Part shown: positions 1-56,725 of the stretch, piece by piece
How the letters are laid out: the number at the start of each line of letters is the position of its first letter
How positions within the stretch are numbered: position 1 is the stretch's first letter
Virus record (IMG/VR): IMGVR_UViG_3300005466_000008
Coordinates: 1 to 56,725 of that record
From: a virus
Strand: one strand, 5' to 3'
Length of the DNA stretch: 56,725 nucleotides
Notes under the pieces: generated by a model
Database searches by the model: none
Told to the model about the DNA's origin: nothing
What the model saw: only the letters and a program-made list of their open reading frames with translations
Position numbers and translations under genes: made by a program

Positions 1-60
1 CAAGTCCTCGTAGTCCTCGGTGTCGTTGAACGAGAACGTCCGAGCGACCGGCAGGTCCGT
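1..60. repeat. Terminal direct repeat, left copy (assembly overlap or terminal redundancy)
   Basis: Bases 1-60 are identical to 56666-56725. A coding frame (major tail protein, minus strand) continues without interruption from base 1 into base 56665, so the repeat is one locus seen twice. The simplest reading is the overlap of a circular or circularly permuted assembly. A true short terminal redundancy is less likely, because it would cut an essential gene. Confidence 0.95.
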
Positions 61-153
61 GAGCTGAGTGCCGAAAGTCGTTGCCGCCAGCGTCGGGTAC
101 TTGATGAGCTGAACGTCCCGCAGTCCATACGGGAGTGCGTTTCCCAGAGGCAT
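1..153 (-). CDS. Major tail protein, N-terminal part (gene crosses the window join)
   Basis: This is the first 51 codons of the tail tube protein. The ATG at 153 overlaps the stop of the previous gene (TAATG). The frame leaves the window at base 1 and continues in frame at 56665 down to 55970, giving a 282-aa protein. The N-terminus (MPLGNALPYGLRDVQLIKY) is typical of actinophage tail-tube subunits. The gene lies after the connectors and before the tail chaperones and tape measure, as expected. See the entry at 55970 for the C-terminal domain. Confidence 0.85.
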   Translation of the reverse strand, partial: MPLGNALPYGLRDVQLIKYPTLAATTFGTQLTDLPVARTFSFNDTEDYEDL

Positions 154-353
154 TACTGTGTCCCTCCCTCAGGAGATTGATACCGGCGGGTAGCCAGCAG
201 TTTTCCAGTACTCGTGCTGAATTGGTGCAGCACCACCACTCCACTCCGTTTCCCACAGAAGCGTGACGGGCAGACGACCTCAATCACGCCTTCATCGACC
301 GAAGGCATGGCTACCTCCCCAAACTTCTTGTTGGGACACCGGAGTTCGAGCAT
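153..353 (-). CDS. Com-like small zinc-binding protein
   Basis: This 66-aa protein has spaced cysteines (RCPNKK near residue 6, then CPSRFCGK around residues 28-34) followed by a GVVVLHQF strand. The pattern resembles the Mu Com family of small zinc-ribbon proteins and a set of short proteins often found beside actinophage tail genes. Mu Com is a translational activator. Here only the fold-like cysteine pattern is visible and the role is unknown. It overlaps both neighbours by one base (TGATG and TAATG), so it is translated as part of the tail operon. Confidence 0.7.
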   Translation of the reverse strand: MLELRCPNKKFGEVAMPSVDEGVIEVVCPSRFCGKRSGVVVLHQFSTSTGKLLATRRYQSPEGGTQ

Positions 354-784
354 CAGTGAACCGTGGTCCCCGGAGCGTCGGAACCACCGCCGGAGCCGGT
401 ATGCGCTCCGGTTGTCGTGGGAGCCGCCCCACCCGGTGCCACAGAGGGCCCTGAGTTGTCCGCAGAGGCGTTATCCGGCCCGTTCGCCAGAGCCAACACG
501 TCCACCGGGTTCTCGGTGACCTGATCGAGCGCTGAGGGGGTCATGTCGTCCTGCTGCGGCTTCGGAACAAACTCCTCCTGATCGTCACCCTCACCCGTGA
601 TGACGAACTCGGGGTCGTTCTCGATGCCCTTTCGGATCTGGTCCTCGGTGAGCGCGTCCAGCGGCACGGCAAAGCCATTCCGGGCCGACCACACCACCGT
701 GTCACCGGTCAAGCCCACCGACCGCCAGTCCTGCGTGGTGATCTGCCGCACGTGGGCCAGGCCGATGTAGCGTACGTAGCGCAT
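353..784 (-). CDS. Hypothetical connector-region protein with disordered C-terminus
   Basis: This 143-aa protein has a compact N-terminal half (about residues 1-65, with a GDTVVWSARNGFAVPLDAL segment). The long C-terminal half is rich in Gly, Pro, Thr and Asp and is probably disordered. It sits between the tail terminator candidate and the Com-like gene. I do not recognise a family. Its position suggests a head-tail joining or tail-completion role, which is inference only. Confidence 0.7.
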   Translation of the reverse strand: MRYVRYIGLAHVRQITTQDWRSVGLTGDTVVWSARNGFAVPLDALTEDQIRKGIENDPEFVITGEGDDQEEFVPKPQQDDMTPSALDQVTENPVDVLALANGPDNASADNSGPSVAPGGAAPTTTGAHTGSGGGSDAPGTTVH

Positions 785-798
785 AGTTCCTTTCCCTC

Positions 799-1188
799 CT
801 ACTGGCCCGAGCCCACAAGCGTAAAGCTAGTGTTTCGAGCGATTGTCCTGTGACCATCGTCGGTCAGGTCTTCGCTGTCACCTTCCCACCGTGCACCTTG
901 CAACCAGCCTTGTGTATCTTGGCTAGGAACGAGGGACGGAATCAAGGACCGGAGACGAAGAATGATGGCGTCTATCTTCGTATAATCTCCGGGCTTGTCG
1001 TGCACCCATATTACGAGGGATCTCCGCGTTGAGACGTCTAGTCCCACGCTGTTAACTCCCCATCGCAATTGAAGAAACGGCCGGTCTTGGGGCGTGTCCA
1101 CATCCACCGCGAAAGAATCCGCACCGGTGATTCCTAGGCTGTTCAGCGTCGGATCGGTGATGATCGCCTGATAGATGAGCGTCCTCAT
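799..1188 (-). CDS. Tail terminator-like protein
   Basis: At 129 aa, this protein has the size and alpha/beta pattern of siphovirus tail terminator/completion proteins (gpU/DUF3168-like). It opens with a helix (RTLIYQAIITDPTLNSL), then beta strands (RPFLQLRWG, SLVIWVHD), a second helix (IDAIILRLRSL) and a final strand (NTSFTLVG). Such proteins form the hexamer that caps the growing tail tube and joins it to the head. Gene order (connectors, this gene, major tail protein) agrees. It overlaps the upstream gene by 4 nt. The family call is by pattern, not by a search. Confidence 0.65.
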   Translation of the reverse strand: MRTLIYQAIITDPTLNSLGITGADSFAVDVDTPQDRPFLQLRWGVNSVGLDVSTRRSLVIWVHDKPGDYTKIDAIILRLRSLIPSLVPSQDTQGWLQGARWEGDSEDLTDDGHRTIARNTSFTLVGSGQ

Positions 1189-1556
1189 GCTGCCACCGCC
1201 CGATTGATAGCCGAAGCCAAGTCCGCAGCCATAAGCGGAGCAATGTGCACCATCGTGGGTCCGATGATGGCGTACTTACCTGACCACCGGACTTCGAGCC
1301 AGAACGTATAGGGCATCGTGCCGTAGATTGTCAGTTCATGCTTGACCATCGGCTCTTTATCATGCTGCGCGAAGAGTCCTGCCCTCGCATTGCCGGTATT
1401 GTCGTGCCAAGGCGCATTGGTCCTCGCGTACGTTTCTGCCTCGGGCTCGTATCGATCGAAGACTAGATCTACCGCAGCGTCAATCTTCGGCAGGAGCTCT
1501 TGCAACCCCGGAGTCAACGAGTCAAAGACAAACGTTCCCTTACGACGCGCCATCAT
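1185..1556 (-). CDS. HK97 gp10-like head-tail connector
   Basis: This 123-aa protein matches the minor head-tail connector (neck) pattern. It has an N-terminal helix with AETYARTNAPWHDNTGNARAG, typical of the HK97 gp10/tail-component family, then a strand-rich region (ELTIYGTMPYTFWLE) and a YAIIGPT segment. It would act at the head-tail interface. The start is ATGATG at 1556/1553, with 4-nt ATGA coupling to the upstream connector. Order and length fit the family well. Confidence 0.75.
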   Translation of the reverse strand: MMARRKGTFVFDSLTPGLQELLPKIDAAVDLVFDRYEPEAETYARTNAPWHDNTGNARAGLFAQHDKEPMVKHELTIYGTMPYTFWLEVRWSGKYAIIGPTMVHIAPLMAADLASAINRAVAA

Positions 1557-1930
1557 GGCCTCGCTGACCGGGGGATGTGCCGGAAGACGAACGCCTTAGT
1601 CATGTAGCCCCACCCCTCGGTAAAGCCGATCACGTCGAAGCGAGTCCCTGCCTCATCCAACCAGTAGTCTCCCACCTCGATCTGCATGTCGTGTGGTCCG
1701 ATGAGGTGGTAATCAGCAACACGTTCCACACCCGCTACGGTAATGGTCGGACGCTGGTCGTAAGCCAGTAGGGATAACTTGAACGTTTGCGCAGGGCGAG
1801 GCGTACCGTTGACTTCCTGAAAGCCACCGTTTTGCTGAGCAGCGCGAGTAAGTGGGATGAGCTGCGCGGTAGTGGGGTCATCCGCAATGAATGCTGCGGT
1901 AACCTTGCGCTGCGCATCCAAGTAACTCAT
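1553..1930 (-). CDS. Head closure / stopper protein (SPP1 gp16-like)
   Basis: This 125-aa, mostly beta protein has strands ending in HDMQIEVGDYWLDEAGTRF, a pattern seen in head-closure (stopper) proteins that plug the portal before tail joining. It lies directly after the adaptor gene, with a 4-nt overlap, and before the gp10-like connector, the canonical order. The call rests on gene order, size and beta-barrel-like pattern. Confidence 0.65.
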   Translation of the reverse strand: MSYLDAQRKVTAAFIADDPTTAQLIPLTRAAQQNGGFQEVNGTPRPAQTFKLSLLAYDQRPTITVAGVERVADYHLIGPHDMQIEVGDYWLDEAGTRFDVIGFTEGWGYMTKAFVFRHIPRSARP

Positions 1931-2232
1931 ACCCGCTCGACTCCCACCGTGTAAGACTTGGAGTGCCCGGTCTCCTCTACGGAAGTGTTGGACGCGTCGG
2001 CCATGCCCAGATACGCGTCACGAAGCTTGCTCAGGGCCCGGCTAGAGCCCGATTCGGTGGTGTCCACCAGTCCGGCCACCGCAGCGGCTTTCTCGCGCCA
2101 CACTTGCCGTACGGCTGGCTCCATGCCCAAGTCGTCGATCATGCCGCCAACGAGTGAGTCCGTATAGGTAGCGTCATCGGGACTGAGATCAGTCATTCGG
2201 CGGAGCGTTGCAATTTCGGTTTCTGAGGCCAT
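1927..2232 (-). CDS. Head-tail adaptor-like protein
   Basis: This 101-aa, largely helical protein (MTDLSPDDATYTDSLVGGMID, VWREKAAAVAGLV) fits the all-alpha adaptor family (HK97 gp6/SPP1 gp15 type) that docks on the portal. It is first in the connector/tail transcription unit. A promoter-like element (2266-2293) and the RBS GGGAGGTGACC lie just upstream, and a strong terminator hairpin separates it from the head genes. Confidence 0.65.
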   Translation of the reverse strand: MASETEIATLRRMTDLSPDDATYTDSLVGGMIDDLGMEPAVRQVWREKAAAVAGLVDTTESGSSRALSKLRDAYLGMADASNTSVEETGHSKSYTVGVERV

Positions 2233-2265
2233 CGGTGGTCACCTCCCAAACTCTGAGATGATCCC

Positions 2266-2293
2266 ATCATATAACATACCCCGAACTCGTGAA
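2266..2293 (-). promoter_or_regulatory. Putative sigma70 promoter for connector/tail genes
   Basis: On the minus strand, TTCACG (2293-2288) and TATGAT (2271-2266) are separated by 16 nt. Transcription would begin about 25-30 nt before the ATG at 2232 and just after the terminator hairpin at 2299-2337. Placement between two modules supports it. It is untested. Confidence 0.45.
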
Positions 2294-2298
2294 CTCGC

Positions 2299-2337
2299 AG
2301 AGAAGCCCGGCAGCGCGGGAGACTGCCGGGCTTCTCT
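2299..2337 (-). terminator. Strong hairpin terminator after head genes
   Basis: This is a perfect 15-bp inverted repeat (AGAGAAGCCCGGCAG at 2299-2313, complement at 2323-2337) with a 9-nt loop. It lies between the last head gene and the first connector gene. There is no clear T-run, so it may act bidirectionally or as an RNA-stabilising hairpin. Confidence 0.75.
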
Positions 2338-2355
2338 ATTCCTGCACCCGAGAGG

Positions 2356-2796
2356 TTAGCTCTCGTCCTCGGGATTATCGGCGTCCCAGAGGCGGAGTCC
2401 CTTGATGAGGTCCGCCTTCGTGACGTTGCCGTTCGCTCCGGTCCCGACGACCTCCACATCCGAGGTGTCCGGGATCGCGTTCCGGTTGCCCACCTCGGCC
2501 TCGAGATCGGCCTTCGACCACGAGTCGTAGTCGTCCTCCGGTCCCGCGTCCTGGGGGTCGGCCTGAGTCGGGTCCACCTGCTTGGGACCGTCCCCGGTGT
2601 CCGCCGGAGTGGAAGCCGACGAAGACGCGTCCAGAGCCGACCGCGTCACGGTGTCCTCCGGCGTCTCCGCGTCCGGAACCTCGGCATCGAACTGCGCCTG
2701 GTGGTTGGCGAGCTGCTCTTCCGACATGAAGCCCGCGTTGCGAAGCCAGGCGATGTCCTCGTCGGAGAGTTTCTGCTCCCAGTTGATCTTCCGCAT
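2356..2796 (-). CDS. Head-region protein with C-terminal HeH/SAP-like domain
   Basis: This 146-aa protein has three parts. An N-terminal helical segment (about 1-40) is followed by an acidic, Pro/Asp/Thr-rich linker. The C-terminal helix-extended-loop-helix (SKADLEAEVGNRN through NVTKADLIKGLRLWD) resembles the HeH/LEM/Rho-N class. Similar small proteins often follow the capsid gene in actinophages. These domains usually bind nucleic acid, so a DNA- or head-associated role is possible but inferred. It is the last gene before the terminator at 2299-2337. Confidence 0.7.
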   Translation of the reverse strand: MRKINWEQKLSDEDIAWLRNAGFMSEEQLANHQAQFDAEVPDAETPEDTVTRSALDASSSASTPADTGDGPKQVDPTQADPQDAGPEDDYDSWSKADLEAEVGNRNAIPDTSDVEVVGTGANGNVTKADLIKGLRLWDADNPEDES

Positions 2797-2811
2797 CGGT
2801 CAGTCCTCCGA

Positions 2812-4101
2812 TCAGGCGTAGATCGTCGGGACGGTATAGGTACCGGACGACGACAGTTGCATGATGATCGCGCCACCACGCTGCCGGACGCCGGTACCGA
2901 AGCCCGTGACCCAGTACGAGTCGATCAGCGGGTAATCCGGGTTCCGGCCCTTGACGAGCCGCAGTCCACGCAGATTGGTATTTGCGTGCTGCCGCAGGCC
3001 GATCGGGTTCTGGAGGTTGTCCGGTCCGCCGGTCGCGAAGCTCGCCAGATAGTCGGTCGGCATGTAGTCGTCCACCACGATCAGCAGCGGGCCGTAGTTG
3101 CCGATGACGGTCAGACCACCCAGGGTTCCGGGCACCTGCGACTGACCGAAGACCTGAGTGGTCTGGGGCAGGATCTGACCGGGTTGCGGAGCCGCCGGAA
3201 CGAAGTCATACCGGCCGTAGTTGCCGCCGACCGCCTGCACCGCGTTGACCGCCGACCGGAAGTTCCGGATCTGGTTGCCCAGGGCGGTGTTGACCATCAC
3301 GACGAGCGTGTAGCCGTTCTCCTGAGAGTAGCCGTGGCTCGTGAAGTCGTCGATGATCATCGTGTCGAGGTCCTGGGCCTCGAGCACGGAGTTGGCACCA
3401 GAGGTCTTGTAGTGCGTGTGGCTGCCGGTGAACGTGTTGTTCTTGTACGCAGGCGGGACGGTACCGTCGGCGTTATAGAACTTGTAGACGTTGTAGTTGT
3501 TGCCGTTGATCGTCGCGGTGAGGTTGGTCGGGTTGAAGAGGCACTTGAGCACCTGGTTGAGCAGGAGCCGCCAGTAGGCCTCGACCGCCGCGTTACCGAC
3601 CGAGTCGATCATCGCCGTGGTCGCGTCGGCCAGGTACTGCCAGGTGTACCGCGAGCCGAGGTCATACCACTTGAACGTGTAGCCCATCTGGAAGTACGTG
3701 GGCTGGATGCGGCTGCCGACCGGCAGGCCGAATTCCGAGGCCTCCTCGAAGTCGACACCCTGGCCCGGCTGAGTCACGGTCTCGACGATGTTGGAGACAC
3801 CGAAGGTGAGGAAGTTGATGATGTTCTGACGCGGCTGGTTCACGGCGTTGAGAAGCGCCATGAAGTTTGCCCAGATGTCGTTCAGGTCAGTGCCATCAGC
3901 CGCTCGCGTGACGACATCCGCAGCGGTGTGGAACCCGTTCCGGTTGGCACCACCGGCGATGCCAGGCAGGATGCCCAGCGACCGAAGATCGACCAGCTCG
4001 TGACCGGGCATCGCCTTGCCGGAGACCAGGCCGGGCATGACCATGTTGGGGATGATGAGTCCCCGCTTGTTGTACTCCAGGGCTCGCGTGATGGTGTCCA
4101 C
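2812..4101 (-). CDS. Major capsid protein
   Basis: This 429-aa protein should form the icosahedral shell. It is the largest gene between the scaffold/decoration genes and the connectors, as expected for an HK97-fold capsid protein. It is rich in beta strand with aromatic and Asn/Gly content, and no protease gene is visible. The GTG start at 4101 is chosen because GAGGAAGGGGA lies 5 nt upstream. A longer frame from 4137 would overlap the decoration gene. An antisense open frame of similar length on the plus strand is a codon-bias shadow. Confidence 0.88.
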   Translation of the reverse strand: MDTITRALEYNKRGLIIPNMVMPGLVSGKAMPGHELVDLRSLGILPGIAGGANRNGFHTAADVVTRAADGTDLNDIWANFMALLNAVNQPRQNIINFLTFGVSNIVETVTQPGQGVDFEEASEFGLPVGSRIQPTYFQMGYTFKWYDLGSRYTWQYLADATTAMIDSVGNAAVEAYWRLLLNQVLKCLFNPTNLTATINGNNYNVYKFYNADGTVPPAYKNNTFTGSHTHYKTSGANSVLEAQDLDTMIIDDFTSHGYSQENGYTLVVMVNTALGNQIRNFRSAVNAVQAVGGNYGRYDFVPAAPQPGQILPQTTQVFGQSQVPGTLGGLTVIGNYGPLLIVVDDYMPTDYLASFATGGPDNLQNPIGLRQHANTNLRGLRLVKGRNPDYPLIDSYWVTGFGTGVRQRGGAIIMQLSSSGTYTVPTIYA

Positions 4102-4115
4102 CGAAGTCCCCTTCC

Positions 4116-4547
4116 TCAGCCCTGGAACGAGCCGCATCGGACCACGAGGCGCGTGGCCTCGACGGTCGTTCCGACATAGAAGACGTTGGTGCCCGCAGCG
4201 GGCGTACCCTGGGCCGCGAGACGGCTCGCCGTGGTGTCGAGGATGTACTTCGTCCCCGCCGTCGGAGTCGTGGCTCCCTGGATGTCGTTGGCATCCAGCT
4301 CCACGATCTCGCCGCTGGTCATCACGTCCACAATGTCACCCGCCGCCTTGGCCGAGGACAGACAAACCACACCGACGGCCGCTGCCGCCGTGGTGGCCTT
4401 GATGAGCTTGCCCGACCCATTGAGGGCGACCACGATCACCCGGTTGAGGTCCGAGACTCCCGACGGTCCCGAGGTGGCATTCCAAGCCGCATTCAGCGGC
4501 GCACGAAAGCCACCCGAATTGGGGGCATACTTGTCGATTCGGCTCAC
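4116..4547 (-). CDS. Head decoration / capsid stabilising protein
   Basis: This protein of about 143 aa is rich in Ala, Gly, Thr and Val, with repeating short strands (NRVIVVALNGSGKLIKAT, GTKYILDTTASRL). This is the pattern of small decoration proteins (DUF2190/gpD-like) that sit on the capsid surface. It lies between scaffold and major capsid genes. GTG at 4547 is preferred because AAGGGAG lies 6 nt upstream. GTG at 4553 is the alternative. Confidence 0.72.
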   Translation of the reverse strand: MSRIDKYAPNSGGFRAPLNAAWNATSGPSGVSDLNRVIVVALNGSGKLIKATTAAAAVGVVCLSSAKAAGDIVDVMTSGEIVELDANDIQGATTPTAGTKYILDTTASRLAAQGTPAAGTNVFYVGTTVEATRLVVRCGSFQG

Positions 4548-4628
4548 GTCCACTCCCTTCGTATTTGGGAACGTAGCCCTTTTGTTCTGCGATTCCGTTA
4601 GGCCACAGACCTTGCCGGAGAGTGAACG

Positions 4629-5516
4629 TCAGAACTTGTTGAGAACCGGAAACCGCTTCGCGAGCGCAGCTCGATTGGTGGTGGAGCCCGATCCCTTCCG
4701 CCTGCCGTTCTGAGTGCTTGCCGACCGACGAGTGGAGCGCGGCTCCTCTTCCTCATCTTCGTCGTCTTCGTCCTCGTCTTCGTCCTTCGTGGAGCGACGA
4801 CCACGGGCCTTCTTGTCGTCCTCGATTTTCTTGACGAGGTGGGGCTTGCGCTTGGCGAGTTCACGAAGACCACGCCGGAGTTCGCGCGCATCCACGTTAC
4901 CATCCTCGTCAACCGCGTCATCGAGAATGCCGGAGTTCAGAGCCAGGGTGAACGCGTCGGAAGGATCGACCCAGTCGACGACATTGGCTCGGAAGAAAGC
5001 TATCTGAGCCATCAGTTCTCGGTTGGTATCGGTCAGCTTCGTGATGGTCGATCGTGCCTCGGTCAAGTCACGCGACACGATCTCGTCGGGCTTCTTGCCC
5101 TCGTCCTCCTTGGCTCGCTTCAGCTCGGTCAGTTCCGCCTGAACCTTGCGAAGCTCGAGCCGGTATCGCTTAGCCTGTTGCGATGCCTTGCGAACACGTG
5201 AGTCCTCGTCGTCATCCGCGTCGTCGTCCTCGTCCGACTTGGATTTCTTGGACGACTTCCGGGACTTGGACTTGTCATCCTCTTCCTCATCCTCGGTGTC
5301 ATCGTCCTCAGTGTCGTCCTCGTCGTCCTCGTCGTCGTCATCCCCCCGCGTGTACTCGGGGTCATCAGGGTCATCCGAAGATGCACCCATGACGGGCCAC
5401 ACCGCCGTGCCGTTCTTTAGGTAACCGAGAGGCGTCAACAACTCGCCGGTCTTGGGGTGACGCTTACCGGCCAGGTTCGCAGAACGCATGCCCGGCTTGG
5501 TGAGTCGCAGACTCAT
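4629..5516 (-). CDS. Scaffolding protein
   Basis: This 295-aa protein has the classic scaffold composition. A basic N-terminus is followed by a very acidic Asp/Glu tract (about residues 47-105), a charged coiled coil (about 110-180), a helical core (DWVDPSDAFTLALNSGILDD), a second acidic/basic tract and a basic tail. It would direct procapsid assembly and leave before or during packaging. It is immediately upstream of the decoration and capsid genes. AGGGAG lies 5 nt before the ATG. The low-complexity tracts create long false frames on the other strand. Confidence 0.85.
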   Translation of the reverse strand: MSLRLTKPGMRSANLAGKRHPKTGELLTPLGYLKNGTAVWPVMGASSDDPDDPEYTRGDDDDEDDEDDTEDDDTEDEEEDDKSKSRKSSKKSKSDEDDDADDDEDSRVRKASQQAKRYRLELRKVQAELTELKRAKEDEGKKPDEIVSRDLTEARSTITKLTDTNRELMAQIAFFRANVVDWVDPSDAFTLALNSGILDDAVDEDGNVDARELRRGLRELAKRKPHLVKKIEDDKKARGRRSTKDEDEDEDDEDEEEEPRSTRRSASTQNGRRKGSGSTTNRAALAKRFPVLNKF

Positions 5517-5533
5517 ATTGGCTCCCTAAGCCT

Positions 5534-5560
5534 ATTGTAATGCTTTCGAACTCCCACTTT
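5534..5560 (-). promoter_or_regulatory. Possible promoter before scaffold/capsid genes
   Basis: The 85-nt gap between the MuF-like gene and the scaffold gene is AT-rich. On the minus strand it has TACAAT (5539-5534), about 18 nt before the ATG at 5516. No good -35 box is seen, so support is weak. Extra transcription of capsid genes would make biological sense. Confidence 0.3.
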
Positions 5561-5601
5561 ACCACTTGTCGAGATCCGGCTAGATTGACCCCTGACCAAG
5601 C

Positions 5602-6900
5602 TTACGATTCTACTCTATGAACATGGGCCCTAACCCAAGTTCTACGAGCCAATAGTGAAGCAATAATCCGGTGGTTACCATCCTTGATGACTATCGCACC
5701 ACTCGGAAGAATCGTGAGATTGGGAAGATTGTCATCTCCCCCCGGAATACCCTCTTTAAGGTAATGTCGTATACGAGACACAGAAGCTTTGTCTTGGTGT
5801 GACAACAAAACCCTGCCCGACAAGTCTATTTCCTCAATCGGGCCTTTCTTACGAATCTCACTCGGGGGAACCTTAGCATCTCGGGGTGACAAGCTATCAA
5901 AAAGGTCTTTAATGCCCACCGTGGACGCATCTAGCTGATCACCATCTTTGTATTTGGCCAACCTCTTCAGCCCCGCATCACTATCCCAGGTGCTCACGCT
6001 AACTGGGGTAACATCTCCAACCGGCTGACCAAGCCTTGCCAAGTTTTCCTGAGTACGTCGCGTAAGTTCGTCGTCGAAATCTCCGCGTTCCAACGCTTTC
6101 TTGAAATCATCTGAAGACATCATCACGTAAGTCAGATAACAGAAGCAATTGGGATGTGGCTTGTCCGGCACCTCGTCAGGATCGTATGGCTCGTGTGCGG
6201 CAAAGACATTGCACTCGTCCGGCACCTTGTGCGATCCCGACAGATTCCACTTGACCGCTTTCACCCCTGGGCGATTCGCTCCTTCTTTCTGGCGCTCGTG
6301 GAAGGCATTGTTGATCTCAGTGCGTGCGAGACGCATAGCCGAATATGAAGATCCACCCGGCGCTGTCGGGCTGACATACCGATAAACCTCTGCGGCAAGC
6401 TCCTTCGCCGAGAGATTCTGAATCAGTCCTTGCCTGATGATGTCAACGATCCGGCCATCGTCTAGTGCCCGATTCGAGTACACGCGCCTGGACAGCGCTC
6501 GAGCACGACGAGCAGCATCACTCTTCAGCCCGGACGCTCCGGCGGCCCTCAGAGACGCCACAAGGGCATCAGCGGCCCGTTCTGACAGTCCGGCATACGC
6601 AATGCGTTCCAACGTCTCTATGGCGTCCTCAGCGGCCTGTAATGAGTCCTTGATGGCCCGTTCCACCAGTGGGTTGATCCGCCGGACCCACATCGTCTGC
6701 ACCAGAGCATTGATCGCAGCCAACGTCACGCGCAGCTGTGCAGCCCGAACCTCGCCACCGATCCCGACTGGCAAAGAAGCGATCCGTCGCTGGATCGCCT
6801 TGGCTGTTGCTTCAAGGATGCGCCGTAGTTCCGCCTCGGTGGTGGCCTGAACGATCGTATAGCGGCGGAACTCCGGACCCCTAGGCTGCGGAACCACCAT
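5602..6900 (-). CDS. MuF-like head morphogenesis protein with C-terminal ParB-like domain
   Basis: The first ~290 of 432 aa look like the SPP1 gp7/Mu gpF minor head protein. They include the helix SAMRLARTEINNAFHERQ and the Cys/His loop PHPNCFCYLTYV near residues 248-259. Such proteins bind the portal and enter with the DNA. The extra C-terminal region (about 300-432) ends in DGNHRIIASLLA, a motif typical of the ParB/sulfiredoxin-like fold. MuF proteins are known to carry C-terminal effector domains. The 3' third of the gene is clearly more AT-rich than its neighbours, which hints at acquisition. It overlaps the portal gene by 20 nt. Confidence 0.75.
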   Translation of the reverse strand: MVVPQPRGPEFRRYTIVQATTEAELRRILEATAKAIQRRIASLPVGIGGEVRAAQLRVTLAAINALVQTMWVRRINPLVERAIKDSLQAAEDAIETLERIAYAGLSERAADALVASLRAAGASGLKSDAARRARALSRRVYSNRALDDGRIVDIIRQGLIQNLSAKELAAEVYRYVSPTAPGGSSYSAMRLARTEINNAFHERQKEGANRPGVKAVKWNLSGSHKVPDECNVFAAHEPYDPDEVPDKPHPNCFCYLTYVMMSSDDFKKALERGDFDDELTRRTQENLARLGQPVGDVTPVSVSTWDSDAGLKRLAKYKDGDQLDASTVGIKDLFDSLSPRDAKVPPSEIRKKGPIEEIDLSGRVLLSHQDKASVSRIRHYLKEGIPGGDDNLPNLTILPSGAIVIKDGNHRIIASLLARRTWVRAHVHRVES

Positions 6901-8371
6901 TGTTCTGCCCGGTCTCCTGGTTCAACTGCGCCGTACCGAGCTGGGCTTCATTGCGGGCCTTGAACTCAGCGTCTGCCTTTGCTCCGATTCCATCGGGGAA
7001 GGAATATCCAAGCTTGGCCACTTCTTTCCGATAGAAGTCGGAATCGATAACCCCCCTGTCAAGCATGTCGTTTAGTTCGGTGAATCGCTGCACGCGGTCA
7101 ACTGGGATCGCATCACCAGCCACGCAGACAACATCGACACCAGCGAAGTTGGATGACTCGTAAGCATCCATCCACATCATCATGATGTCGTGCCACATCT
7201 GCGTCTCGGTGTCGACCAGCAGTTGATTCTTCTCGCCAGCTTTGGCGAGCATCGGGCCGAGCTGGAGCTGAAGCGCTACGCCGGATTGAGCGACAGACAC
7301 ATCGACTGCACCGACAGCGATTTCTGGGGTACCAGAGACGTTGTAGAGAGCATCCCAGAGCCGATCGTAGTGCACTCCATAAACGTCAGCGATTCCCTGC
7401 GCACCGCCGAGCTTGTCAAAGCTCTTACCGTCGTGGTGGATGACTCGGCCAGGACCCATCAGCCAGTTGGTCGGCTTGTTGGTGTCCGGGTCTACCGGCC
7501 TGCTCGCGTCGGTGGCGTACATGCCCACACCCTGCAAGGCGGCAGTCAAGTCCTCGTCACTAACGGTCTGGTTGATTGCACCCATGATGCGCTCGAGACC
7601 ACGGACCTCCGATGACCCGAAGGGATCTCCCGGCGTCTCCGTATTCTTGGTGTGGTACACCGGGAGTGCGGTGATCTGCTCGGGCAGTTCGGTCACGAGT
7701 TGGATGACAACCTCGGGAGCGATCGTGTCGTCCTCCCACTTGTCCACCTCGAAGAGACCTTCTTCAACGGTGATCCGGCCATTATCGGCCTTCCGGTACG
7801 TCAAGCGCCGGATACGGGGATCTCCCGCATCGTTGGTCGTAGGCTGCACCAGATGGCACCCGATCACCGTCTCGATGTCGTCCTCATCCGTGATGGGAAA
7901 GTACATGGAAGGGTCGAGCGCGCGCAAGGAAATCCGGCTGCCCTGGGGCTTATCGGGATCAGCAGTCACGTGCCAGATCGAGTCACCCCAGATCAAGCCG
8001 TATCGCTTCTTACCGTTGAACTTGCTCTTGTATCGCTCGCGCCGGATCAGGTCAGCGATGGCCAGCTGAGCCGCTACAACAGCATCGGCGCTCCCGCCAG
8101 CCACTCGAGGATCACTGATCGCTACGACCTGAAAGTCTGCCCCTAGGTAGCGATTTGTCGTGTCCACGATCGTACGCGTGGAGGGAATGTAGATGGGCTG
8201 CGAGTTACTGCCCCGGAGAGCCACCTTCAGGATATCCGGCACATTCCAATAGAGCTGCTCGTACAAGCGATAGGACTGCAAACGCTGCGCGTCCAAGTCG
8301 TCGGAGACGTACGCGGGCTTCTGCCCAAAGAACGCAGCCCCGGTGCTGTACGGGGTGAACTCCCCAGCCAT
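6881..8371 (-). CDS. Portal protein
   Basis: This 496-aa protein should form the dodecameric DNA gate. Length, position between large terminase and MuF-like gene, and internal features (SRISLRALDPSMYFPITDEDD wing region, GTPEIAVGAVDVSVAQSG clip/stem segment) match SPP1-like/phage Mu-type actinophage portals. GAGGTGAGGA directly precedes the ATG at 8371. It overlaps the MuF-like gene at its 3' end. Confidence 0.88.
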   Translation of the reverse strand: MAGEFTPYSTGAAFFGQKPAYVSDDLDAQRLQSYRLYEQLYWNVPDILKVALRGSNSQPIYIPSTRTIVDTTNRYLGADFQVVAISDPRVAGGSADAVVAAQLAIADLIRRERYKSKFNGKKRYGLIWGDSIWHVTADPDKPQGSRISLRALDPSMYFPITDEDDIETVIGCHLVQPTTNDAGDPRIRRLTYRKADNGRITVEEGLFEVDKWEDDTIAPEVVIQLVTELPEQITALPVYHTKNTETPGDPFGSSEVRGLERIMGAINQTVSDEDLTAALQGVGMYATDASRPVDPDTNKPTNWLMGPGRVIHHDGKSFDKLGGAQGIADVYGVHYDRLWDALYNVSGTPEIAVGAVDVSVAQSGVALQLQLGPMLAKAGEKNQLLVDTETQMWHDIMMMWMDAYESSNFAGVDVVCVAGDAIPVDRVQRFTELNDMLDRGVIDSDFYRKEVAKLGYSFPDGIGAKADAEFKARNEAQLGTAQLNQETGQNNGGSAA

Positions 8372-8379
8372 TCCTCACC

Positions 8380-9759
8380 TCAGCCATTCATGTTAGCAGT
8401 GGAGACAAACGATCCACCGACACCGGTAGCACCAAAGTAACCACGGAAGAACCGGCCTAATGCCTCGACTCCGTGGTTATCTTTGTCGAGGGGATTCTCG
8501 GAATCTGACCGCTGCTGTTCTTTTTTGTGTTCGGGCCAACGATAACCCTCTCTCATTTCCCAGATCAGTTTCTGGCAATGAGTTCGGTCGATCATAAGAC
8601 GCGGACGACGTTCAGGATCACCCTCCGGCAGGTGGAGATTCTGAACTTTCAATGCGCGCCGGATCAACGCAAGACGAATCTTCAACTCCCCGCCGGTATT
8701 TTTATACGCAGGAATGCGTAGCTCCCGCTGCATAGTCCGGGTATCGTCTGGCTCCGCAGGATCAGGATAGATCGTCCTGGCTACCCGGATCAACCCGGGA
8801 TATTCGAGCTTGAGATCCTCGCAAACCTCTTTGGTATCGAGCAATTGCCGTCGGAACTCACGAATTACTCGGATCTCACCGAACGGGCCTACCTGAATGA
8901 ACAGCACCACAAAAGGGTTAGTAAAGCCGTAGTCCACACCAAGGAAGAGTGGCCAGTCCGGGTTGTAGTCGAAGTCACCAAGGCTAACGTCTTCGTCAAA
9001 TTCCTTCATGACCGAGCCGGTCTTGTCGGTGAATTCTGCTCCATACTGGCGCATGAACTCATCCGTGGTTAGATCCGACTCTGCTTCGAGGATTTCCGGG
9101 TCTTGCCTTCCCCCGGGAAAGACTATGTCATTCGTCCATGAGGGGCGCTTCCACGACTGCCAGTGAGGAAACCGCTCAGACTGCCCACGCTCATAGAGAG
9201 AATAGAGAAGAGATGACGAGGAATTACCTTCCGGTACCCCCGAGAACACAGCGATACCGCGACGGTCAGATAGAGTAGGCCGGATGTACTGACCCCAGGT
9301 GGCTCGCTTGTGCCGTCCGGCTTCAACCATGAGGACCCAATCCAGGCCATCACCAACCAGCTTGTCTGGGTGTTGCGCGCTTTTACCAATGATCTCAGCC
9401 CCATTAGCCAGTGCTATGTGTAGTGCACCAGCATCCGAGTTCTTGACAAAGCGAATAGCGTCACGGTCCAGGCCAATCTTCTTCAGTGCATCGTAGACAA
9501 TACGGAATTCCTTCTCCGCATCCGTGTAGTTCGGGCCGACGATCCATCCAAGAGTTGGTGACTTGCCATCAAAACGAGAAGGCGCCAAAGCCCGAGTGGC
9601 CATCTCATAGCCACCGAACATGGTCTTGCCCCAGCGCCGACCACACCGCACCACTTTGAAGCGCGTTCGGTTCTGGTGCAAATCGCGCTGTCCAACGTGA
9701 GGATAGTAGTCCCAGACATCGTTGAAGAGTCTGGTCTTGGTCAGCACTGGGGCAGACAT
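8380..9759 (-). CDS. Terminase large subunit
   Basis: This is the packaging motor ATPase and nuclease (459 aa). A Walker A-like loop RCGRRWGKT is at about 38-46 and a Walker B-like WVLMVEA at 141-147. The C-terminal RNase H-like nuclease begins at VDYGFTNP (about 275-282) and ends with a DNHGVEALGRFF acidic motif. The start is ATG at 9759 within GTGATG, coupled to the preceding stop. AGGGA sits 7 nt before ATG, while GTG at 9762 is the alternative. It acts with the small subunit at 10519 and the portal at 6881. Confidence 0.92.
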   Translation of the reverse strand: MSAPVLTKTRLFNDVWDYYPHVGQRDLHQNRTRFKVVRCGRRWGKTMFGGYEMATRALAPSRFDGKSPTLGWIVGPNYTDAEKEFRIVYDALKKIGLDRDAIRFVKNSDAGALHIALANGAEIIGKSAQHPDKLVGDGLDWVLMVEAGRHKRATWGQYIRPTLSDRRGIAVFSGVPEGNSSSSLLYSLYERGQSERFPHWQSWKRPSWTNDIVFPGGRQDPEILEAESDLTTDEFMRQYGAEFTDKTGSVMKEFDEDVSLGDFDYNPDWPLFLGVDYGFTNPFVVLFIQVGPFGEIRVIREFRRQLLDTKEVCEDLKLEYPGLIRVARTIYPDPAEPDDTRTMQRELRIPAYKNTGGELKIRLALIRRALKVQNLHLPEGDPERRPRLMIDRTHCQKLIWEMREGYRWPEHKKEQQRSDSENPLDKDNHGVEALGRFFRGYFGATGVGGSFVSTANMNG

Positions 9760-10043
9760 CACTCGGTCCCTGCTGTGTTGAACGAACCCTCGAGCTCCGG
9801 GGCAGCCACCCCATCGCCGGGGTCTGCCGGATCGATGGCGTAGATTTGACCCATCCGCTCCACTCCCGTCGGAACATGGGGAGCAGGCTGCACTCTGCCC
9901 GGCACTCCGCCGAACTCCGAAGCGATTGCATCATCGTACGAGTACGGATTCTGGAGCACATCCGTGCTTGTATAGACCTTCTTCGGCTCGGTATGATCCA
10001 GGCGAGGATTCAGACCGTATTGAGGTCCCACCGGTTCACTCAC
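9759..10043 (-). CDS. Hypothetical protein between terminase subunits
   Basis: This 94-aa acidic protein is rich in Pro, Gly and Asp, with no recognisable domain. It overlaps the large terminase start by one base and is probably co-translated with it. Position suggests a packaging or head accessory role, which is inference only. Confidence 0.6.
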   Translation of the reverse strand: MSEPVGPQYGLNPRLDHTEPKKVYTSTDVLQNPYSYDDAIASEFGGVPGRVQPAPHVPTGVERMGQIYAIDPADPGDGVAAPELEGSFNTAGTE

Positions 10044-10069
10044 CTATTCCGTCCCTTCTTCTTGCATTA

Positions 10070-10234
10070 CTAACGCCCCCGGACATTGCGCCGAGCGCCA
10101 CCCCAGTCCCTCTTGTTGGTCTTGAGGTTATGCGCCCACTTCTTGGCAGCCGCCGGAACTACTGCCCACATGAAGCGGCGCTGCCGTTCACTCTTGAACT
10201 TGCCCCCTCCGTGTGCCCTCTGTCTGCTGGGCAT
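10070..10234 (-). CDS. Small basic protein (54 aa)
   Basis: This ATG at 10234 follows a strong GGAGG 6 nt upstream. It encodes a 54-aa, Arg/Lys-rich protein with KSERQRRFMWAVVPAAAKKW, a pattern seen in a widespread class of tiny basic phage proteins. It overlaps the end of the upstream gene by 47 nt. A nucleic-acid-binding role is likely from charge alone, and the function is unknown. Confidence 0.65.
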   Translation of the reverse strand: MPSRQRAHGGGKFKSERQRRFMWAVVPAAAKKWAHNLKTNKRDWGGARRNVRGR

Positions 10235-10541
10235 GTTGAACCTCCGCCAGTGCAGCCCGGAGCTGCTCTTCTGCGACCACCAGATCCGCTGGCGTCAAGA
10301 CACCCCGGTTGATCAATGCTATACGCAACACCGGATCATTACCGGGGGAGACGATTTGAGGCCCCTCAGCGCCACGCTGAGCCCCTTTCCGGTCCCGGTC
10401 CTGGCGACGCTTGAGGAAGTCCGTTGCTCCATCCTGGCCCGCATTGAACGGGTGCTTAGTTTCCGGATGCTCCTCGTGCCAACCATACGTCTTCCCACAC
10501 GTCTTGCAGTGATCGTCCTCATTCACCGTCAACAAGCTCAT
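10188..10541 (-). CDS. Hypothetical protein with CxxC...HxxxH motif
   Basis: This ~117-aa protein has a zinc-site-like start (CKTCGKTYGWHEEHPETKH, near residues 11-29), then charged helices (RRQDRDRKGAQRG; LTPADLVVAEEQLRAALAEVQ). It lies between the terminase subunits. ATG at 10541 is favoured by GGAGAG just upstream, and ATG at 10544 is also possible. Function is unknown. Confidence 0.6.
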   Translation of the reverse strand: MSLLTVNEDDHCKTCGKTYGWHEEHPETKHPFNAGQDGATDFLKRRQDRDRKGAQRGAEGPQIVSPGNDPVLRIALINRGVLTPADLVVAEEQLRAALAEVQHAQQTEGTRRGQVQE

Positions 10542-11136
10542 CATCGCTCTCCAGAACCTCGAAGTCACCTTCAAGAACTACAGGCTCGTCCTGTGCTTCC
10601 CCGTCATCCAGCACAATCGCAGAGGCGATCATCCGCCTGGTGAAGTCACCAGCCTCAATCTCAACCACGGCCGTAGCCTTACCCTTGATGTGCTCGAGAA
10701 TGAACTTGGCCGCATCCAACTTCGTCCGAGCATCCACGATCGGGCGGCCCTTGTCATCCACCTCTTCGCTCTGGATCAAATCCACGATTGTCTGCATAGC
10801 CAGCGTGACCTGCTCACCGATCAGTGCCTGCGTCTCATCGATCAACCGACGACGAGCCTCGCGCACGATCTCCGGGCTCAACCATTTGGGCCGACCGCCC
10901 TGAAAGCCACCGTTCTTGTTCCGGGGCTTACCGTGCGCCAGTTCCTCGATGTCCCAGTCTTCAACACGCTTGAAGCCCGTATGCTGGTAGTAGAGCTCGA
11001 GGTCTTCGTTGTATTTCTCAGTCCCGACCGTACGCCGAAGCCGACGACGAATCTGCTCAGGCTTGGTCGAAAGCTTCTCTGGATCCTTCGGCCGACCACC
11101 AACGTAATTGGCAGGCTTCTTCTTCGTCATTTTCAC
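10519..11136 (-). CDS. Terminase small subunit (probable)
   Basis: This 205-aa protein is upstream of the large terminase with two small genes between. It has a basic N-terminus (KKKPANYVGGRPKDPEKLSTKPEQIRRRL is split by charged turns), a helical core with repeated ATP/oligomerisation-type helices (IGEQVTLAMQTIVDLIQSEE, RTKLDAAKFILEHIKGK) and an acidic tail. The LDAAKFILEHIKG helix is typical of small terminase-like DNA recognition subunits. The GTG start at 11136 is supported by GGGAG 8 nt upstream and follows a terminator hairpin. Confidence 0.68.
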   Translation of the reverse strand: MKMTKKKPANYVGGRPKDPEKLSTKPEQIRRRLRRTVGTEKYNEDLELYYQHTGFKRVEDWDIEELAHGKPRNKNGGFQGGRPKWLSPEIVREARRRLIDETQALIGEQVTLAMQTIVDLIQSEEVDDKGRPIVDARTKLDAAKFILEHIKGKATAVVEIEAGDFTRRMIASAIVLDDGEAQDEPVVLEGDFEVLESDDELVDGE

Positions 11137-11156
11137 TGAGATGGCTCCCTACGCAA

Positions 11157-11181
11157 AAGAGCGGACCGCAAGCCCGCTCTT
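11157..11181 (-). terminator. Rho-independent terminator before small terminase
   Basis: On the minus strand AAGAGCGG and CCGCTCTT form an 8-bp stem with a short loop, followed by a run of T. It closes the small-gene operon (11915-11196) before the terminase/head genes. Confidence 0.75.
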
Positions 11182-11195
11182 CCAGTATAACCCAC

Positions 11196-11399
11196 TCAGT
11201 CAAGAGTCGCAGCGGGTCTCTCCGAATCATCCGGTATCTTCACGTCTTCTTCGGTAGGTCCGAGCCGATCCATGCGCAGTTCCTCTGCACGTTCCCAGTT
11301 GGCCTCAAGAACAAAAGAACCACGAGGGGGGACCACACCCGCGATCGGCGATTTACTCGCCTTTCTGCGTCGGGTAATCTCGCGACGAATTCTATCCAT
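11196..11399 (-). CDS. Hypothetical basic protein
   Basis: This 67-aa protein has a strongly basic start (MDRIRREITRRRKASK) and an acidic end. No family is recognised. ATG at 11399 gives an 8-nt overlap with the upstream gene. A longer frame from 11435 would overlap it by 44 nt. Confidence 0.5.
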   Translation of the reverse strand: MDRIRREITRRRKASKSPIAGVVPPRGSFVLEANWERAEELRMDRLGPTEEDVKIPDDSERPAATLD

Positions 11400-11667
11400 C
11401 TTCGGTGGCCGTTCCGTCGGACAACATCTCATCACCCTTGGACATCAGCCCGAGTGCAACGTGTTGCAGCATCGTGCCCCCGCTAAATCCTATGAAGTAG
11501 TCAGCGTTGGGGTCTCCGTCGTCATCGACACGGACCATTGCCCCCACCACAATCCAATCGCCCAGTATCCCCTCGAAGCCCATTCCCGCAGACCATTTCT
11601 CGATGGCCTCGCCCAAAGCGGCAGCCCGGTCTCGACGATCCTGGGGAGTAAGATCAAAGGTACTCAT
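11392..11667 (-). CDS. Hypothetical protein
   Basis: This 91-aa protein has one amphipathic helix (DRRDRAAALGEAIEKWSAGM) followed by strands (GDWIVVGAMVRVDDDGDP, DYFIGFSGG). No family is recognised. A 4-nt ATGA overlap couples it to the upstream gene, so it belongs to the small-gene operon. Confidence 0.6.
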   Translation of the reverse strand: MSTFDLTPQDRRDRAAALGEAIEKWSAGMGFEGILGDWIVVGAMVRVDDDGDPNADYFIGFSGGTMLQHVALGLMSKGDEMLSDGTATEDG

Positions 11668-11915
11668 GCGAGATTCACCGTTGGACCTTCACTCATCGTC
11701 AGTGCCCGCTCGAGCCGGAGCTGACGAACGAGGTACATCGCATTGATCCCCCGTACAGCCCGCCCAGAGTCATGCTGCCGCCCGAACGGGTTGAGCCTTA
11801 CCCCACGACCGAGCCCGGCACGCTTCGGCCGGTAAGACGTGAACAGAGCCCGCATGCCGTAGCGCCGTGTGGTCAGGCGAACCCAACGAAGGAACACGAT
11901 TAGGCGGAACAGCAT
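11664..11915 (-). CDS. Hypothetical basic protein
   Basis: This 83-aa, Arg-rich protein (LFRLIVFLRWVRLTTRRYG start) has no recognised domain. It is the first gene of a short minus-strand unit. Upstream lies a ~250-nt region with a long inverted repeat. GGAGATGAC just before the ATG provides a ribosome-binding site. Confidence 0.55.
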   Translation of the reverse strand: MLFRLIVFLRWVRLTTRRYGMRALFTSYRPKRAGLGRGVRLNPFGRQHDSGRAVRGINAMYLVRQLRLERALTMSEGPTVNLA

Positions 11916-12170
11916 GTCATCTCCAGTATCGTAGCGGGAGGATCGAGGTTTCCGCGCGGCTAGCCGATTGATTACGGTTCTGCTTCGGCTTTGTTATCCT
12001 CGATCCCCGTTTGGGGCGGGAGATTGGACCCAGCCTTCATCGTGTCAGGCCGCTATGCTTAACAAGATGATGGACAAGAAAACTCCCGCCCCAGGGGACA
12101 ACCGAAGACCGGGCGATAGGTACGGGGGCACGAATACCGGCCGGTCAGGGCTGCCCATTGACCATACCAT
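11916..12170. promoter_or_regulatory. Gene-poor region with 10-bp long-range inverted repeat
   Basis: No convincing long gene lies here. GGGGCGGGAG (12013-12022) and its exact complement CTCCCGCCCC (12083-12092) flank about 60 nt and could form a hairpin or bracket a promoter. A 22-codon minus-strand frame (12040-11972) begins inside the repeat and could be a leader peptide, but has no good RBS. Function is unknown. Confidence 0.4.
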
Positions 12171-12332
12171 CTAGTTCGTGGAGCCGTTCTTCTTTTTCCG
12201 CTTTCGCACCGGTCGCTGGCCTGGGCGAGGAGCTCGGCGCACAACCGGAGCCACCCAGTGAAACGAGGTGTCGGCAGTTGTTGTCGGGTAAGGCAAATCT
12301 GCAAGAACGGAGTCAAAAATCGGCGTGTTCAT
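12171..12332 (-). CDS. Small hypothetical protein (53 aa)
   Basis: This frame starts MNTPIFDSVLADLPYP and ends in a Lys/Arg-rich tail (RKRKKKNG). Composition is protein-like and codon use matches the neighbours, but no clear RBS is visible. It fills a gap between two small minus-strand genes. Confidence 0.45.
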   Translation of the reverse strand: MNTPIFDSVLADLPYPTTTADTSFHWVAPVVRRAPRPGQRPVRKRKKKNGSTN

Positions 12333-12394
12333 GAGCTAATGATGAGCAAAAAGCTGGAGCCCGGCAAAGAGAACCGAGCCCCGCTCCTCCTCAA

Positions 12395-12790
12395 TCAGCC
12401 GAGTGCCATACCGATGTATGTCTCACCCTTTTCCATGGCCGCGCTCAGATCAGTTGATGCTTCCTCGCGGTCGTACATCGTCGCGTGAACGGGTTCTGCC
12501 GATCCTTCAAGACGCACACCGCCCGGCGTCAGATGGTCATCGATCGCGCTCTGTACCAACCCGAGCATGTCGTTGAGAGTGGCGCTGCCCGAATTCTGAA
12601 CGGTCTGAGCGACCATGTCTCGAGCTTCCACGGCCCTACCCAAAGCATTGCCGAACGTGTTCTTGGCCTGTGACAGCTGAGCCGCAGCCGCCTCCATTTC
12701 TTCCTGAGCCTGAGCCAACCCCCCGAGCGCATCCCCGAGCATGACATTGGCTTCGGTGATTTGCCCGACAATCTCTTCTACGGTTGCCAT
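12395..12790 (-). CDS. Helical protein, DUF6244-like pattern
   Basis: This ~131-aa, nearly all-helical protein (TVEEIVGQITEANVMLGDAL; heptad-like AQAQEEMEAAAAQLSQAKN) may form a coiled coil. The pattern recalls actinobacterial MATVEE...-type helical proteins (DUF6244-like), a weak family guess. ATG at 12790 is preferred because GGAGGACGAGGA lies directly upstream. A longer frame from 12949 is coupled to the previous stop by TGATG and cannot be excluded. Confidence 0.6.
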   Translation of the reverse strand: MATVEEIVGQITEANVMLGDALGGLAQAQEEMEAAAAQLSQAKNTFGNALGRAVEARDMVAQTVQNSGSATLNDMLGLVQSAIDDHLTPGGVRLEGSAEPVHATMYDREEASTDLSAAMEKGETYIGMALG

Positions 12791-12948
12791 TCCTCGTCCT
12801 CCGAGTCGATGCCCCTCTACAAAGGGCGGTTTCATTCTGGGTTCGTCATCCTCGCCCCTATTGGTCTTCGGATGCCAAAGGGGAGATTCTAATCCTGGAC
12901 GTGGTCCTCTACGTTCTGGTCTGATGGGGTATCCAGAAGAATCTGACA

Positions 12949-13377
12949 TCAGAGTCCGTCCATTGCTGATCCTTTGCGCCAGATCTTAGCTTCGTGCATC
13001 TTACGCGTGATGATTATCATGGTGTGAATCTCGGTTAGGACGTTCTGAAGTCCCACCTTCGTATTGCCATCCGCCATCGTCCGGATGCTGATGACCTTGT
13101 AAACCGCCCCCTTCACAATCACGTGATACGCTGTACGCAATTGAGAAGTAGACCAGTAATCCTTCGGATCACGCATCTCCGAAGGCGAAACCGGCGTCCC
13201 CCCTCGATTCTTGGCTTTCTCAACAGCACGAGCACGACGTCCTTGACAATCCCAGCAATCACACGTCGCCTGGTCATGTCCAGCCGCTTTGGCAATCATG
13301 AATGGTAGGGCCACCACCGCCCCCACAACCACCCCGAGACCAAGTAACAAGAAGCCGACGAGCTCCAATGCCCACAT
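12949..13377 (-). CDS. Membrane-anchored protein with CxCxxC motif
   Basis: This 142-aa protein has one N-terminal membrane segment (about residues 4-30, LVGFLLLGLGVVVGAVVALPF). A cytoplasmic-type CDCWDC cluster (about 39-44), probably metal-binding, follows. The C-terminal domain has strands (YKVISIRTMADGNTKVGLQ). No family is recognised. It is preceded by a terminator hairpin at 13420-13455. Confidence 0.6.
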   Translation of the reverse strand: MWALELVGFLLLGLGVVVGAVVALPFMIAKAAGHDQATCDCWDCQGRRARAVEKAKNRGGTPVSPSEMRDPKDYWSTSQLRTAYHVIVKGAVYKVISIRTMADGNTKVGLQNVLTEIHTMIIITRKMHEAKIWRKGSAMDGL

Positions 13378-13419
13378 CAGTTATTGCCCCCTTTCGTCAT
13401 TCACCATATCGAACTCACA

Positions 13420-13455
13420 AAAGCCCCGCCAGGCACATTCACCAGACGGGGCTTT
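13420..13455 (-). terminator. Rho-independent terminator
   Basis: On the minus strand AAAGCCCCG pairs with CGGGGCTTT (9 bp, 18-nt loop) and ends in a T-run. It follows the exported protein gene at 13461-13844. Confidence 0.8.
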
Positions 13456-13460
13456 ACGTG

Positions 13461-13844
13461 TTACTGCTTGACCCAGCCCTTGCAGCCGGAGGTCTGAAAA
13501 ACCTGCCCGTTCTTAACCACCGCCCGCTGAGGCTGTGAAGTCTTGTCAGCCGATCCCACGGCCACGACCTCCGAGTTCTGGTCGTCCGACGCGCGCACCA
13601 CCCAGGCACAGAACCCCTCAGTTGCTCCCGAAGACCTGTACGTGCCCGCCTTGATATCCTTCCCCACCAACCAGTCTCCGTCCTCTACATACGGACTGGC
13701 CGACACCTTTGGAACCGCCTTCGGTGACGGGGTGATCGCCACCGACGAGGAAGAACCACTCATCACGGAGTTGACCACACCAGCGCACGTCGCGATCAGC
13801 ATCAGAGCCGCCACGATGCCAAACCCAATCCAGAACTTCTTCAT
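13461..13844 (-). CDS. Exported protein, possible superinfection-exclusion-type surface protein
   Basis: This 127-aa protein has an N-terminal hydrophobic signal/anchor (about residues 4-27) and a Ser/Pro-rich spacer. The compact C-terminal domain (about 55-127) follows the actinobacterial exported pattern VGKDIKAGTYRS...CAWV...GCKGWV, with two Cys that may form a disulfide. Such host-like surface domains carried by phages sometimes block secondary infection. That role is inferred. The cysteine in the hydrophobic segment does not match a clean lipobox. It is flanked by a terminator. Confidence 0.65.
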   Translation of the reverse strand: MKKFWIGFGIVAALMLIATCAGVVNSVMSGSSSSVAITPSPKAVPKVSASPYVEDGDWLVGKDIKAGTYRSSGATEGFCAWVVRASDDQNSEVVAVGSADKTSQPQRAVVKNGQVFQTSGCKGWVKQ

Positions 13845-14032
13845 TGATCTTGCTCCTCACGCTCTAATTGTCCGAGGTGCATTGTAAGCAATGCTTGAAA
13901 CTCCCCCGGAAACAGCTTAGCGAGGTCAGTCAACGCTCGATATCGGGCTTTCTCACGTCGTTTCTGCTTACGAGTAGCGGCCTTCCCGGCATCTGTCTGT
14001 CGCCATCCCCGCATATAGTCACTGCTGGGCAT
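13841..14032 (-). CDS. Hypothetical basic helical protein
   Basis: This 63-aa protein has a Lys/Arg-rich helix (AATRKQKRREKARYRAL) and an acidic end. It overlaps both neighbours slightly. The family is unknown. Confidence 0.55.
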   Translation of the reverse strand: MPSSDYMRGWRQTDAGKAATRKQKRREKARYRALTDLAKLFPGEFQALLTMHLGQLEREEQDQ

Positions 14033-14207
14033 CCGGCACCAACTCGACCTTGAACTTAAGCTTCTTTATCTTTCCACCCAGCGAGATTTCCACAGTCGGA
14101 ACGATCTCGTCCGGCACCTGGGAACAGGCGAGCATGATCTCACGAGCGGTGAGGAAATCACCCTCGCCCTCAATGGTCACCTCACGAGTCAACTTGCCCT
14201 TCACCAC
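14019..14207 (-). CDS. Hypothetical protein
   Basis: This 62-aa alpha/beta protein (strand KLTREVTIEGEG, helix LTAREIMLACSQVP, strands IVPTVEISLGG and KLKFKVELV) has a plausible small fold but no recognised family. It overlaps both adjacent genes, consistent with an operon. Confidence 0.55.
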   Translation of the reverse strand: MVKGKLTREVTIEGEGDFLTAREIMLACSQVPDEIVPTVEISLGGKIKKLKFKVELVPDAQQ

Positions 14208-14398
14208 TCCTCCTCCATGAAGAAATGAACCCCCGCGAGAGGCAACACTACGAAGGGAACCTCCGGTTTCTGTCCCGTGACCGGATTCTCCGTCACATTC
14301 CGCATGATCAGATTCCGACTCTGGTCACCCCAGGAAGTCGATACACACTGGAAGACAGAGTTGTTGCCGTTGTCGTAGACAACCGTCACTCGCTTCAT
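14201..14398 (-). CDS. Hypothetical protein
   Basis: This 65-aa, mainly beta-strand protein (KRVTVVYDNGNNSVFQC; PFVVLPLAGVHFFMEEEW) has no recognised family. ATG at 14398 overlaps the upstream stop by one base. Confidence 0.55.
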   Translation of the reverse strand: MKRVTVVYDNGNNSVFQCVSTSWGDQSRNLIMRNVTENPVTGQKPEVPFVVLPLAGVHFFMEEEW

Positions 14399-14910
14399 CA
14401 GAACCCCTGGATAACCATGTTGAGGACATGCCGGATACGCGCCTTCGCGTTGAGTCGCTCCTGGATCGGCTGCGCCCAGTCTGTGTCTGTCGTCCGCCCA
14501 TCCGGCGGAATTGCTTTGCTGACCTGTAAACGGATCTCCCGCGAGTACTCGTCCATGCAGGTGCAGTTAATGCCGTGAGTGGGGTGCTGCTGGCCATGTT
14601 CGACCACGTCTTTGAGGATGTCGGCCAGCAGCCGTGTGGACGGAATGAAGGACACGTCCCATACGATCGGCACCTCTACCAGCGAAGTGTCTAGTTCATC
14701 GTCCCGCAAGTGACGTGCATCGACTAGAGATCCACCCTGCGCTCGTGCCAGCACGTTGTACTCGAAGACCGAGACACCCACTTGCACCGGCTGACCCGCG
14801 CTTACCAGGTACGGTGAAGTGATGCTGAACGTCAACGGCTGACCTGGCTCACATACCTGAGAACCCCCCGGCATGTTGTCTGAATTGAAGACTGCAACGA
14901 TAAGTCTCAT
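14398..14910 (-). CDS. Hypothetical protein with Cys-containing loop
   Basis: This 170-aa protein has an N-terminal beta-rich half (MRLIVAVFNSDNMPGG; PLTFSITSPYLVSAGQPVQVG) and a C-terminal helical half containing HGINCTCMDEYSRE. No family is recognised. The ATG at 14910 is chosen because GGAG lies 11 nt upstream and the start overlaps the stop of a tiny membrane gene (ATGA). The longer frame from 14997 would bury that gene. Confidence 0.6.
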   Translation of the reverse strand: MRLIVAVFNSDNMPGGSQVCEPGQPLTFSITSPYLVSAGQPVQVGVSVFEYNVLARAQGGSLVDARHLRDDELDTSLVEVPIVWDVSFIPSTRLLADILKDVVEHGQQHPTHGINCTCMDEYSREIRLQVSKAIPPDGRTTDTDWAQPIQERLNAKARIRHVLNMVIQGF

Positions 14911-14990
14911 GTCCCAAAGACTCCGATCAGAATGATGGATATACCCGCGAGAATCCAGACGATGGTCACGAGCCATTGCCGCCAGGTCAT
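14907..14990 (-). CDS. 27-residue single-pass membrane peptide
   Basis: This very short gene starts with ATG at 14990 after AAGGG with 6-nt spacing, and ends in an ATGA overlap with the next gene. It encodes a peptide that is almost entirely one membrane helix (WLVTIVWILAGISIILIGVF). Overlaps on both sides fit the local operon style. Function is unknown. Confidence 0.55.
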   Translation of the reverse strand: MTWRQWLVTIVWILAGISIILIGVFGT

Positions 14991-15259
14991 ATCTCACCCT
15001 TCCACTTCTTCACGATCGGCGCGGCGGGCAGGTTCGGCTTCCAGTAATCGCTTTCGCGGTAGAACGCGTAGAACACCAGATCCCGGACGACGATGGTCGT
15101 AGCCTTCCATCCGCCGCCCTTCTTCTGGGCTAGCTGGTAGATCACACCCTGGAACGACACCGGCTCGCAGTGAAAATCCTCACCGCGCAATGCGCCGAAC
15201 ACCTCACCGCCCTTAAGCTTCCGAACGTTCACCAGCAGAGAATCGTACTTACTTCCCAT
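14987..15259 (-). CDS. Hypothetical protein
   Basis: This 90-aa alpha/beta protein has an N-terminal KYDSLLVNVRKLKGGEVFGAL and an aromatic C-terminal half (VFYAFYRESDYWKP). The ATG at 15259 follows GGAGG with 8-nt spacing and is much better than the upstream ATG at 15295. The family is unknown. Confidence 0.6.
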   Translation of the reverse strand: MGSKYDSLLVNVRKLKGGEVFGALRGEDFHCEPVSFQGVIYQLAQKKGGGWKATTIVVRDLVFYAFYRESDYWKPNLPAAPIVKKWKGEI

Positions 15260-15310
15260 GGTCGTGCCCTCCATTTGGGATGGAGCATCGACCATAACAC
15301 CGGTGTAAAT

Positions 15311-15640
15311 CTAGACCAAATCAGCCGGGCGATTTCCAGGCAGAGCCTTCGGCGCGGTGATGTTCAAGTCGTCTACGATCACAGCAGATGCTCGGTGTCC
15401 GCGTGAGCGCGGCTTGTTCTTCCACCGGAACATAGCCTTCCCGATACCGGGGATCGACAGGTTCGCCCGGTGGTCACCGGCGTGTGGACCGTTCGGCGCA
15501 TCCAACAGAGTGCACCTGGGAAGCATGCCCACGGGTCCGTAGAGGGCTCTGGGCACCGTTTCGGTACACCGGGGACCGGATGGGCCGTGCTTGGGCTTAA
15601 ATGGGCTCTGAGATGTGTCGAGTTCCGAGTACTTAGCCAT
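15311..15640 (-). CDS. Hypothetical protein
   Basis: This ~109-aa basic protein is rich in Pro, Gly and Arg, with scattered Cys/His (RCTETV, PRCTLLD, PHAGDH) that could bind metal. It follows the repeat tail protein. The start at 15640 avoids overlap with that gene, although its RBS is weak. Function is unknown. Confidence 0.5.
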   Translation of the reverse strand: MAKYSELDTSQSPFKPKHGPSGPRCTETVPRALYGPVGMLPRCTLLDAPNGPHAGDHRANLSIPGIGKAMFRWKNKPRSRGHRASAVIVDDLNITAPKALPGNRPADLV

Positions 15641-15656
15641 GCCCCGATCGTATCGG

Positions 15657-16781
15657 TTAGAGATAAGCCGTGATCTGAGTCGGTGACAGGTCGGCTTTGA
15701 CATCTATCGCGCTCAGATAGGCGATGATGTCGGCTGGCAGCACATCTCGATCACCGACGGAGTACCGCTCCACTATATCCTTAGCAAAGGCATTGTAGAT
15801 CCGGTATCGCTCGACTATATCTTTCGAGATCGCAGCAAAGATCGTGTATCGCTCGACAACGTCTTTGGACCACACGCCGAGCACGCGATATCGCTCGACT
15901 ACATCCACGGAGAATGCGGTGAAGATCCGGTAACGTTCTACCACGTCTTTGGTGAAGGCGTTCAGGACGCGGTATGTCTCAACTACATCCTTAGAGAAGG
16001 CGTTGGTCACCCGATAGCGCTCAACAACGTCCTTCGTCAGAGCATTGAAGACCCGATAGGTCTCTACTACATCCTTCGTGAATCCATTGAAGACGCGGTA
16101 GCGCTCTACTACATCCTTGGTGAACGGAGTGGTAGACGTGTGATACGTCCAGCCAACCGGATCAGCAACAACACTCGTACCCGAGAGAGCAGTCTGATTG
16201 GCTGATCCCACCAAGTCGTTAACGTTAGTGGCTGTACTCGCCTGATTGAACTGCCATGCGGCAGAAGGAGATCCGGCCAACCAGGAGTCCATGCTGGTCG
16301 TGCCGAGCGCTTGGATCGCAGCAATAGACAAGGGGGTAGCCCATTGCGCTGCCGCAGCGATATCGAACTTTCCACCGCCGATGACACCCTTGCCGAAGAC
16401 AATGCTATCGACTCCGGACCCATCCACCGAGCTACCAGACGTAGCCTGAGTCCACGATCCACCGACGGGAGCTATGGTGTACTGATAGGTGTTATTACCG
16501 GAGACTTTCGTTGCTCCGATCACATACCAGGTGTTCTTGTCCGATGGACCGGCCAGGCCAGACCCGAAGTCATTGGCTGAGAAGATGTTTCCGCCGCTGA
16601 CGAAGGTGCCGGAAATCGGTGAAGTGCCCGCCAAGCCAGAGATGAAATCGGAGTTGGTGGACAGAAGGTCAAAGACCGAGTCATAGGCTCGGATCAGCAA
16701 AAGGGTGGTTCCAGCCCGAGAGGTTGGGGCACTCCCCATCGAACACGTAAGAGTGTCGTTGGTGAGGAACCGGCGAGCCAT
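15657..16781 (-). CDS. Tail-fibre-like protein with nine 14-residue repeats
   Basis: This 374-aa protein has two parts. Residues ~1-215 are rich in Ser, Thr, Gly and Asn, with strand patterns resembling the lectin-like beta domains of actinophage fibres. Residues ~217-345 contain nine tandem copies of TKDVVERYRVFNAF-type repeats, and a short Asp-rich tail ends the protein. Related Arg-Tyr-Arg-Val repeats occur in other actinophage structural proteins, so a receptor-binding or fibre role is likely. GGAGA lies 9 nt before the ATG. It sits with two other tail-like genes, away from the main tail operon. Confidence 0.7.
   Translation of the reverse strand: MARRFLTNDTLTCSMGSAPTSRAGTTLLLIRAYDSVFDLLSTNSDFISGLAGTSPISGTFVSGGNIFSANDFGSGLAGPSDKNTWYVIGATKVSGNNTYQYTIAPVGGSWTQATSGSSVDGSGVDSIVFGKGVIGGGKFDIAAAAQWATPLSIAAIQALGTTSMDSWLAGSPSAAWQFNQASTATNVNDLVGSANQTALSGTSVVADPVGWTYHTSTTPFTKDVVERYRVFNGFTKDVVETYRVFNALTKDVVERYRVTNAFSKDVVETYRVLNAFTKDVVERYRIFTAFSVDVVERYRVLGVWSKDVVERYTIFAAISKDIVERYRIYNAFAKDIVERYSVGDRDVLPADIIAYLSAIDVKADLSPTQITAYL
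15740..16130 (-). repeat. Nine coding tandem repeats, 42-bp period
   Basis: The DNA encodes nine 14-residue units with consensus (T/S)KDVVERYRV.NAF. Copies differ mostly at silent or conservative sites (ERYRV/ETYRV, KDV/KDI), so the array is old and selected at the protein level. Copy number may change by recombination. Confidence 0.85.
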
Positions 16782-16783
16782 GC

Positions 16784-17305
16784 TCAGCCGTCTCCGGCAA
16801 CGTGGAAGGTGAAGCCGTCACCGACTATGTTGCCTGTTGATGCCCCGACCACTCTCTTCAACCAGACAGCTCGGCACTGACCGGCGAGCAGAGTGCCGAT
16901 CGTGACGGAGGATCCGAACGACCCCACCCCAGTCGGAGCGGTGTTCTCATCAGCCACCGGGCCTGCCGCCTGGGCTGACGACGAACCCACCGCAGAAGCC
17001 GCCAGGTTGTCCAAAGCGATGGTGGTAGCCCCACCACCCGACACCTCGGATTGGATCGCCACAGAGACGTTGAGAGCGCTGTCGGTGGCATGGGAGTTGT
17101 GAACGAAGATGCACCGATACTCGGTGTCGCCAGCCAAGGCTTCGGCGGAAGAGACGTCGTCGAAGAAGGCATTCGGCGGGGCGGAGACCTGAGTGGTCGA
17201 GATGTACTTGCCGAGCGACGTGTCTCGAGTCCCAGAAGTCGAGTTGCCTGCCGATCCCGAACCAACGGAATACTTCAGCAGGATGTCAGACGCCGCGACT
17301 ACCAT
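16784..17305 (-). CDS. Tail-associated structural protein
   Basis: This 173-aa Ser/Ala/Thr-rich, beta-predicted protein (KYISTTQVSAPPNAFFDDVSS; TEYRCIFVHNSHATDSALN) has the composition of actinophage tail appendage proteins. It lies between the BppU-like gene and the repeat fibre with 1-2 nt gaps, so all three are probably made together. The family assignment is by composition and context. Confidence 0.6.
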   Translation of the reverse strand: MVVAASDILLKYSVGSGSAGNSTSGTRDTSLGKYISTTQVSAPPNAFFDDVSSAEALAGDTEYRCIFVHNSHATDSALNVSVAIQSEVSGGGATTIALDNLAASAVGSSSAQAAGPVADENTAPTGVGSFGSSVTIGTLLAGQCRAVWLKRVVGASTGNIVGDGFTFHVAGDG

Positions 17306-17306
17306 C

Positions 17307-17651
17307 TCAGGCCACCTTCGTCACAGAGTGGTCGACGATGGCTCGGCCCTCAGCCAACCGGTGAATCGTGAGACCATCCGAGGAAACGATCACGAGATCG
17401 TACATCCCGGAGTCCCAGTCGAAGTTCTCCGACTCGGCAGCGGGCAGATCAACGATGACCTGCCGGTTGGTTGCGTCAACGGTGATGGCAGATCCCGGAA
17501 CGTCGTATCGCAGAACAGTCGATGCCTTACCGGGCCGGATCTGCATCTGTCCAGTGTAGCCGGTCATCGAGACCGGTCCACCTACCACCGTCACCACGAG
17601 CTGAAAGTCCGAGCCCTGCTCGATCGTGATGTCCTTCTTCGTTGCCGTCAC
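17307..17651 (-). CDS. BppU-like baseplate/tail protein
   Basis: This 114-aa protein matches the N-terminal Ig-like pattern of lactococcal BppU-type baseplate proteins: ITIEQGSDFQLVVTV, GYTGQMQIRP, then DSGMYDLVIVSSDG. Such domains attach receptor-binding modules to the tail tip. GTG at 17651 is chosen because GGGAGG lies 8 nt upstream. The longer frame to 17837 has no support and reads into another gene. It starts a three-gene tail-fibre unit. Confidence 0.65.
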   Translation of the reverse strand: MTATKKDITIEQGSDFQLVVTVVGGPVSMTGYTGQMQIRPGKASTVLRYDVPGSAITVDATNRQVIVDLPAAESENFDWDSGMYDLVIVSSDGLTIHRLAEGRAIVDHSVTKVA

Positions 17652-17757
17652 AGTGCTCACCTCCCAGTCCGTAGTAGTTGATGCGACCCAACCACCGCCA
17701 CCGGCCACCGAGTCGCATCGCCCATTGTGCCACACCGCCGAACGAGTTTGATCGAGT

Positions 17758-18681
17758 CTAGTCGGAGTGCTCCGAACGAGTTCGGTTGCAGCGTGTCGTA
17801 CCGACGGTGAACGAGCACCGCCGACGATCCCCCGCATCGAAAGCGAAGCTGTGAGTCGGGAATGGCATGCTCAAGTCCATGCCGATTGGAGAAAATACCT
17901 TTTCCTTACCGTCTCGAATAGCCTGGACCACACCGCCGATCGTCGCCTCGGAAAAGTGCCCAGCCATGTAGCTCCGGGCTCCCATCACGGCGATCTCTAG
18001 CCCGTGGTCGGCACCCTTAGCGAAGCTCGAAGCGTGAGTCGGCGGCGTGGAGTACAGTCGCGAGGACACGTCACTCTTGAGTTCCCGTCGATCGAGCAGC
18101 GCGCTGATGTCGGCGTAGACGTTGTTCACCCGGTCTCGGTCGGCGTTGCCCTGCTCGGACAGCTCGCGCATCCCGGCAGCGAACTTGTCCATCTGGATCT
18201 CAGCCCAGACCTCCCACGGTTGAGCCATGTCGTCACCAGCCGAGCGCTCCAACCGATCCTCGAGCTTGCTGATCCGGCGAGCCGCGTCGCTCAGCTCTTC
18301 ACGGAGAACGCTCAACCGGTCCAGCGCCTTGGTGGCCGTCGCTTCGAGATCCCGCAGACGAGCGTCGTCCTCGGTGCTCTCGAACCGGGTCTGAGACTCG
18401 AGCCGCCGCACTCGACCGATCAAGTCTTCGAAGCCCACCTCGGTGACATAGTTCTGCTCGATCCCCGAGGTCTTTGACTCCAATTGCCGGACTCGATCTC
18501 GCAGATCTTCCAGCTCAACCTCCGGAGCAAGTCCTCGTCCGAAGGTGCGCCCGGTTGGAATGCTGTTCTTCGTAGCATCCCGGATGAAGAACCAAGCCGC
18601 TTGGTACGCCTTTCGAAGTTGAGCCCATTCCTCCGGGCTCATGGTGAGGTTGACCACTTCTTGATTCTCGAATAGCTCCAT
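17758..18681 (-). CDS. Coiled-coil protein, unknown function
   Basis: This ~307-aa protein has a short N-terminal region (MELFENQEVVNLTMSPEEW). A long heptad-rich central region follows (about 60-165, repeated LEDLRDRVRQLE and LIGRVRRLE units). The last part is globular, with a Cys pair at the C-terminus. The repeated VRQLE/VRRLE units suggest a rod. It may be structural, given the downstream tail-fibre genes, but no family is recognised. ATG at 18681 is preferred over a TTG at 18717. Confidence 0.6.
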   Translation of the reverse strand: MELFENQEVVNLTMSPEEWAQLRKAYQAAWFFIRDATKNSIPTGRTFGRGLAPEVELEDLRDRVRQLESKTSGIEQNYVTEVGFEDLIGRVRRLESQTRFESTEDDARLRDLEATATKALDRLSVLREELSDAARRISKLEDRLERSAGDDMAQPWEVWAEIQMDKFAAGMRELSEQGNADRDRVNNVYADISALLDRRELKSDVSSRLYSTPPTHASSFAKGADHGLEIAVMGARSYMAGHFSEATIGGVVQAIRDGKEKVFSPIGMDLSMPFPTHSFAFDAGDRRRCSFTVGTTRCNRTRSEHSD

Positions 18682-18809
18682 AGCAATACCCAACCACGCC
18701 AGCCCGTAGCCGCGCAACGAGAGGGCCTGTCAGACAGGCATTCCGATCTACCGATAGAGGACGTAGCCTCACGCAATCTCCGATTGTTCCTCAGTCTCTG
18801 AAGCGAGCT

Positions 18810-19022
18810 TCACCTGATCCAACCTCTACGCCGAAGCCATTGTTCCGCCCCCGCTCCATTACCCGTCAGATGAACCTCGTTACCTTCCAAGTCCCGAATC
18901 CTGAACTGGTCATCAGCAAAAGAATACGAAACCGATCCACGACCCAACCGAACTGTTCCTTCACCATCGCAATGGAATAGCTCCCACAAACGACCACCTT
19001 TTCGAAGCGCTATTTTAATCAC
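18810..19022 (-). CDS. Hypothetical small beta-rich protein
   Basis: This 70-aa protein with alternating strands (RLWELFHCDGEGTVRLGRG; FRIRDLEGNEVHL) and a C-terminal WLRRRGWIR helix is not recognised. The GTG at 19022 has GAGGG directly adjacent, an unusually tight spacing, so the start is uncertain. It lies next to the AT-rich repeat cluster at 19060-19190. Confidence 0.5.
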   Translation of the reverse strand: MIKIALRKGGRLWELFHCDGEGTVRLGRGSVSYSFADDQFRIRDLEGNEVHLTGNGAGAEQWLRRRGWIR

Positions 19023-19059
19023 CCCTCTACGCCATTTCTCAGATCCAGCATCTGACCCG

Positions 19060-19190
19060 AATTAATCAGCGGCATCCCCCGTAAAGGGGGGTATGCCAAG
19101 GCTAATTAAATTCGTCAGGTCAGGGATGCGGCCATCTCACTATTTAATTAGCCTTAAACCTACCGGTAAACCCAGCGATTTAATTAGCCT
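19060..19190. repeat. AT-rich iteron-like cluster with hairpin (origin candidate)
   Basis: ATTTAATTAGCCT occurs exactly at 19142-19154 and 19178-19190, and inverted at 19099-19111. A related AATTAATCAGC is at 19060-19070. A hairpin (GGCAT-CCCCC ... GGGGG-T-ATGCC, 19071-19097) lies between the first two sites. The cluster sits just downstream of the primase/helicase gene in an otherwise GC-rich genome. Iterated AT-rich sites next to a replication gene suggest an origin or regulator-binding region. Confidence 0.6.
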
Positions 19191-21370
19191 CAATCAGCGC
19201 GCTTTTTAAATCGCCGGACTCCCACTGACGACAGGTTGACCACACCCGGTGTCGCGCGTCGTCTTGAATCGCCTTCCGGTGCCTCCATACCCGCCAAGTA
19301 GTGCATGACCTGGGGTCGTCCCCGACCGCTGGCCGACGGTTCTTGCTTGATCTCGATGAACCCTGCCGCCTCGGCTTCCTCGATGAACTGCGCGATGGAT
19401 CGAGTACCAGTCTTCGGCTTGGCCTCCTTGATGCGCCGTGAGAGTGTCGCCTTGTTGAGTCCCTGCCCCCGCATGGCCGACAAGATCTCGACGACAAGCT
19501 GAACGCCAGACTCACTCGCAGCAGCGGACTTCGACACCGTACCGACAGTGGACCGCCCCGTCTCTTTATCGAAGACCATCGATACGGCGTTCTCCATCTG
19601 CGTGCCACGACCTTCGGCCCGAAGCCATCGGACATCAGACGAGTCAAGCGTGAACATCCAGCGCGTATCTACACCCTCGTCCAGCTCGGAAGCACCACGC
19701 GTGCCCGGCTTGTCATCGTCCTTACTGGCCCTGGCGATATGGCCGAGTAGGAAGATGGCATCGACCTCGGCAGCCACCTTGATCTCAAGCAGCGCGCCAA
19801 TCAGCATGGTGACTTCAGAGCCATCGTTCGGGTTGACTCCACACATCCGGCACAAGGCAGACCACGAGTCGATGGACCATGCTTTCACCTTGCGTGTGGT
19901 CAGCCATTCGACAGCCGCCTTCTTGCCGGGCTCTGACAGGATGTTGAGGCGATAACCCTGCCAGTTGGCAAGGTGCACGTTGTGCGGGTTCTTGTACTGC
20001 GCCGGACGCATGTACTTGTCTACGAGGTCGAGGGGAGACATCTCGAGATTCCAGTGCCCACACACCATGCCGCCCTCGGGTACGTGCACGTCGTAGGTCC
20101 CCAGGAATGGCTCGTTATCGGCCAGCGCGGTCATGAGGGAACACACCAGCAGCTGAGTTTTACCGGCCTTGTACTGACCCGATATGACGACCATGCCCTG
20201 AGCACTACACATGTCATCGATGAGATACTGCGTGGGGTCCGGGGGATTCATGAGAGCGTCGTCAAGCGAATAGGACGTGTCCGGGGGTGGTTCGGTATGC
20301 CCCCGAACGGCCTCGGCTTGGTCGGCCGCTCGCTTGATCGCGCGCCGGAGCAACTCCTTTTCTACACCCTCGCCGATCAGGGACGCCTCGACCTCTTCGG
20401 TGGTCATCTCTTCGAAGACATCCCCGGCGTCCTCATCTAGTTCCGTGTCCTCGGCAATGTTCGACTTCGCTCGGTCGTACGCGAGGCGCTTGTCCACGTC
20501 GCGGTGAACGTCGTAGCCGTTCTCGTCGGCAGCCTTGGATAGAGCAGCGGGGAACGTGTGCATCAAGGAATGGATGACGGAGGGGTCGTAAGCGCGTCGG
20601 TGCAGGTCTCCCGTAATGGCCCACACCGCCTTGTACCGGCTGCCGTAACGTGCCTCGGCTTCGGCTACCGGCATGCTGACTAGACGCTTCACACGGCTGC
20701 TGAGGCCCTCTGGCTCGACGAACTCCCACTCGCTGGCAGTCCAGTCGTCGATGACCTTGACATCTCGGAATACTCGGTTCTTCATCAGGGCCGCGCGGCT
20801 GATTGCCTTGCCGTGCCCACCAGCCAGCTTGACGGGGCTGCCAGCCTCGGTCTTCCAGTTGGTCGTCCCCGGTAGCCGAAGCAGCGAGTTGTCGGCCTGC
20901 TTGGTGTCGGCGTACAGGTAGTCCTTGAGCCCGGTGTTGAGGCGGATGTGGTCCTCGTGGTCTACCGGTGTACCTAGGTTCACGTAGACGTGACGGTTGA
21001 GCGCACCGGAGTCTCCGGCGCTGCCGCTGTGGACTACCAGCGTGCCAAGACTAGAGATCCGGGCTTCAACATCGGCGCGCTTCTCCGCCGGTACGTTCTG
21101 CATGTCCACGTCTGCCCACAGCCAGGATGTCGGCTGCATGTCACCCTTCTTGCGCGTGTGGGCATCTCTCCGCAGCGCCGGGCAGACGAACACGTTTGCG
21201 TCTGCGTGGACTCCCGCCCATCCCAACAACTTCGCCCGATCGGCTGGCCACGCAAACTGACGCTCTTGCCAGTCATCGGGGGTCTTCGGGTCTTTATGTG
21301 CAACGGCAACGTACCCGGTACGCTTGCCGAAGAGTTGGTCCAAGTACTGCCCGGCAGCACGCTTATCCAT
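19190..21370 (-). CDS. Primase-polymerase / RecA-fold helicase fusion
   Basis: This 726-aa bifunctional replication protein has two domains. The N-terminal archaeo-eukaryotic primase-type domain shows DVD metal ligands at 87-89, an SGSAG...H nucleotide motif at 115-127 and LRLPGTTNWK at about 164-173. The C-terminal RecA/RepA-like ATPase has Walker A GQYKAGKT at 398-405, a Walker B-like WSIDSW, then a GHIARASKDDDKPGTRGAS switch region. A basic winged-helix-like tail follows. It would prime and unwind at the fork. It is the second gene after the divergent promoter region at 21563-21883. Confidence 0.85.
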   Translation of the reverse strand: MDKRAAGQYLDQLFGKRTGYVAVAHKDPKTPDDWQERQFAWPADRAKLLGWAGVHADANVFVCPALRRDAHTRKKGDMQPTSWLWADVDMQNVPAEKRADVEARISSLGTLVVHSGSAGDSGALNRHVYVNLGTPVDHEDHIRLNTGLKDYLYADTKQADNSLLRLPGTTNWKTEAGSPVKLAGGHGKAISRAALMKNRVFRDVKVIDDWTASEWEFVEPEGLSSRVKRLVSMPVAEAEARYGSRYKAVWAITGDLHRRAYDPSVIHSLMHTFPAALSKAADENGYDVHRDVDKRLAYDRAKSNIAEDTELDEDAGDVFEEMTTEEVEASLIGEGVEKELLRRAIKRAADQAEAVRGHTEPPPDTSYSLDDALMNPPDPTQYLIDDMCSAQGMVVISGQYKAGKTQLLVCSLMTALADNEPFLGTYDVHVPEGGMVCGHWNLEMSPLDLVDKYMRPAQYKNPHNVHLANWQGYRLNILSEPGKKAAVEWLTTRKVKAWSIDSWSALCRMCGVNPNDGSEVTMLIGALLEIKVAAEVDAIFLLGHIARASKDDDKPGTRGASELDEGVDTRWMFTLDSSDVRWLRAEGRGTQMENAVSMVFDKETGRSTVGTVSKSAAASESGVQLVVEILSAMRGQGLNKATLSRRIKEAKPKTGTRSIAQFIEEAEAAGFIEIKQEPSASGRGRPQVMHYLAGMEAPEGDSRRRATPGVVNLSSVGVRRFKKRAD

Positions 21371-21376
21371 GTGATC

Positions 21377-21562
21377 CTAGCTCTCGGTCAGTCCGGCTAG
21401 CTGCTGGGCGCGCGTCTCGTCGCGCGTGAACTTGTCGATGTCCGCACGCACCATCTCACGGAGACGTGCCGACACCTTGCCCTTTTCGTATATGTCCTGG
21501 AAGACTGGCCAGTCATCCGGATCTACGTGTATGAGCACAGGCCTGTATTGGCTAGCCACCAC
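21377..21562 (-). CDS. Small RHH-like DNA-binding protein (candidate regulator)
   Basis: This ~61-aa protein has a strand (YRPVLIHVD) followed by two helices (WPVFQDIYEKGK; SARLREMVRADIDKF). This is the layout of ribbon-helix-helix repressors. It is the first gene of the primase transcript and sits beside a palindrome-rich divergent promoter region, a good place for an autoregulator. GTG at 21562 has AAGGGGG just upstream, and GTG at 21559 is also possible. Confidence 0.55.
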   Translation of the reverse strand: MVASQYRPVLIHVDPDDWPVFQDIYEKGKVSARLREMVRADIDKFTRDETRAQQLAGLTES

Positions 21563-21883
21563 TGCACCCCCTTGTGATATCACCGACGACGAACACCCAT
21601 GATCGCACGACTTGCCGTGGAGCCGTTGTCTCGCGGTTTGGAGGTCTCACGCCATGCTAGGTACGCGCAGACCGGGATCTCCCGCAGGATCGCGCCAGGA
21701 CAAGTCTGCAGGTCAGGCAGGCTTTGAAACGTTTCAGTACCGTCAGCCGATCACGTCTCACACGTGAGCGGAAAAGATCTTGTGGAAAATCCTCCATTCC
21801 GTGTTGACAGCGCCTGCCGGTGCGGGTAATGTAGTTCATGTGAACGGGCCGACCGGCGGCCCACACGGACCGAGGAGAACCCC
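21563..21883. promoter_or_regulatory. Divergent control region with palindromes
   Basis: About 320 nt without a gene separate the leftward primase unit from the rightward early unit. It holds perfect palindromes GAAACGTTTC (about 21725-21734) and CTCACACGTGAG-type (about 21754-21766). TTCATGTGAA overlaps the expected start of the rightward promoter. These look like operators. The leftward promoter is not obvious. Confidence 0.6.
21804..21832 (+). promoter_or_regulatory. Strong sigma70-type promoter for rightward genes
   Basis: TTGACA (21804-21809), a 17-nt spacer ending CGGG, and TAATGT (21827-21832). Transcription would start near 21839 inside TTCATGTGAA, leaving a ~45-nt leader with GAGGAG. 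The minus-strand promoter at 44479-44451 shares the CGGGTAATGT core. Confidence 0.75.
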
Positions 21884-22354
21884 ATGAACGCCGACACCGC
21901 AACCACCTTCATCACCTCGAACAAGGGCACCGAGATCCTGGTCGTGTTGAACGACTCCACCACCCATTATGGTGAGGCCCTGTCGGTCAACTCGAAGGGT
22001 GTCAACATCAAGGTGGAGGGGAAGACTCGGTCCTTCGCCCTGAGCCGGGTGGACGTGCTCGAGATTGCCGACCTGGACAACGAGCTAAACGAGGATGACG
22101 ACACTTCGGCTGACTGGGACATCGAGGACGCTGAGATGACCGACGAGGAGATCTACGCCGAGCTCGGGGAGGGCATGACCACGGCGGAGCTCGCCGCTCA
22201 CCTGTCGGACGCCCTGGAGGTCAACATGACCCCCAAGGAGCTCCGGGTGCACCTCCGGGCGCTGGGCCTGGGGGTCGGCAAGGGCCGCAAGTACTCGCTC
22301 TCCGCCACCGAGTACCGCATGGTCCGTGACCTGGTCAAGACCGAGGCGAACTGA
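21884..22354 (+). CDS. First rightward early gene; C-terminal DNA-binding-like domain
   Basis: This 156-aa protein has an N-terminal beta domain (TEILVVLNDSTTHYGEALSV, about 15-65) and an acidic linker. The C-terminal helical domain (about 100-156) has TTAELAAHLSD...ELRVHLRALG...GKGRKYSL. That domain is shared with the proteins at 41855-42277 and 43747-44394, where it looks like a winged helix. It is driven by the best promoter in the window, so it is probably abundant early. Function is unknown. Confidence 0.7.
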   Translation: MNADTATTFITSNKGTEILVVLNDSTTHYGEALSVNSKGVNIKVEGKTRSFALSRVDVLEIADLDNELNEDDDTSADWDIEDAEMTDEEIYAELGEGMTTAELAAHLSDALEVNMTPKELRVHLRALGLGVGKGRKYSLSATEYRMVRDLVKTEAN

Positions 22355-22516
22355 TCCACCCGGATGGGCCCTACGGGGCCCTCCACCTGGCCCTCAACTC
22401 AGGTGAGACCGGCCCTTCTCGGTGAAACTCCGGGCGATATGGGTTCGGGAGGCGGGATCGTATCCCCCTGGGGGCACCACATTTCTGCACGTCAAGAGAC
22501 TGGAAAGGGCTTACCC

Positions 22517-22540
22517 AAAAGATCTTCAAAGATCTTTGGC
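22517..22540. promoter_or_regulatory. Tandem AAGATCTT operator-like sites
   Basis: Two copies of the palindromic core AAGATCTT lie about 12 nt apart, just upstream of the -35 box of the next promoter. Spacing and symmetry suggest a dimeric regulator site. Confidence 0.45.
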
Positions 22541-22548
22541 CCAAACTA

Positions 22549-22577
22549 TTGCAGGCCGACGGTAGGTCGCATATACT
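22549..22577 (+). promoter_or_regulatory. Promoter placing +1 at the ATG (leaderless)
   Basis: TTGCAG (22549-22554), a 17-nt spacer and TATACT (22572-22577). Only 6 nt separate the -10 box from the ATG at 22584, and no Shine-Dalgarno fits. The predicted mRNA starts at or next to the start codon. Confidence 0.65.
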
Positions 22578-22583
22578 TATCTC

Positions 22584-22850
22584 ATGACGACGACGCGGAT
22601 CAACCACACCGGCCACAACCACCCGAACACCACCGCTGCCCGCACCGCCTGCCGCAAGGCCATGAAGGCCGCCCCGACCGGTGACCTCCAGCTCGCCACG
22701 ATCGGCAACGGGATGCGCCTCCACTACGTGGACATGGCGGTCATGACCACCCGCTGCGGCAAGGTCCAGCCGGTGTTCACCCGGATGGGGACGATCGCTG
22801 ACGTTGACTGCAAGGGCTGCCGGTCCAAGTACGGCCAGGCGCACGGCTGA
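22584..22850 (+). CDS. Small His/Cys-motif protein, paralogous N-terminus (copy 1)
   Basis: This 88-aa protein starts with NHTGHNHPNTTAARTACRK, the N-terminal motif shared with genes at 23529, 25770 and 26184. The rest (about 30-88) has strands and a CGK...CKGC cysteine set that could bind zinc. It is predicted to be translated from a leaderless message. A terminator hairpin follows at 22861-22883. Function is unknown. Confidence 0.65.
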   Translation: MTTTRINHTGHNHPNTTAARTACRKAMKAAPTGDLQLATIGNGMRLHYVDMAVMTTRCGKVQPVFTRMGTIADVDCKGCRSKYGQAHG

Positions 22851-22860
22851 TCCGCCCTCC

Positions 22861-22883
22861 GGGGGTGGGACCGGCCCACCCCC
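22861..22883 (+). terminator. GC hairpin after copy-1 gene
   Basis: GGGGGTGGG pairs with CCCACCCCC (9 bp, 5-nt loop) within 35 nt of the stop. There is no T-run. It may attenuate rather than fully terminate, since the next gene has an RBS but no obvious promoter. Confidence 0.6.
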
Positions 22884-22910
22884 TCCCTGACTCACACCGA
22901 GGAGCACACC

Positions 22911-23360
22911 ATGAATCTCGTCTCGCGCGTTCTGCCCGTCCTGAAGGCCCGTGGAGCCACGTGGCTCGTGTTTGGTACGTCCACCTACCAGTCGTTCGGT
23001 CACTCCGTTCACGTGGCTTCTCAGCACGGCGCACACGACCCCTGGCTGTTGCCGGTCTCGATTGATGGCGTGATGCTGGTCGCGTTCTCCTACGCGACTC
23101 ACGGCAAGACGCGCGCCGCTCGCATCCTGGCCTGGGTTGTCCTGGGGGTCTTCATGGCTGGTGTGGTCGGGATCAACTACCTCGCGGCTCCGGCCGAAGA
23201 CCCGATCGGCCAGGGACTCTCGGTTGCGCCTGCGGTCGGCATGATCGCGACCACGATTCTCATGCACCTGGTGCCCAAGGCCAAGGCTCCGGCTCGTCGT
23301 CGTCCCGCTGCCCGGAAGAACGTCACTCCGATCACGAAGGCCCGGAAAGCATCGGCTTGA
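22911..23360 (+). CDS. DUF2637-like membrane protein
   Basis: This 149-aa protein has hydrophobic segments near 48-65 (WLLPVSIDGVMLVAFSYA), 73-92 (ILAWVVLGVFMAGVVGINYL) and 103-121, followed by a basic Ala/Arg/Lys tail. The WLLPxSIDG motif and layout resemble DUF2637 (SpdB-like) proteins known from Streptomyces plasmids and phages, linked there to plasmid spread. GAGGAGCACACC precedes the ATG. A role in host membrane takeover is inference. Confidence 0.65.
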   Translation: MNLVSRVLPVLKARGATWLVFGTSTYQSFGHSVHVASQHGAHDPWLLPVSIDGVMLVAFSYATHGKTRAARILAWVVLGVFMAGVVGINYLAAPAEDPIGQGLSVAPAVGMIATTILMHLVPKAKAPARRRPAARKNVTPITKARKASA

Positions 23361-23381
23361 CGGACTGTCCCTACAATGCCT

Positions 23382-23415
23382 GGCTCCCCCAGCCGAAACC
23401 GGCTGTGCGGGAGCC
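23382..23415 (+). terminator. Two-tier hairpin terminator
   Basis: An outer stem GGCTCCC/GGGAGCC and an inner stem CAGCCG/CGGCTG form a long hairpin shortly after the DUF2637-like gene. A new promoter follows about 80 nt later. Confidence 0.75.
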
Positions 23416-23492
23416 TGTGACTCTGGGCAGGTCTCCGTGTACCTAGGATAATCCAGGTCTCCGCCAGAAGCTGAGACTCCTTCGTCACCCTA

Positions 23493-23522
23493 TTGCCCCG
23501 AGACCTGCCGATGACGTAGGAT
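23493..23522 (+). promoter_or_regulatory. Second leaderless-type promoter
   Basis: TTGCCC (23493-23498), an 18-nt spacer and TAGGAT (23517-23522), again with exactly 6 nt before the ATG (23529). The geometry repeats that of 22549-22577 and drives a second gene of the same N-terminal family. Confidence 0.6.
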
Positions 23523-23528
23523 AGGTGC

Positions 23529-23771
23529 ATGACACGCCTTGACCACACGAACTGCGGACACGCCCTGACCCCTGCCGCGCGCAAGCGTTGCCGTGACTGG
23601 CGCAACGATCGCATTCGCGCGGCGCAGAAGGCGTTCATGGCCGCTGCCGAGGACAACGACTCCCACCTGATTCGCGAATACGAAGCGATGGTGGACCTGT
23701 TCGCTGGCCAGGTCGGCATGGATCTGCACGATGCCTTTGACCTCATCGAGAACGGACCGGTGATCTACTGA
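23529..23771 (+). CDS. Small His/Cys-motif protein (copy 2)
   Basis: This 80-aa protein begins DHTNCGHALTPAARKRCRDW, the shared motif. A long helix follows (RIRAAQKAFMAAAEDNDSHLIREYEAM). It has no RBS and a promoter abutting the ATG, so it is probably leaderless. It overlaps the next gene by one base. Function is unknown. Confidence 0.65.
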   Translation: MTRLDHTNCGHALTPAARKRCRDWRNDRIRAAQKAFMAAAEDNDSHLIREYEAMVDLFAGQVGMDLHDAFDLIENGPVIY

Positions 23772-24127
23772 TGGCCAGCAACGCACCCCTTCCCAAGGCC
23801 GAAGCCAAAGTCATGTTCCGCATCTCCCCTACCGACCCCTGGCGCGACTCGGTCGACTTTGACCCCATCGTTATTCCGACCGAAGGCCCGGATACGACGG
23901 ACGTCTACGACGAGGGTCTGGTCTGCGTGACCGAAGAGATTGTCGATGCCGAATGCGAAGCGCTGATCCCGTGGGAGTACATGCTCGTGTGGTCAGCCAA
24001 CGAGAACCCCGTCAAGGGCGTGTGCCCGGTGTGTGACAAGCCGTTCATCGTGTCCGAGGGGTTCCCGAACGACGTACCGGGGGACACGTTCGAGCGAGCC
24101 GTTCAATGCGGCTGTGTGGACGACTGA
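23771..24127 (+). CDS. Zinc-ribbon hypothetical protein
   Basis: This 118-aa acidic protein has a C-terminal CPVC...CGC ribbon (about residues 89-115), likely one zinc site. It is translationally coupled to copy 2 by TGATG. The family is unknown. Confidence 0.6.
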   Translation: MASNAPLPKAEAKVMFRISPTDPWRDSVDFDPIVIPTEGPDTTDVYDEGLVCVTEEIVDAECEALIPWEYMLVWSANENPVKGVCPVCDKPFIVSEGFPNDVPGDTFERAVQCGCVDD

Positions 24128-24134
24128 CGGGCTG

Positions 24135-24174
24135 CAACGGGGTGGCTGCTGTACCGCCACCCCAACCCGTTGAC
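24135..24174 (+). terminator. Hairpin terminator
   Basis: GGGGTGGC (24139-24146) pairs with GCCACCCC (24156-24163), extended by CAACGG/CCGTTG with a bulge. The next promoter begins inside its 3' edge. Confidence 0.7.
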
Positions 24175-24199
24175 GTGCTTGAACTTAACCTGATACGGT
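24170..24199 (+). promoter_or_regulatory. Promoter for DUF2786-like gene
   Basis: TTGACG (24170-24175), 18-nt spacer, TACGGT (24194-24199). A leader of about 25 nt contains GAGGAGG before the GTG. The GATACGGT core resembles the promoter at 26752-26781. Confidence 0.55.
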
Positions 24200-24229
24200 A
24201 GATCAGTAACCAATACCGAGGAGGACATC

Positions 24230-25309
24230 GTGGGCTTCGATTACGCGGGCAAAGTCCGGGGCTTGTTGGCGAAGGCCGACAGTGCGGAGAAGATGGGCAA
24301 CGACAGTGAGTCCGCCCAATACCGGGCGAAAGCCATGGAATGGATGAAGCGATACCAGATCGCCGAGGAGGACGCGCTGGCGGTCGATCCGGCACTGGTC
24401 GAGCCCATCCTGATCACGGTGGATCTCACTCCCCCGGTGTCCGACCTATCGCACAACCTGCCCCTGATCGCGGACATCCTGGCTCGCCATTGCGAGGTGC
24501 GTCTTCACTTCACTCGTATGACCTGGACCACATACCGCTGGGAGGTCGTCGGGTACGAAGGTGACGTACGGTACTTCGAACTGCTGTGGACCTCGGCCTA
24601 CCTGATGTTCTCCACACATGTCGATCCCCACTGGGACGACATGCTGCCCGTAGAGGTCAACATCCACCGACTCCGTCGAGCTGGCCACACGCGCCGCGAG
24701 ATCGCACAACGTGCCTTCGGCGATGGAAACCTCGCTGCCAACCGGTCCAAGGTCCAGCGGATCTACGTGGCGCAGGCCAAGGCCGCTGGCGAAGATCCGG
24801 CTGCCGCCGGTCTGGGGTTCCAGGCCAAGGACTACCGGCGCGCGTACGCCCAGGCTTTCCTGGACCGCCTCACCAGGCGGCTTCGTGAGGCCCGTGACGC
24901 TGCCAATGCGACTGGTGGTGTGGTCGTTCTGGCTGGACGCGCGGAACGTGTTCAGGAAGCGTTCTACACGCTGGTCCCCGACGCTCGACCGACCCAGCAG
25001 CCGGTGGTCGCGTACAAGGACCCCCGTGACACCTGCCCGCGCTGTATCGCCCTCCGGGCCAAAGAGCTGAAGAAGCCCGTTCAGATGCAACGTGACCCCT
25101 CGGACATCGCCTGCCAGGAGCACGCGTACATGCGGCCTCGAAAGTGGACCCAGGCCGACGAGGAGCGCTGGCAGCGCCGGACGAACGGGCAATCAGCCCG
25201 TGCTGGCCGTGCCTCCGGACGACAGGCCGCTGACGGCGTGCACCTGCGGGGGACCGCGTCTCCGACCGCGCAGCGCGTGGAGGCCGCAAACCGGGCTCTC
25301 GAAGGTTAA
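24230..25309 (+). CDS. DUF2786-domain protein
   Basis: The N-terminal ~50 of 359 aa match DUF2786 (KVRGLLAKADSAEKMGNDSESAQYRAKAMEWM...YQI), common in actinobacterial phages and mobile elements and of unknown activity. The middle alpha/beta region (about 70-240) follows the usual DUF2786-associated pattern. The C-terminal part has CPRC...C that may bind metal, and a basic tail. The GTG start has a GAGGAGG RBS. It is the largest plus-strand gene. Confidence 0.75.
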   Translation: MGFDYAGKVRGLLAKADSAEKMGNDSESAQYRAKAMEWMKRYQIAEEDALAVDPALVEPILITVDLTPPVSDLSHNLPLIADILARHCEVRLHFTRMTWTTYRWEVVGYEGDVRYFELLWTSAYLMFSTHVDPHWDDMLPVEVNIHRLRRAGHTRREIAQRAFGDGNLAANRSKVQRIYVAQAKAAGEDPAAAGLGFQAKDYRRAYAQAFLDRLTRRLREARDAANATGGVVVLAGRAERVQEAFYTLVPDARPTQQPVVAYKDPRDTCPRCIALRAKELKKPVQMQRDPSDIACQEHAYMRPRKWTQADEERWQRRTNGQSARAGRASGRQAADGVHLRGTASPTAQRVEAANRALEG

Positions 25310-25333
25310 CCCGATTATTGGGACGGTAGTCTG

Positions 25334-25363
25334 TTGCATCCGGCTACCGTCCCCTGGTAAGCT
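25334..25363 (+). promoter_or_regulatory. Promoter with TCCCCTGG-TAAGCT core
   Basis: TTGCAT (25334-25339), 18-nt spacer ending TCCCCTGG, TAAGCT (25358-25363). The same TCCCCTGGTAAG block and a following GGCTCA-type segment recur at 26126-26155, implying co-regulation. Confidence 0.6.
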
Positions 25364-25392
25364 AATGGCTCACCGAACGAAGGGGGCACCTA

Positions 25393-25629
25393 ATGGAACT
25401 GCAAACGGCGGAACAGCTTCAGAATCTGATCGGCGTACGTGGCTACGTGATAACCTTCTGGAAGGGTCGGGCGATTCTCCTCAACTGGTGCTCCGGGGGG
25501 ACAACCGGATACACCTTCCGGGGTTTGGATCGATTCCGGAACCCAGTTGAGATTCACGTCCAACTGGCCCATGCCACTGATCAGCAATTCGTGATCACCT
25601 CGAAAGCTCGGGTAGGTTGGTCATGGTGA
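25393..25629 (+). CDS. Hypothetical protein
   Basis: This 78-aa protein, probably a small beta-barrel-like domain (VRGYVITFWKGRAILLNWC; NPVEIHVQLAHAT), has no recognised family. GAAGGGGG lies 6 nt upstream of the ATG. Confidence 0.55.
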   Translation: MELQTAEQLQNLIGVRGYVITFWKGRAILLNWCSGGTTGYTFRGLDRFRNPVEIHVQLAHATDQQFVITSKARVGWSW

Positions 25630-25754
25630 AAACCATTTTCACCTATGCGGTTGCGACCATCCAGGCGCTCGGCCCTGCCGGGCTCCTGGGGGTCATGATC
25701 CTTGCTTGCGGCTTCTGGGAACTGTCCGGCATCCACCTTACCCCCATTCACTGA
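25623..25754 (+). CDS. 43-residue membrane peptide
   Basis: This ATG overlaps the end of the previous gene by 7 nt. The peptide has one membrane helix (ALGPAGLLGVMILACGFWEL). Codon use and coupling support it. Function is unknown. Confidence 0.55.
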   Translation: MVKTIFTYAVATIQALGPAGLLGVMILACGFWELSGIHLTPIH

Positions 25755-25769
25755 TAAGGAGATCCGATC

Positions 25770-26018
25770 ATGGCTATCGACCACACCGCCTGCATGCACC
25801 CCCGCACTCCGTCCGGACGCCGGGCATGCCGCGCGGGACGGACCGCCCCGGTTGAGACCACGCCAAGGGCTCCCAGGGCCACGCAGAAGCCCGTTCGCAT
25901 CCAACCGCGTCGGTCGGGTGCCCGCGTGGCTGCCACGTCCTCATCGTGCGTTCAAGCGGCCCTGCACACGCGCGGTCGCTGCGCCTGCGGCTGGGAGAGC
26001 TGGGAGATGGCGGCATGA
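25770..26018 (+). CDS. Small His/Cys-motif protein (copy 3)
   Basis: This 82-aa protein opens with IDHTACMHPRTPSGRRACR, the shared motif, then a Pro/Arg-rich linker and a C-terminal CACGW. TAAGGAG precedes the ATG, so unlike copies 1 and 2 it has a leader. It overlaps the next gene by ATGA. Function is unknown. Confidence 0.6.
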   Translation: MAIDHTACMHPRTPSGRRACRAGRTAPVETTPRAPRATQKPVRIQPRRSGARVAATSSSCVQAALHTRGRCACGWESWEMAA

Positions 26019-26152
26019 TCGAGATGTGCCCCTGCGGCTGCGGGTATCCGGTGAAGCGGGAGAACGGTCAGATCGTTGTGGTCCCCAGGTTGACACGGAG
26101 TATCCGCACAACTGCTGACGCGCTGTTGCCCCGGCCTTGCCTCCCCTGGTAA
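26015..26152 (+). CDS. Tiny CPCGCG zinc-knuckle-like protein (45 aa)
   Basis: ATGA-coupled to copy 3. It starts MIEMCPCGCGYPVKRENGQ, a knuckle common in small phage proteins. The next promoter overlaps its 3' end. The function is unknown. Confidence 0.5.
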   Translation: MIEMCPCGCGYPVKRENGQIVVVPRLTRSIRTTADALLPRPCLPW

Positions 26153-26155
26153 GGT
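26126..26155 (+). promoter_or_regulatory. Promoter with TCCCCTGG-TAAGGT core
   Basis: TTGCCC (26126-26131), 18-nt spacer, TAAGGT (26150-26155), with the same spacer end as at 25334-25363. The -10 box overlaps the stop codon of the tiny upstream gene. Confidence 0.6.
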
Positions 26156-26183
26156 TGGAGCTCAACCAACCGAGGAGGTAACG

Positions 26184-26729
26184 ATGGCGATCTCACACGC
26201 GGACCACGGTCACCCGAACACTCCGGCTGCTCGAGCTGCCTGCCGGAAGCGGATAACCGCCGGACAGTCCCCGCTGGACAAGTCGGCGGAGCGCGCGCTG
26301 GCCGAGGCGGCTGGGGTCGTCAAGGCTGCCACTACCAAACCCGCCACCTGGAACGTGGTGCCGAAGGGTGGCAAGAAGCCGGTGGCACTGAAGAACGTCA
26401 AGCGGACCAATAGCCTGATCAAGAACCGGTCCGACCTGGCGGACGTTCCACACGCGCTGGTGCATGGGATCGAGGAGGCCTGGACTCGGGATCTTGACGT
26501 TCGAGTTGGAGATCGGTTCCGTGATGATGAGGCTCGGATCACCATCCAGGCCGAATTGTGCGAGATCGCGTTGGTGTGGAAAGTTGCCAACCGGCATGGT
26601 GTGCACGCTATCTGGGTGCGGAACTGGGATTCGTCAAGGCAGTTCAAGGTCAACAGCGTGGCCGAGGCTTTCATGGTGTCCGAGGACCGTGATCTGTGGG
26701 ACGAGTACGGCAACCTCCGCACCGCGTGA
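26184..26729 (+). CDS. His/Cys-motif protein with extra domain (copy 4)
   Basis: This 181-aa protein begins ISHADHGHPNTPAARAACRK, the shared motif. A basic linker follows, then an alpha/beta domain (about 85-181, TIQAELCEIALVWKVANRHG and HAIWVRNWDSS). This copy shows the motif attached to a sizeable domain. GAGGAGG precedes the ATG. Function is unknown. Confidence 0.65.
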   Translation: MAISHADHGHPNTPAARAACRKRITAGQSPLDKSAERALAEAAGVVKAATTKPATWNVVPKGGKKPVALKNVKRTNSLIKNRSDLADVPHALVHGIEEAWTRDLDVRVGDRFRDDEARITIQAELCEIALVWKVANRHGVHAIWVRNWDSSRQFKVNSVAEAFMVSEDRDLWDEYGNLRTA

Positions 26730-26751
26730 TGCACATCACACCTGTGGTTAG

Positions 26752-26781
26752 TTCCCTGACCCCCCTCTAACCCGATACGTT
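26752..26781 (+). promoter_or_regulatory. Promoter for zinc-ribbon gene
   Basis: TTCCCT (26752-26757), 18-nt spacer, TACGTT (26776-26781), preceded by CCCGA as in the 24170-24199 promoter. The -35 box is weak. Confidence 0.45.
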
Positions 26782-26808
26782 GAAGGCAACACCAGCCGAG
26801 GAGGAAAC

Positions 26809-27333
26809 GTGATCATCGACCTGAAAACCGCCAACTACCTAACCAAGGTCATCGCGGAGATCGAGGCGGGGAAGGGCACCATCCCGCTCGTCAGCATCTG
26901 CCCGGAGTGCGGGGAGACCATCGACGACTTTCTGACCGCAGCCGCCGGAGACGGACACCTGGTTTACAAGGTCACGTCCGACAGCTTCGCCATCCTGATC
27001 GGATGCGAGGGGTATTGGGTCACTGACCCTGGGCTGGTCGGCCTAGAACGCAAGGGATGGACCAACCCGAACGGCGTGGAGCCCGTCAACGACAAAGGTT
27101 ATCCGGCGTGTCCGGCTGCCACGTGGGAGAACCCTCACTACCTGTGCTTCATGGAACGGCGGGACCTGGACGAGTGCCCGGAGTGCAGTCACCCGATCCC
27201 CGAAGAGCTGAAGCTGAACGACAACATGACCGGCCTCCGAGAGAATACGCCGGAATCCGACTTCGACAAGTGCCCGACCTGCGGTGCTTACGGGTGCATC
27301 GTGGACCATAACCCGCTGTCAACTGAGGAGTAA
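26809..27333 (+). CDS. Triple zinc-ribbon protein
   Basis: This 174-aa protein has three CxxC-type sites: CPECG (about 32), CPECSH (about 125) and CPTCGAYGC (about 155). These suggest two or more zinc ribbons around a central alpha/beta stretch. The GTG start has GAGGAGG. It is the last gene of the rightward block, ending at a bidirectional hairpin. The family is unknown. Confidence 0.6.
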   Translation: MIIDLKTANYLTKVIAEIEAGKGTIPLVSICPECGETIDDFLTAAAGDGHLVYKVTSDSFAILIGCEGYWVTDPGLVGLERKGWTNPNGVEPVNDKGYPACPAATWENPHYLCFMERRDLDECPECSHPIPEELKLNDNMTGLRENTPESDFDKCPTCGAYGCIVDHNPLSTEE

Positions 27334-27345
27334 TCCGACTGACCA

Positions 27346-27379
27346 ATGCCCCGGCTCCCACACGGGATGTCCGGGGCAT
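27346..27379. terminator. Bidirectional terminator between convergent units
   Basis: ATGCCCCGG (27346-27354) pairs with CCGGGGCAT (27371-27379) in the 72-nt gap between the plus-strand block and the minus-strand replication operon. Confidence 0.75.
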
Positions 27380-27405
27380 CGTCGTGTCCGACCCGTTAAG
27401 GCCTC

Positions 27406-27816
27406 TCAGATCGCCGTGGACGGATCAGGGCCACCAAGTGGGGGTTGGACCACCCACCCCAATGCATCCAATGCCTCTGTGACCTGCTGAACGGATTTTG
27501 CAGGGATGATGACCACACCACCGGCGTGACGGATCTGAGCAGCCCGTCGTTTCTGGATCGGAGACCCGTCCTTGTCGTACCGATTGTTCTCCGGCGTCTT
27601 GGTCTCGATGCCGACGAAGCGACCGATGATCTCCTCTTCGCAGGTGAGATCGATTCCGTCAGGGACTGCCACATCTACCCGACAGGGGATGCACGCCAGG
27701 ATATCCGGCGTACCGGCCTCCATCGTCGGCCCACCGTGGATCTTGATGCAGTACCCGCCCCGGGCTCGGATGGCAGCCTTGATGGCTCGGCTGAGCTTCG
27801 ACTCTGGCTGACTCAT
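27406..27816 (-). CDS. VRR-NUC family nuclease
   Basis: This 136-aa PD-(D/E)XK nuclease has the VRR-NUC pattern: an N-terminal helix (ESKLSRAIKAAIRARG), a PDILACIP core carrying the catalytic Asp, a FVGIETKTP (E-x-K) strand, then QKRRAAQIRHAGGVVIIP. Phage members often act on branched DNA such as Holliday junctions. It is the last gene of the replication/recombination operon. Confidence 0.82.
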   Translation of the reverse strand: MSQPESKLSRAIKAAIRARGGYCIKIHGGPTMEAGTPDILACIPCRVDVAVPDGIDLTCEEEIIGRFVGIETKTPENNRYDKDGSPIQKRRAAQIRHAGGVVIIPAKSVQQVTEALDALGWVVQPPLGGPDPSTAI

Positions 27817-27822
27817 ACCTAG

Positions 27823-28047
27823 CTATCCACCAGTCAGGTCAGGACGGTCAGCGTCCATTCGAGCCTGTCCGGCTCTGCGCTTCTTGATCGCTCGACCAGA
27901 CGAGGCATGATCCATCTGACTCACCGCACCTTTGCCCTGTCGTCCTTTCCGAGGCAATGCTTCATCTCCGATCCTGGATTGTGCTTCTTTGATAGCGAGA
28001 CGCCGGGCACGAGCCTTGGCAGGATCTCTGCGATTCTTACCGCCCAT
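27823..28047 (-). CDS. Small basic protein
   Basis: This 74-aa, Lys/Arg-rich protein (RRDPAKARARRLAIKEAQSRIG) has no recognised fold. It is likely nucleic-acid-associated by charge and lies between recombination genes. Confidence 0.5.
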   Translation of the reverse strand: MGGKNRRDPAKARARRLAIKEAQSRIGDEALPRKGRQGKGAVSQMDHASSGRAIKKRRAGQARMDADRPDLTGG

Positions 28048-28261
28048 TGTCCGGCCTTGATTTCCAGCCCGTAGCCCACAGGGGAAACCACGGCTGTCGG
28101 ATTCCGATTGGCACGTACCTCTGAGCGTACGTCACGTCAGAGAACGCTTTGACGTGACCAGTGTGACTCCCGCCCAGCCGCCAGTTGGCCGGATGGCTAC
28201 CTGTCCTTGCGGTGTATCGCTGCCAGCGAAGTAACCGGCGCTTGGCTCGTGAGACTCTCAT
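28037..28261 (-). CDS. Hypothetical basic protein
   Basis: This 74-aa protein with an Arg-rich start (MRVSRAKRRLLRWQRYTART) has an unknown family. The ATG at 28261 overlaps the upstream stop as ATGA, which favours it over 28312. Confidence 0.5.
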   Translation of the reverse strand: MRVSRAKRRLLRWQRYTARTGSHPANWRLGGSHTGHVKAFSDVTYAQRYVPIGIRQPWFPLWATGWKSRPDNGR

Positions 28262-28530
28262 CAGTAACACTCCGTCTGTCCGGTTGAATGGATCAAGAAG
28301 CATCGGTCGCATCGGTCGGCTGCGGTCTTGCCGTGTGGCATAACAGGCCGAACCCTTCCGGGATGCTCACGGCCGTTTGTGTCTCCGCTTCGATCGATCT
28401 TACCGACATCATCGATACAGTCTTCGTGTATGTATCCCGCATCCGGGTGAGCCACAATGAACTCACCCGGCTCGATATCGTAACCGCAGGGATTGCAGAA
28501 TCCCCGGAATCGAGCTTGGAACGCTTGCAT
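28261..28530 (-). CDS. Zinc-finger protein
   Basis: This 89-aa protein has two metal-type pairs, FCNPCGYDIEPGE (about 11-23) with HEDC (about 35-38), and CDRCFLIH near the C-terminus. The first resembles a treble-clef or PARP-like finger. GGAGATAACTC precedes the ATG. The function is unknown. Confidence 0.6.
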   Translation of the reverse strand: MQAFQARFRGFCNPCGYDIEPGEFIVAHPDAGYIHEDCIDDVGKIDRSGDTNGREHPGRVRPVMPHGKTAADRCDRCFLIHSTGQTECY

Positions 28531-28552
28531 GAGTTATCTCCGTCTAGGACAA

Positions 28553-28601
28553 GGGGCACGACTCACGACCACCGAGGAGGAAGAATCGTGAGCCGTGCCC
28601 C
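28553..28601 (-). terminator. Near-perfect 16-bp hairpin after ssDNA-binding gene
   Basis: GGGGCACG-A-CTCACGA (28553-28568) pairs with TCGTGAG-C-CGTGCCCC (28586-28601), one mismatch. It lies between the DUF669-like gene and smaller genes and probably reduces downstream expression. The rest of 28531-28680 shows no gene. Confidence 0.7.
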
Positions 28602-28680
28602 AGGGCAACGGACCGAACAAGCGGAGGATTCCGGCCACCGATGTTCGCATTCCATGTTGCCATATTTGCCGGTCTAGTTG

Positions 28681-29394
28681 TTACTCGTCGTCGAGGTCGT
28701 CCAGGTCGAGGTCCTCTTCTTCCTCGTCCTCGACCGGTTCCGGAGCGGGCTTCCGGCGACGCGTCGGAGCCGGGGCAGCGGCCTTCTTCGCCACACGCTT
28801 GCGCGGGGGTGGAGGCGGCTCTTCCTCATCTTCCTCCTCGTCCTCGTCTTCCTCCTCGGGCTCCGGCTCGGGCTGACGCTTGCGGACGACACGCTTGGTA
28901 GGCTTCACCGGCTCGGGCTCCGGCTCTTCCTCTTCCTCTTCGTCCTCGTCGCCCAGGTCGACCTCATCCACGATCTCTTCCTCGTCCTCGTCGGCATTGC
29001 CACCGACCTCGCTGACGGGGAACATCTCGCCGATGACGGACTTGGGACGACCCTCGTACTCGTCGTCCTCGAGGAATACGCCGAGTTCTTTGCCGACCAG
29101 CTTGTTGGGGTCGAAGCGGACCTTCGCTTTCTTGACGTTCAGGCCGACCGCTCGGCATGCCTGCCAGATCTTCCATGCCTGCTTCGGGTCCGGATTGAGG
29201 TACACCGGATAGGTGCTGCGCGCGTCGCCCTCGATCTGCACGGTCATGACCCAGCCCGGGGTCTTGCCATCCTTCACGTGGTCGTCGGCCTTGACGATCT
29301 TGGCGCGGTAGTCCCCCTCCGGCTTCCGACGCGGCTTGAAACTGCCGCCCTCGGACACGTCCGTCAGGTTGACCGCGCGTGGGGTCGCTGCCAT
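28681..29394 (-). CDS. ssDNA-binding-like protein (DUF669-type)
   Basis: Residues ~1-125 of 237 form an OB-like beta domain (FKPRRKPEGDYRAKIVKADDH; GWVMTVQIEGDAR; KELGVFLEDDEYEG) with the DUF669 pattern of phage SSB-like proteins. The rest is alternating acidic and basic low-complexity sequence with an acidic end (LDLDDLDDE), like the tails SSBs use to recruit partners. It is directly upstream of nothing else than its partner set: it follows the Sak4-like ATPase gene with a 1-nt gap, a common pairing. Confidence 0.75.
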   Translation of the reverse strand: MAATPRAVNLTDVSEGGSFKPRRKPEGDYRAKIVKADDHVKDGKTPGWVMTVQIEGDARSTYPVYLNPDPKQAWKIWQACRAVGLNVKKAKVRFDPNKLVGKELGVFLEDDEYEGRPKSVIGEMFPVSEVGGNADEDEEEIVDEVDLGDEDEEEEEEPEPEPVKPTKRVVRKRQPEPEPEEEDEDEEEDEEEPPPPPRKRVAKKAAAPAPTRRRKPAPEPVEDEEEEDLDLDDLDDE

Positions 29395-29395
29395 G

Positions 29396-30238
29396 TCAGT
29401 CCGTTACCTTTCCTTCTCGGAGGGCCCGGCCCACCGAGGCTACCGTTGGATTCACCAGGAAATCGGGCAGGGAATACCCCGACCGATAGCCGGTGTCGTA
29501 CATCTCGTGGGGAGCTACGAAGAGACGCCGCTGAATGGTTGACTTCGCCTTGACACGGACGCGCTTTCCCCCTTTCATCACCACTCGGGTTGTCTCAAAT
29601 TCCCCACGGACAACGTATATTCGCCCGATGAGGTCAACAACTTGATTGAGAGGCGACCGCGCGCCAGGGGACATGTCAGCGACGTACTGATACGACGAAG
29701 GCGAAGCGTCCTCGTCATCCCCCAAGTCTTCCATGTTCTCGATCTCAACCTGCCGCTCTGACGCGGTGAATATGAGACCAACGTTTCGCAGCGAGTGGAA
29801 GTTGTGAAGCATGGCCTCGATCATCTTGTTGGCTCTGCCGTACAACCGGCGCTGATCCTGATCCGTCGGCTTCTTCGTGAGATCCTTCTCGCCGATCTGA
29901 CTCTGAACGAAGTCGACAGCCATGCCGAGCATTCGGGTCATGCCATCGAAAGCAATCCACTCGTACGGCTCGCCGGTGGTCGGAGACTTGCCACCGCCCT
30001 TGACGAAGTGATACACCTCGTCGAGGTCCGTCCACTTGGTGATCTGCCACGTGTCCGGGTTGAGCTTGGTTTCAGCAATCGTGCCGTCTTCGGGATCGAG
30101 GATTAGCACGTGTGGAGCCGTTGCGCAGAACCGTGTCTTGCCCTTCTTGTTCCGGCCATAGACCAGGTATCGCGGTTTCCGTCCGGAGCCCGGCTTCGCA
30201 ATCTTTGCCCTCGCAATTGCGACGTAGTCTACTGCCAT
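29396..30238 (-). CDS. Sak4-like RecA-fold recombinase ATPase
   Basis: This 280-aa protein has a Walker A-like YGRNKKGKT (about residues 26-34), VLILDPEDG, a Walker B-like EWIAFDGMTRM, and RNVGLIFTASERQ. This is the compact RecA core of phage Sak4-type single-strand annealing/recombination ATPases. A Ser/Asp loop precedes VDLIGRIYVV. Pairing with the SSB-like gene and the RecB-like nuclease makes a recombination module. Confidence 0.82.
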   Translation of the reverse strand: MAVDYVAIARAKIAKPGSGRKPRYLVYGRNKKGKTRFCATAPHVLILDPEDGTIAETKLNPDTWQITKWTDLDEVYHFVKGGGKSPTTGEPYEWIAFDGMTRMLGMAVDFVQSQIGEKDLTKKPTDQDQRRLYGRANKMIEAMLHNFHSLRNVGLIFTASERQVEIENMEDLGDDEDASPSSYQYVADMSPGARSPLNQVVDLIGRIYVVRGEFETTRVVMKGGKRVRVKAKSTIQRRLFVAPHEMYDTGYRSGYSLPDFLVNPTVASVGRALREGKVTD

Positions 30239-30272
30239 GTCACCTCAATTCATCGCCGGACCATTGTGTCAT

Positions 30273-30482
30273 CTACTTATCGGAGGTCAAACTTGATTGT
30301 TTCCTTCGTCTATATTCCCTTGCGCGAATCTTCTTCTTTTCTTCGGACGACATTCCTTCGGGCCACACCCACTTATCGTTATACCGAGTCAGTCGCCCAT
30401 AGTTGCGGTCTCTCTTCTTTCGTTTGGCATGCTCACATCCCTCTTGTCGAGAGACATATTCACCGCATGCTCCGCAGGGCAT
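30273..30482 (-). CDS. Small zinc-binding, basic protein
   Basis: This 69-aa protein starts MPCGACGEYVSRQEGCEH, a Cys3His set likely to bind zinc. A very basic C-terminus follows (EEKKKIRAREYRRRKQ). It resembles the zinc part of small endonuclease-like phage proteins but lacks a full HNH motif. The start is uncertain, since there is no clear RBS. Confidence 0.5.
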   Translation of the reverse strand: MPCGACGEYVSRQEGCEHAKRKKRDRNYGRLTRYNDKWVWPEGMSSEEKKKIRAREYRRRKQSSLTSDK

Positions 30483-30486
30483 GAAG

Positions 30487-31593
30487 TCACGAATCAGACG
30501 ACTCCCGCTTGTCAAGGTAGTAGTCCAGTGGATCACCGACTCGGAACTGCCGCCTCCGGATATGGTCACCCATGCCTCCGAACATCTCCGTAGTACACAG
30601 CGCGGAGAATGTGCACCAATCGCAATGCCTGCCCATAGCCCGCTCAGTTACATCGTAGTTGTCAAAGTCAGCGTGCATGCGGTCACGGGTACGCATGGCC
30701 GTGGCTATGACGCGAGCGACCATCTCATCATCCTTCTCGAGAATGTCTCGCTTGAAGAACTGGCTGGTCTGTGGCGCGCCTTCTTTGTACCGGTCTCGAT
30801 AAAGCTGCTTCGCTTTCGAGAACTGCGGCTCGGCATACGGATCGAGGCCCAGGGATTTGATCCCCCGTACATACGTTGGATAGTCCGTGTCGATCGCGGC
30901 TTCGCTCAGACGCTCCCGAGCTGTACCAACGTACACGAGCTTGGGTGTGGTCGGTACCTTGGTCCGAATGTAGTTCCAGAGGAACCCCCGCACGTCATAC
31001 CCGGACTCACGGGCTGCCCAGATGTACAGAGGTGATGCAGCATCCAGAGTGCGGAACGTGTGACTGGGCAACGACTTGTGAGTCTTGTGGTCCACGATAA
31101 GGAAGCCATACGCATCACGAACTAGCAAATCCACGCGACAGCGATAAATGTCTAGTCCATCCTCGGAGTCGGGCCACACCGCCTCGAACGTCTGCTCGAC
31201 ACCGATGACTTCCCAGCCGTGGAAGGGGTCGTCCTTGTTGGCTCCATAGTGCCAGAGATAGGATTTGAACAGACGGAGGCATTCGGCTGGAAGGTCGCCC
31301 AGTTCTTCCTTCTCCACGTCCATCAGGCGATTGAACTTGGCAACGTTCTCAGCGTGAACTGATTTCCAATCCCTGCCCTCATACCACGCCTGCAATAGTT
31401 CATGCACCCAGGTACCGCGCCGGAGGGGTTGGTCACGCCTCGTCAGCAGTTTCGGTTTGAGCCGCTCGGCGTACTTGTACTGCGCTTGCTTCGGGCAGGT
31501 GAGGTACGCCTTCAACATGCTGTGAGTCGTTACCCGTTTACCGCCGTCCTCGTAAATGGCAGGCAGACCGAGAGGACCAATCATAGCCTTCAC
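30487..31593 (-). CDS. RecB/Cas4-like PD-(D/E)XK exonuclease
   Basis: This 368-aa protein carries RecB-family signatures: SMLKAYLTCPKQAQYKY near the N-terminus, VDLLVRDAYGFLIVDHKTHKS (the D...DxK core, split by a short strand), and a C-terminal CDWCTFSALC cluster as in Fe-S nucleases of the Cas4/AddB type. It probably resects DNA for the Sak4/SSB pair. The GTG at 31593 overlaps the upstream stop (GTGA). The longer frame to 31770 is rejected because it overlaps a membrane gene. Confidence 0.8.
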   Translation of the reverse strand: MKAMIGPLGLPAIYEDGGKRVTTHSMLKAYLTCPKQAQYKYAERLKPKLLTRRDQPLRRGTWVHELLQAWYEGRDWKSVHAENVAKFNRLMDVEKEELGDLPAECLRLFKSYLWHYGANKDDPFHGWEVIGVEQTFEAVWPDSEDGLDIYRCRVDLLVRDAYGFLIVDHKTHKSLPSHTFRTLDAASPLYIWAARESGYDVRGFLWNYIRTKVPTTPKLVYVGTARERLSEAAIDTDYPTYVRGIKSLGLDPYAEPQFSKAKQLYRDRYKEGAPQTSQFFKRDILEKDDEMVARVIATAMRTRDRMHADFDNYDVTERAMGRHCDWCTFSALCTTEMFGGMGDHIRRRQFRVGDPLDYYLDKRESSDS

Positions 31594-31778
31594 AGTGTGT
31601 ACGCCAGGATGACAACTACGCCACCGAAGAAACCGATGACGAGGAGAATCGCGCCGAAGATGAAGCCACCGATCCCTTTCTCCAACTTCGGGTCTTTCCA
31701 TCCGCTGGCGAATGAGACCAGGGCGCAGATTGCCCCGATCACGATCAGCACTACGCAGGCGATCAGCCATTCCTTCAT
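31590..31778 (-). CDS. Two-helix membrane protein (62 aa)
   Basis: Two membrane segments (about 4-24 and 35-60, ILLVIGFFGGVVVILAY) are joined by a short charged loop. It overlaps the polymerase stop and the nuclease start. A membrane protein embedded in a replication operon is unusual. Function is unknown. Confidence 0.6.
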   Translation of the reverse strand: MKEWLIACVVLIVIGAICALVSFASGWKDPKLEKGIGGFIFGAILLVIGFFGGVVVILAYTL

Positions 31779-34423
31779 GAGGACACCATCACATTCTGCT
31801 CAAGCCATTCCGTCAGCAGCACGTTATCCTTCTCCGTCCAGCCCAACAACTCGGCCGGTACTTCCTTGGCTTGACCCCATCGGGTACCAACCTTGCAGTC
31901 TGCAATTATCGGGATGTCTACGGCCACGTTAAAGAGCTCCTCGAGCGGCAGGTTCTCCATCGTGTCCTTGATGATGGGCAGCGCGTACGTCAACGCCGAT
32001 CCGTGGATCTCCCAGTTCACCGCGTCATGTACCGTACCGATCGGGTACGCCTCTACACCTTCTCTACGGAATCGCTTGGCTAGCAACACCATCGACAGCG
32101 CGCACATGTCCGAGGCGAACCCCTGGACTGGTGAGTTAATGGCCTGGCGCTCGGCTTCCGCCTGAACACCCTGATCTGGCGAGTAGATGTCGGGCAGGTG
32201 CCGGACGCGCCCCATCGGGGTCTCGACTCGCCCGTACTTGTGCGCCAGGGATCGCTGCTTCGCATGCCAGGGCAACAGCCCGGGGAACTGCGCGAAGAAC
32301 GCCTTCCGGAATGCTTGCGCCTCTTCCTCGGTGACACGCACCCCGTAGTTCTCCCAGGCGGTCATAACGAACTTGCGCCAACCCATGCCATACAGGAAGC
32401 CAAAGTTAACGGCCTTGGCCTTCTTCCGTTCCTCAGTCGTGACGCACTGACCACACCCGCACTTGCCGCCGTGCCATGGCTTTCCAGTCATCGTCATAGC
32501 CATGGTGGTGTGGATGTCTTGGCCGGTGTTGTAGAGGTGCATCATCGTCTGTTCACGCGCCAGCAATGCAGCGACGCGAAGCTCAACCTGTGAGTAGTCG
32601 AACTCGACGAAGTACGATCCGGGAGGTGCGCCGAACACCCCACGAGTCAGGTCACCGCGTGGAACCTGTTGCAGGTTCACACCCCGGATCTTCTTCTGGC
32701 CGGTGATCTTCTCCGCGTCTTCCTTGCCAGAAGACAAACGACCGGTCACCGTACCCCAGGGCTTGAACACGGAGTGCATGCGCGAGGTGGCATCGATTTG
32801 CTCGGACCAAGGCGAGAAGAATGAGGTGTCGAACTTGTTCCACTTCACGCGGTCAACGAGCAATCGGGCTACTTCTGCCCCGTTCGGATTACTCGGCTCT
32901 TCCGCCAGATAAGCCAGCGTCGCCTCATCCATGCTCGGCGCACCCGGCGTCCCATCATCCTTAGCCTTACCGCGTTTGAGTACCGGTAGACCAAGGTAAT
33001 CGTATAGGAACCATCGGGCGAAGTTAGACGCATTCCAGTTCACCCCAAACGACTTGATGTTCCCCGCCCTATCGTACTTGATGTACGGGTGCGTCTCCGG
33101 CACAAATTCGTCTAGCGCGTCGTGTAGATCCTCGAGCTTGGCCTTGACGATTCCCCAGTTCTTTTTCAACTGTGGTTCATCGACGAAGACACCACGACGC
33201 TCTACGTAGCATAGTTCTCTAACAAGAGGCATTGTGAGGTGTCGAAAAAACCGCGCCAGCCGAGGCTGATCGAGCAAGTTCTTCCGCAGCACGAAGAACA
33301 GCCGGAGCGTGTGCCAGGTATCTAGTCCGTTGTAATGCAGAACATCGACCAGCGGAGTGTTGAGCAAATCCTTCGTGTCGATGCCCCATGGCTCCGCCCC
33401 GAGCAACATCTGACCCAGTGGCTTCAAACCCTTCGGTCGATTCTCATCCAGCAGCGCCGCAGCAACGATCGTGTCGAAGGTGGGGACGAAGTCTTCTTCC
33501 CCGGTGAAGTGCTGCATCCACTTCGTGTCGTACTTCGCATTGTGTGCCACACGGCGCTTGCACTTCATCAGCGCCCGCGTGATGTGCCGGAGGACCGCGC
33601 GCCACTGTCGCCGGAACCACGACTCTGGGTGGTAGAGAGGCACGTTGTAGGTGTGGGCTGTTGTCATGTCGGGACCATCAGTCACCGTGACACTGATCGA
33701 TACCACGCGAGCGTCTGGTTCGTACTCAGCAGCGCCCGTCGTTTCGATGTCGTACGCACACGCCCATGCGTGCTGAACACGTCTTAGCATGGCTCTGAGA
33801 GCCTCTGAATCGCGTACCGTGGTCACGTGCCCGTCGTTGTTGTGGTGGTCGGGTTGCTCGCCCTGCCCCCGAATCAGTCGGCCGAAGTACTGGAGATCCG
33901 CGATGAAGCCACCACGCAAACCTGGGTTCCGATTGACAGCGCTTGGGCTGATAGTCGGGTAGATATACCCACCGCCCTCGGCGATGTTGAACAGCTTCCC
34001 CCGGTTCTTCGTGATGTCCGCCCAGCCAGAAGCGGCGAACCACGCCTCGCTACCTAGACACAGGACATAGTCAAAATCCATGAATGCGAACTCGGCCCGG
34101 AGGAACAGTGAGCACGTCTTCTGATCGGTCTTCGTCGGATCGAGACTATACGTCCGGCACTTCAATGCCGATAGCCACATGACCTGATGCGAATCGATAC
34201 CCGCCTCGGTCAGATACTCCACCATCTCCCGATGCATCTTGCCCCCGGGAGCAATGGGGAACTTGGTAACGATGGCTATCTTGGGCTTACCCTTGCTCTC
34301 GACCTGGCCGGTAATGCAGACCTCATCGTCCTCCGCATCTCGATGAAGTCGGCACTCGGTGCAACCTGCATTCCTAACGGCAAGCTCGAGGGCAGGGTGT
34401 CGTTTCAACTCAGGCCAACCCAT
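31775..34423 (-). CDS. Family A DNA polymerase with N-terminal degenerate UDG-like domain
   Basis: This 882-aa replicative polymerase has an N-terminal domain (about 1-190) that resembles family 4/5 uracil-DNA glycosylase. It keeps four Fe-S-type cysteines (C21, C24, C89, C104), but the catalytic motifs are altered: IVTKFPIAPGG replaces GEAPG, and SPSAVNR (159-165) replaces HPSxxxR. A 3'-5' exonuclease follows (DIET 225-228, HNAKYD, YNGLD). The polymerase core has motif A DYSQVELR at 609-616, motif B KAVNFGFLYG at about 670-679, and motif C VHDA at 798-801, where the usual Glu after HD is Ala. A CGCGQC knuckle is inserted in the fingers region. GTGGAGAA precedes the ATG. Confidence 0.9.
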   Translation of the reverse strand: MGWPELKRHPALELAVRNAGCTECRLHRDAEDDEVCITGQVESKGKPKIAIVTKFPIAPGGKMHREMVEYLTEAGIDSHQVMWLSALKCRTYSLDPTKTDQKTCSLFLRAEFAFMDFDYVLCLGSEAWFAASGWADITKNRGKLFNIAEGGGYIYPTISPSAVNRNPGLRGGFIADLQYFGRLIRGQGEQPDHHNNDGHVTTVRDSEALRAMLRRVQHAWACAYDIETTGAAEYEPDARVVSISVTVTDGPDMTTAHTYNVPLYHPESWFRRQWRAVLRHITRALMKCKRRVAHNAKYDTKWMQHFTGEEDFVPTFDTIVAAALLDENRPKGLKPLGQMLLGAEPWGIDTKDLLNTPLVDVLHYNGLDTWHTLRLFFVLRKNLLDQPRLARFFRHLTMPLVRELCYVERRGVFVDEPQLKKNWGIVKAKLEDLHDALDEFVPETHPYIKYDRAGNIKSFGVNWNASNFARWFLYDYLGLPVLKRGKAKDDGTPGAPSMDEATLAYLAEEPSNPNGAEVARLLVDRVKWNKFDTSFFSPWSEQIDATSRMHSVFKPWGTVTGRLSSGKEDAEKITGQKKIRGVNLQQVPRGDLTRGVFGAPPGSYFVEFDYSQVELRVAALLAREQTMMHLYNTGQDIHTTMAMTMTGKPWHGGKCGCGQCVTTEERKKAKAVNFGFLYGMGWRKFVMTAWENYGVRVTEEEAQAFRKAFFAQFPGLLPWHAKQRSLAHKYGRVETPMGRVRHLPDIYSPDQGVQAEAERQAINSPVQGFASDMCALSMVLLAKRFRREGVEAYPIGTVHDAVNWEIHGSALTYALPIIKDTMENLPLEELFNVAVDIPIIADCKVGTRWGQAKEVPAELLGWTEKDNVLLTEWLEQNVMVSS

Positions 34424-34881
34424 TTCTCCACGGTGATTCCAGCCTGGTTGAGAAGCTGGATACCTTCAACGTCACGGTATGCACGACCGTACATCACGCG
34501 GACGAGCCCGGCAGCGATGACGAGTTGGGAGCACGCGTAACACGGGCTGAGCGTCGTGTAGATGGTTCCGCCCTCGACGGAAACACCATTCCGCGCGCAG
34601 TAGGCAAGGGCATTGGCTTCCGCATGAATGGACACCCGGCAGCCATTCGACATGCCAACCTTGCCCGCCATCTGCTGACCAAGGGCAGACCGCAGATTCG
34701 GCGAGAACTCGATGACCTGATGCTCACAGTGGGGCATACCCGCCGGAGCGCCGTTGTATCCGGAGCCGAGCGTCCGGCCGTCCTTCGCGATGACCACACC
34801 AACGTGATTGCGCGAGCATGTACTGCGCTGCTCCCACATCTGCGCTATGCGCATCAGTGTCTCATCGACCGTAGGTCTCAC
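34405..34881 (-). CDS. Deoxycytidylate (dCMP) deaminase
   Basis: This 158-aa zinc enzyme converts dCMP to dUMP. It has the HAE motif at 86-88 and PCYAC (113-117, PCxxC), plus GYNGAPAGMPHCEH with extra zinc/allosteric residues. It belongs to the cytidine/dCMP deaminase family. The GTG start overlaps the stop of the synthase-like gene (GTGA). In T4-like phages the same enzyme feeds dTMP synthesis while dCMP is drawn into hydroxymethylation. Confidence 0.9.
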   Translation of the reverse strand: MRPTVDETLMRIAQMWEQRSTCSRNHVGVVIAKDGRTLGSGYNGAPAGMPHCEHQVIEFSPNLRSALGQQMAGKVGMSNGCRVSIHAEANALAYCARNGVSVEGGTIYTTLSPCYACSQLVIAAGLVRVMYGRAYRDVEGIQLLNQAGITVEKWVGLS

Positions 34882-35783
34882 ACCGCACCCCCGATGAAGT
34901 CGTCGTCCTGGTCGTAGTCCGAGACGAGTTTGATCCGGTTGAGGATATTCCTCTTATCGCCGGTGAATGCATGTAGGTTGGCGATGTGCATCACAAGCTT
35001 CCCCGGTCGGATCCCGAGTTGTATCGGTGCACGTTCGGTCCGACGCTTCAGCTCGGCACACACCCAGCGCATGAGAGCCACGGCGAAGTAAACGTCATTC
35101 GACAGGTGTCGATAGAAGTCGACGGATCTAATGTAGTAGCGCATCGAGAGATAACCACCGCGCTGCATGAAGTGATAGCCGAGCGTGCACGGCACTCGGT
35201 TCAGCTCGCCATGGCCGAACTTGGCCAGCTCGGGATCGTTGGCGAAGCCCGCCCCGGTGTCCTCGGGAAACCAGATTGGTAGATACGCTTGGCGCGTCAG
35301 CGGATTGCGCAGCAGGAGCGAGACCACGTCGTTCAGGTCACCGTAGTGGAAGCGGATACCCATCATCCCGGAACGGACTCTATTCTCCCCGATGGGCCAT
35401 CCAGCATGCTTCGGCCAGAACCGCTCCGGGTAGGTGTGGTCGAAGACCGAGTTCTGGTCAATGTGGTCGGCGTTCCCTCGCACCGCGTACGGCCAGCGCA
35501 AGTGTGAGGGCGAAGGATTCAAGGGCAAGCCGGACACCCGCTCGGCGAAATGCTCACGAGCCCAGGCAGTGTCTACAGCGGGGATCGCGCCAGAGGGGTC
35601 ATCCGGAACCTGGTCCCAGACGAGCGACACGTCTTCGAGCTCGTAAGTCTCATGCATCGAGCTGGTCCGCGTGTCCATCGCCTGCCACTCGCCGGTGTGG
35701 ACCGGCTTCTGTTCCAGCAGGTCGCTGGCCAGATGCAGATACGAGGGCCGAGGATTATCGATAGCCATATAGTAGACGTGCAT
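34878..35783 (-). CDS. Thymidylate-synthase-fold enzyme A, predicted dCMP hydroxymethylase
   Basis: This 301-aa protein aligns by eye with ThyA. It has RQAYLPIWFPED (Arg of the phosphate site), a catalytic Cys in VPCT (C199), GGYLSMRYYIRSVDF (R219, D222), then D230 at the position of E. coli ThyA N177 (L. casei N229), and HIANLHAF (H271). Asn-to-Asp at that position switches the substrate from dUMP to dCMP and is found in T4 dCMP hydroxymethylase. I therefore predict 5-hydroxymethyl-dCMP synthesis. It overlaps neighbours by 1-4 nt in a nucleotide-metabolism cassette. Confidence 0.75.
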   Translation of the reverse strand: MHVYYMAIDNPRPSYLHLASDLLEQKPVHTGEWQAMDTRTSSMHETYELEDVSLVWDQVPDDPSGAIPAVDTAWAREHFAERVSGLPLNPSPSHLRWPYAVRGNADHIDQNSVFDHTYPERFWPKHAGWPIGENRVRSGMMGIRFHYGDLNDVVSLLLRNPLTRQAYLPIWFPEDTGAGFANDPELAKFGHGELNRVPCTLGYHFMQRGGYLSMRYYIRSVDFYRHLSNDVYFAVALMRWVCAELKRRTERAPIQLGIRPGKLVMHIANLHAFTGDKRNILNRIKLVSDYDQDDDFIGGAV

Positions 35784-36001
35784 TACTTATTGTCCTCCTC
35801 AATCAATCCCTCGCGGACGAGGACTCCACGAAGAGACATTGATGTACGCGCGTGGCTTTGGGCCAACTGGGCCAATATCTGCTGTGCTCCTACGTAATCG
35901 TCAAGCTCGAGCGCCAGATAAGCCTGTCGATATTTGTCTTCGATGCGTTTCATAAATGCTTCGAAGTTCTTCATCATGAGGGCTTTCTTGCGCTTATCCA
36001 T
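35783..36001 (-). CDS. Small protein between two synthase paralogues
   Basis: This 72-aa, highly charged helical protein (KALMMKNFEAFMKRIEDKYRQ is split by charge; LDDYVGAQQILAQLAQSHA) is coupled to both synthase-like genes by TGATG and TAATG. It may be a subunit or regulator of that pair, inferred only from position. Confidence 0.55.
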   Translation of the reverse strand: MDKRKKALMMKNFEAFMKRIEDKYRQAYLALELDDYVGAQQILAQLAQSHARTSMSLRGVLVREGLIEEDNK

Positions 36002-36987
36002 CAGTCCTCGTCCTCGTCCAGCGGCAAGTTCTCATCGTGGTCGAAGTACGAGTCGTCACCATCCCGACCGGCCAGCGGTTTGCGGAGACCCAGGTCCCGT
36101 ACCCAGTTGTCGGGCAGTGGAGGGAACGCACCCTTGCCGCCTCGATTACGCACACCTCCGGCGAACTGATCGGCGTAGTCAACCCCATACGCCTCAGTGT
36201 GAAAGCGCCGCCGGACGCGAGCGAACGAGGAGAACGACTCATCACCATAGAGCGTCCCCGCTCGATCGGACTTCAGAATCCGAGCGTAGCCATCGAGACA
36301 CTTCCGGTATCCGGGCTGCTCTTTTGGTGAGAACGACATCCGGTTGTCTACATCCTCATCCATCTGCTTCCGAATATCAGGATCCATCAGCATCCACGCC
36401 AGCGATCGGAAGCCGTGGAACTGTGCAAGCTCGAGGGTCCACACAAACTGGACGTCATCCAGATCGTAGCCGCAGATGTCCGCCGCTTCCGCAGCGAAGG
36501 CACGAGCTACGGCCATGTCCACCATTGCCAGGTAACCAAAGTACGTTGTCCGGCTGTGCAGCGAGACCGTGGGGATCGGCGTAGCGCGGAAGCTCAGGGA
36601 CAGCATGCAAGACCCCCAGCGACGCCGGACACCCCGACCGACCCCCCGACCCTGTACGAGCCGCGTACGGAGCACTGAGATACCTCTACGGTCCCCCCTG
36701 GTACGTGGGGGTGCCATCCGGTCAGCGATCTTAGCCATGCAATCGTTGAGGGCGATCGGGTCGAGGTACTGCCGAACCATCATGGTCCAACGAGTCGGTG
36801 GAACCCAGAGACGTTTCAGGTTGTAGTCGAAGGCGATAGAGTCGCAGTGAATGGCGACATTGTGCAGACCTACCTCCGTGCCGTGCACGAAGTCCCAGTC
36901 CGTTCCCCCATTGTCCCCGTACACTAGCTGCTCGCACATCGCCTCGTGAGCCGCGACAGGGTTGGGGAAGCTGAACGACCGGATCAT
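36001..36987 (-). CDS. Thymidylate-synthase-fold protein B, divergent paralogue
   Basis: This 328-aa protein shows a weaker but clear ThyA core: SC at the nucleophile (C127, in RRWGSCM), SLHSRTTYF (R146), D157 at the Asn177-equivalent position, and FVWT (181-184) followed by H191. The Asp of the RSxD motif is replaced by Tyr. An Arg/Gly-rich stretch precedes the Cys, and an acidic tail ends the protein. It could be a second hydroxymethylase, a partner of A, or act on a modified nucleotide. GGACTGATG coupling links it to the next gene. Confidence 0.6.
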   Translation of the reverse strand: MIRSFSFPNPVAAHEAMCEQLVYGDNGGTDWDFVHGTEVGLHNVAIHCDSIAFDYNLKRLWVPPTRWTMMVRQYLDPIALNDCMAKIADRMAPPRTRGDRRGISVLRTRLVQGRGVGRGVRRRWGSCMLSLSFRATPIPTVSLHSRTTYFGYLAMVDMAVARAFAAEAADICGYDLDDVQFVWTLELAQFHGFRSLAWMLMDPDIRKQMDEDVDNRMSFSPKEQPGYRKCLDGYARILKSDRAGTLYGDESFSSFARVRRRFHTEAYGVDYADQFAGGVRNRGGKGAFPPLPDNWVRDLGLRKPLAGRDGDDSYFDHDENLPLDEDED

Positions 36988-37493
36988 CGGACGAACTCGC
37001 CGGACATCTCACAGAATGGCAGAACGGGTAGGGATCCCGTTTCCTCGGCAGACACCGCCGGATAGCACTTGACGTCCTCATCGTCATACGCTCGACGACA
37101 GGCCGGGCACTTGGTAGACTTCGCATCGTAGCCTTCGGTCCACCGCCGGAGGTTCTTCGTCTGCTTATCATCCACGGCCTGAAAAAGTTCTGTGGTCGTT
37201 ACTCCACCAGCTAGCATCAAGTTCATGAAGAAGATGTAAACATCCGCCAGTTCCCCGATGTACCGCTGCTTGCTGATAACCACCGGCTCTCCATCTGGGC
37301 GAACAGCCCATGGCTTCCAGTGGGTTTCCTCCACCGCCTCGTACGTCTCGCCGATCATCGCGAAAGCCTGGTCCCGGATATATTGCGAGAGCGCATCGGG
37401 ATCCATGTCGTCCACACGTCGGGCCAGCAGGAACGCTTGCAAATCGGCCTGCCGCTGGAGCAGCCGCGTTGCGCGGGGGTCGAGAGTCACCAT
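36984..37493 (-). CDS. MazG/dimeric dUTPase-like NTP pyrophosphatase with zinc tail
   Basis: This 169-aa all-helical protein has the dUTPase-2/MazG metal-binding layout: IGETYEAVEETHWKPW (E..E E) and YIGELADVYIFFMNLML (E..D). T4 gp56 (dCTPase/dUTPase) performs this job and keeps unmodified dCTP out of DNA. A C-terminal Cys cluster (CPACRRAYDDEDVKC...C) probably binds zinc. ATG at 37493 has GGAG upstream; ATG at 37511 is the coupled alternative. Confidence 0.75.
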   Translation of the reverse strand: MVTLDPRATRLLQRQADLQAFLLARRVDDMDPDALSQYIRDQAFAMIGETYEAVEETHWKPWAVRPDGEPVVISKQRYIGELADVYIFFMNLMLAGGVTTTELFQAVDDKQTKNLRRWTEGYDAKSTKCPACRRAYDDEDVKCYPAVSAEETGSLPVLPFCEMSGEFVR

Positions 37494-37510
37494 GATTACT
37501 CCGTCTTCCA

Positions 37511-38050
37511 TTACATGTTCTCCAGAGTCTTGATCAGATCCTGTCTGGTCTCGCGTGTCCGGTCGTACCGGATCACCGTACCGGGCCAGCGGAGTGTGTT
37601 GTATCGCGTCCAGATGGAGTACCGGTTCTCGAACACACCGGGCATGTGCGCTTCTCGTCCCTGCGTCTGAAGAACGCGCTCGACCTCCTCATACGGAGGG
37701 CAGCAGATGATGAGAATGGACATCGACCCCATATCCTTCGTGACGGAACGCATCCAGTTCTCGTCACCAAAGCCTTCGGACATCCCCGGGTTCACCCAGC
37801 GGTAGTTGGCGTAGATGGGTTCGCTGATCAGGGGGTGGCGGTCGTAGATGTATGTCGGATGACCCGAGTCCAATTCCAACTCGTCCAGATGATCCAGGTC
37901 TCGATCCACCCAGCCGCGCAAGTTCTTGACCGGTCCGGTCATGCTGTCGCTGGCACGAGGATGCCTGACTAGATCGAAGTACTCTGCCAACACCCCGATG
38001 AGACCAGTCTTACCCGAGCCGTCGCATCCCTCGACGATGATGTGCTTCAT
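37511..38050 (-). CDS. Deoxynucleoside monophosphate kinase (P-loop)
   Basis: This 179-aa protein has GCDGSGKT (P-loop, residues 8-15), a DRHPLISEP lid/base-contact segment, and the ILIICCPP strand of thymidylate-kinase-like enzymes. It would phosphorylate a dNMP to dNDP. In the context of a predicted hmdCMP pathway, it is the natural candidate to activate the modified nucleotide (compare T4 gp1), although ordinary dTMP is also possible. Confidence 0.78.
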   Translation of the reverse strand: MKHIIVEGCDGSGKTGLIGVLAEYFDLVRHPRASDSMTGPVKNLRGWVDRDLDHLDELELDSGHPTYIYDRHPLISEPIYANYRWVNPGMSEGFGDENWMRSVTKDMGSMSILIICCPPYEEVERVLQTQGREAHMPGVFENRYSIWTRYNTLRWPGTVIRYDRTRETRQDLIKTLENM

Positions 38051-38298
38051 CAGTCCTCATCCTCCTCGATCTCGATCTCGTCGTCCTCTACCTTCATCCC
38101 AGGTTTCTTGATTGACATCTTCTCGAGGATCGCGTCCCGCTCGCTGGTCAGCAAACGAATGGCCTTCTCCAGACCATCCACCAGGTTACCGCTATCTCGC
38201 ACCTGAATGAGAAGTTCCGGATACGGCTGGGAGTCGGAAGTGCTCCGTCGAACGGCCACCGGCTCCCGCTCGATCTTCACCGTGATTCGCTGCACCAT
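38050..38298 (-). CDS. Hypothetical acidic-tailed protein
   Basis: This 82-aa protein has an N-terminal strand (MVQRITVKIEREPVAV) and a helix (NLVDGLEKAIRLLTSERDAIL), with an acidic C-terminus. GAAGGGAAAC precedes the ATG at 38298. The family is unknown; it is coupled to the kinase gene. Confidence 0.55.
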   Translation of the reverse strand: MVQRITVKIEREPVAVRRSTSDSQPYPELLIQVRDSGNLVDGLEKAIRLLTSERDAILEKMSIKKPGMKVEDDEIEIEEDED

Positions 38299-38332
38299 GT
38301 TTCCCTTCGTGTGGTCCGTTGCGTGAATCACC

Positions 38333-39862
38333 CTAATGCCTAGCTTTGGAGCGGCGCAAAATTTCCGGCCTAGTAAGAATGCGCTTGGCTACGTTCCCGT
38401 CATTCAGCAGTGTCTCATACAACAGCATATCCACCGTGCCCGGTGAGAGAAGGAACGTGTGCTGAACCGCATTCGGATGAAGAGCGTTGCGATCGCGCAT
38501 CTGCGTGTAATCCACGTAGGACGACGTGAGCGAGTACCAAATCGTGTGACCGGCGACTCGCATGTCTAGTCCGACACCACCGGCTTGCGGCTGGACCACC
38601 ATGGCAGCAGCCTGCCCATCACATCGTGCAAAGCGTCTGAGAGCGTCGTCAGTGGCCGATCGGGTCATGCCGCCCCGAATGCTGAACACCGGGATCTTCA
38701 AACGCGTACAAAGCTTCTGGATGGCATCGAGGTCGTGCTTCCACCGAGCCACGATGATCGTGGGCTCTTCCTTCTCTAGTGTCTCTTCGACCAGTAGTTC
38801 TTCGAGCGTCCGGATCTTCTCCGTGCCGACAGAGACCGAGCGGGATATTTGCTTGTCGGGATTAGTCGGGTGGGGCTCGACGATCCCAACATGACCTGAT
38901 GTGATCTGAGCCAGCCGAAGCGTGACCACGAGCGGGATGGAGGCCTCGGCAATATCGCCGTTCTCGAGCTCCGTGATGAATTGCTCAGCCATCTCGTCGT
39001 AGTGACGTGCAGATGTAGTGAGCGGGACATCAATGATACGATCTGGCAGAGCATGCGGTAGATCGAAGCAGTCAGCTCGGCGAATGACGAGGCCATCTGC
39101 ATGAATGCCTCTTTGAAGGTCTTCAAGGCCGTCTTCACGCGCTCTAAGCCATTGAGGAAAGCCGTTACGTTCGGTCCACACGCCGGTGTGGAGTCGGAAG
39201 TCTTCATACGTTGCACCCCATCGAAGGAAGCGATTCGGATTAATCAGCCGCCACTGCATGTAGATGTCAGCAGAGCGGCGTGCCTTGGTGACCGGAGTAC
39301 CAGTAAGGATGATCTGATGCGAGAAGAACCGACGCATGCCGACGACCATGTTGGAGGCTTTACCGGATGGGTTCTTTAGCTTGTGGCTCTCATCGCAGAT
39401 GATCACCGCCTCATCGTTGCCGATCCAGTCCGTGATGTACTTCCGGTTCTTGAACCTGCCCGTACTCCGTGATCGGCGACCGCTCTCTAGTCTCTTGCCC
39501 GGAGTGCCAAACGTCTCGTAGTTCGTGATGATGACTTGCAGGTCGGTATGCCCGTCCGGCTGGCGAATAGCTCCCCGGCGTCGCTCCTTAGCATCCCACA
39601 CGATGACCTCGTACACCAGCGGGCAGTGCGTGTGGAACTCTCGCGCCCAGGTGCCTAGCACGCGGTTAGGAGCGACGATCAGCAGCTTCCGGGTACCGCG
39701 CTTCAGGTGGAGGGCAGACACGATGTCAATGGAACACTTCGTCTTGCCGGTACGTGGCTCAAAGAGAAGTGCCACCCCAAGACCACGGTTGAATTGCCGG
39801 AAGGCGAATCGCATTCCTTCCAGCTGATGCTTGTACGGCCTCGTCTTAAATGGGTATTTCAT
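38333..39862 (-). CDS. SNF2/superfamily 2 helicase
   Basis: This 509-aa DEAD/SNF2-type ATPase has a P-loop EPRTGKT (35-41), DESH (157-160), ILTGTPVTKA (motif III), and a C-terminal helicase half with QMRDRNALH (motif VI-like). Phage members remodel DNA-protein complexes, aid replication restart or recombination. It overlaps the next gene by 4 nt and heads the nucleotide/replication cassette. Confidence 0.85.
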   Translation of the reverse strand: MKYPFKTRPYKHQLEGMRFAFRQFNRGLGVALLFEPRTGKTKCSIDIVSALHLKRGTRKLLIVAPNRVLGTWAREFHTHCPLVYEVIVWDAKERRRGAIRQPDGHTDLQVIITNYETFGTPGKRLESGRRSRSTGRFKNRKYITDWIGNDEAVIICDESHKLKNPSGKASNMVVGMRRFFSHQIILTGTPVTKARRSADIYMQWRLINPNRFLRWGATYEDFRLHTGVWTERNGFPQWLRAREDGLEDLQRGIHADGLVIRRADCFDLPHALPDRIIDVPLTTSARHYDEMAEQFITELENGDIAEASIPLVVTLRLAQITSGHVGIVEPHPTNPDKQISRSVSVGTEKIRTLEELLVEETLEKEEPTIIVARWKHDLDAIQKLCTRLKIPVFSIRGGMTRSATDDALRRFARCDGQAAAMVVQPQAGGVGLDMRVAGHTIWYSLTSSYVDYTQMRDRNALHPNAVQHTFLLSPGTVDMLLYETLLNDGNVAKRILTRPEILRRSKARH

Positions 39863-40119
39863 CGAATTCTATTGGCCGCGTTGATCTGGTCCAGCGCCGT
39901 ACGGAATGAGTACAGGCCATCCTCGCTAACCGTTGTACCGGGAAGTAAGTCGTAGTTCGGATGTAGGCAATCGAACGACAACAACTTGTCGTCGAAGATA
40001 TACCAAACGACAAGCCAGAACGAAGGATGGTCAGGATGTGGCTTCTGGATGGCGAGGATCACCGATCGAGTACCCATCAGATTAACCACATCCCCGGCTT
40101 TCAGATCACCGAACTTCAT
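39859..40119 (-). CDS. Hypothetical beta-barrel-like protein
   Basis: This 86-aa protein begins MKFGDLKAGDVVNLMGTRSVILAI, a pattern of small SH3-like barrels. Its family is unknown. ATG at 40119 overlaps the upstream stop (ATGA) and has AAGG 8 nt upstream. Confidence 0.55.
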   Translation of the reverse strand: MKFGDLKAGDVVNLMGTRSVILAIQKPHPDHPSFWLVVWYIFDDKLLSFDCLHPNYDLLPGTTVSEDGLYSFRTALDQINAANRIR

Positions 40120-40268
40120 CTTATACACCTTGCGTTAGATGATAGGGGTGGGAGTTTAAGGATGAGACGAGCCGTATTCCGATACCACCGCTCGGTAAGG
40201 TGATCGCCGTTGACATGACACCCCCGCGCGGCAGCCATCCAGATTTGGACTTGGTCTCGTTTAGTCAT
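40116..40268 (-). CDS. Small hypothetical protein (50 aa)
   Basis: This gene starts at ATG 40268 in an ATGA overlap. Its composition is helical and basic (TKRDQVQIWMAAARG). Function is unknown. Confidence 0.5.
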   Translation of the reverse strand: MTKRDQVQIWMAAARGCHVNGDHLTERWYRNTARLILKLPPLSSNARCIR

Positions 40269-40570
40269 GTCTTGAATAGCCGAAATGTGTGTCGAAGACA
40301 TGTGTTACACGTGAGATCACCTTGGGTGTGCGGACAATATGCAGATATATTGGCCATTTGTTCCTGCGTAGGCTTCTTGGGGTAATACGCGGGAGGGCCG
40401 ACATACACAGTGACCTTCGTCCACCCAGCCTGCATCTTGATGTTCCACAACCCCGGATAAGGTACGTGCGACTCCAAATCGAAGTCCCAGAACCAATGCA
40501 CTTTACAATACTGGTCACAGATGTAAGGCCAGTCCGGATGCGCGATGCTTGGGTTCTTAACCCGCATCAT
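40265..40570 (-). CDS. Hypothetical protein with C-terminal zinc site
   Basis: This ~101-aa aromatic-rich protein has CPHTQGDLTCNTCLRH near the C-terminus (about 82-97), a likely metal site. It belongs to a run of four coupled Trp/His/Cys-rich genes (40943-39859) of unknown role. The start could be 40570 or 40567. Confidence 0.5.
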   Translation of the reverse strand: MMRVKNPSIAHPDWPYICDQYCKVHWFWDFDLESHVPYPGLWNIKMQAGWTKVTVYVGPPAYYPKKPTQEQMANISAYCPHTQGDLTCNTCLRHTFRLFKT

Positions 40571-40943
40571 AGTCCCATACTTTCCAAATGACCGTGTGCG
40601 AGCCTTCAATCTCCGGACCAACCTCGTACGGCCAAGCGCATCCCCTATCCGACTGGATCACCTTGCTGGCATAGAACGCCTTCCACTCGGGAAACTGCAT
40701 GTCCTCATGCGGGATTAGACTATTCACCTGCCGGGGTGGATCGATATGCACTGCGTACGGATGCGGTGCTGCTGGCCCAATCCACACCATCGTAAGACCG
40801 TCGTACACGTCCACCGGACCAGGAAACGGATCCTCCCACGTCCACGTAACGGGACGGAGAACTGCCATCCGGAGGGGGTAGTCTACCCATCGGCCAAGTT
40901 CCGCCATCCAGCAAGTACGCACATGTTGCTGCCGCCACGTCAT
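40557..40943 (-). CDS. Hypothetical Trp-rich protein
   Basis: This 128-aa protein is unusually rich in Trp, Pro and Tyr (RPVTWTWEDPFPGPVDVYDG; VIWKVWDYDAG). No family is recognised. A 4-nt overlap links it to 40940. Confidence 0.55.
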   Translation of the reverse strand: MTWRQQHVRTCWMAELGRWVDYPLRMAVLRPVTWTWEDPFPGPVDVYDGLTMVWIGPAAPHPYAVHIDPPRQVNSLIPHEDMQFPEWKAFYASKVIQSDRGCAWPYEVGPEIEGSHTVIWKVWDYDAG

Positions 40944-41509
40944 TCCGGTCTCCGCTCCATCTTGACCATCTGGTCAATCGAGGGCGTAGCGATGTACCGG
41001 ATACCGCAGATGTGGCAGCGATAATTGTCCTCATCCGTGAAGGCCGGTGCCTTGCGCAACGCGTGGTGGTTCTCCGACAACGGCTGCCAGAACGTAGGCC
41101 GACGGCATCGACCACACCACGCGAACTCGTGGCCTTCCCAGAAAAACGTCTGCCGCCAGCGCCACTCGAGCTTGTACTGCCACGTGCTTTTGTCATCCGG
41201 CGTCGGTCGACGATTCACCTTGACCTTGACCCGATACCACTCACCGGGAGGAGCGAAGAACACCCGTCGGCTGACCAGCGTCACGTCGCGGTGATCCTGC
41301 TTGGCCTGCTTGTAGTGGTGGACGAACACTCGCCAGGCTTCTGTGTAGTTCGGCCGGAGCGTGGTTCCCCAGATTCCACTCCGGTTGACCCAGATCTGAT
41401 ACGGGTTGCCCGTTCGCAGATTCGCCGGAAGGCGGGGCGGTCGCTTCATGTACTGCCGGAACTGGGGGTCATCCATGAGGGTAGTCATGGTTGGTATCTG
41501 CGTAGGCAC
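40940..41509 (-). CDS. Hypothetical protein with double CxxC zinc domain
   Basis: This 189-aa protein has a central basic strand region (EWYRVKVKVNRRPTPDD). The C-terminal part holds CGRC (about 129) and CHIC (about 165), which would form one zinc domain around a loop. Its long aromatic segments resemble those of the neighbour at 40557. The GTG start has GGGAG 5 nt upstream. The function is unknown. Confidence 0.55.
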   Translation of the reverse strand: MPTQIPTMTTLMDDPQFRQYMKRPPRLPANLRTGNPYQIWVNRSGIWGTTLRPNYTEAWRVFVHHYKQAKQDHRDVTLVSRRVFFAPPGEWYRVKVKVNRRPTPDDKSTWQYKLEWRWRQTFFWEGHEFAWCGRCRRPTFWQPLSENHHALRKAPAFTDEDNYRCHICGIRYIATPSIDQMVKMERRPE

Positions 41510-41510
41510 G

Positions 41511-41858
41511 TCAACTCCCGTGAATGGCGGTGTAGATCAGCAACGATACGGGCTCGTTCAGGAGCCATCCAAACGCCATCAGAGCCAGCCCAAGCACGAT
41601 CAGGGCCACCCCCCACACCGGCACCCCCGGCACGTCCGTTCGGGTCTTGTGAGACGTCTGAGGACCCTTATCGAAGGCTCCCATGACACCGGTCCACGAC
41701 AACCCCCACTCGCTGGTGTCGGTTGGGCTGACCGTGATGGATCGCATCACCTCAGTATGCGCTGGAAGTGCACCGCTGATGACATACGCATCTTCGAGGT
41801 TGAAGGGCTCGTATCCGGGCACGACGACGGGAGGCTTGCTGCTGCTGTATGTGGTCAC
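41511..41858 (-). CDS. Single-pass membrane protein
   Basis: This 115-aa protein has an acidic N-terminal half and a C-terminal membrane helix (about 77-105, VWGVALIVLGLALMAFGWLL). The GTG start overlaps the preceding stop (GTGA). Its role is unknown. Confidence 0.6.
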   Translation of the reverse strand: MTTYSSSKPPVVVPGYEPFNLEDAYVISGALPAHTEVMRSITVSPTDTSEWGLSWTGVMGAFDKGPQTSHKTRTDVPGVPVWGVALIVLGLALMAFGWLLNEPVSLLIYTAIHGS

Positions 41859-42277
41859 CGCTGATCCCCAAGCTGTGTGATGTGCAGACCGACCGCCATG
41901 AGGCGGAGCATCAATCGATCCTCAGCCGCGCGAGCATCAGCCAGAGCTCTAGCGCGTACCCGAGGATCGCGAATGTCGGGGAGTTTGATATCCCCCTCCT
42001 CGGCCCACACCACCTGATCGCGCTTCTCGCGCGTGGTCAGCTTTCGGGGCTTCATGCGTTCCTTGGTTTCACCCTTCGCTGGAACGGCTGGCGGTCGTGG
42101 TTTACCCGCCTTCTGCCATTCGGCGAACCTCTTCCTCAAGGTGGGCAACTCGCGGTCGGTGAACTCGTATCGAGCACCAGATCCGACTGGAACGAAGGTC
42201 GAGTGCGATGATCTGAGGAATACCCGCAACGTGCGGGCAGTGGTGCCAAGCTCAGTAGCGACCTGTGCGGTATCCAT
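41855..42277 (-). CDS. DNA-binding-like protein with RxFLR...GxRYEF domain
   Basis: The first ~55 of 140 aa (MDTAQVATELG, TARTLRVFLRSS, GSGARYEFTDREL) look like a compact helical/winged-helix domain. The same pattern occurs in the proteins at 21884 and 43747. A basic linker and a helical C-terminus follow. GGAGG lies 8 nt before ATG at 42277. A regulatory role is plausible, but not shown. Confidence 0.65.
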   Translation of the reverse strand: MDTAQVATELGTTARTLRVFLRSSHSTFVPVGSGARYEFTDRELPTLRKRFAEWQKAGKPRPPAVPAKGETKERMKPRKLTTREKRDQVVWAEEGDIKLPDIRDPRVRARALADARAAEDRLMLRLMAVGLHITQLGDQR

Positions 42278-42327
42278 TCCCCGTGCCTCCTCGGTGTGCA
42301 TGCCGCGCCGGATGCGGCAGTTGTTCT

Positions 42328-42546
42328 CTAGTTACGTGGTCGGTTGGCAGCCAGGCGAGTGGCCGCTTCCTGGGTCATCCATGGTGCCTCGTCGTCCTCG
42401 TCCTCGGGGAGCATGTCCTCCGCGATGGACCAGAAGACATCATGCAGGTCCTGATGCGGTCCGGGTTGCTGGGGGAACCATTCAGCATCGGGGCCGAGGC
42501 CCGTGGTCATCAGCCGACCACGAGCCCATAGCTCAAGCTCATCCAT
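42328..42546 (-). CDS. Hypothetical acidic protein
   Basis: This ~72-aa acidic protein (MDELELWARGRLMTTGLG; EDMLPEDEDDEAPWM) is TGATG-coupled to the gene before it. No family is recognised. Confidence 0.55.
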   Translation of the reverse strand: MDELELWARGRLMTTGLGPDAEWFPQQPGPHQDLHDVFWSIAEDMLPEDEDDEAPWMTQEAATRLAANRPRN

Positions 42547-43334
42547 CACATCTTCCCAAGGCAGTCAGGCCCGATCCCGATGGAACGGGAGGTCTCGTCG
42601 GTCAGGGTACGACCACACCGCCCACAGTGGCCGAGCAGCTGTCCGTAGCGGCGCATGCAGTCCTCGGCACCCGCGTCCAGGATGGCCTTCACGATCGCGG
42701 CCTTCGTACCCACGTTCCGGATCGAGTGGAACTCGTCGGACGCCTGCACGTCGATGAAGTAGAAATCGGCCTTCCGGCCCGGCTTGATTCGGTAGAACTT
42801 CGTGGTGCCCTCGATGTCCACGGCGTAGTAAAGGCCCATCGGCTTGCCGGACTTGTCGAGCTTCACCGGGAGGGCACCATCGACGGCGGGCAGGGCCTCG
42901 ACCGGCGCGGCCTTCGCGGCCTCGTTCAACTCCGCGTTCTTCGCCTTCAACCGGTCGATCCACGCGCTGATCGAGAACTTGTCGGCTTTGTCGTACGACC
43001 ACTTACCGGCACCGGTCACGCCGTCGGTCCAAGCGCGAGCAGCGTCACCAGCCGCCTGGTCCTTCTCGGTGATCCAGGCGATGAGGTTGTTCATGTACCG
43101 GACCTGACCCTCCGATCGCGCGTCACGGACGGGAGCAACAGCCGAACCGATGGCCTCGGCCACGCGACCCCGATTGATCTCGACCATGCCATCGCCACCA
43201 CCGTTGTGCTCCGGGGTCTCGTACGTCGAGTCCTCAGCAGGCACGTCCACTGCCACGCCTCCAGCCGTGTGGAACGCCATCAGGAAACGAGCCGTGTGCG
43301 CGTTGCGCCGGTAGTTGCGAGCGATCGTGGCCAT
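42546..43334 (-). CDS. Protein with C-terminal DUF6011-like zinc motif
   Basis: This 262-aa protein has helical N-terminal and middle regions (ARSEGQVRYMNNLIAWITEKDQ), a beta segment (MGLYYAVDIEGTTKFYRI), and a C-terminal CGRCGRTLTDETS...GIGPDC zinc motif. That end is typical of a common actinophage zinc domain (DUF6011-like). It is first in the leftward replication operon and sits behind the operator-bearing promoter at 43368-43396. GAAGGAGG precedes the ATG. Confidence 0.65.
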   Translation of the reverse strand: MATIARNYRRNAHTARFLMAFHTAGGVAVDVPAEDSTYETPEHNGGGDGMVEINRGRVAEAIGSAVAPVRDARSEGQVRYMNNLIAWITEKDQAAGDAARAWTDGVTGAGKWSYDKADKFSISAWIDRLKAKNAELNEAAKAAPVEALPAVDGALPVKLDKSGKPMGLYYAVDIEGTTKFYRIKPGRKADFYFIDVQASDEFHSIRNVGTKAAIVKAILDAGAEDCMRRYGQLLGHCGRCGRTLTDETSRSIGIGPDCLGKM

Positions 43335-43367
43335 CGGGTCCTCCTTCGTCGGTCCGTTGCGAAGCCG

Positions 43368-43396
43368 ACGTTACACGACTCTGGCCAGAGATGCAA
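43368..43396 (-). promoter_or_regulatory. Promoter with palindromic operator in its spacer
   Basis: On the minus strand TTGCAT (43396-43391), 17-nt spacer, TAACGT (43373-43368). The spacer holds a perfect 12-bp palindrome CTCTGGCCAGAG (43379-43390), an ideal repressor site. It would drive the leftward replication/nucleotide operon. Confidence 0.65.
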
Positions 43397-43445
43397 CACC
43401 CCAGGGGAGGATGTTGGCCATCAGCGGTAACGCTCCCCTGGGGTG
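43397..43445. terminator. 13-bp inverted repeat upstream of replication promoter
   Basis: CACCCCAGGGGAG (43397-43409) and its exact complement (43433-43445) form a strong hairpin directly behind the -35 box. It probably ends transcription from the tRNA/43747 side and insulates the promoter. Confidence 0.7.
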
Positions 43446-43619
43446 AAGGGGGTGGGGGAACCGTACTGTCCGCAGCCTAAGCTTCATGCGTACTGACGGT
43501 ATATCCATCAACTGGATCCGCTTGCATTCTCCCACCCTTCTCCGAAGTCGCCTGGCGGTCGGCGTCTCCGAAGCTTTACGGCCGGACATCGGCACGGGGG
43601 TAACGATGCCCAGCCAAGA

Positions 43620-43706
43620 GGGGAGTGGAGGAATTGAACCTCCAACCGGCCAGGGATTCCGCTATACGGTGTCCCCTGGATGCTCTAACCGTTGAGCTAA
43701 CTCCCC
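43620..43706 (-). tRNA. tRNA-like gene with expanded anticodon arm
   Basis: Read on the minus strand, it has a perfect 7-bp acceptor stem (GGGGAGT/ACTCCCC), a D-arm (GCTC-AACGGTTA-GAGC) and a T-arm (GGAGG-TTCAATT-CCTCC). The anticodon region is abnormal. A CCAGGG/CCCTGG stem encloses 18 nt, inside which CCG/CGG pairs around TATAG. Total length is 87 nt, and CCA is not encoded. The anticodon is not assignable. It may be an intron-bearing, decayed or non-decoding tRNA. Confidence 0.7.
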
Positions 43707-43746
43707 ATCGTGCGTTGACGAGCCGCACCCCTCGATGGTACCCCGA

Positions 43747-44394
43747 TCAGGCCGAGGTGCTCGCCGTACGTCGCCGGGTGGTCGAGGTGGCCTTCGCCGG
43801 GGTTGCCTTCGCCGGGGAGGGCTTGGCGGTAGCCGCACGCGTACGACGAGGCTTCGGCGCGACCTCCTCCTCGATCTCCTCAGCGTCCTCGACTTCGGCC
43901 TCCTTGGCCTTCGCCGCTGCCGCCTTCTTCTGGGCCGCCTTGTCTTTCACGGCCTGGAGACCGGCCTGCTTCATGGCCTTCGCCTCGCCGGACTTGACCA
44001 TGGCCAGCACGGCCTTGACGGTCGGATCGTTTGGGCCGGTGAAGCTGTAGCGGTCACGGGTCTCCCCGACCACCCGGTCGAGCTTGCCGTCCTTGGCCAG
44101 CTTGCGGAGCAGCATCCGGATGCCTCGGCCATCGAACTTCTCGCCGGTCGTCTCGGTGATGTAGGCGGCCAGCTCGGCGGAACCGAACTTCGGAGCGGAA
44201 GCGGCACGAGCGGCCTGGGCCTTGGCGGTAGACCGCTTGGCCTTCGGTGCCTCCTCGGCCTCCTCCTCCATCTCCTCGAGCTCCTCGAGGTCCTCGTCCT
44301 CGTCGCCCTCCTCGACGTCCTCGAACTCGTCCTCCTCGGGCTCTTCGACCGGCGCGGCCTTGGTCTTGGTGGTGGTGCGGGCACTCGGTGCCAT
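43747..44394 (-). CDS. Acidic/basic chromatin-like protein with winged-helix-like core
   Basis: This 215-aa protein has an acidic N-terminal tract (about 15-50). The middle domain (about 68-130) contains SAELAAYITETTG...RGIRMLLRKLA...DRYSF, and the C-terminus is Ala/Lys/Pro-rich like a histone H1 tail. The core resembles those at 21884 and 41855. A nucleoid-like DNA-binding role is likely. It has its own strong promoter (44479-44451) and GGGAGGGGACC RBS. Confidence 0.7.
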   Translation of the reverse strand: MAPSARTTTKTKAAPVEEPEEDEFEDVEEGDEDEDLEELEEMEEEAEEAPKAKRSTAKAQAARAASAPKFGSAELAAYITETTGEKFDGRGIRMLLRKLAKDGKLDRVVGETRDRYSFTGPNDPTVKAVLAMVKSGEAKAMKQAGLQAVKDKAAQKKAAAAKAKEAEVEDAEEIEEEVAPKPRRTRAATAKPSPAKATPAKATSTTRRRTASTSA

Positions 44395-44450
44395 GGTCCC
44401 CTCCCGGGGGTTTCGGGTGACTGGTTATCTTGTTACGGTGACGGGGAGCA

Positions 44451-44479
44451 ACATTACCCGGCTTTCGGCTAGCCGTCAA
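44451..44479 (-). promoter_or_regulatory. Strong promoter for the chromatin-like gene
   Basis: On the minus strand TTGACG (44479-44474), 17-nt spacer, TAATGT (44456-44451). It shares the spacer length and the CGGGTAATGT core with the rightward promoter at 21804-21832, so the two are probably expressed together. Confidence 0.7.
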
Positions 44480-44569
44480 AGCGAGCGCATTTAGCTCCCA
44501 CGGTCCGGCATAGCATGGCACCCAACCACGGCACCCGATCCGTTGTTCTAGTTCTCTAGGAGCGAACTC

Positions 44570-44899
44570 ATGGCCCTTCTCGTCATTCTCCACTTGCCGG
44601 ACCACACCACCGATGTGGACACGATCGCTGCCGAGATCGAGGTGAACGCCGGAGCCCGGGTGGTTGGCGTCTTCGACTATCCAGCTCGGCGCGATTGCGT
44701 AGATCATCCCAACTGCTTCATCAACGGCAAGCAGCCATGGGTCCGGGATCGGCTCGGCTTCATGAAGTGCGGAGTCTGCGGCAAGCGGAATAACCGAGTT
44801 CGGCGCTTTGTCATCAATTCCCTCTTCGACTTCCTTGGAGCTAACCTCTACAAGGATGCCCCTGCGGCCTTCCGTACACCGGAAGGGTATGGGCAATGA
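44570..44899 (+). CDS. Hypothetical protein with CxxC site
   Basis: This 109-aa protein, isolated on the plus strand, begins with ALLVILHLPDHTTDVDTIAAE. It has CGVCGKRNNR (about 65-74) and DHPNC, likely one zinc site. AGGAG lies 7 nt before the ATG. It runs into the repeat/hairpin region at 44908. The family is unknown. Confidence 0.6.
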   Translation: MALLVILHLPDHTTDVDTIAAEIEVNAGARVVGVFDYPARRDCVDHPNCFINGKQPWVRDRLGFMKCGVCGKRNNRVRRFVINSLFDFLGANLYKDAPAAFRTPEGYGQ

Positions 44900-44907
44900 C
44901 TGACCGC

Positions 44908-45064
44908 ATTTAATCAGCGGTGGTTACCCACTTCGTGGGTATAACACACCATGCTGGATTAAAAAGCGGAGTCATAGTCACGGCTGCAAAGACCCCCCGA
45001 TTTAATCAGCACTATCGGGGGGTCCGTGCTTGTTACTCGCTGTATTAACGCTGGTTATTTAGCG
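44908..45064. repeat. Second AT-rich ATTTAATCAGC repeat/hairpin cluster
   Basis: ATTTAATCAGC occurs exactly at 44908-44918 and 45000-45010, with degenerate copies near 44956, 45042 and 45055. Two hairpins are present. TACCCAC-TTC-GTGGGTA lies at 44925-44941. An 11-bp stem GACCCCCCGAT/ATCGGGGGGTC (44991-45001/45014-45024) has one ATTTAATCAGC copy starting in its arm and filling its loop. The region separates convergent genes and echoes 19060-19190. Confidence 0.65.
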
Positions 45065-45071
45065 TCACCGG

Positions 45072-45464
45072 TCAGGAAGTCAACCGGTTGGTTCCCCGCA
45101 CCTCACCATTCGCCGGAACGGTGGTCCCGTTGATCACCGTCGTGATCGGCTGCGGGGTGAACGCCACGCCGAGCGTTGCGAGACCGGTGATGACCAAGTT
45201 GATGATCTCGTTGGTTGTCAGGCCGTCGGTGATCAGCCCGACCAGCAGCGAGACCACAGCGATGGCTGCTGCGACCCAGGTCTTCATCTTCGTGTACTGC
45301 GGCAGGTTCGCCGTTGCCCAGACGTTGAATGCCATCAGAGCCTGGAGAGCAACCTGCACCCACTCGCTTGCCGTGATGCTGTTGTCAGCGTTGGCCTGCT
45401 GGATCGTGGTCAGGATGGCCATCACGATCAGACCGAGAATCGGCCAAATCAGCTTTTTGCTCAT
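45072..45464 (-). CDS. Holin candidate with three membrane segments
   Basis: This 130-aa protein has hydrophobic segments near 5-22, 64-82 and 88-106 and a polar C-terminus. It lies at the end of the lysis cassette downstream of the endolysin. Size and topology fit an actinophage holin. GGAGGAGGGGAC precedes the ATG at 45464, and the longer frame is rejected. Confidence 0.65.
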   Translation of the reverse strand: MSKKLIWPILGLIVMAILTTIQQANADNSITASEWVQVALQALMAFNVWATANLPQYTKMKTWVAAAIAVVSLLVGLITDGLTTNEIINLVITGLATLGVAFTPQPITTVINGTTVPANGEVRGTNRLTS

Positions 45465-45789
45465 GTCCCCTCCTCCGGGGTGTGGACAGTTTGAGTCGAG
45501 GCGCAAATAACTGCGCCCAGACAAGGGTGATCAGGCCGGACCACACCGCGATGGCGAATAGCACGAATACTGCCGCGCGCCACGCGAGGAACCCTCCTGG
45601 CAGATCCACTCCGAGTTGTCGGAGAGCTACCATTACCAAGACGGAGGTGGTAGTCCCCAATATCGCAGCCAGTACCCGACCAAGAACGTCAGTCCACCAG
45701 CGGACGATGACGAAGTAGATCACAGCGACCAGGAAGATACCTACCGCCCCAATCTGGTAGCCCAGGCTACCGAGCGATTCAAGCCCCAT
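45385..45789 (-). CDS. Second membrane protein of lysis cassette
   Basis: This 134-aa protein has three membrane segments (about 10-32, 35-58, 70-95) and a basic/acidic C-terminal tail. That tail is read in a different frame over the first 80 nt of the holin gene. Such paired small membrane proteins commonly work as holin and partner/antiholin. The start at 45789 is tentative. Confidence 0.6.
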   Translation of the reverse strand: MGLESLGSLGYQIGAVGIFLVAVIYFVIVRWWTDVLGRVLAAILGTTTSVLVMVALRQLGVDLPGGFLAWRAAVFVLFAIAVWSGLITLVWAQLFAPRLKLSTPRRRGHEQKADLADSRSDRDGHPDHDPAGQR

Positions 45790-45967
45790 TTTCTTGCACT
45801 CTCTGCCCCAAGCGGCGGAGCATTTGACGGAAGTTGTTGTCAGATCGGGACTGTGCCCAGCCCTGGGCAATCTTAGCACCACGTGAAACTACCTGTTCCG
45901 CGTGGACTAATGCAGCATCGGCTTCCTGCCACGCTTCTTTTCTCTCCTGGCGGTCCGCTTCGGTCAT
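45779..45967 (-). CDS. Small charged helical protein
   Basis: This 62-aa protein (TEADRQERKEAWQEADAALVH) is ATGA-coupled to the membrane/coiled-coil gene before it. No signal or membrane helix is present. It may be a cassette accessory protein, but the role is unknown. Confidence 0.5.
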   Translation of the reverse strand: MTEADRQERKEAWQEADAALVHAEQVVSRGAKIAQGWAQSRSDNNFRQMLRRLGQRVQENGA

Positions 45968-46404
45968 GATCCGAGTGCCCTTCGTTGCATCTCGGCTTGC
46001 CAAGCTTGGAGAAGGCGGAGCATGGTTTCGCCCTGATCTTGCAAAGGTTCAAGGCCGGACGCCAGCATTTCGCTGACCGCCTGCCACTTGTGGGCTACAC
46101 CGCGCCAGTCATCCTCCCGTGTACGGGCATCGTCCGCCCTCTTCTCCGCAGCCGCGACAGTTCTTGTCAGATGTAGTTCATATCGATCAATCGTCGCCTT
46201 CATCTCTCGTTCATGCTGAGAGGTTAGTGAGGCGACTTCTCGGTCATGTTGCTTCGTCAACTCATCGACCTGGCGCTTGGTCCATAGCCGAGAGGTGAAA
46301 AGCCCCATGAGGATGAGCATAACCAGGCCGCCGATCGAAAGCCCGTTAAGGGCCCATGTCGGCAACCCGGCTATCTCGGGAGGAACACCCTCAGCGAAGA
46401 ACAT
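45964..46404 (-). CDS. Membrane-anchored coiled-coil protein
   Basis: This 146-aa protein has an N-terminal membrane helix (about 16-36, NGLSIGGLVMLILMGLF) and a long charged coiled coil (about 42-100). This layout is common beside actinophage endolysins, and such proteins may be holin partners or spanin-like linkers. GGGGAGGAA precedes the ATG. Confidence 0.6.
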   Translation of the reverse strand: MFFAEGVPPEIAGLPTWALNGLSIGGLVMLILMGLFTSRLWTKRQVDELTKQHDREVASLTSQHEREMKATIDRYELHLTRTVAAAEKRADDARTREDDWRGVAHKWQAVSEMLASGLEPLQDQGETMLRLLQAWQAEMQRRALGS

Positions 46405-46426
46405 TTCCTCCCCGTCCCGCTCGTCG

Positions 46427-47230
46427 TCAGTTGGTGTGGACTGTGCCGTGCTCGGTGATGGTGATCTCGGCTGCCTGCGCCACACGAGCGAGCGGGGAGT
46501 TCGACGGTACCTGCTGTCCGTCCTTGTCCGGGTGGCCGATCCGGAAGTTGCGCTCAACCTGGGTGTCGTTGAAATGCTGCGCGACCGTGCGACCAGGGTA
46601 GCCCTCGGACCAGCCGGAGGCCTCGAGCATCGCCTTGCCCACCTCCTTTCGGATGGTCGGGTCCTTCAGCGCGCCGAGAAACAGCGAGTTGTACGTCTTC
46701 TGATCCACGGGGAACTCCTCCTCTGCCTTGTACGTCGAGAGGATTCCCCACGACGACGTGTTGTTCTCGGGATTGCTTGCACCACTCCCACTCCCGTACT
46801 CAAACGAGACGTGAAAGTGCAGGATATGCGGATCTGATCCGCTGTACGCCTCCTGGACGAACTGCCAGGAACCGTTGACCCTCCGCCACACCCAGATGCG
46901 ACGGTTGGAGATGACGTACTTGACACGTCGCTTGGTGTAGCCCATCGCGCGGACGTTAGCGACGATGAGCTGGACTATCCGCTCTGCCCCGCCCTTGATG
47001 AGCCACGGGCCTCGCGTGTCCACGTCTCGGGCGTGAACCTCGTTGATGTTGTCCGCATCGGAGGACGAGCCGGTGTTGCCGGTCTCATCCCGATTGTGAT
47101 CGGACACACGCTCCTCATGTGCCTTATCACCGATTGTCCCGTCCTGCGCCTTGTTGCGCTTCGGGTCTCCGACAGCATTGACCTCGTTCAGCAACGACGT
47201 GCTGACCGGCAAGCTTAGAACGTCAGCCAT
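46427..47230 (-). CDS. Endolysin, M15-like peptidase pattern
   Basis: This 267-aa protein carries the metallopeptidase layout GTIGDKAHEERVSDHN (residues 31-46), HARDVD (about 66-71) and HFHVSF (138-143), i.e. H...D...HxH zinc ligands of the M15/VanY-like class that cut peptide cross-links. The C-terminal region (about 160-267) is probably wall binding. No signal peptide is visible, so a holin is needed. AAAGGAGGATCAT precedes the ATG at 47230. Confidence 0.75.
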   Translation of the reverse strand: MADVLSLPVSTSLLNEVNAVGDPKRNKAQDGTIGDKAHEERVSDHNRDETGNTGSSSDADNINEVHARDVDTRGPWLIKGGAERIVQLIVANVRAMGYTKRRVKYVISNRRIWVWRRVNGSWQFVQEAYSGSDPHILHFHVSFEYGSGSGASNPENNTSSWGILSTYKAEEEFPVDQKTYNSLFLGALKDPTIRKEVGKAMLEASGWSEGYPGRTVAQHFNDTQVERNFRIGHPDKDGQQVPSNSPLARVAQAAEITITEHGTVHTN

Positions 47231-47364
47231 ATGATCCTCCTTTCGCATCCATCATCGCACGCACCCGCGTGGAGAATCTACGTTAGAGGGCACCCAGGTC
47301 CACGCTGAGCGGCCCACACCGCCGGTGCATGGTTCCCGGATGCCCCCGGGTTGTACGCGGGCTC

Positions 47365-47679
47365 TCAACCCATTGCGACGAGTAGGTCCCAGTCCTGGGG
47401 GATGCCCGCCTTGTTACGTACCTCCCCGGTTACCGGGTTGAACCAGTAGCCTTGGGGGACACGCCACCGGTCACGCCCGATCTGCCCATCACCGTAGACC
47501 TGGTTCAGGCTCAAAGATTCGCCGGTGTACTCGTCGTTGAGGACGATGTGTGACGGTCCTTCCAGCCGGTCCTGGGTCTCGGAAAAGACTCGGTCATCCA
47601 TGGTCTGCTGGATGTCCTCGGCATTGGTGCCATCGAACTTGACCCAGGGTGTCTCGGGAATCCACTCAGGTTCGGTCAT
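47365..47679 (-). CDS. Small tail-region protein
   Basis: This 104-aa acidic protein with a QGYWFNPVTGEVRNKAG segment is coupled to the upstream tail gene by TGATG. It may be a small tail-tip or chaperone protein. The family is unknown. The 115-nt gap that follows (47249-47364) holds one copy of the 10-mer and no gene. Confidence 0.55.
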   Translation of the reverse strand: MTEPEWIPETPWVKFDGTNAEDIQQTMDDRVFSETQDRLEGPSHIVLNDEYTGESLSLNQVYGDGQIGRDRWRVPQGYWFNPVTGEVRNKAGIPQDWDLLVAMG

Positions 47680-48254
47680 CAGATAACAACTCCTGTATCG
47701 CCGGGATCTGTACCGGCAAATTGTACGACCATATCGAGGATATCCCCGGAACTTGTGCAGAAGACAATCACATTTCCTGTGCCCGCCTGTCGGACGAGAG
47801 TCATCAGAATAGAAACTGTGGCATCCGTGGGGGATAGATACCATTCGTTGAGACTGACCACGTTTGACTGCGCATTGTTATCAATGGTCTGCCTCATGTA
47901 CCCGATAATGGTGCTTGACGTGGTGGCAGCACCAGATGTGGAAAGACGAAGTTGAATCTTACCCACATCATTGTCTATCGTGCCATCCATGTTGATCGGG
48001 CCAGTAGATATCTGGTAAAGCTTACCCGCCTTCATGGTGATGTTGTCGATCCGCAGTACGCCAGTCTCAGTGGTCGTAACGTTACCTGTGGAGGTGGTAC
48101 GTCGTCCTCGAGCGATAACCAGCTGCTGCGATCCTTCAATCGCAGAAGCTCGAGCATCGAGATCAGTGATGGCATTCTTCACAGCTACGCCGAAGCCAAC
48201 CGAGGGGATCGGCTGACCCTGAACGGGCGGAGTGATCGTGTACGGGCCAGCCAT
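47679..48254 (-). CDS. Minor tail protein
   Basis: This 191-aa, Ser/Thr/Gly-rich beta protein (GPYTITPPVQGQPIPSVGFG; NVTTTETGVLRIDNITMKAG) has the pattern of tail-tip proteins that follow the large tail protein in actinophages. A 1-nt gap links it to the 1051-aa tail gene. Confidence 0.68.
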   Translation of the reverse strand: MAGPYTITPPVQGQPIPSVGFGVAVKNAITDLDARASAIEGSQQLVIARGRRTTSTGNVTTTETGVLRIDNITMKAGKLYQISTGPINMDGTIDNDVGKIQLRLSTSGAATTSSTIIGYMRQTIDNNAQSNVVSLNEWYLSPTDATVSILMTLVRQAGTGNVIVFCTSSGDILDMVVQFAGTDPGDTGVVI

Positions 48255-48255
48255 G

Positions 48256-51200
48256 TTAGCTCCAAACTCCTTGGTCCCAGCCGTTCAGACCGTCCCACAC
48301 CGCAGCGGGGAGAACCTGAACAGCAGTGATTCCCTGCAAATACGAGGCACCATCTACTCCGTGTTGAACGGCCAGGATGCGCCAGGTTCCAGACACCTTG
48401 GTTCCAGTGGCATCAGAGATCGTGATGAGGTCACCAGGTTTACGTCGGGGGTCAGCCATGGCGGTGATTGTCACTTGGGGACGAGGACGGGCAAGGATGT
48501 TCGTCAATTGCGCAGCCGTATCTGCCGCTGTCTGACGATCTTGCAACCAGTCAAAGTCAGCATCCAAGCTTCGCTCAGTCCGAATCAACACTGACGCATC
48601 ATCTCGCACAGTAGTGTACCCGTCGGCCTGCCGGAAACCATATCCCAAGATATTGATGAATGGCACCTGATCAGCACCATTTACCAAGTACGTCGTAGTG
48701 CCAGTGAAGTTTACGACACGAAGCACCACTGATTGCGCAGACGTGCTGTCAAATGAGGCCTTGACGGAGTTCTCGTTAAGAACCGTGCCAGATCCATCGG
48801 CAGCATTGTTGACCGTGATGTAGTGCGCGTTTGGCTGGGGTCCGGTCGTAACCTGGGTGGAGGTCAAGTTGATGATGTTGTATTCTGTACCGCCATAGTT
48901 CGAAGCACCATGGATCTCAACAGCAGGCACATCCAAGGCCATCGTTAGCAACGTGGTACCTGGGGGGATCGTGATGGCCGTGAGGTATTGCAGAACCGGT
49001 TGTGGCTTGGTGTCTAGTCGCGTGTCCTGGAACTTCAGCGTCACAACATTACGGATGAGCGAAGGATCTGCCGCAGCTTCGAGTGCAGTCGAGTTCGTAC
49101 TGGTATCTTGCACGGCAACCGAAGTCATCTGTGCTGTCTCACCAAAGTAAGTCGGCGGCAGGAACTCAAGCGCATCTATCTCGTTAGCTCGATACATCGC
49201 AAGGGCATTCCGAGCCACCTCGGAGAAGGTGTCCCAGACGTTGGCGGGCTCTTCTGTCGCCATTCCCTGCATCTTGATGTTGGTAGCCCGCATGGTTGCG
49301 TTCATCGCGTTAGGCATTGTCGGCAGCGGGTAGCAATCATCGAAGAAGTCCCGGAACAACACGGGATTTCCACTATCAATGATGACATCAGAAGTAGGCA
49401 TATGGACGTTGAACGTGAAGCCGGTAGATCCCCCGTTAGATCGAAGCTGAGCATCAGTTGGGTATAGCTGAGAAGTATCATTCCAGCCGTTCGTGGCGAA
49501 GAACGTAGAAACGTTGGTCAGCTTCTGACCATCCATCTGATACAGATACTGCCCAGCAGCAAAATCCCACGCAAAGCCAATGTGATGCCACGCACCATCG
49601 GTAGGCAAAGCGAAGAACGATCCCAGCAAAACGCTTCCGTAGCCATGCGAGTCATTACCCATCGAGATGGTAGGCTGACGATTGCTGGGGTTCAACGTGC
49701 ACGAGACATATCCGAGAAACGTGCCGTAGCGATCATTCGCTCGTACGTTGAACTGAAACCCGTAGTTATTTCCAGCCGGAAGGTACGCCGGATTGTCAGT
49801 TAGCGCATCACCCCTGACCCAAAATGACACTCTCCCCCGACTATTTGCCGATGACATCCAGTCGGCCATAACCGGCCCTGTTCCCCCGTTGTCGTACAGG
49901 TGAGGAAATTCGGAAGTCGGGAAGAGGTACATGGATCGAGCACCAAGCGACAGCCATACGGTTTTGCTGGCGTTCTGATAAGCATCCATCCCAGTCAAGA
50001 ACTTGCCAGCCACTGGCTGTGGGTACTTATGCCCAAACAGAAGAGTAGGATTCACATTGTCGTAAAAATAGGCTGCATTGTAATCTCGCCAGGTACCCCA
50101 GTGAGCATGGACTGATCCGTAGAGGGGGTTCCAGTACCGGGAGTACTTGGTGGGTGCCGGGCCAACGAACGACCCTCCACGGGCCATCAGATACGTTACT
50201 ACCCAGTCAAGATTCAAGCCCTCACGAAGCGCAGATACCACCGGCAACTGGATGCTTCGGTTCATCCGGATGCGAGCCTTACTCACCGCATTCAGCGTCA
50301 CCTCATCACCAGAGATTGGTGTGCCTTGCATCTGTCCTTTGAAGACCTGGGTGTCCACACCGCCTGATGTCGTCAACGTGCGGATGAGGGCAGTTACATC
50401 TGGCACATCTCGGTTATATGCGGCGATCGGGCTATCGGTATTGAACTGTGACCACCATTGCTTGGCAGTCATCGTCGGACGCTCGAATATTTCAAGCGTC
50501 ACGGCTGCCATCACGACAGCACTTGCACCAGACGCGTTACTGCTCGAAGCCGAGTAAGGCCCAGATCCCCGGAATGTACTCACGGCACCGGTAAGTAACA
50601 GACCGTTAACCGCCGGATTGCCAATGAGCGACACGCCTGTACCGCTCGGAGTAGATGTACCGACCGATGAATTCTGTCCCCAGAAGAATACCTGGTACCC
50701 AGCAGTCGGAGCCACCGTCGACTGGCTGTGAGAGGTAACACCAGTTCCGGTCTCAATCGACAGATCTGCCTTGGCTATCCTCACATCCATCACTCCACCG
50801 GAAGGAGTCCGGCCAAAGAAAGGGACGGTCATGGCGATGAAGTTAACTGCCGAATCAGATGTCAGCGTGAGGTATGGATTGGTGCTATTCCACCGCTTCT
50901 TGTAGTAGAGAAACATCTGATAGGGCGCATCAGCAATCGAGCCGAGGAATTGCCACTGATCCTTGGGATCCGTTAGGTTCTGAGCAAGTACCGTCGAGAC
51001 GTTGTCTACGATCACGCATGCGAGCAGCGAGTCACCCTGTGCGGCGGTGGTCGGAATCGGTACCAGCAAGAACTTGGTCGTCGGATCGCTATTCCAACTA
51101 GACGAACTGCTATTCGAGTTCACGAAGGAGCGCATGCCTGACGAGCCGATTACCTGACCGATCCGGCCAGCCATCCCTGTCGTGAGCACCCCGGCAGCAT

Positions 51201-51411
51201 CACCCTGACCAGTCATCGTCACCGTGTCTGGTAGCGCATCATCTAGTGCGTGAGTGACAGTGAACGTTCCCGACATTTGCTCAGACAGGTTCACGAGTGA
51301 GTCAGGATTGTCCGTCTTCTCAGTTGCCTGAACCTCACGCCACTGCGCTGTGAGCTGGTGTGGTCCCCACTCGATCGAAGCCGAATTGAGGGCATCATCT
51401 AGTGCCGTCAT
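48256..51411 (-). CDS. Large minor tail protein with LamG-like domain
   Basis: At 1051 aa this is the second largest structural gene after... it is in fact the largest in the window. N-terminal beta domains (about 1-330) are followed by a LamG/concanavalin-like region (about 535-660, with RVSFWVRGDALTDNPAYL, DGAWHHIGFAWD and YLYQMDGQ) and a long C-terminal part that includes RKPGDLITISDATG. It is probably the tail hub/adsorption protein. TGATG couples it to the Dit-like gene. Confidence 0.82.
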   Translation of the reverse strand: MTALDDALNSASIEWGPHQLTAQWREVQATEKTDNPDSLVNLSEQMSGTFTVTHALDDALPDTVTMTGQGDAAGVLTTGMAGRIGQVIGSSGMRSFVNSNSSSSSWNSDPTTKFLLVPIPTTAAQGDSLLACVIVDNVSTVLAQNLTDPKDQWQFLGSIADAPYQMFLYYKKRWNSTNPYLTLTSDSAVNFIAMTVPFFGRTPSGGVMDVRIAKADLSIETGTGVTSHSQSTVAPTAGYQVFFWGQNSSVGTSTPSGTGVSLIGNPAVNGLLLTGAVSTFRGSGPYSASSSNASGASAVVMAAVTLEIFERPTMTAKQWWSQFNTDSPIAAYNRDVPDVTALIRTLTTSGGVDTQVFKGQMQGTPISGDEVTLNAVSKARIRMNRSIQLPVVSALREGLNLDWVVTYLMARGGSFVGPAPTKYSRYWNPLYGSVHAHWGTWRDYNAAYFYDNVNPTLLFGHKYPQPVAGKFLTGMDAYQNASKTVWLSLGARSMYLFPTSEFPHLYDNGGTGPVMADWMSSANSRGRVSFWVRGDALTDNPAYLPAGNNYGFQFNVRANDRYGTFLGYVSCTLNPSNRQPTISMGNDSHGYGSVLLGSFFALPTDGAWHHIGFAWDFAAGQYLYQMDGQKLTNVSTFFATNGWNDTSQLYPTDAQLRSNGGSTGFTFNVHMPTSDVIIDSGNPVLFRDFFDDCYPLPTMPNAMNATMRATNIKMQGMATEEPANVWDTFSEVARNALAMYRANEIDALEFLPPTYFGETAQMTSVAVQDTSTNSTALEAAADPSLIRNVVTLKFQDTRLDTKPQPVLQYLTAITIPPGTTLLTMALDVPAVEIHGASNYGGTEYNIINLTSTQVTTGPQPNAHYITVNNAADGSGTVLNENSVKASFDSTSAQSVVLRVVNFTGTTTYLVNGADQVPFINILGYGFRQADGYTTVRDDASVLIRTERSLDADFDWLQDRQTAADTAAQLTNILARPRPQVTITAMADPRRKPGDLITISDATGTKVSGTWRILAVQHGVDGASYLQGITAVQVLPAAVWDGLNGWDQGVWS

Positions 51412-52337
51412 CAGGACACCAACTCCCGAAGAACCATGGTGATTGGAGCACGCCACTTCGCATCGAAGACCACCGTGTCAGTAAGCGAAAGAATCTCAAC
51501 CGCTCGCATTCCTGATCCCGGTGCCCAGGGGTTGACCACGCTGTCTTGCTCGAACTGCATTGAATCAAGGAAGAGAGATCCTCCGGTCGTGATCGTAGAT
51601 CCAGTCAACAGTACAGCAGGCTGACCGTACACAGCATTGCTCGGAGGCGTTCCAGTCGCAGAAAGCTGAGTCCATGTAGTTACTGCCGTAGTCGTAGACG
51701 AAGCCTCACTGATGAATGCACCAGAAGCATCCAGCCACCGCAATCGAAGACTTGCCGTGATGGAAGTATCCACTACGCCATCAGGAGCAAGATAACAACT
51801 CCACATATAAGGCAGGTTTTGCACCACCGGGTAGCCATACCAGTTCCGATACGGCGCATTGAGCAGCAGAATCGGTGTGGTCGATGCAGTCACAGGAAAG
51901 GACCATTGCAACGATCGAGGTGCGCCCGTTCGCTGAATCAGAGCAGTCCCGCTGAGCAACGTTCCATCAGCTGCTGCACCACCACTCGTCTTGAATCCAG
52001 TGGTGTCGTAGAGATGACTCGTCGTGCTTCCCTGATTAGGCAGCAGCATATTACTCACGGACGGATCAGCGAAGGCCCAAGGACCAAGCCCCATCGCACC
52101 GTACCAGTACTGGGCCAAGAGCCCGTAGTTGTCCTGATGCAGAGCATTCCAGTTTAAGGTTATCTGCCGTGCACCACTTGGTGAGGAAGTCACGATATGG
52201 TGAGCCGACGACGTGATGAAGTCAACAACGTTCTTCTCGAAGGGGCGGTCCACACCGCCGCGCGGCCATGGCAGTAGTGTCATCGCTCCGGGCTTGCCGA
52301 AGTAGATGTCAGGCCAGATTCGAGGTGCTCGCACCAT
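51411..52337 (-). CDS. Distal tail / minor tail protein
   Basis: This 308-aa protein follows the tape measure, the usual Dit position. It has an N-terminal structural segment (VRAPRIWPDIYFGKPGAMTL), a GARQITLNWNALHQDN segment, a central Ig/lectin-like region and a C-terminal VEILSLTDTVVFDAKWRAP. ATG at 52337 has GGAGG 8 nt upstream. Confidence 0.75.
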   Translation of the reverse strand: MVRAPRIWPDIYFGKPGAMTLLPWPRGGVDRPFEKNVVDFITSSAHHIVTSSPSGARQITLNWNALHQDNYGLLAQYWYGAMGLGPWAFADPSVSNMLLPNQGSTTSHLYDTTGFKTSGGAAADGTLLSGTALIQRTGAPRSLQWSFPVTASTTPILLLNAPYRNWYGYPVVQNLPYMWSCYLAPDGVVDTSITASLRLRWLDASGAFISEASSTTTAVTTWTQLSATGTPPSNAVYGQPAVLLTGSTITTGGSLFLDSMQFEQDSVVNPWAPGSGMRAVEILSLTDTVVFDAKWRAPITMVLRELVS

Positions 52338-52339
52338 CT

Positions 52340-55114
52340 CTACTTCCTCCCCGATCCAGCCCATGAGGTGAGCTGCTTACCTCGATCGTTTGCCTTCGTC
52401 ACTGCCACCGGGTTACCGGTGATCGCATCGACCACGAGCGAGGCGAATTCCTTGTCCCCGATCGAGATCTTGTATTCGCGCGTTCCGGACGTCGTGACCG
52501 CCGGAGCCACTGCCGCTGAGGAGGCCCCCGATTTCGTCGTGGAGCCACTGGGAACCGTCGCACGGGACAATCCCGTGACCGCCCCCGCCAACGCGGCTGT
52601 GGGCCTCTGAGACCCATCATTGATGCCCTGAGCAAAGTCGTTCATGAAGCGCCGACCACGCAGCAGCACGTAACCCTTACCGGACAACGGTCCGGTCTTC
52701 GCCGGAGAACCAGGCAGGAAGTCGGTCACGGCGTGCACGATCGAGGAAGCCTTGTCTCGCACCGCCCCAAGCATGGAGCCAATGCCGTTGATGAAGCCTC
52801 GGATCAAATCCCGGCCCTTGTTGTAAAGCAGCTTTCCCAGGTTGCCCAGCGCACCAGAGATCCGGCCCGGGAGTCCACGCACCGTGTTGAGCAGCGAGTT
52901 GAGCTGGCCGACTGCAGCGTTCTTCGCGCTGGTGAAGGCGTTCTTGATGTAGGAGATGATGATTCGGACGCCGAGAATGAACGTCTTAACCCGACTGATT
53001 GCTCCGCTAACGATAGAGATAATCGCATTCCATACCGTCCGAGTCGTAGCTCGAATGGCGTTGAGAACTGCATTCCAGACAGCTCGTGCTGCGTTGATTC
53101 CTGCCGTGATGATGGCACGAGTGATGTTGATCTGGGCCTGGATGAAAGCAACGATGAAGTTGAATACCGCCACTGCGACGTTCTTGATCGCGGTGATTGC
53201 CGTCTTCACCCCATTGAAGATGGCAGTCCAGATGGTGACTGTCGTCTTCCACAAGAACTTGTAGTAGTTGATGATGAAGTCGATTACTGCCTTGATAATC
53301 GGCCAGGCTGTGTTCATGAACCAATCGGCTACGGCCTTGATAGCGATCTTGATGGCAGCCCACACCGCGAGTACGATCGTGCGGAACGTCTCACTGTGCT
53401 TCCATAGCAGAACGATGCCAGCGATCAGCGCACCGACAGCTACCACTACAAGGCCGATTGGGTTAGCTGATAGGGCCGCATTCAAGAGCCATTGCACGGC
53501 TGTCCAGGCGATTACAGCAGCTCGAGCGGCAAAGAATACGACATTGGCTGCCAGGATAGCCACTCGGTTAGCGATAACGGCAGCTGTGCTGGCAACCCAG
53601 GACGCTACCATCTGGCCAGCCATCAAAGCGGCTACCGCAACACCAGCCGCGCGGTTAGCCACCATTGCAGCAGTACTGGCGACCCAGGCCGCTACCATTC
53701 GGACACCAACAACGGCTTGAAGTGCGAGATACTGCACTTTAGTCGCAACAGCAGCAGCCGCATTCGCTATCCAGGCTGCGGTATTCCTGACAATCTTCGA
53801 TTGGAGAACATCCTGAACAGCAGACACGACTTTAGCTGCGGCAGCATAGACCTTGTACGCGCCAGCAAGAGCCACCACCGCGCCAGCCACCGGACCGAGC
53901 CAAGACATGTTGTCACTGAGGAATTGGGCCAGCTTGAGAAGCAGCGGAGCAAGGGCATTGATTGCGGGGACTAGAACACCGGTCAACTGTCCCGCAAGCT
54001 GAGTAATTGCCGGAGCCAGCGCGATGATCGCCGGAGTCAGTGCTTGTAGCAACGCCAGGAAGACTTGGCCCGCGCCAGTCCCGATCGCCTGCAACGCCTG
54101 CCCGATCGAAGTGAGAACCTGCGTGCCTTGCGCGGTTTGCAGGAACGCGGCGAACTGAGAGACCAAGTTACCGATCACGCCGACAGCATTACCACCATCT
54201 CCGATCAGTATGCTGAACAAAGCCTTTGCGATGGTCCCAACGTCTTTGAGGAATCCACCCAGGGACTGGAGGATCGGTAGGGCCGTAGCAAAGACCTTGT
54301 CCAAGTCGATGTTGTTAAGGAAGATGGCAAACTTGGCGAGCGCATTGGCCACCTGACCACCGATGATCCCCCCGAACTTCGATCCTTGCGCTGCCAGGCC
54401 GATGAAGCCAGTCACCACTGGACCGAGCGAGCGCCGGATCTGGAGCAGGAATGCATTCACCCCGGAGAGGATCGTCCGCAAACCTTCGATGTTGCGGGAG
54501 TTCGTAGCGGTCTTTACCACATTCTGAGCGATCTGACCCATCGCAAAAGCTACGCCTCGAGCTTGCGCGGTAAGCGAGACTAGACGCTTGATGATCGTTG
54601 ATACCGCTCCAGCTGCCCCCTGGAAGAACGCGTCTTGGATGCCATTCTTGGCCTCCTTCAGTGCAGGAACAGACGCACGAACGGCCTTGGCGAATGCTTG
54701 CGCATTGGGAGACAGCTTCTTTAGTGCTTCGTCAAATTTGGCAGCGTCTCCACCTGCCGCTTTCAACGCATCACCGACGCCAGAAACGGCGATCTTGGCA
54801 ACAGCGAATGCCGAGGCGAACGACAGGATTACCGCCGGAGCAGCGGCAAGTCCAGCACCAACGAGGGGCCCGATGGCTGCGAGAGCACCTACCAGCAGAT
54901 GCGCACTCCCCGTCACCAGGTTGATCGCTCCGCCAACCTTGAGAAAGCCTTTGGTGAAAGAGGAAAATGCACCCAGCACCTTGGAACTGGCTTTGTCGAT
55001 CCCGCCCAGTTCCTTCTTTGCCTTCTCGGTGTCTCGGACTGCTCGAACGATCCCAGCGCCATCATAGTCAATCTCGATGGTGCCCCGGATCGTCCCGAGC
55101 GTGTGGTTAGCCAT
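52340..55114 (-). CDS. Tape measure protein
   Basis: This 924-aa protein sets tail length. It has an N-terminal coiled region, then long hydrophobic helical stretches (about 60-120, 380-580) and Ala/Ile-rich repeats (AWVASTAAMVANRAAGVA type). The C-terminal region ends in LPGSPAKTGPLSG, common in tape measures. Its frame passes from the tail chaperones. At about 1.5 Angstrom per residue it implies a tail near 140 nm. Confidence 0.9.
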   Translation of the reverse strand: MANHTLGTIRGTIEIDYDGAGIVRAVRDTEKAKKELGGIDKASSKVLGAFSSFTKGFLKVGGAINLVTGSAHLLVGALAAIGPLVGAGLAAAPAVILSFASAFAVAKIAVSGVGDALKAAGGDAAKFDEALKKLSPNAQAFAKAVRASVPALKEAKNGIQDAFFQGAAGAVSTIIKRLVSLTAQARGVAFAMGQIAQNVVKTATNSRNIEGLRTILSGVNAFLLQIRRSLGPVVTGFIGLAAQGSKFGGIIGGQVANALAKFAIFLNNIDLDKVFATALPILQSLGGFLKDVGTIAKALFSILIGDGGNAVGVIGNLVSQFAAFLQTAQGTQVLTSIGQALQAIGTGAGQVFLALLQALTPAIIALAPAITQLAGQLTGVLVPAINALAPLLLKLAQFLSDNMSWLGPVAGAVVALAGAYKVYAAAAKVVSAVQDVLQSKIVRNTAAWIANAAAAVATKVQYLALQAVVGVRMVAAWVASTAAMVANRAAGVAVAALMAGQMVASWVASTAAVIANRVAILAANVVFFAARAAVIAWTAVQWLLNAALSANPIGLVVVAVGALIAGIVLLWKHSETFRTIVLAVWAAIKIAIKAVADWFMNTAWPIIKAVIDFIINYYKFLWKTTVTIWTAIFNGVKTAITAIKNVAVAVFNFIVAFIQAQINITRAIITAGINAARAVWNAVLNAIRATTRTVWNAIISIVSGAISRVKTFILGVRIIISYIKNAFTSAKNAAVGQLNSLLNTVRGLPGRISGALGNLGKLLYNKGRDLIRGFINGIGSMLGAVRDKASSIVHAVTDFLPGSPAKTGPLSGKGYVLLRGRRFMNDFAQGINDGSQRPTAALAGAVTGLSRATVPSGSTTKSGASSAAVAPAVTTSGTREYKISIGDKEFASLVVDAITGNPVAVTKANDRGKQLTSWAGSGRK

Positions 55115-55118
55115 CAGG

Positions 55119-55415
55119 TCACCCGCTTACCGATCGGAATCGTTGCTTCTGCTCCGACAATTCAACGCCTAGGTATTCGTCCAATACGCGCTGGCGAGCA
55201 CGGTTATGGGCTTGGTCTTTCGCACTACTCGGAAGACGATTCTCGGCCTCATCCATCGCGTTCTCGATGGTAGTTCCAAAGGTAAAGATCGCACGGTCCG
55301 TGCAAAAAGCAACCCAGGGATCGGAAGCGCCAAGAAGTGCGGACGGGCGGCAATGCAGCTTAGTCGCCATGTTCCACACCTCCCAGATCAGCCGTGGATC
55401 ACTCGCGAAAGGCAA
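55119..55415 (-). CDS. Tail assembly chaperone, frameshift-type second frame
   Basis: This frame (98 aa if begun at TTG 55415) overlaps the end of the 180-aa chaperone. It lies in the position where the G-T style fusion is made. The relation of the frames requires +1 (or -2) slippage, not the common -1. Candidate slip sites are UUU-C before the stop (TTT at 55410) and CTTTTC at 55452-55447. The frame stays open upstream for about 90 nt. An independent TTG start is possible. Confidence 0.65.
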   Translation of the reverse strand: MPFASDPRLIWEVWNMATKLHCRPSALLGASDPWVAFCTDRAIFTFGTTIENAMDEAENRLPSSAKDQAHNRARQRVLDEYLGVELSEQKQRFRSVSG

Positions 55416-55941
55416 GCATCGATCCGAGACCGCCAGCCGCCCAGTCGAAAAGCCACATCTTGTCGGCCAGGTCGATCTGGTCAGTAAAGACGATCATCAC
55501 ATCAGGGTTCTCCTGGTGCATTTCCTCGCGCTGCTCCTCCGTCAGCTTCTTCGTGACGGTGGTCTTGCCAACGGTGGTCTCCATGTAGTGGAGCTTGACG
55601 GCCGGGGAGACGACGATGTGAGGAACGATCTTATCCACCATGGCGATCATCTCGGAGACCGCCTTGGGGTCCTTCATCAGCGAAGGAATATCGATCTCTG
55701 ATTCCGCATTCTTCGGCGGAGTCGGGCCCTTCTTGGCCTTGGCCTTGGGCTTGGCGAGATGCTTCGACACGAGAGCGGTCACCGCGTCGGCCTCAGCCAG
55801 TAGTCCAGCCTGAATCATGGCCTCAATGGACATCTTCTTGGCCCGGCAGGTCTGGCCACTCGGTGTGGTCACTTCCTGCTCCTGGCCGTCCGGAGTAGTC
55901 GAAGACCAGACAGAATTGGGTGCGAAGTTGTCGGAGGGCAT
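55399..55941 (-). CDS. Tail assembly chaperone (first frame)
   Basis: This 180-aa protein follows the major tail gene and precedes the tape measure. It begins with NFAPNSVWSST, has an AKK/KAKAKKG basic linker, helical middle and the characteristic end IDLADKMWLFDWAAGG...FRE seen in actinophage chaperones. The final part overlaps the frameshift product at 55119. It prevents aggregation of the tape measure while the tube assembles. Confidence 0.85.
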   Translation of the reverse strand: MPSDNFAPNSVWSSTTPDGQEQEVTTPSGQTCRAKKMSIEAMIQAGLLAEADAVTALVSKHLAKPKAKAKKGPTPPKNAESEIDIPSLMKDPKAVSEMIAMVDKIVPHIVVSPAVKLHYMETTVGKTTVTKKLTEEQREEMHQENPDVMIVFTDQIDLADKMWLFDWAAGGLGSMLAFRE

Positions 55942-55969
55942 CGAGTGCTCCTAATATCCGTGAGAAGGA

Positions 55970-56725
55970 TCAGACGTAGGTGTATGTGGAGAACGCGCCG
56001 GTTGCGGAAGATCCGGAAGCGTTGGTGATGACGACGTTGGCCGCGCCAGCCGCGTGAGCGGGCGTGATGAGGGTGAGCTGATACGGGCTGTTGACCTCGA
56101 AGTCAGTAGCGTTGGTACCGCCGACCGTGACAGTCGTGATGCCTGTGAAGCCGTACCCGGTGACGATGACGATCTCTCCACCAGCAGTCGTGCCACCCGT
56201 GTCCGACAGCGAGTAGACCACCGGAGCAGCGGGGGTGTCCAGCGCCGGAGCCGTGATACTGCCCGAGGTCTCCCGATACACGAAATCGTAGACCGAGTCA
56301 TTGATCTCGGTGGCGTTCACTAGCCCCGACACGAGGCACGGGAAGCCGATGCCGGACACAGACGGAATGAAGAACTCACCGTCGCCCAGCTCGCCTTCGA
56401 CGTTGCCCGTGGAGCGGCAGCGCCAAACACAGGACTGGAAGTCTCCGCCGTTGTCGTTGATCGCCTGCCCAATCGTGGTGAAGAATGGGCGTACGTCCAA
56501 CGACTTCTTGCGGAACCGACGAACCTGGTTCGGCGAGATTCCGGAGTCGATGACCACACCACCGGCGATGATCGCGTAGGCGTCAAAGGAGATGCCGCCC
56601 GATTCGATCTCCCACTCGACCGACGCGCCCTTGCCATGCGAGGTCTGAAGCTTGTCGTCACCGCGCAAGTCCTCGTAGTCCTCGGTGTCGTTGAACGAGA
56701 ACGTCCGAGCGACCGGCAGGTCCGT
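55970..56725 (-). CDS. Major tail protein, main part with C-terminal IPT/TIG domain
   Basis: This is the C-terminal 231 residues (counted from 56665) of the 282-aa tail-tube protein, whose start lies at 153. It has a tube core (about 1-190 of the full protein). A C-terminal Ig-like IPT/TIG domain follows (about 195-282, YSLSDTGGTTAGGEIVIVTG then TPAHAAGAANVVITNASG), which decorates the tail. The in-window reading from 56668 begins with TTG only because the true ATG lies across the join. Confidence 0.88.
   Translation of the reverse strand, partial: TDLPVARTFSFNDTEDYEDLRGDDKLQTSHGKGASVEWEIESGGISFDAYAIIAGGVVIDSGISPNQVRRFRKKSLDVRPFFTTIGQAINDNGGDFQSCVWRCRSTGNVEGELGDGEFFIPSVSGIGFPCLVSGLVNATEINDSVYDFVYRETSGSITAPALDTPAAPVVYSLSDTGGTTAGGEIVIVTGYGFTGITTVTVGGTNATDFEVNSPYQLTLITPAHAAGAANVVITNASGSSATGAFSTYTYV
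56666..56725. repeat. Terminal direct repeat, right copy
   Basis: Exact copy of bases 1-60, inside the major tail protein frame. It is the duplicate end of a circular or permuted sequence. Confidence 0.95.

Follow-up and report, generated by a model that had tools for sequence, protein, structure and literature searches.

A short His/Cys module at the ends of unrelated proteins in viruses of actinobacteria, a possible docking tag

The retroviral-type CCHC zinc knuckle arranges its ligands as C-x2-C-x4-H-x4-C, and the classical C2H2 zinc finger places two Cys before a helix and two His within it. Marker motifs of the MIX, FIX and prePAAR type and the capsid-targeting sequence of phage T4 label cargo for a secretion system or a virion; in the T4 internal proteins this sequence is exclusively N-terminal and is removed by the head protease. 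Palindromic elements in Rickettsia, for their part, insert in frame into genes. The module described here, a tag of 17 residues that begins four genes in a virus record of 56,725 nucleotides (IMG/VR IMGVR_UViG_3300005466_000008; the whole stretch is called the window), invites comparison with each of these systems.

Four copies of one module in the window

A six-frame scan of the window finds the pattern H-x2-[C/H]-x-H-x2-T-x3-R-x2-C-R in exactly four open frames, all on the plus strand and 4–7 residues from the predicted gene starts (Table 1), so the start segment that the original prediction saw shared by the genes at 22584, 23529, 25770 and 26184 is real; a looser pattern in the same scan adds a single chance match. 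The His and Cys positions of that prediction stand, but it had overlooked a near-invariant Cys or His three residues past the first His, with which the tag offers four possible metal ligands, H-x2-[C/H]-x-H-x9-C. The match of the four genes is beyond chance. With a threshold of 14 bits, a module HMM gave 208 forward-frame matches (duplicates included) and none on the reversed sequences of the same loci, a control that speaks to specificity and not to frequency because the loci were fetched by pattern. Chance similarity, or an artefact of short open frames, has next to no likelihood as an explanation: some matches in the collections are clearly of this kind (for example L010, L016 and L074), but for the four window copies it is refuted by the reversed-sequence control, by orthologous families that retain the module and by carriers that are annotated genes of isolated phages.

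Table 1. Positions of the module copies, their genes and neighbouring features in the window
Feature	Position	Strand	Description
Rightward gene block	21884..27333	+	contains all four carriers (simple gene picker)
Promoter-like sequence	22549..22577	+	TTGCAG-17-TATACT; ends 6 nt 5' of gene 1 start; leaderless arrangement
Gene 1	22584..22850	+	88 aa; N-terminal module, then body with CxxC-type C-terminus
Module copy 1	22605..22655	+	HTGHNHPNTTAARTACR; HHHC variant; E 1.3e-11
Promoter-like sequence	23493..23522	+	TTGCCC-18-TAGGAT; ends 6 nt 5' of gene 2 start; leaderless arrangement
Gene 2	23529..23771	+	80 aa; N-terminal module, then short body ending ENGPVIY
Module copy 2	23544..23594	+	HTNCGHALTPAARKRCR; HCHC variant; E 1.7e-11
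Gene 3	25770..26018	+	82 aa; N-terminal module, body with C-terminal CxxxxxH...CxCGW
Module copy 3	25782..25832	+	HTACMHPRTPSGRRACR; HCHC variant; E 9.8e-11
Promoter-like sequence	26126..26155	+	TTGCCC-18-TAAGGT; 28 nt 5' of gene 4
Gene 4	26184..26729	+	181 aa; N-terminal module, linker, globular alpha/beta body (model)
Module copy 4	26196..26246	+	HADHGHPNTPAARAACR; HHHC variant; E 6.2e-13

The bodies behind the tag are unrelated, as had been predicted: with the module masked, the four proteins fall into four separate blastp clusters (18, 3, 2 and 0), and, apart from its own gene, the 181-aa protein matches only one part of the window, 25 residues at the N-terminus of gene 1. Homologous bodies of gene 1 are found in loci L138, L076 and L148, and orthologues of gene 2 in L096, L046 and L148 and of gene 3 in L086, L097, L017, L030 and L151. 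In all four families the module is better conserved than the body, with mean identities of 0.96 vs 0.52 for gene 1, 0.55 vs 0.36 for gene 2 and 0.74 vs 0.47 for gene 3; in the family of gene 4, 12 of the 17 invariant columns fall within the first 22 residues.

A helix and a preceding loop are predicted for the module by an AlphaFold2 model of middling quality (mean pLDDT 72.9, pTM 0.40), in which the helix spans residues 14–27 and residues 11–20 reach a mean pLDDT of 88; in the model of the full-length gene 4 protein the means are 49 for residues 1–10 and 64 for residues 11–20, followed by a low-confidence linker (about 34–70) and the globular body (about 75–176). Pfam and NCBIfam, searched up to E 1 and often blind to very short motifs, gave no convincing match to the module in the four proteins. 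Among solved structures, a sequence search with the module returned no relative (a single chance match, E 1.4), and a fold search with its 41-residue model returned zero matches. The full gene 4 model has no PDB match at E 0.001; 7ui9_a scored best (Z 5.5, 82 aligned, rmsd 4.0) and was rejected as a relative, since its score is level with unrelated rows and reflects a common arrangement only. In a viral fold library the best matches, at E 0.023, are uncharacterised proteins.

All four carriers lie in a rightward block, and by the simple gene picker the window's remaining large genes almost all point leftward. Besides its promoter-like sequence, gene 4 has a ribosome-binding-like GAGGAGG. As the promoter pattern was devised after inspection of the window's upstream sequences, its counts there are post hoc, and its counts on other loci are the fairer test: a sigma-70-type promoter-like sequence lies within 100 nt upstream of 54 of 113 N-terminal carriers. 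General promoter scans showed no excess. Early expression of the carriers may be supposed from this layout, and the data are at most compatible with the early host-takeover role first proposed; the small rightward block and the promoter-like sequences fit it, but the carriers that are an SprT-like protease, an HNH nuclease or MuF head proteins do not.

A portable part of viral proteins

In actinobacterial viruses the tag occupies one end of numerous unrelated proteins, with up to ten copies per virus. All 50 virus records searched whole contain the motif, having been selected for it, and 36 of these 50 carry at least two copies. Streptomyces phage KimJongPhill has ten copies, nine of them on consecutive genes; PMC10690885 places KimJongPhill and Zuko in cluster BR. 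Three modules, the first two 30 residues apart, occur in a single frame of L122, an actinobacterial chromosome contig. The original prediction had staked itself on a motif that reaches beyond this phage and does not vary among close relatives, and the motif is indeed present outside the phage and conserved in related families. No description of the motif was found in open-licence full text, which is not searchable by pattern.

Outside the window phage a C-terminal or internal position occurs as well. Among 184 distinct module-bearing frames it lies near the N-terminus in 123, near the C-terminus in 36 and internally in 25, under a simple start-codon rule that favours ribosome-binding sites, so that some leaderless N-terminal carriers (such as L148|+|5188) are extended upstream and scored internal. 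The 155 usable frames form 78 body clusters, an upper bound that hinges on the blastp cut-off of 1e-4 and includes a few doubtful members (L010, L056, L106 and L131). In 71 of the 78 cluster representatives the module lies within 25 aa of a terminus, for which random placement expects 54%. The bodies include an SprT-like protease (L073 and L158), an HNH nuclease (L117), a DUF2637 membrane protein, MuF head proteins and many orphans. One body family carries the module C-terminally in two phages (L004 and L007) and N-terminally in an element (L121), and KimJongPhill gp91 and a protein of L014 share an N-terminal extension plus the module on differing bodies. The claim that a short conserved module on different bodies behaves as a portable tag is strongly supported by the body clusters, by placement at either end and by the one body tagged at opposite ends.

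Some carriers are virion proteins, and a packaging or ejection signal, comparable to that of the T4 internal proteins, has to be weighed. In the MuF head proteins of L135, L144 and L154 the module separates the head part from a papain-fold domain, L152 and L137 have it N-terminally (the end of L152 matches a head morphogenesis family), and the carrier gp3 of phage Muddy adjoins the terminase genes. The carriers of the window and of KimJongPhill, however, belong to small-gene arrays that are separate from the structural genes, and tandem copies, like the C-terminal (36/184) and internal (25/184) ones, do not suit a cleaved signal confined to the N-terminus; a packaging or ejection signal is improbable.

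Selection acts on the peptide. Across copies H, H, R, C and R are fixed, partly because the search pattern imposes them, and T is present in 180 of 182; in ten copies outside all search patterns H1, C/H4, H6 and the Thr/Ser are found in 10/10, and Arg13 and Cys16 in the 9/9 that are resolved. At four-fold sites, by contrast, copies within one genome agree at 523 of 1403 shared sites (0.37), where base composition predicts 0.34. Synonymous sites are thus saturated and the peptide is kept, which shows purifying selection on the module peptide. An in-frame mobile DNA element whose peptide has no role would explain the many copies on unrelated genes and the chimeras at the module, but its copies should be alike as DNA; this explanation is very improbable.

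A possible docking domain

The module is basic, with a charge of +3.46 per 20 residues vs about 0 for the bodies, which it exceeds in 74 of 78. The favoured reading, at a probability of roughly 45%, is that it is a portable docking tag that would bring unrelated phage proteins to the same kind of target, most likely nucleic acid. It may constitute an unrecognised, zinc-finger-like miniature domain of about 20 residues, folding probably around a single zinc ion, in which a three-ligand loop (H-x2-[C/H]-x-H) would be followed by a basic helix beginning at the conserved Thr, with the fourth ligand, a Cys flanked by two conserved Arg, on the helix. A variable linker would attach it to either terminus of a wide range of unrelated proteins, and nucleic acid, phage or host DNA, would be the likeliest target, so that small early proteins, the SprT-like protease, the HNH nuclease and some virion proteins might be tethered to DNA.

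Metal binding would fit the four-ligand pattern. The same four possible ligands, and the CxxC or CxC found in the bodies of 26 of the 78 representatives, would also suit a structural metal site or a redox or metal sensor at the protein end that docks nothing. This is unlikely: the Thr and two Arg, which are no ligands, are roughly as conserved as the ligands, and a site serving its own body needs no single module on unrelated bodies.

As to the target, the HNH nuclease and the SprT-like protease are carriers linked to DNA and speak for nucleic acid; the DUF2637 membrane protein, the MuF head protein and many orphans without an obvious DNA role speak against it. DUF2637 proteins are presumably SpdB-like. 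According to PMC4170104, the membrane protein SpdB2 binds DNA non-specifically, which makes it plausible that a DUF2637-like protein has a tail that binds DNA. A phage HNH nuclease flanked by zinc fingers is described in PMC11855218, and PMC10684548, in which the word zinc is absent, treats the shuffling of domains among phage proteins.

The main rival to a nucleic-acid tether is a docking tag for one common protein partner, an actinobacterial host factor or a phage hub protein, on which all tagged proteins of a phage would assemble or which they would reach. Copies from one genome resemble each other more closely than copies from different genomes do (mean identity 0.629 vs 0.569, p 0.0005 by label shuffling), and the residue that follows the Thr, either K/R or P, tracks the genome more than the body: its class agrees with the genome's other copies in 64 of 71 cases and is common to 183 of 200 within-genome pairs, for 101.7 expected. 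As this residue follows the genome, a genome-specific protein partner would suit too, and placement at either end with variable linkers befits a docking peptide. Yet genomes of the same class are partly related, and lineage-wise spread of one ancestral copy could give an equal pattern; the basic charge and the three-module frame of L122 also suit nucleic acid better. A common protein partner is possible, if on balance doubtful.

Returning to the docking tag as a whole, it can be tentatively extended to an address label by which all tagged proteins of an actinobacterial phage would go to one place or complex, the label co-evolving with that target genome by genome. Phage DNA under replication and one host machine are examples of such a target, and KimJongPhill would then direct ten different effectors at a single one. 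Actinobacteriophages have many small orphan genes, most of them still without an explanation; a common, mutable tag would offer one handle on dozens of them, as its binding target would reveal that of all carriers, and the short profile is a ready annotation rule for proteins now called hypothetical.

Comparison with known systems

The nearest catalogued entries are PHROG 18656 and PHROG 1342, both of unknown function and without description, whose profiles match all four window copies. PHROG 18656 matches the proteins of genes 2, 4 and 3 at E 7.3e-8, 6.2e-5 and 0.0046 and, weakly, that of gene 1 (0.0097), and its profile recovers all four in a genome-wide search (E 6e-9 to 4.3e-4); PHROG 1342 matches them at E 0.00075 to 0.15. 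In all four the likeness stops at the end of the module or shortly beyond it. At E 0.001, 46 of 75 cluster representatives match PHROG 18656 and 27 of 75 match PHROG 1342 (the family scans took in 75 of the 78, with L131, L010 and L106 omitted). These entries are whole-protein clusters and not a domain model, whereas the module spans many other bodies and both termini.

Like the T4 capsid-targeting sequence and the MIX, FIX and prePAAR motifs, the module is a short conserved segment on otherwise unrelated carriers; it differs in its metal-ligand residues and in occurring at either end of its carriers, which in the window and KimJongPhill are small genes that lie apart from the structural ones. 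With the C2H2 zinc finger it shares a predicted loop and helix and, in L122, a copy spacing of about 30 residues within a single frame, but three putative ligands precede the predicted helix and one lies inside it, and unlike that finger it matches no solved chain by sequence or fold search. The CCHC zinc knuckle is similar in size, in its four ligands (putative here), in its basic surroundings and in portability; the module departs from it in ligand order and spacing, H-x2-[C/H]-x-H-x9-C, and in a fourth ligand placed in a predicted helix. The recurrence of the tag on so many unrelated proteins points to a reusable docking part that has gone unrecognised, and to a domain reshuffled among bodies and ends.

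A conserved, portable mini-domain

In a six-frame scan of the window (56,725 bases), the His/Cys module, a segment of ~17–20 residues, turned up in exactly four open frames, those whose starts the original prediction had named; its claim that the rest of each carrier protein (the body) is unrelated to the others also held, no kinship being found among the four. The third residue past the first His, a position not specified before, is either Cys or His in every window copy, so that the consensus H-x2-[C/H]-x-H-x2-T-x3-R-x2-C-R supplies four possible metal ligands, the last flanked by two conserved Arg. Scans of the four window proteins gave no Pfam or NCBIfam model for the module; all four match the uncharacterised families PHROG 18656 and 1342 over it, in some cases weakly.

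The module is a conserved, portable mini-domain. Among 184 distinct module-bearing frames, classed by a simple start rule, it is N-terminal in 123, C-terminal in 36 and internal in 25, with a median of 5 residues ahead of the first His in N-terminal carriers (99 proteins) and 6.5 past the last Arg in C-terminal ones (32 proteins). With the module masked, 155 usable proteins fall into 78 body clusters, 50 of them singletons. Most bodies match nothing, and only five Pfam families were found among 75 representatives at E 0.001. Bodies at loci fetched by motif pattern (L-numbers) include SprT-like proteases (L073, L158), DUF6011 (L020) and DUF2637 with a C-terminal module (L005 and, below the cut-off, L146). 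In the double HNH nuclease of L117 the module sits between the two HNH parts, and in MuF-type head proteins (L135, L144, L154) it separates the head part from a papain-fold domain classed by Pfam with toxin-like glutamine deamidases.

In comparisons of carriers the module behaves as a movable unit. A single body family bears it C-terminally in phages L004 and L007 but N-terminally in the Nocardiopsis contig L121. Gp91 of Streptomyces phage KimJongPhill and one L014 protein have a common N-terminal extension and module on differing bodies, and a second L014 protein has the gp91 body under a different N-terminus.

Coordinates of module-bearing genes and associated features
Sequence	Feature	Position	Strand	Remark
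Window	Rightward block	21884-27333	+	holds all four carriers
Window	Carrier genes	22584, 23529, 25770, 26184 (starts)	+	
Window	Leaderless promoter-like site	22549-22577		6 nt to start
Window	Leaderless promoter-like site	23493-23522		6 nt to start
Window	DUF2637 membrane protein	22911-23360	+	no module; flanked by module genes; relatives in L005 and (below the cut-off) L146 bear it C-terminally
Window	tRNA-like gene (ARAGORN; one)	43618-43706	-	anticodon incomplete (two bases)
L135	MuF-type head protein	77-1741	-	
L144	MuF-type head protein	5165-6262	-	
L154	MuF-type head protein	706-2355	-	
L152	Large protein, 584 aa	267-2018	-	N-terminal module; HEMGH metalloprotease-like motif; end matches head morphogenesis family
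L137	Large protein, 415 aa	7820-9064	-	N-terminal module
L122	Frame with three modules	5396-7168	-	actinobacterial chromosome contig; first two modules 30 residues apart
L119	Related Micromonospora frame	6033-6367	-	frameshift between first two modules

Spread and selection

Degenerate DNA patterns matched 96 (HCHC) and 38 (HHHC) stretches in the virus collection, and a tighter HCHC pattern matched 31 in bacterial and archaeal genomes, several chance frames included. An HMM built on 162 modules separates real copies from chance ones, with 208 forward matches at 14 bits or more (duplicates counted) and 0 in reversed frames. All 50 virus records searched whole, which were chosen for holding the module and include what appears to be one phage, Muddy, twice (G036 and W02), contain it; 36 have at least two copies at E ≤ 0.01 (34 without weak second matches of G025 and G043). 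The maximum of ten is reached in KimJongPhill, on nine consecutive genes (gp88-gp96) and gp98, all annotated hypothetical. With a single module as query and a permissive cut-off of E 10, tblastn matched 64 of 50,697 phage records (60 of the 64 listed): Gordonia 51, Mycobacterium 7, Streptomyces 4, Nocardia 1 and Pseudoalteromonas 1, the last probably a chance match. Of 13 bacterial genomes searched whole, 12 contain at least one copy. In a scan covering six bacterial loci and ten of their neighbouring genes, L116, L130, L127, L108 and L110 each had one neighbour with a phage-type integrase, serine recombinase or D5-type primase domain; the neighbours scanned at L128 had none of these.

Mean peptide identity is 0.629 within genomes (235 pairs) against 0.569 between them (16,236 pairs; p 0.0005 by label shuffling), most copies having been fetched by a pattern that itself fixes several residues. 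At shared four-fold sites, identity of within-genome copies is 0.373 (523/1403), close to the 0.343 that base composition predicts; judged by their DNA the copies are therefore old, and selection acts on the peptide. Ten copies outside all search patterns keep the ligands intact in every resolved case. Genomes with at least three copies divide by the residue that follows the Thr: nearly all copies have K/R there in some genomes and P in others, regardless of body, and the residue fits the majority of the genome's other copies in 64 of 71 cases. This could reflect co-adaptation to a genome-specific target or lineage-wise spread of one ancestral copy; since related genomes are not independent, we do not press it as evidence.

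Promoter-like sites of the carriers

The carriers' block is read rightward, while nearly all other large genes of the window run leftward. In this block, a pattern made post hoc, TTG[AC]NN-17/18-TANNNT, has six promoter-like sites on the + strand, every one upstream of a gene, and zero on the opposite strand. Such a site lies within 100 nt upstream of 54 of 113 N-terminal carriers (controls: 2/113 on the reverse strand, 1/109 inside genes), ending exactly 6 nt ahead of the start codon in 24. A stricter general promoter scan gave no excess. Across 124 virus loci, a sigma-70-type promoter-like site ends 6 nt before the start codon in 116 frames that are 40 aa or longer, and every other spacing from 2 to 15 nt has 1-12 frames. 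N-terminal carriers make up just 30 of the 116, so the spacing is a habit of these phages that reaches beyond the module. These arrangements resemble leaderless units of one gene each, transcribed by the host polymerase, and are consistent with, rather than proof of, early expression of the carriers.

Predicted structure and docking target

An AlphaFold2 model from 59 aligned N-termini (mean pLDDT 72.9; residues 11-20 at 88) places the first three ligands in a loop, followed by a helix (14-27) bearing the Cys. The module likely binds zinc. Its charge per 20 residues is +3.46, that of bodies about zero, and it exceeds its own body's in 74 of 78. In the 181-residue product of the window gene at 26184, residues 34-70 are nearly all under pLDDT 50 and a confident alpha/beta body spans ~75-176; a fold search of the model found no close solved relative of that body.

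Nucleic acid is the favoured docking target, a prediction based on the basic helix, the three modules in one frame and the HNH and SprT carriers; a protein partner shared by the carriers comes close behind. The CCHC knuckle, the C2H2 finger and the T4 capsid-targeting sequence each have defining features that were tested for and that the module lacks; its likeness to all three is only general.

Follow-up and report, generated by a model that had tools for sequence, protein, structure and literature searches.

A conserved phage gene cassette with two thymidylate synthase-fold proteins and a probable role in dCMP modification

The window, by which we mean the whole 56,725-nucleotide stretch analysed, carries a gene cassette that probably modifies dCMP at C5 before replication and would constitute a new variant of the kind known from phages T4 and RB69. 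The carrier is a bacterial virus, and its host is most likely an actinobacterium. The five genes named in the initial annotation, together with a small ORF absent from it, are co-directional on the minus strand and overlap within 34405-38050 (Table 1); in the ORF map, neighbouring ORFs share 1 or 4 bases each. The five genes of the initial annotation are real, and each has a family match. The small ORF had no family match, and its homologues are confined to the closest relatives (L003, L004, L005).

Two of the genes encode proteins of the thymidylate synthase (TS) fold, here called A and B. The order kinase, pyrophosphatase, B, A, deaminase recurs in 40 of the 52 viral contigs that carry B, which is far beyond chance, and it is kept across host phyla: recognisable versions occur in phages of Gordonia, Mycobacterium (including Muddy), Streptomyces and Microbacterium and also in phages of Serratia, Pseudomonas, Yersinia and Brevundimonas. 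A adjoins B in 66 of 68 B loci, the other two being cut by contig ends. The annotations of the Gordonia and Mycobacterium phages call A a thymidylate synthase and B a hypothetical protein, and they give the four cassette enzymes other than B as types that supply dTTP.

Table 1. Genes of the cassette, the adjoining polymerase gene and key codons of proteins A and B
Feature	Position	Strand	Match or conservation
DNA polymerase of family A carrying a uracil-DNA-glycosylase-like domain at its N-terminus; adjoining gene, same module	31775-34423	minus	PF00476 1.6e-65; PF03167 1.1e-8
dCMP deaminase, 158 aa	34405-34881	minus	PF00383 1.5e-21; phrog_174 2.8e-52
Protein A (301 aa), homologous to TS and with an active site of the dCMP type	34878-35783	minus	phrog_160 (TS) 1e-25
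A Asp230 codon (TS Asn177, T4 gp42 Asp179)	35094-35096	minus	Asp in 104/104 homologues
A Cys199 codon (TS nucleophile Cys146)	35187-35189	minus	invariant, 104/104
A Arg196 codon, position -3 from the Cys (T4 gp42: Asp145)	35196-35198	minus	Arg in 105/105 homologues
72-aa ORF between A and B	35783-36001	minus	
Protein B (328 aa), divergent member of the TS superfamily	36001-36987	minus	phrog_13667 (unknown function) 1e-78
B Asp157 codon (TS Asn177)	36517-36519	minus	invariant, 85/85
B Arg146 codon (TS Arg166)	36550-36552	minus	invariant, 85/85
B Cys127 codon (TS Cys146)	36607-36609	minus	invariant, 85/85
B Tyr74 codon	36766-36768	minus	invariant, 85/85
All-alpha NTP pyrophosphatase, dUTPase_2/T4 gp56 dCTPase family, 175 aa	36984-37511	minus	phrog_18650 (dUTPase) 6e-24
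P-loop NMP kinase resembling thymidylate kinases, 179 aa; opens the cassette	37511-38050	minus	phrog_761 (thymidylate kinase) 5.7e-9

Protein A matched TS references in hhalign (99.2%, E 2.3e-19) and TS and MilA in Foldseek (down to E 7e-10), and PF00303 exceeded its curated cut-off in 25 of the 39 records with A, a count that includes two canonical TS genes. The equivalents of TS Cys, Tyr94, Arg126, Arg166, Asp169 and His207 are conserved. The initial annotation had set D230 opposite N177 of E. coli ThyA; an alignment made independently of it placed the residue likewise. Because this position holds Asp in 104 of 104 relatives, A is predicted to be specific for dCMP, an assignment we regard as well supported. 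The residue after Cys199 (TS position 147) is Thr or Ser, as in T4 gp42, and positions 177 and 147 gave the two strongest associations with cytosine-modified contigs in MetaGPA (PMC8670742). Near the catalytic Tyr, A reads His116-Thr117-Tyr118, with an invariant Tyr and the Thr directly before it, whereas in gp42 the Ser stands two before (Ser94-x-Tyr96). The invariant E81 is a plausible catalytic Glu (Glu58/Glu60) that hhalign does not set opposite Glu58. A reaches its end 12-35 residues past the His207 equivalent and thus, like gp42, lacks the TS C-terminal tail.

According to the published signature, hydroxymethylases carry an acidic residue at the third position ahead of the catalytic Cys; in T4 gp42 this is Asp145, which activates water, and D145N abolishes activity (PMC6400193). 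Every A has Arg in its place, which counts against hydroxymethylation, and the hydroxymethyl product proposed in the initial annotation is therefore not established. A puts to the test whether pyrimidine hydroxymethylases truly need the acid accepted as their signature.

In the supporting genes, the deaminase has intact zinc motifs (HAE and PCxxC), and the metal motif ExxE..ExxD of the pyrophosphatase is invariant (E55, E58, E87, D90). Judged by its alignments, the pyrophosphatase family is equally homologous to T4 gp56 dCTPase (hhalign 99%, E 2e-18) and to plain dUTPases (C. jejuni dUTPase 1w2y, E 2.7e-9). The kinase keeps invariant P-loop residues (G8, D10, G11, G13, K14) and R71 among its relatives. 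In hhalign its family scored 95% to RB69 ORF045 ("thymidylate kinase") and 3% to T4 gp1, so that no relation to gp1 was detectable; the closest of the phage kinases compared is the one beside RB69 ORF048. The parallel drawn in the initial annotation to T4 cd, 42, 56 and 1 thus holds for the deaminase, the TS-fold proteins and the gp56-family pyrophosphatase but is not supported for gp1. The uracil-DNA-glycosylase match in the polymerase recurs in 36 of 39 cassette-bearing records.

Each supporting gene would also fit plain dTTP supply, which counts against our preferred reading. Under such a scheme the deaminase and a dUTPase would yield dUMP, A would methylate it, the kinase would be a thymidylate kinase and B an accessory protein. 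The annotation of all four enzymes in the Gordonia and Mycobacterium phages, the matches of the pyrophosphatase to dUTPases and of the kinase to thymidylate kinases, and the lack of a canonical TS in 37 of 39 records agree with this scheme. We nevertheless consider it unlikely, since the Asn that selects dUMP is replaced in all 104 A sequences and A has no TS C-terminal tail. Moreover, in Microbacterium phage Triscuit A adjoins a canonical TS and one further contig carries both, so A is not simply the TS of the phage.

For protein B, a sequence-only search against the PDB returned chance matches alone (colicin E7, E 0.24 and worse) and single-sequence Pfam and NCBIfam searches gave nothing relevant; its fold was therefore taken from structure prediction. 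With the AF2 model (pLDDT 84.5, pTM 0.84), the best Foldseek matches in the PDB were MilA (1e-6) and the phage dCMP hydroxylase 9iqu (3.6e-6), followed by T4 dCH (gp42), and all 16 PDB matches with E<0.001 were TS, MilA, dCH or AfhB. A match to Acj9 gp42 in BFVD (1.9e-6) agrees with the TS fold. In profile-profile comparison with TS, B scored 23% with proteobacterial B sequences added and 4-6% without them, in the correct register and above non-TS controls; the similarity is weak, though the best of the controls, and its weakness counts against our reading. The TS fold initially assigned to both proteins was thus recovered, for A by hhalign and Foldseek and for B by structure prediction. Because the middle of B (residues 94-125) is unusually Arg-rich, a frameshift or pseudogene was considered and ruled out: relatives hold the same frame, and the AF2 model is merely of low confidence at 113-125.

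Profile-profile alignment, again independent of the initial annotation, bore out its placement of B D157 at ThyA N177 and set Cys127 and Arg146 of B in register with TS Cys146 and Arg166. Tyr74, Cys127, Arg146 and Asp157 are the sole invariants among the positions examined in 85 very divergent sequences, and conservation of the Asp in 104/104 A and 85/85 B sequences rules out a chance origin for both. The view of B as a further synthase like A is not supported. The TS segment with the folate/catalytic residues W80/W83/Y94 is missing from the AF2 model of B, in which the first core helix (64-74) runs directly into helix 77-90 before the Arg strand; nor was an acidic equivalent of Glu58 found (residue 71/72 is V/R). 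Rather than a second hydroxymethylase, B is probably a working enzyme that is directed at cytosine and independent of folate. It fits none of the reactions known for the TS family and would represent an unrecognised branch of that superfamily, one with the cytosine chemistry but not the folate site.

Could A and B instead form one heterodimeric enzyme, in which B gives A phosphate-binding arginines and structural support? TS enzymes are dimers whose active sites are shared between subunits, and B is an obligate neighbour of A. Yet 29 of 80 A loci have no B, and Arg101, the candidate phosphate residue of B, varies in proteobacterial B while the Cys and Asp are invariant; we judge a heterodimer to be as improbable as dTTP supply.

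Neither the genes scanned nor, with PF00534, the whole record yielded a glycosyltransferase, in agreement with the initial annotation. Across 38-39 cassette-bearing records, nothing scored over the cut-off for PF00535, PF00534 or PF16861 (carbamoyltransferase), the exception being a GT2 match in Streptomyces phage Zuko, which has a larger genome and carries it far from its cassette. No downstream hypermodifying enzyme was recognised in the cassette-bearing records searched, which counts against our preferred reading, and the literature yielded no measured base composition or LC-MS for any cassette-bearing phage. DHFR (PF00186) is absent from 39 of 39 cassette-bearing records, which is what a pathway that forms no dihydrofolate would predict.

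Xanthomonas phage Xp12 has 5mC in place of all C, and A might similarly make 5-methyl-dCMP, part of which the deaminase would turn into dTMP. This is slightly less probable than the two preceding alternatives: besides the absence of DHFR, A lacks the C-terminal tail, which in TS serves cofactor closure and hydride transfer, whereas the enzyme of a Bosavirus phage, from the genus of Xp12, retains a long C-terminal part. In favour of 5-methylation, the TS of that phage likewise has Asp at 177, A is without the hydroxymethylase acid, and TS Asn-to-Asp mutants methylate dCMP according to work cited in PMC8670742. Least probable is that A, B or both are flavin-dependent dCMP C5-hydroxylases of the RB69 ORF048/HY126 AfhB type, giving 5-hydroxycytosine. 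AfhB (PDB 9iqu and 9iqc, by entry titles) ranks second among the fold matches of B and also matches A by profile (E 0.0025). It has Cys-Thr, Asp177 and HxFxxD in common with A, and its RB69 counterpart lies beside the kinase that, of the phage kinases compared, is closest to that of the cassette. Against this reading, AfhB has Glu where A has Arg, fold similarity to MilA is equally high, and sequence does not reveal the cofactor.

If, as we favour, the cassette modifies dCMP, Cys199 of A would attack C6 and a one-carbon unit from methylene-tetrahydrofolate would be added at C5, forming an exocyclic methylene that would most likely be quenched to 5-hydroxymethyl-dCMP. B would then act through Cys127 and Asp157, without folate, either on the base that A uses or on the one that A makes, for example by swapping the hydroxyl of hydroxymethylcytosine for another nucleophile. 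The product would be phosphorylated to the triphosphate by the kinase together with host enzymes, the pyrophosphatase would clear dCTP and dUTP, and the deaminase would channel dCMP towards dUMP/dTMP. Incorporation of the modified base by the phage polymerase would shield the DNA from host restriction. A more specific and rather speculative version is that Cys127 of B attacks the C5-C6 bond of cytosine in the product of A, so that 5-hydroxymethyl-dC(MP) loses its hydroxyl, the exocyclic methylene is regenerated and another nucleophile adds. A and B together might in this way yield a 5-substituted-methyl cytosine not known so far, with no glycosyltransferase involved. Modified virion cytosine would bear on restriction, sequencing and engineering of cultured phages such as the Gordonia phages and Muddy, a Mycobacterium phage used in M. 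abscessus phage therapy.

Among known systems, that of T4 (gp42 with gp56, cd and gp1) shares with A the TS fold, Cys-Thr, Asp at 177 (Asp179) and the missing C-terminal tail, and with the cassette a gp56-family pyrophosphatase and a dCMP deaminase; it differs in the catalytic Asp145 of gp42 (Arg in A), in a kinase without detectable relation to that of the cassette, in lacking the extra TS-fold protein B and in its glucosyltransferases, none of which is recognisable here. The CMP hydroxymethylases MilA and BcmA score best or nearly best against both A and B in profile and fold comparisons and also have Asp at 177. MilA, however, has Asp three before the Cys and Ala/Lys at the ribose-selecting sites, whereas A has Arg and, at those sites, the dCMP-type Ser and Arg; Ser167/Arg126 is the deoxy-preferring state (PMC5175136). 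SPO1 gp29 dUMP hydroxymethylase shares the Arg-Gln phosphate-binding pair with A and differs in Asn177 (uracil type) and in Asp three before the Cys. The comparison with Xp12 was made with a Xanthomonas phage of the same genus, Bosavirus, whose TS has Asp at 177 and an adjoining dCMP deaminase but is otherwise canonical-TS-like, with its long C-terminal part, Pro at 147 and Asn three before the Cys. RB69 ORF048/HY126 AfhB, a TS-fold dCMP hydroxylase (PDB 9iqc, 9iqu, 9ir2), shares the motifs given above and an adjoining thymidylate-kinase-like gene, and is set apart by its Glu three before the Cys and by a different phage group and gene set.

Six minus-strand ORFs, overlapping their neighbours by 1 or 4 bases, make up the cassette of this 56.7-kb viral contig, whose public phage relatives are mainly actinophages. 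They encode, in order, an NMP kinase, a MazG/dUTPase-like pyrophosphatase, B, a 72-aa product, the thymidylate synthase (TS) homologue A and dCMP deaminase, and are followed by genes for a family A DNA polymerase carrying a UDG-like domain at its N-terminus, an exonuclease of the PD-(D/E)XK type and a Sak4-like protein. Re-examination of the ORFs confirmed the coordinates and gene calls of the initial annotation, which had read the cassette as a cytosine-hydroxymethylation pathway. Of 39 cassette-bearing records, 36 gave a UDG match, usually within an open frame of polymerase size.

Coordinates of the cassette, its neighbour and related loci
Feature	Record	Position	Strand	Remark
Cassette	window	34405-38050	-	six ORFs
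A	window	34878-35783	-	301 aa
B	window	36001-36987	-	328 aa
DNA polymerase	window	31775-34423		usual UDG motifs look degenerate by eye
Cassette genes	Mycobacterium phage Muddy (L025)	8072-9741		gp47, gp46; the phage carries A, B, kinase and pyrophosphatase
Canonical TS	Microbacterium phage Triscuit (L026)	11281-12078		Asn177; directly after A
TS	Xanthomonas phage DoCa10 (L029)	44505-45389		Asp at 177, Pro at 147
A without B	viral contig L110	5823-7723		IMPDH/GMP-reductase-like protein beside A

Protein A matched TS references at 99.2% in profile-profile comparison, and Foldseek matched it to TS and MilA (E about 1e-9). Among 104 A homologues, the equivalents of Tyr94, Arg126, Cys146, Arg166 and His207 (E. 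coli ThyA numbering) are invariant and that of Asp169 is kept in 102. The Asp proposed earlier at the Asn177 site was borne out in all 104, and position 147 is Thr or Ser. The Asp177 equivalent selects cytosine in T4 gp42 (Asp179) and MilA (Asp186) (PMC5175136), and in MetaGPA no positions are more strongly associated with cytosine-modified phage contigs than 177 and 147 (PMC8670742). Ser220 and Arg164 of A are the deoxyribose-preferring states of two residues changed in MilA. Given these residues, A should use dCMP. The strongest rival is that the cassette simply supplies dTTP, a reading disfavoured because the Asp is invariant and because A coexists with a canonical TS, adjacent to it in Triscuit; one more contig has both genes.

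The product of A is less straightforward. The defining feature of pyrimidine hydroxymethylases is an acidic residue at position -3 relative to the catalytic Cys; in T4 gp42 it is Asp145, and the D145N mutant forms no product (Park et al., PMC6400193). This residue is Asp in MilA and SPO1 gp29 and Glu in the RB69/HY126 dCMP hydroxylase, whereas every A has Arg (RVPC, 105/105; the lone exception in the tally is Triscuit's canonical TS). The proposed hydroxymethylation thus lacks its acid signature, but A, like gp42, is missing the TS C-terminal tail. This absence, together with the failure to find DHFR in 39 cassette-bearing records, argues mildly against 5-methyl-dCMP. The TS from a phage of the genus of Xp12, a phage with 5mC DNA, shares Asp177 with A but is otherwise canonical-TS-like, with a long C-terminal part unlike A; judged by its residues, this DoCa10 protein is a candidate dCMP methylase. 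By family analogy, hydroxymethyl would be the likeliest single product of A.

No sequence search puts a name on B. Its AF2 model (pLDDT 84.5, pTM 0.84) matched only TS-superfamily structures at E<0.001, the best being MilA, the phage dCMP hydroxylase 9iqu and T4 dCH (Foldseek), with Acj9 gp42 a further match in a viral structure library. Because TM-scores are modest (0.3-0.6), the modelled fold is counted as a divergent version of the TS fold. A weak hhalign match places Cys127, Arg146 and Asp157 opposite TS Cys146, Arg166 and Asn177, as had been proposed for Asp157; these three and Tyr74 are the sole invariants among the conserved positions examined in 78 actinophage and 7 proteobacterial-type B proteins, as would be expected of an active enzyme. 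Judging by the succession of its secondary-structure elements, B has no equivalent of the TS stretch containing W80, W83 and Y94, and no acidic counterpart of Glu58 was found in it; we infer that B does not use methylene-tetrahydrofolate. H191 and F193 (His207/Tyr209 equivalents) are kept in most actinophage B proteins and lost in proteobacterial ones. B also carries an extra helical C-terminal domain of ~100 residues with an RxRxRxH motif; within residues 241-275 the motif RxRxRxHxE is strongly conserved. In most actinophages, the C-terminus of B is an acidic tail.

Profile searches of IMG/VR gave 53 loci for B and >450 candidate loci for A. The order kinase, pyrophosphatase, B, A, deaminase was found in 40 of 52 B-bearing contigs, most of the other 12 lacking only a recognisable pyrophosphatase. 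Of the 68 B loci, 66 have A as neighbour and the remaining two are cut off at contig ends. Nearly all of the A loci without B (29/80) also lack deaminase, kinase and pyrophosphatase. Serratia phage Serbin, Pseudomonas phage PMBT14, Brevundimonas phage Polewnik, Yersinia phage P744 and others share the cassette arrangement or a close variant of it, but a very divergent protein, annotated 'pyrimidine hmase synthase' in two records, occupies B's place. Profile comparison (94-96%) identifies it as a B homologue, supported for PMBT14 by a structural match (Foldseek E 2.4e-6). Relatives of the therapeutic mycobacteriophage Muddy (FF47, Maco, NoShow) match A and B. Some contigs with A and without B reach 250 kb (L110, L122, L142, L157); in these, Trp is often found at the Tyr209 position of A, and in L110 and L157 DUF6734 proteins are encoded close to A.

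Homologues of the pyrophosphatase family include T4 gp56 dCTPase/dUTPase (99%) and C. jejuni dUTPase. The kinase, suggested earlier to be a T4 gene 1 counterpart, has no detectable relation to gp1; it is thymidylate-kinase-like, and its match is the kinase encoded next to the RB69 dCMP hydroxylase. Neither a glycosyltransferase, in agreement with the initial annotation, nor a carbamoyltransferase was found in the window, and in the related records the sole hit was a GT2 in Zuko, at a distance from its cassette.

The folds, residues, gene order and co-occurrence are observed features of the cassette; from them we infer that A would modify C5 of dCMP and that B would act on the same kind of base by the same covalent chemistry, without folate. 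Kinase and pyrophosphatase would bias the nucleotide pool, and deaminase would shift the remaining dCMP to dTMP. The sequence in which A and B act, incorporation of the product into DNA and protection of that DNA are likewise proposed.

Enzymes of the dCMP-type TS family with helper genes are already known from T4, RB69 and Xp12. Two things are new here: that A invariably has Arg where hydroxymethylases have their acid, and that B is recognised as a TS-fold companion of wide occurrence, predicted to lack a folate site. The novelty of B may go beyond variation on the known dCMP-type TS systems.

Follow-up and report, generated by a model that had tools for sequence, protein, structure and literature searches.

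What does a second thymidylate synthase (TS)-like protein do in a phage operon that already encodes one? The question is raised by a viral stretch of 56,725 nt (IMG/VR record IMGVR_UViG_3300005466_000008), analysed over its full length and called the window here, in which two such proteins, designated A and B, are encoded on either side of a gene for a 72-aa protein. The initial annotation had proposed that the pair forms a heteromeric enzyme, that B has a second substrate, or that B is a regulatory pseudoenzyme.

Gene arrangement around protein B

Protein B (328 aa) is encoded by a genuine ORF with an ATG start at 36001..36987, on the minus strand, which the initial annotation had not given. 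The neighbouring genes lie on the same strand and run in the order thymidylate-kinase-like nucleoside monophosphate kinase (37511..38050; phrog_761, 6e-9), dUTPase/MazG-like all-alpha NTP pyrophosphohydrolase (36984..37511; phrog_18650, 6e-24; phrog_173, 1e-8), B, the 72-aa protein M (35783..36001), the cytosine-type TS-superfamily protein A (34878..35783; 301 aa; phrog_160, E 1e-25), dCMP deaminase (34405..34881; PF00383, 1.5e-21; phrog_174, 3e-52) and family-A DNA polymerase (31775..34423; phrog_17, 3.5e-150), the last gene of the conserved block. The genes overlap by 4 nt between dUTPase/MazG and B, 1 nt between B and M, 1 nt between M and A, and 4 nt between A and the deaminase. Without M, the block of kinase, dUTPase/MazG, B, A, dCMP deaminase and DNA polymerase is kept from phages of Gordonia and Mycobacterium (including Muddy) to phages of Serratia and Yersinia. 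The initial picture of a 72-aa gene between two paralogues therefore holds at this locus, but as a local variant of a B-A pair that is general.

The importance that the initial annotation had attached to the 72-aa gene found no support. M is a helical, charged protein that matched no family at a meaningful E-value in searches of Pfam and PHROGs. It is lineage-specific, with homologues recognisable in the closest relatives only, and was rejected as a conserved third subunit. A non-exhaustive scan of the window ORFs revealed no downstream modification gene such as a glycosyltransferase.

Fold and active-site residues of protein B

The AF2 model of B, built with 75 sequences, had a pLDDT of 92.2 and a pTM of 0.91. 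In a Foldseek search of the PDB the best 50 rows all belonged to the TS superfamily; the 13 matches at E <= 0.001 were all enzymes of cytosine nucleotides (MilA, AfhB and the dCMP hydroxymethylase of T4), and dTMP synthases ranked behind these. VIA aligned about 170-190 residues and gave Z values of 16.4 for AfhB, 15.5 for MilA and 12.3 for the best TS, with TS-superfamily proteins continuing down to about 11; AfhB and MilA, being within 1 Z, are tied as the closest structures. A BFVD search with the B model was topped by uncharacterised phage proteins, followed by TS relatives that included the S protein of phage PMBT14, a member of a sister family described below. The AF2 model of A (pLDDT 85.8) gave a near tie in VIA between AfhB (Z 19.0), MilA (18.6) and TS (about 18), and AfhB is the best VIA match of both proteins. 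In the B model, C127 stands just before strand 128-134, R146 lies within strand 140-149 and D157 starts helix 153-172, and the same placement was found in A. The initial annotation had described B as a divergent second TS-fold protein and had suggested AlphaFold-type modelling as a check; the matches listed for the confident model were all TS-superfamily structures, no unrelated fold emerged, and membership of B in the TS fold is supported at the level of predicted structure.

At the sequence level this relationship is hardly visible. Pfam gave nothing meaningful for B and no PF00303 match, searches of PDB sequences with B and its profile (phmmer, hmmsearch) returned no match, and hhalign comparison of B with A or TS was not significant. 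The homology therefore rests on the fold together with the register of the residues. We used E. coli TS numbering, verified against its sequence, in which the nucleophile is C146, the phosphate-binding Arg is R166, the folate-binding Asp is D169 and the pyrimidine selector is N177 (R166 + 11). The residues that had been read from the sequence, namely C127, R146, D157 and the FVWT motif (F181-V-W-T184), are all present in B, and the Asp of RSxD is indeed missing, the stretch counted from R146 being R-T-T-Y149. On the minus strand, the codons are located at 36607..36609 for C127, the predicted nucleophile, at 36550..36552 for R146, the predicted phosphate-binding Arg, at 36541..36543 for Y149 in place of the folate-binding Asp, and at 36517..36519 for D157 at the TS N177 position. 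The Arg/Gly-rich segment before the Cys (residues about 102-125, RGISVLRTRLVQGRGVGRGVRRRWG; 36613..36684, minus strand) and the acidic C-terminal tail (DGDDSYFDHDENLPLDEDED; 36004..36072, minus strand) are also both present. The former is conserved in B, not in the sister families Bi or S, and has a model pLDDT of about 80-94. The tail has low model confidence and was rejected as a family feature, as Gordonia and Mycobacterium homologues are without it.

Conservation separates two sets of positions. C127, R146, D157 and a fourth residue, Y74 (codon 36766..36768, minus strand), are invariant in all 112 B, Bi and S proteins. The position of TS D169, by contrast, is Tyr in 90/90 B proteins, mostly Ser in Bi and Glu in 12/12 S proteins, and the ribose-binding His of B (H191) is lost in Bi and S. 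The residue at R+11 is Asp in B, Bi, S, A, AfhB and T4 gp42, and Asn in E. coli TS. In the A family, C199, R219 and D230 were found in 133/133 proteins, and the D222 position holds Asp in 129 of them and Glu in the other 4. A thus combines the RSxD folate Asp with Cys, Arg and an Asp at TS 177, which is the pattern of cytosine-nucleotide TS relatives. An invariant Glu of A, E81, lies in the right helix for the catalytic Glu58, with an alignment register that is uncertain, and neither in A nor in B was a residue confidently matched to this Glu.

Published work identifies an Asp at the selector position as the residue that selects cytosine rather than uracil (PMC5175136, PMC6841964). A metagenomic screen aimed at modified cytosine found that, among the positions of TS homologues, 177 and 147 discriminated best between modified and unmodified contigs, the modified ones having mostly Asp at 177 (PMC8670742). 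The importance of the folate Asp for folate chemistry is supported by the title of PDB entry 1bjg, 'D221(169)N mutant does not promote opening of the cofactor imidazolidine ring'. Because the folate Asp is lost and the predicted nucleotide-contacting residues are invariant, B reads as a nucleotide-activating, folate-independent enzyme; it looks like a live enzyme in which the nucleotide-handling part of TS chemistry has been retained and the folate part given up. We infer that B is catalytic. That B might instead be a paralogue of A with no catalysis of its own, with a role in regulation, as the pseudoenzyme proposal had it, or in scaffolding, is in keeping with the absence of the folate Asp and, probably, of the catalytic Glu, and with the loss of the ribose-binding His from Bi and S. 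However, non-catalytic paralogues usually lose their catalytic residues first, and here the nucleophile, the phosphate-binding Arg and the base-reading Asp are invariant in 112 sequences of three subfamilies that are otherwise little alike. We therefore disfavour the pseudoenzyme and regard it as very improbable.

B-type proteins and their inheritance with A

Protein B is a member of phrog_13667, a family of unknown function (E 1e-78). A tblastn search found relatives in 85 phage records, those listed having about 31-39% identity to B. The records come from phages of Gordonia, Mycobacterium, Streptomyces, Microbacterium and Curtobacterium; in every region opened the gene order was the same, and B was labelled hypothetical in each of the public phage records among them. 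Two scans of IMG/VR gave 16 and 79 loci. Among 84,980 prokaryote species genomes, B was found only on one 61-kb contig of a MAG, which is probably itself a phage.

Searching with A led to a second family, S (256-285 aa), in proteobacterial phages including Serbin, PMBT14, Yersinia phage P744 and Brevundimonas phage Polewnik. S occupies the slot of B directly upstream of A, shows profile similarity to B (hhalign E 6e-8) and weakly matches phrog_34294-like proteins, which are as unassigned in function as phrog_13667. A third set, Bi, bridges S and B (Bi against B, E 3e-38). Two submitters had named S-type proteins 'pyrimidine hmase synthase'. Direct searches of viral contigs with single S proteins yielded 0 and 2 loci. 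A single duplication was seen, on contig L041, where tandem B-type genes (5965-6972 and 6972-7895) lie upstream of A.

At every B locus that runs far enough, A is the next recognised gene; one contig (L069) ends just past B, and two (L084 and L085) truncate A. B was never seen without A, and A is sometimes alone. No fused A-B ORF was found among the loci checked. The A family profile matched MilA (3e-8), AfhB (2e-6) and a TS N229D mutant (6e-6). On the A tree the partner types cluster, requiring 7 changes compared with a shuffled mean of 41.6. The A proteins paired with S group in a single clade (100/99). Its sister (100/94) is the main A-only clade, and this is placed among B-paired A proteins, a pattern that fits an old pairing of A with its partner followed by loss in one line. 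The A-only clade suggests that B is not always needed. Profiles of B, Bi and S found nothing in 10-14 A-only records, the positive controls being detected for S and Bi only. This absence weighs little, because a divergent partner may have escaped detection and the contigs may be incomplete. The A-only clade comes from contigs of aquatic phages that in some cases exceed 100 kb (L149, L155, L158, L161, L163, L192, L197 and others, with A at about 3429-4230), and in some of them A stands beside an IMPDH/GMP-reductase-like gene. At position 273 of these A proteins, Trp mostly takes the place of Phe.

The one-sided dependence, with A sometimes alone and B never, suggests that B probably acts on the product of A or needs A as a partner. 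The strict linkage itself fits either a second substrate or product or a heteromeric enzyme. A mirror-tree analysis of coevolution spoke neither for nor against a heteromer, with a partial r of 0.31 for A-B and 0.52 for B-kinase; the kinase (37511-38050) tracks B closer than A does and perhaps handles its product, although this signal is weak. Taken together, B represents a real, widespread and uncharacterised TS-fold family that is tied to a cytosine-type TS relative.

Thymine or cytosine chemistry of A and B

The CT-cluster operon has been published as a thymine synthesis pathway, with B omitted, and all four thymine genes were said to occur in CT-cluster phages only (PMC10353413). Contrary to that report, the four-gene set (homologues of window 31775-38050) is also present in Muddy/FF47, Zuko, Triscuit, Shrew and proteobacterial phages. 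If the operon made dTMP only, B would be an accessory to thymidylate synthesis, and the adjoining dCMP deaminase, dUTPase and thymidylate-kinase-like genes suit such a role. B does share its fold and the positions of Cys and Arg with ThyA. However, Asn177 and Asp169 of ThyA are both replaced in B, which also has no Pfam match, and the Asn at TS 177 is absent from A (Asp in 133/133) as well as from the B-type proteins (Asp in 112/112). Moreover, ThyX is also encoded in 16/46 of the records with A and B or S and a full ThyA in 2/46, so that 18/46 of these phages have a separate dTMP synthase; phages that already make dTMP do not need A and B for it, which argues that the pair does not serve thymine synthesis. 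A separate ThyA-type match above the family cut-off was also found in 5/10 A-only records. We thus consider it hardly probable that the operon makes dTMP only, and the thymine description (PMC10353413) should be revisited. In Microbacterium phage Triscuit (L021), one of the two phages with a full ThyA, both enzyme types can be compared within one operon, A at 6361-7281 being followed directly by a canonical full ThyA at 7281-8078 (PF00303, E 4e-123).

Most likely, A and B constitute a two-protein pathway for an altered cytosine building block of phage DNA. On balance, and by a modest preference, we take B to be an active, folate-free, cytosine-nucleotide enzyme of the TS superfamily that together with A makes a modified dCMP replacing genomic cytosine. 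As a cytosine-type TS relative that retains the folate Asp, A would probably hydroxymethylate dCMP with CH2-THF to hm-dCMP, or methylate it. In B, C127 would attack C6 while R146 grips the phosphate and D157 reads N3/N4 of the cytosine; methylene-tetrahydrofolate would no longer be used, because the pterin-binding Asp is gone. B may thus form a C6-Cys adduct on the product of A or on dCMP and complete a folate-free change at C5, or it may act as the obligate partner of A. The best precedent for a non-folate co-substrate would be flavin, by analogy with AfhB, a TS-fold enzyme whose FAD-dependent hydroxylation of dCMP at C5 is taken from PDB titles and from PMC13390438, which describes the 5-hodCMP synthase. 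The kinase would then lift the modified dCMP to the triphosphate, the dUTPase/MazG protein would clear competing dCTP and dUTP, like gp1 and gp56 in T4, and the adjacent DNA polymerase would insert the modified nucleotide in place of C.

The composition of the operon resembles the modified-cytosine pathway of T4, in which gp1, gp56 and the polymerase follow the same logic of kinase, pyrophosphohydrolase and incorporation. The operon logic of T4 gp42 dCMP hydroxymethylase and the CMP hydroxymethylase MilA is alike (kinase, dUTPase-type pyrophosphohydrolase, deaminase), and both enzymes have the TS fold and the cytosine-selecting Asp in common with A and B. They keep the folate Asp, however, and in their systems one TS-like protein suffices; A is closer to them than B is.

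The evidence thus points to modification of cytosine nucleotides by a folate-free TS-fold enzyme in an operon published as thymine synthesis. If this is true, modified cytosine would be expected in the DNA of phages in wide use, namely Gordonia CT-cluster phages and mycobacteriophages Muddy and FF47, with a bearing on restriction resistance, sequencing and the engineering of therapeutic phages, and B would join the few TS-fold enzymes whose chemistry does not use folate. More broadly, and only tentatively, a TS-fold pair with one folate-using and one folate-independent member could make an undescribed modified deoxycytidine in the nucleotide pool that replaces genomic cytosine in many phages of actinobacteria and proteobacteria, among them the therapeutic phage Muddy. 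We found no literature report that the DNA of these phages is modified or resists restriction; the prediction of modified cytosine can be checked in phages already cultured.

The main alternative to successive action of A and B is a heteromer. Enzymes of the TS type work as dimers, each active site taking arginines from the other subunit, and A and B could form one heteromeric enzyme in which B completes the site of A, or the reverse, with no separate step. Besides this dimeric architecture, the shared superfamily fold, the strict adjacency of overlapping genes and the co-inheritance on the A tree would all suit a heteromer. However, A and B each retain their own Cys, Arg and Asp and neither resembles a stripped subunit, and the A-only clade indicates that A is able to stand alone. 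We regard the heteromer as possible but doubtful. Less likely still is that B is a flavin-dependent dCMP 5-hydroxylase of the AfhB type, acting directly on dCMP and chemically independent of A. AfhB, the 5-hydroxy-dCMP synthase of T4-like phages (PDB 9iqu, 9iqc), has the TS fold, Cys, Arg and R+11 Asp as in B and tops its VIA list; both have lost the folate Asp, with Asn in AfhB (RSQN) and Tyr in B, and the H-x-F of AfhB is also found in B. However, MilA scores within the same 1 Z, and AfhB belongs to PF00303 and phrog_160, neither of which B matches, with about 10% identity between the two. B is also always accompanied by A, whereas no B-like partner was seen beside AfhB in AfhB-type phages. 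In one phage with an AfhB-type gene, Escherichia phage mogra, a nucleotide-kinase-like P-loop protein is encoded one gene after it (L120:2752-3300) and is possibly a 5-hydroxy-dCMP kinase.
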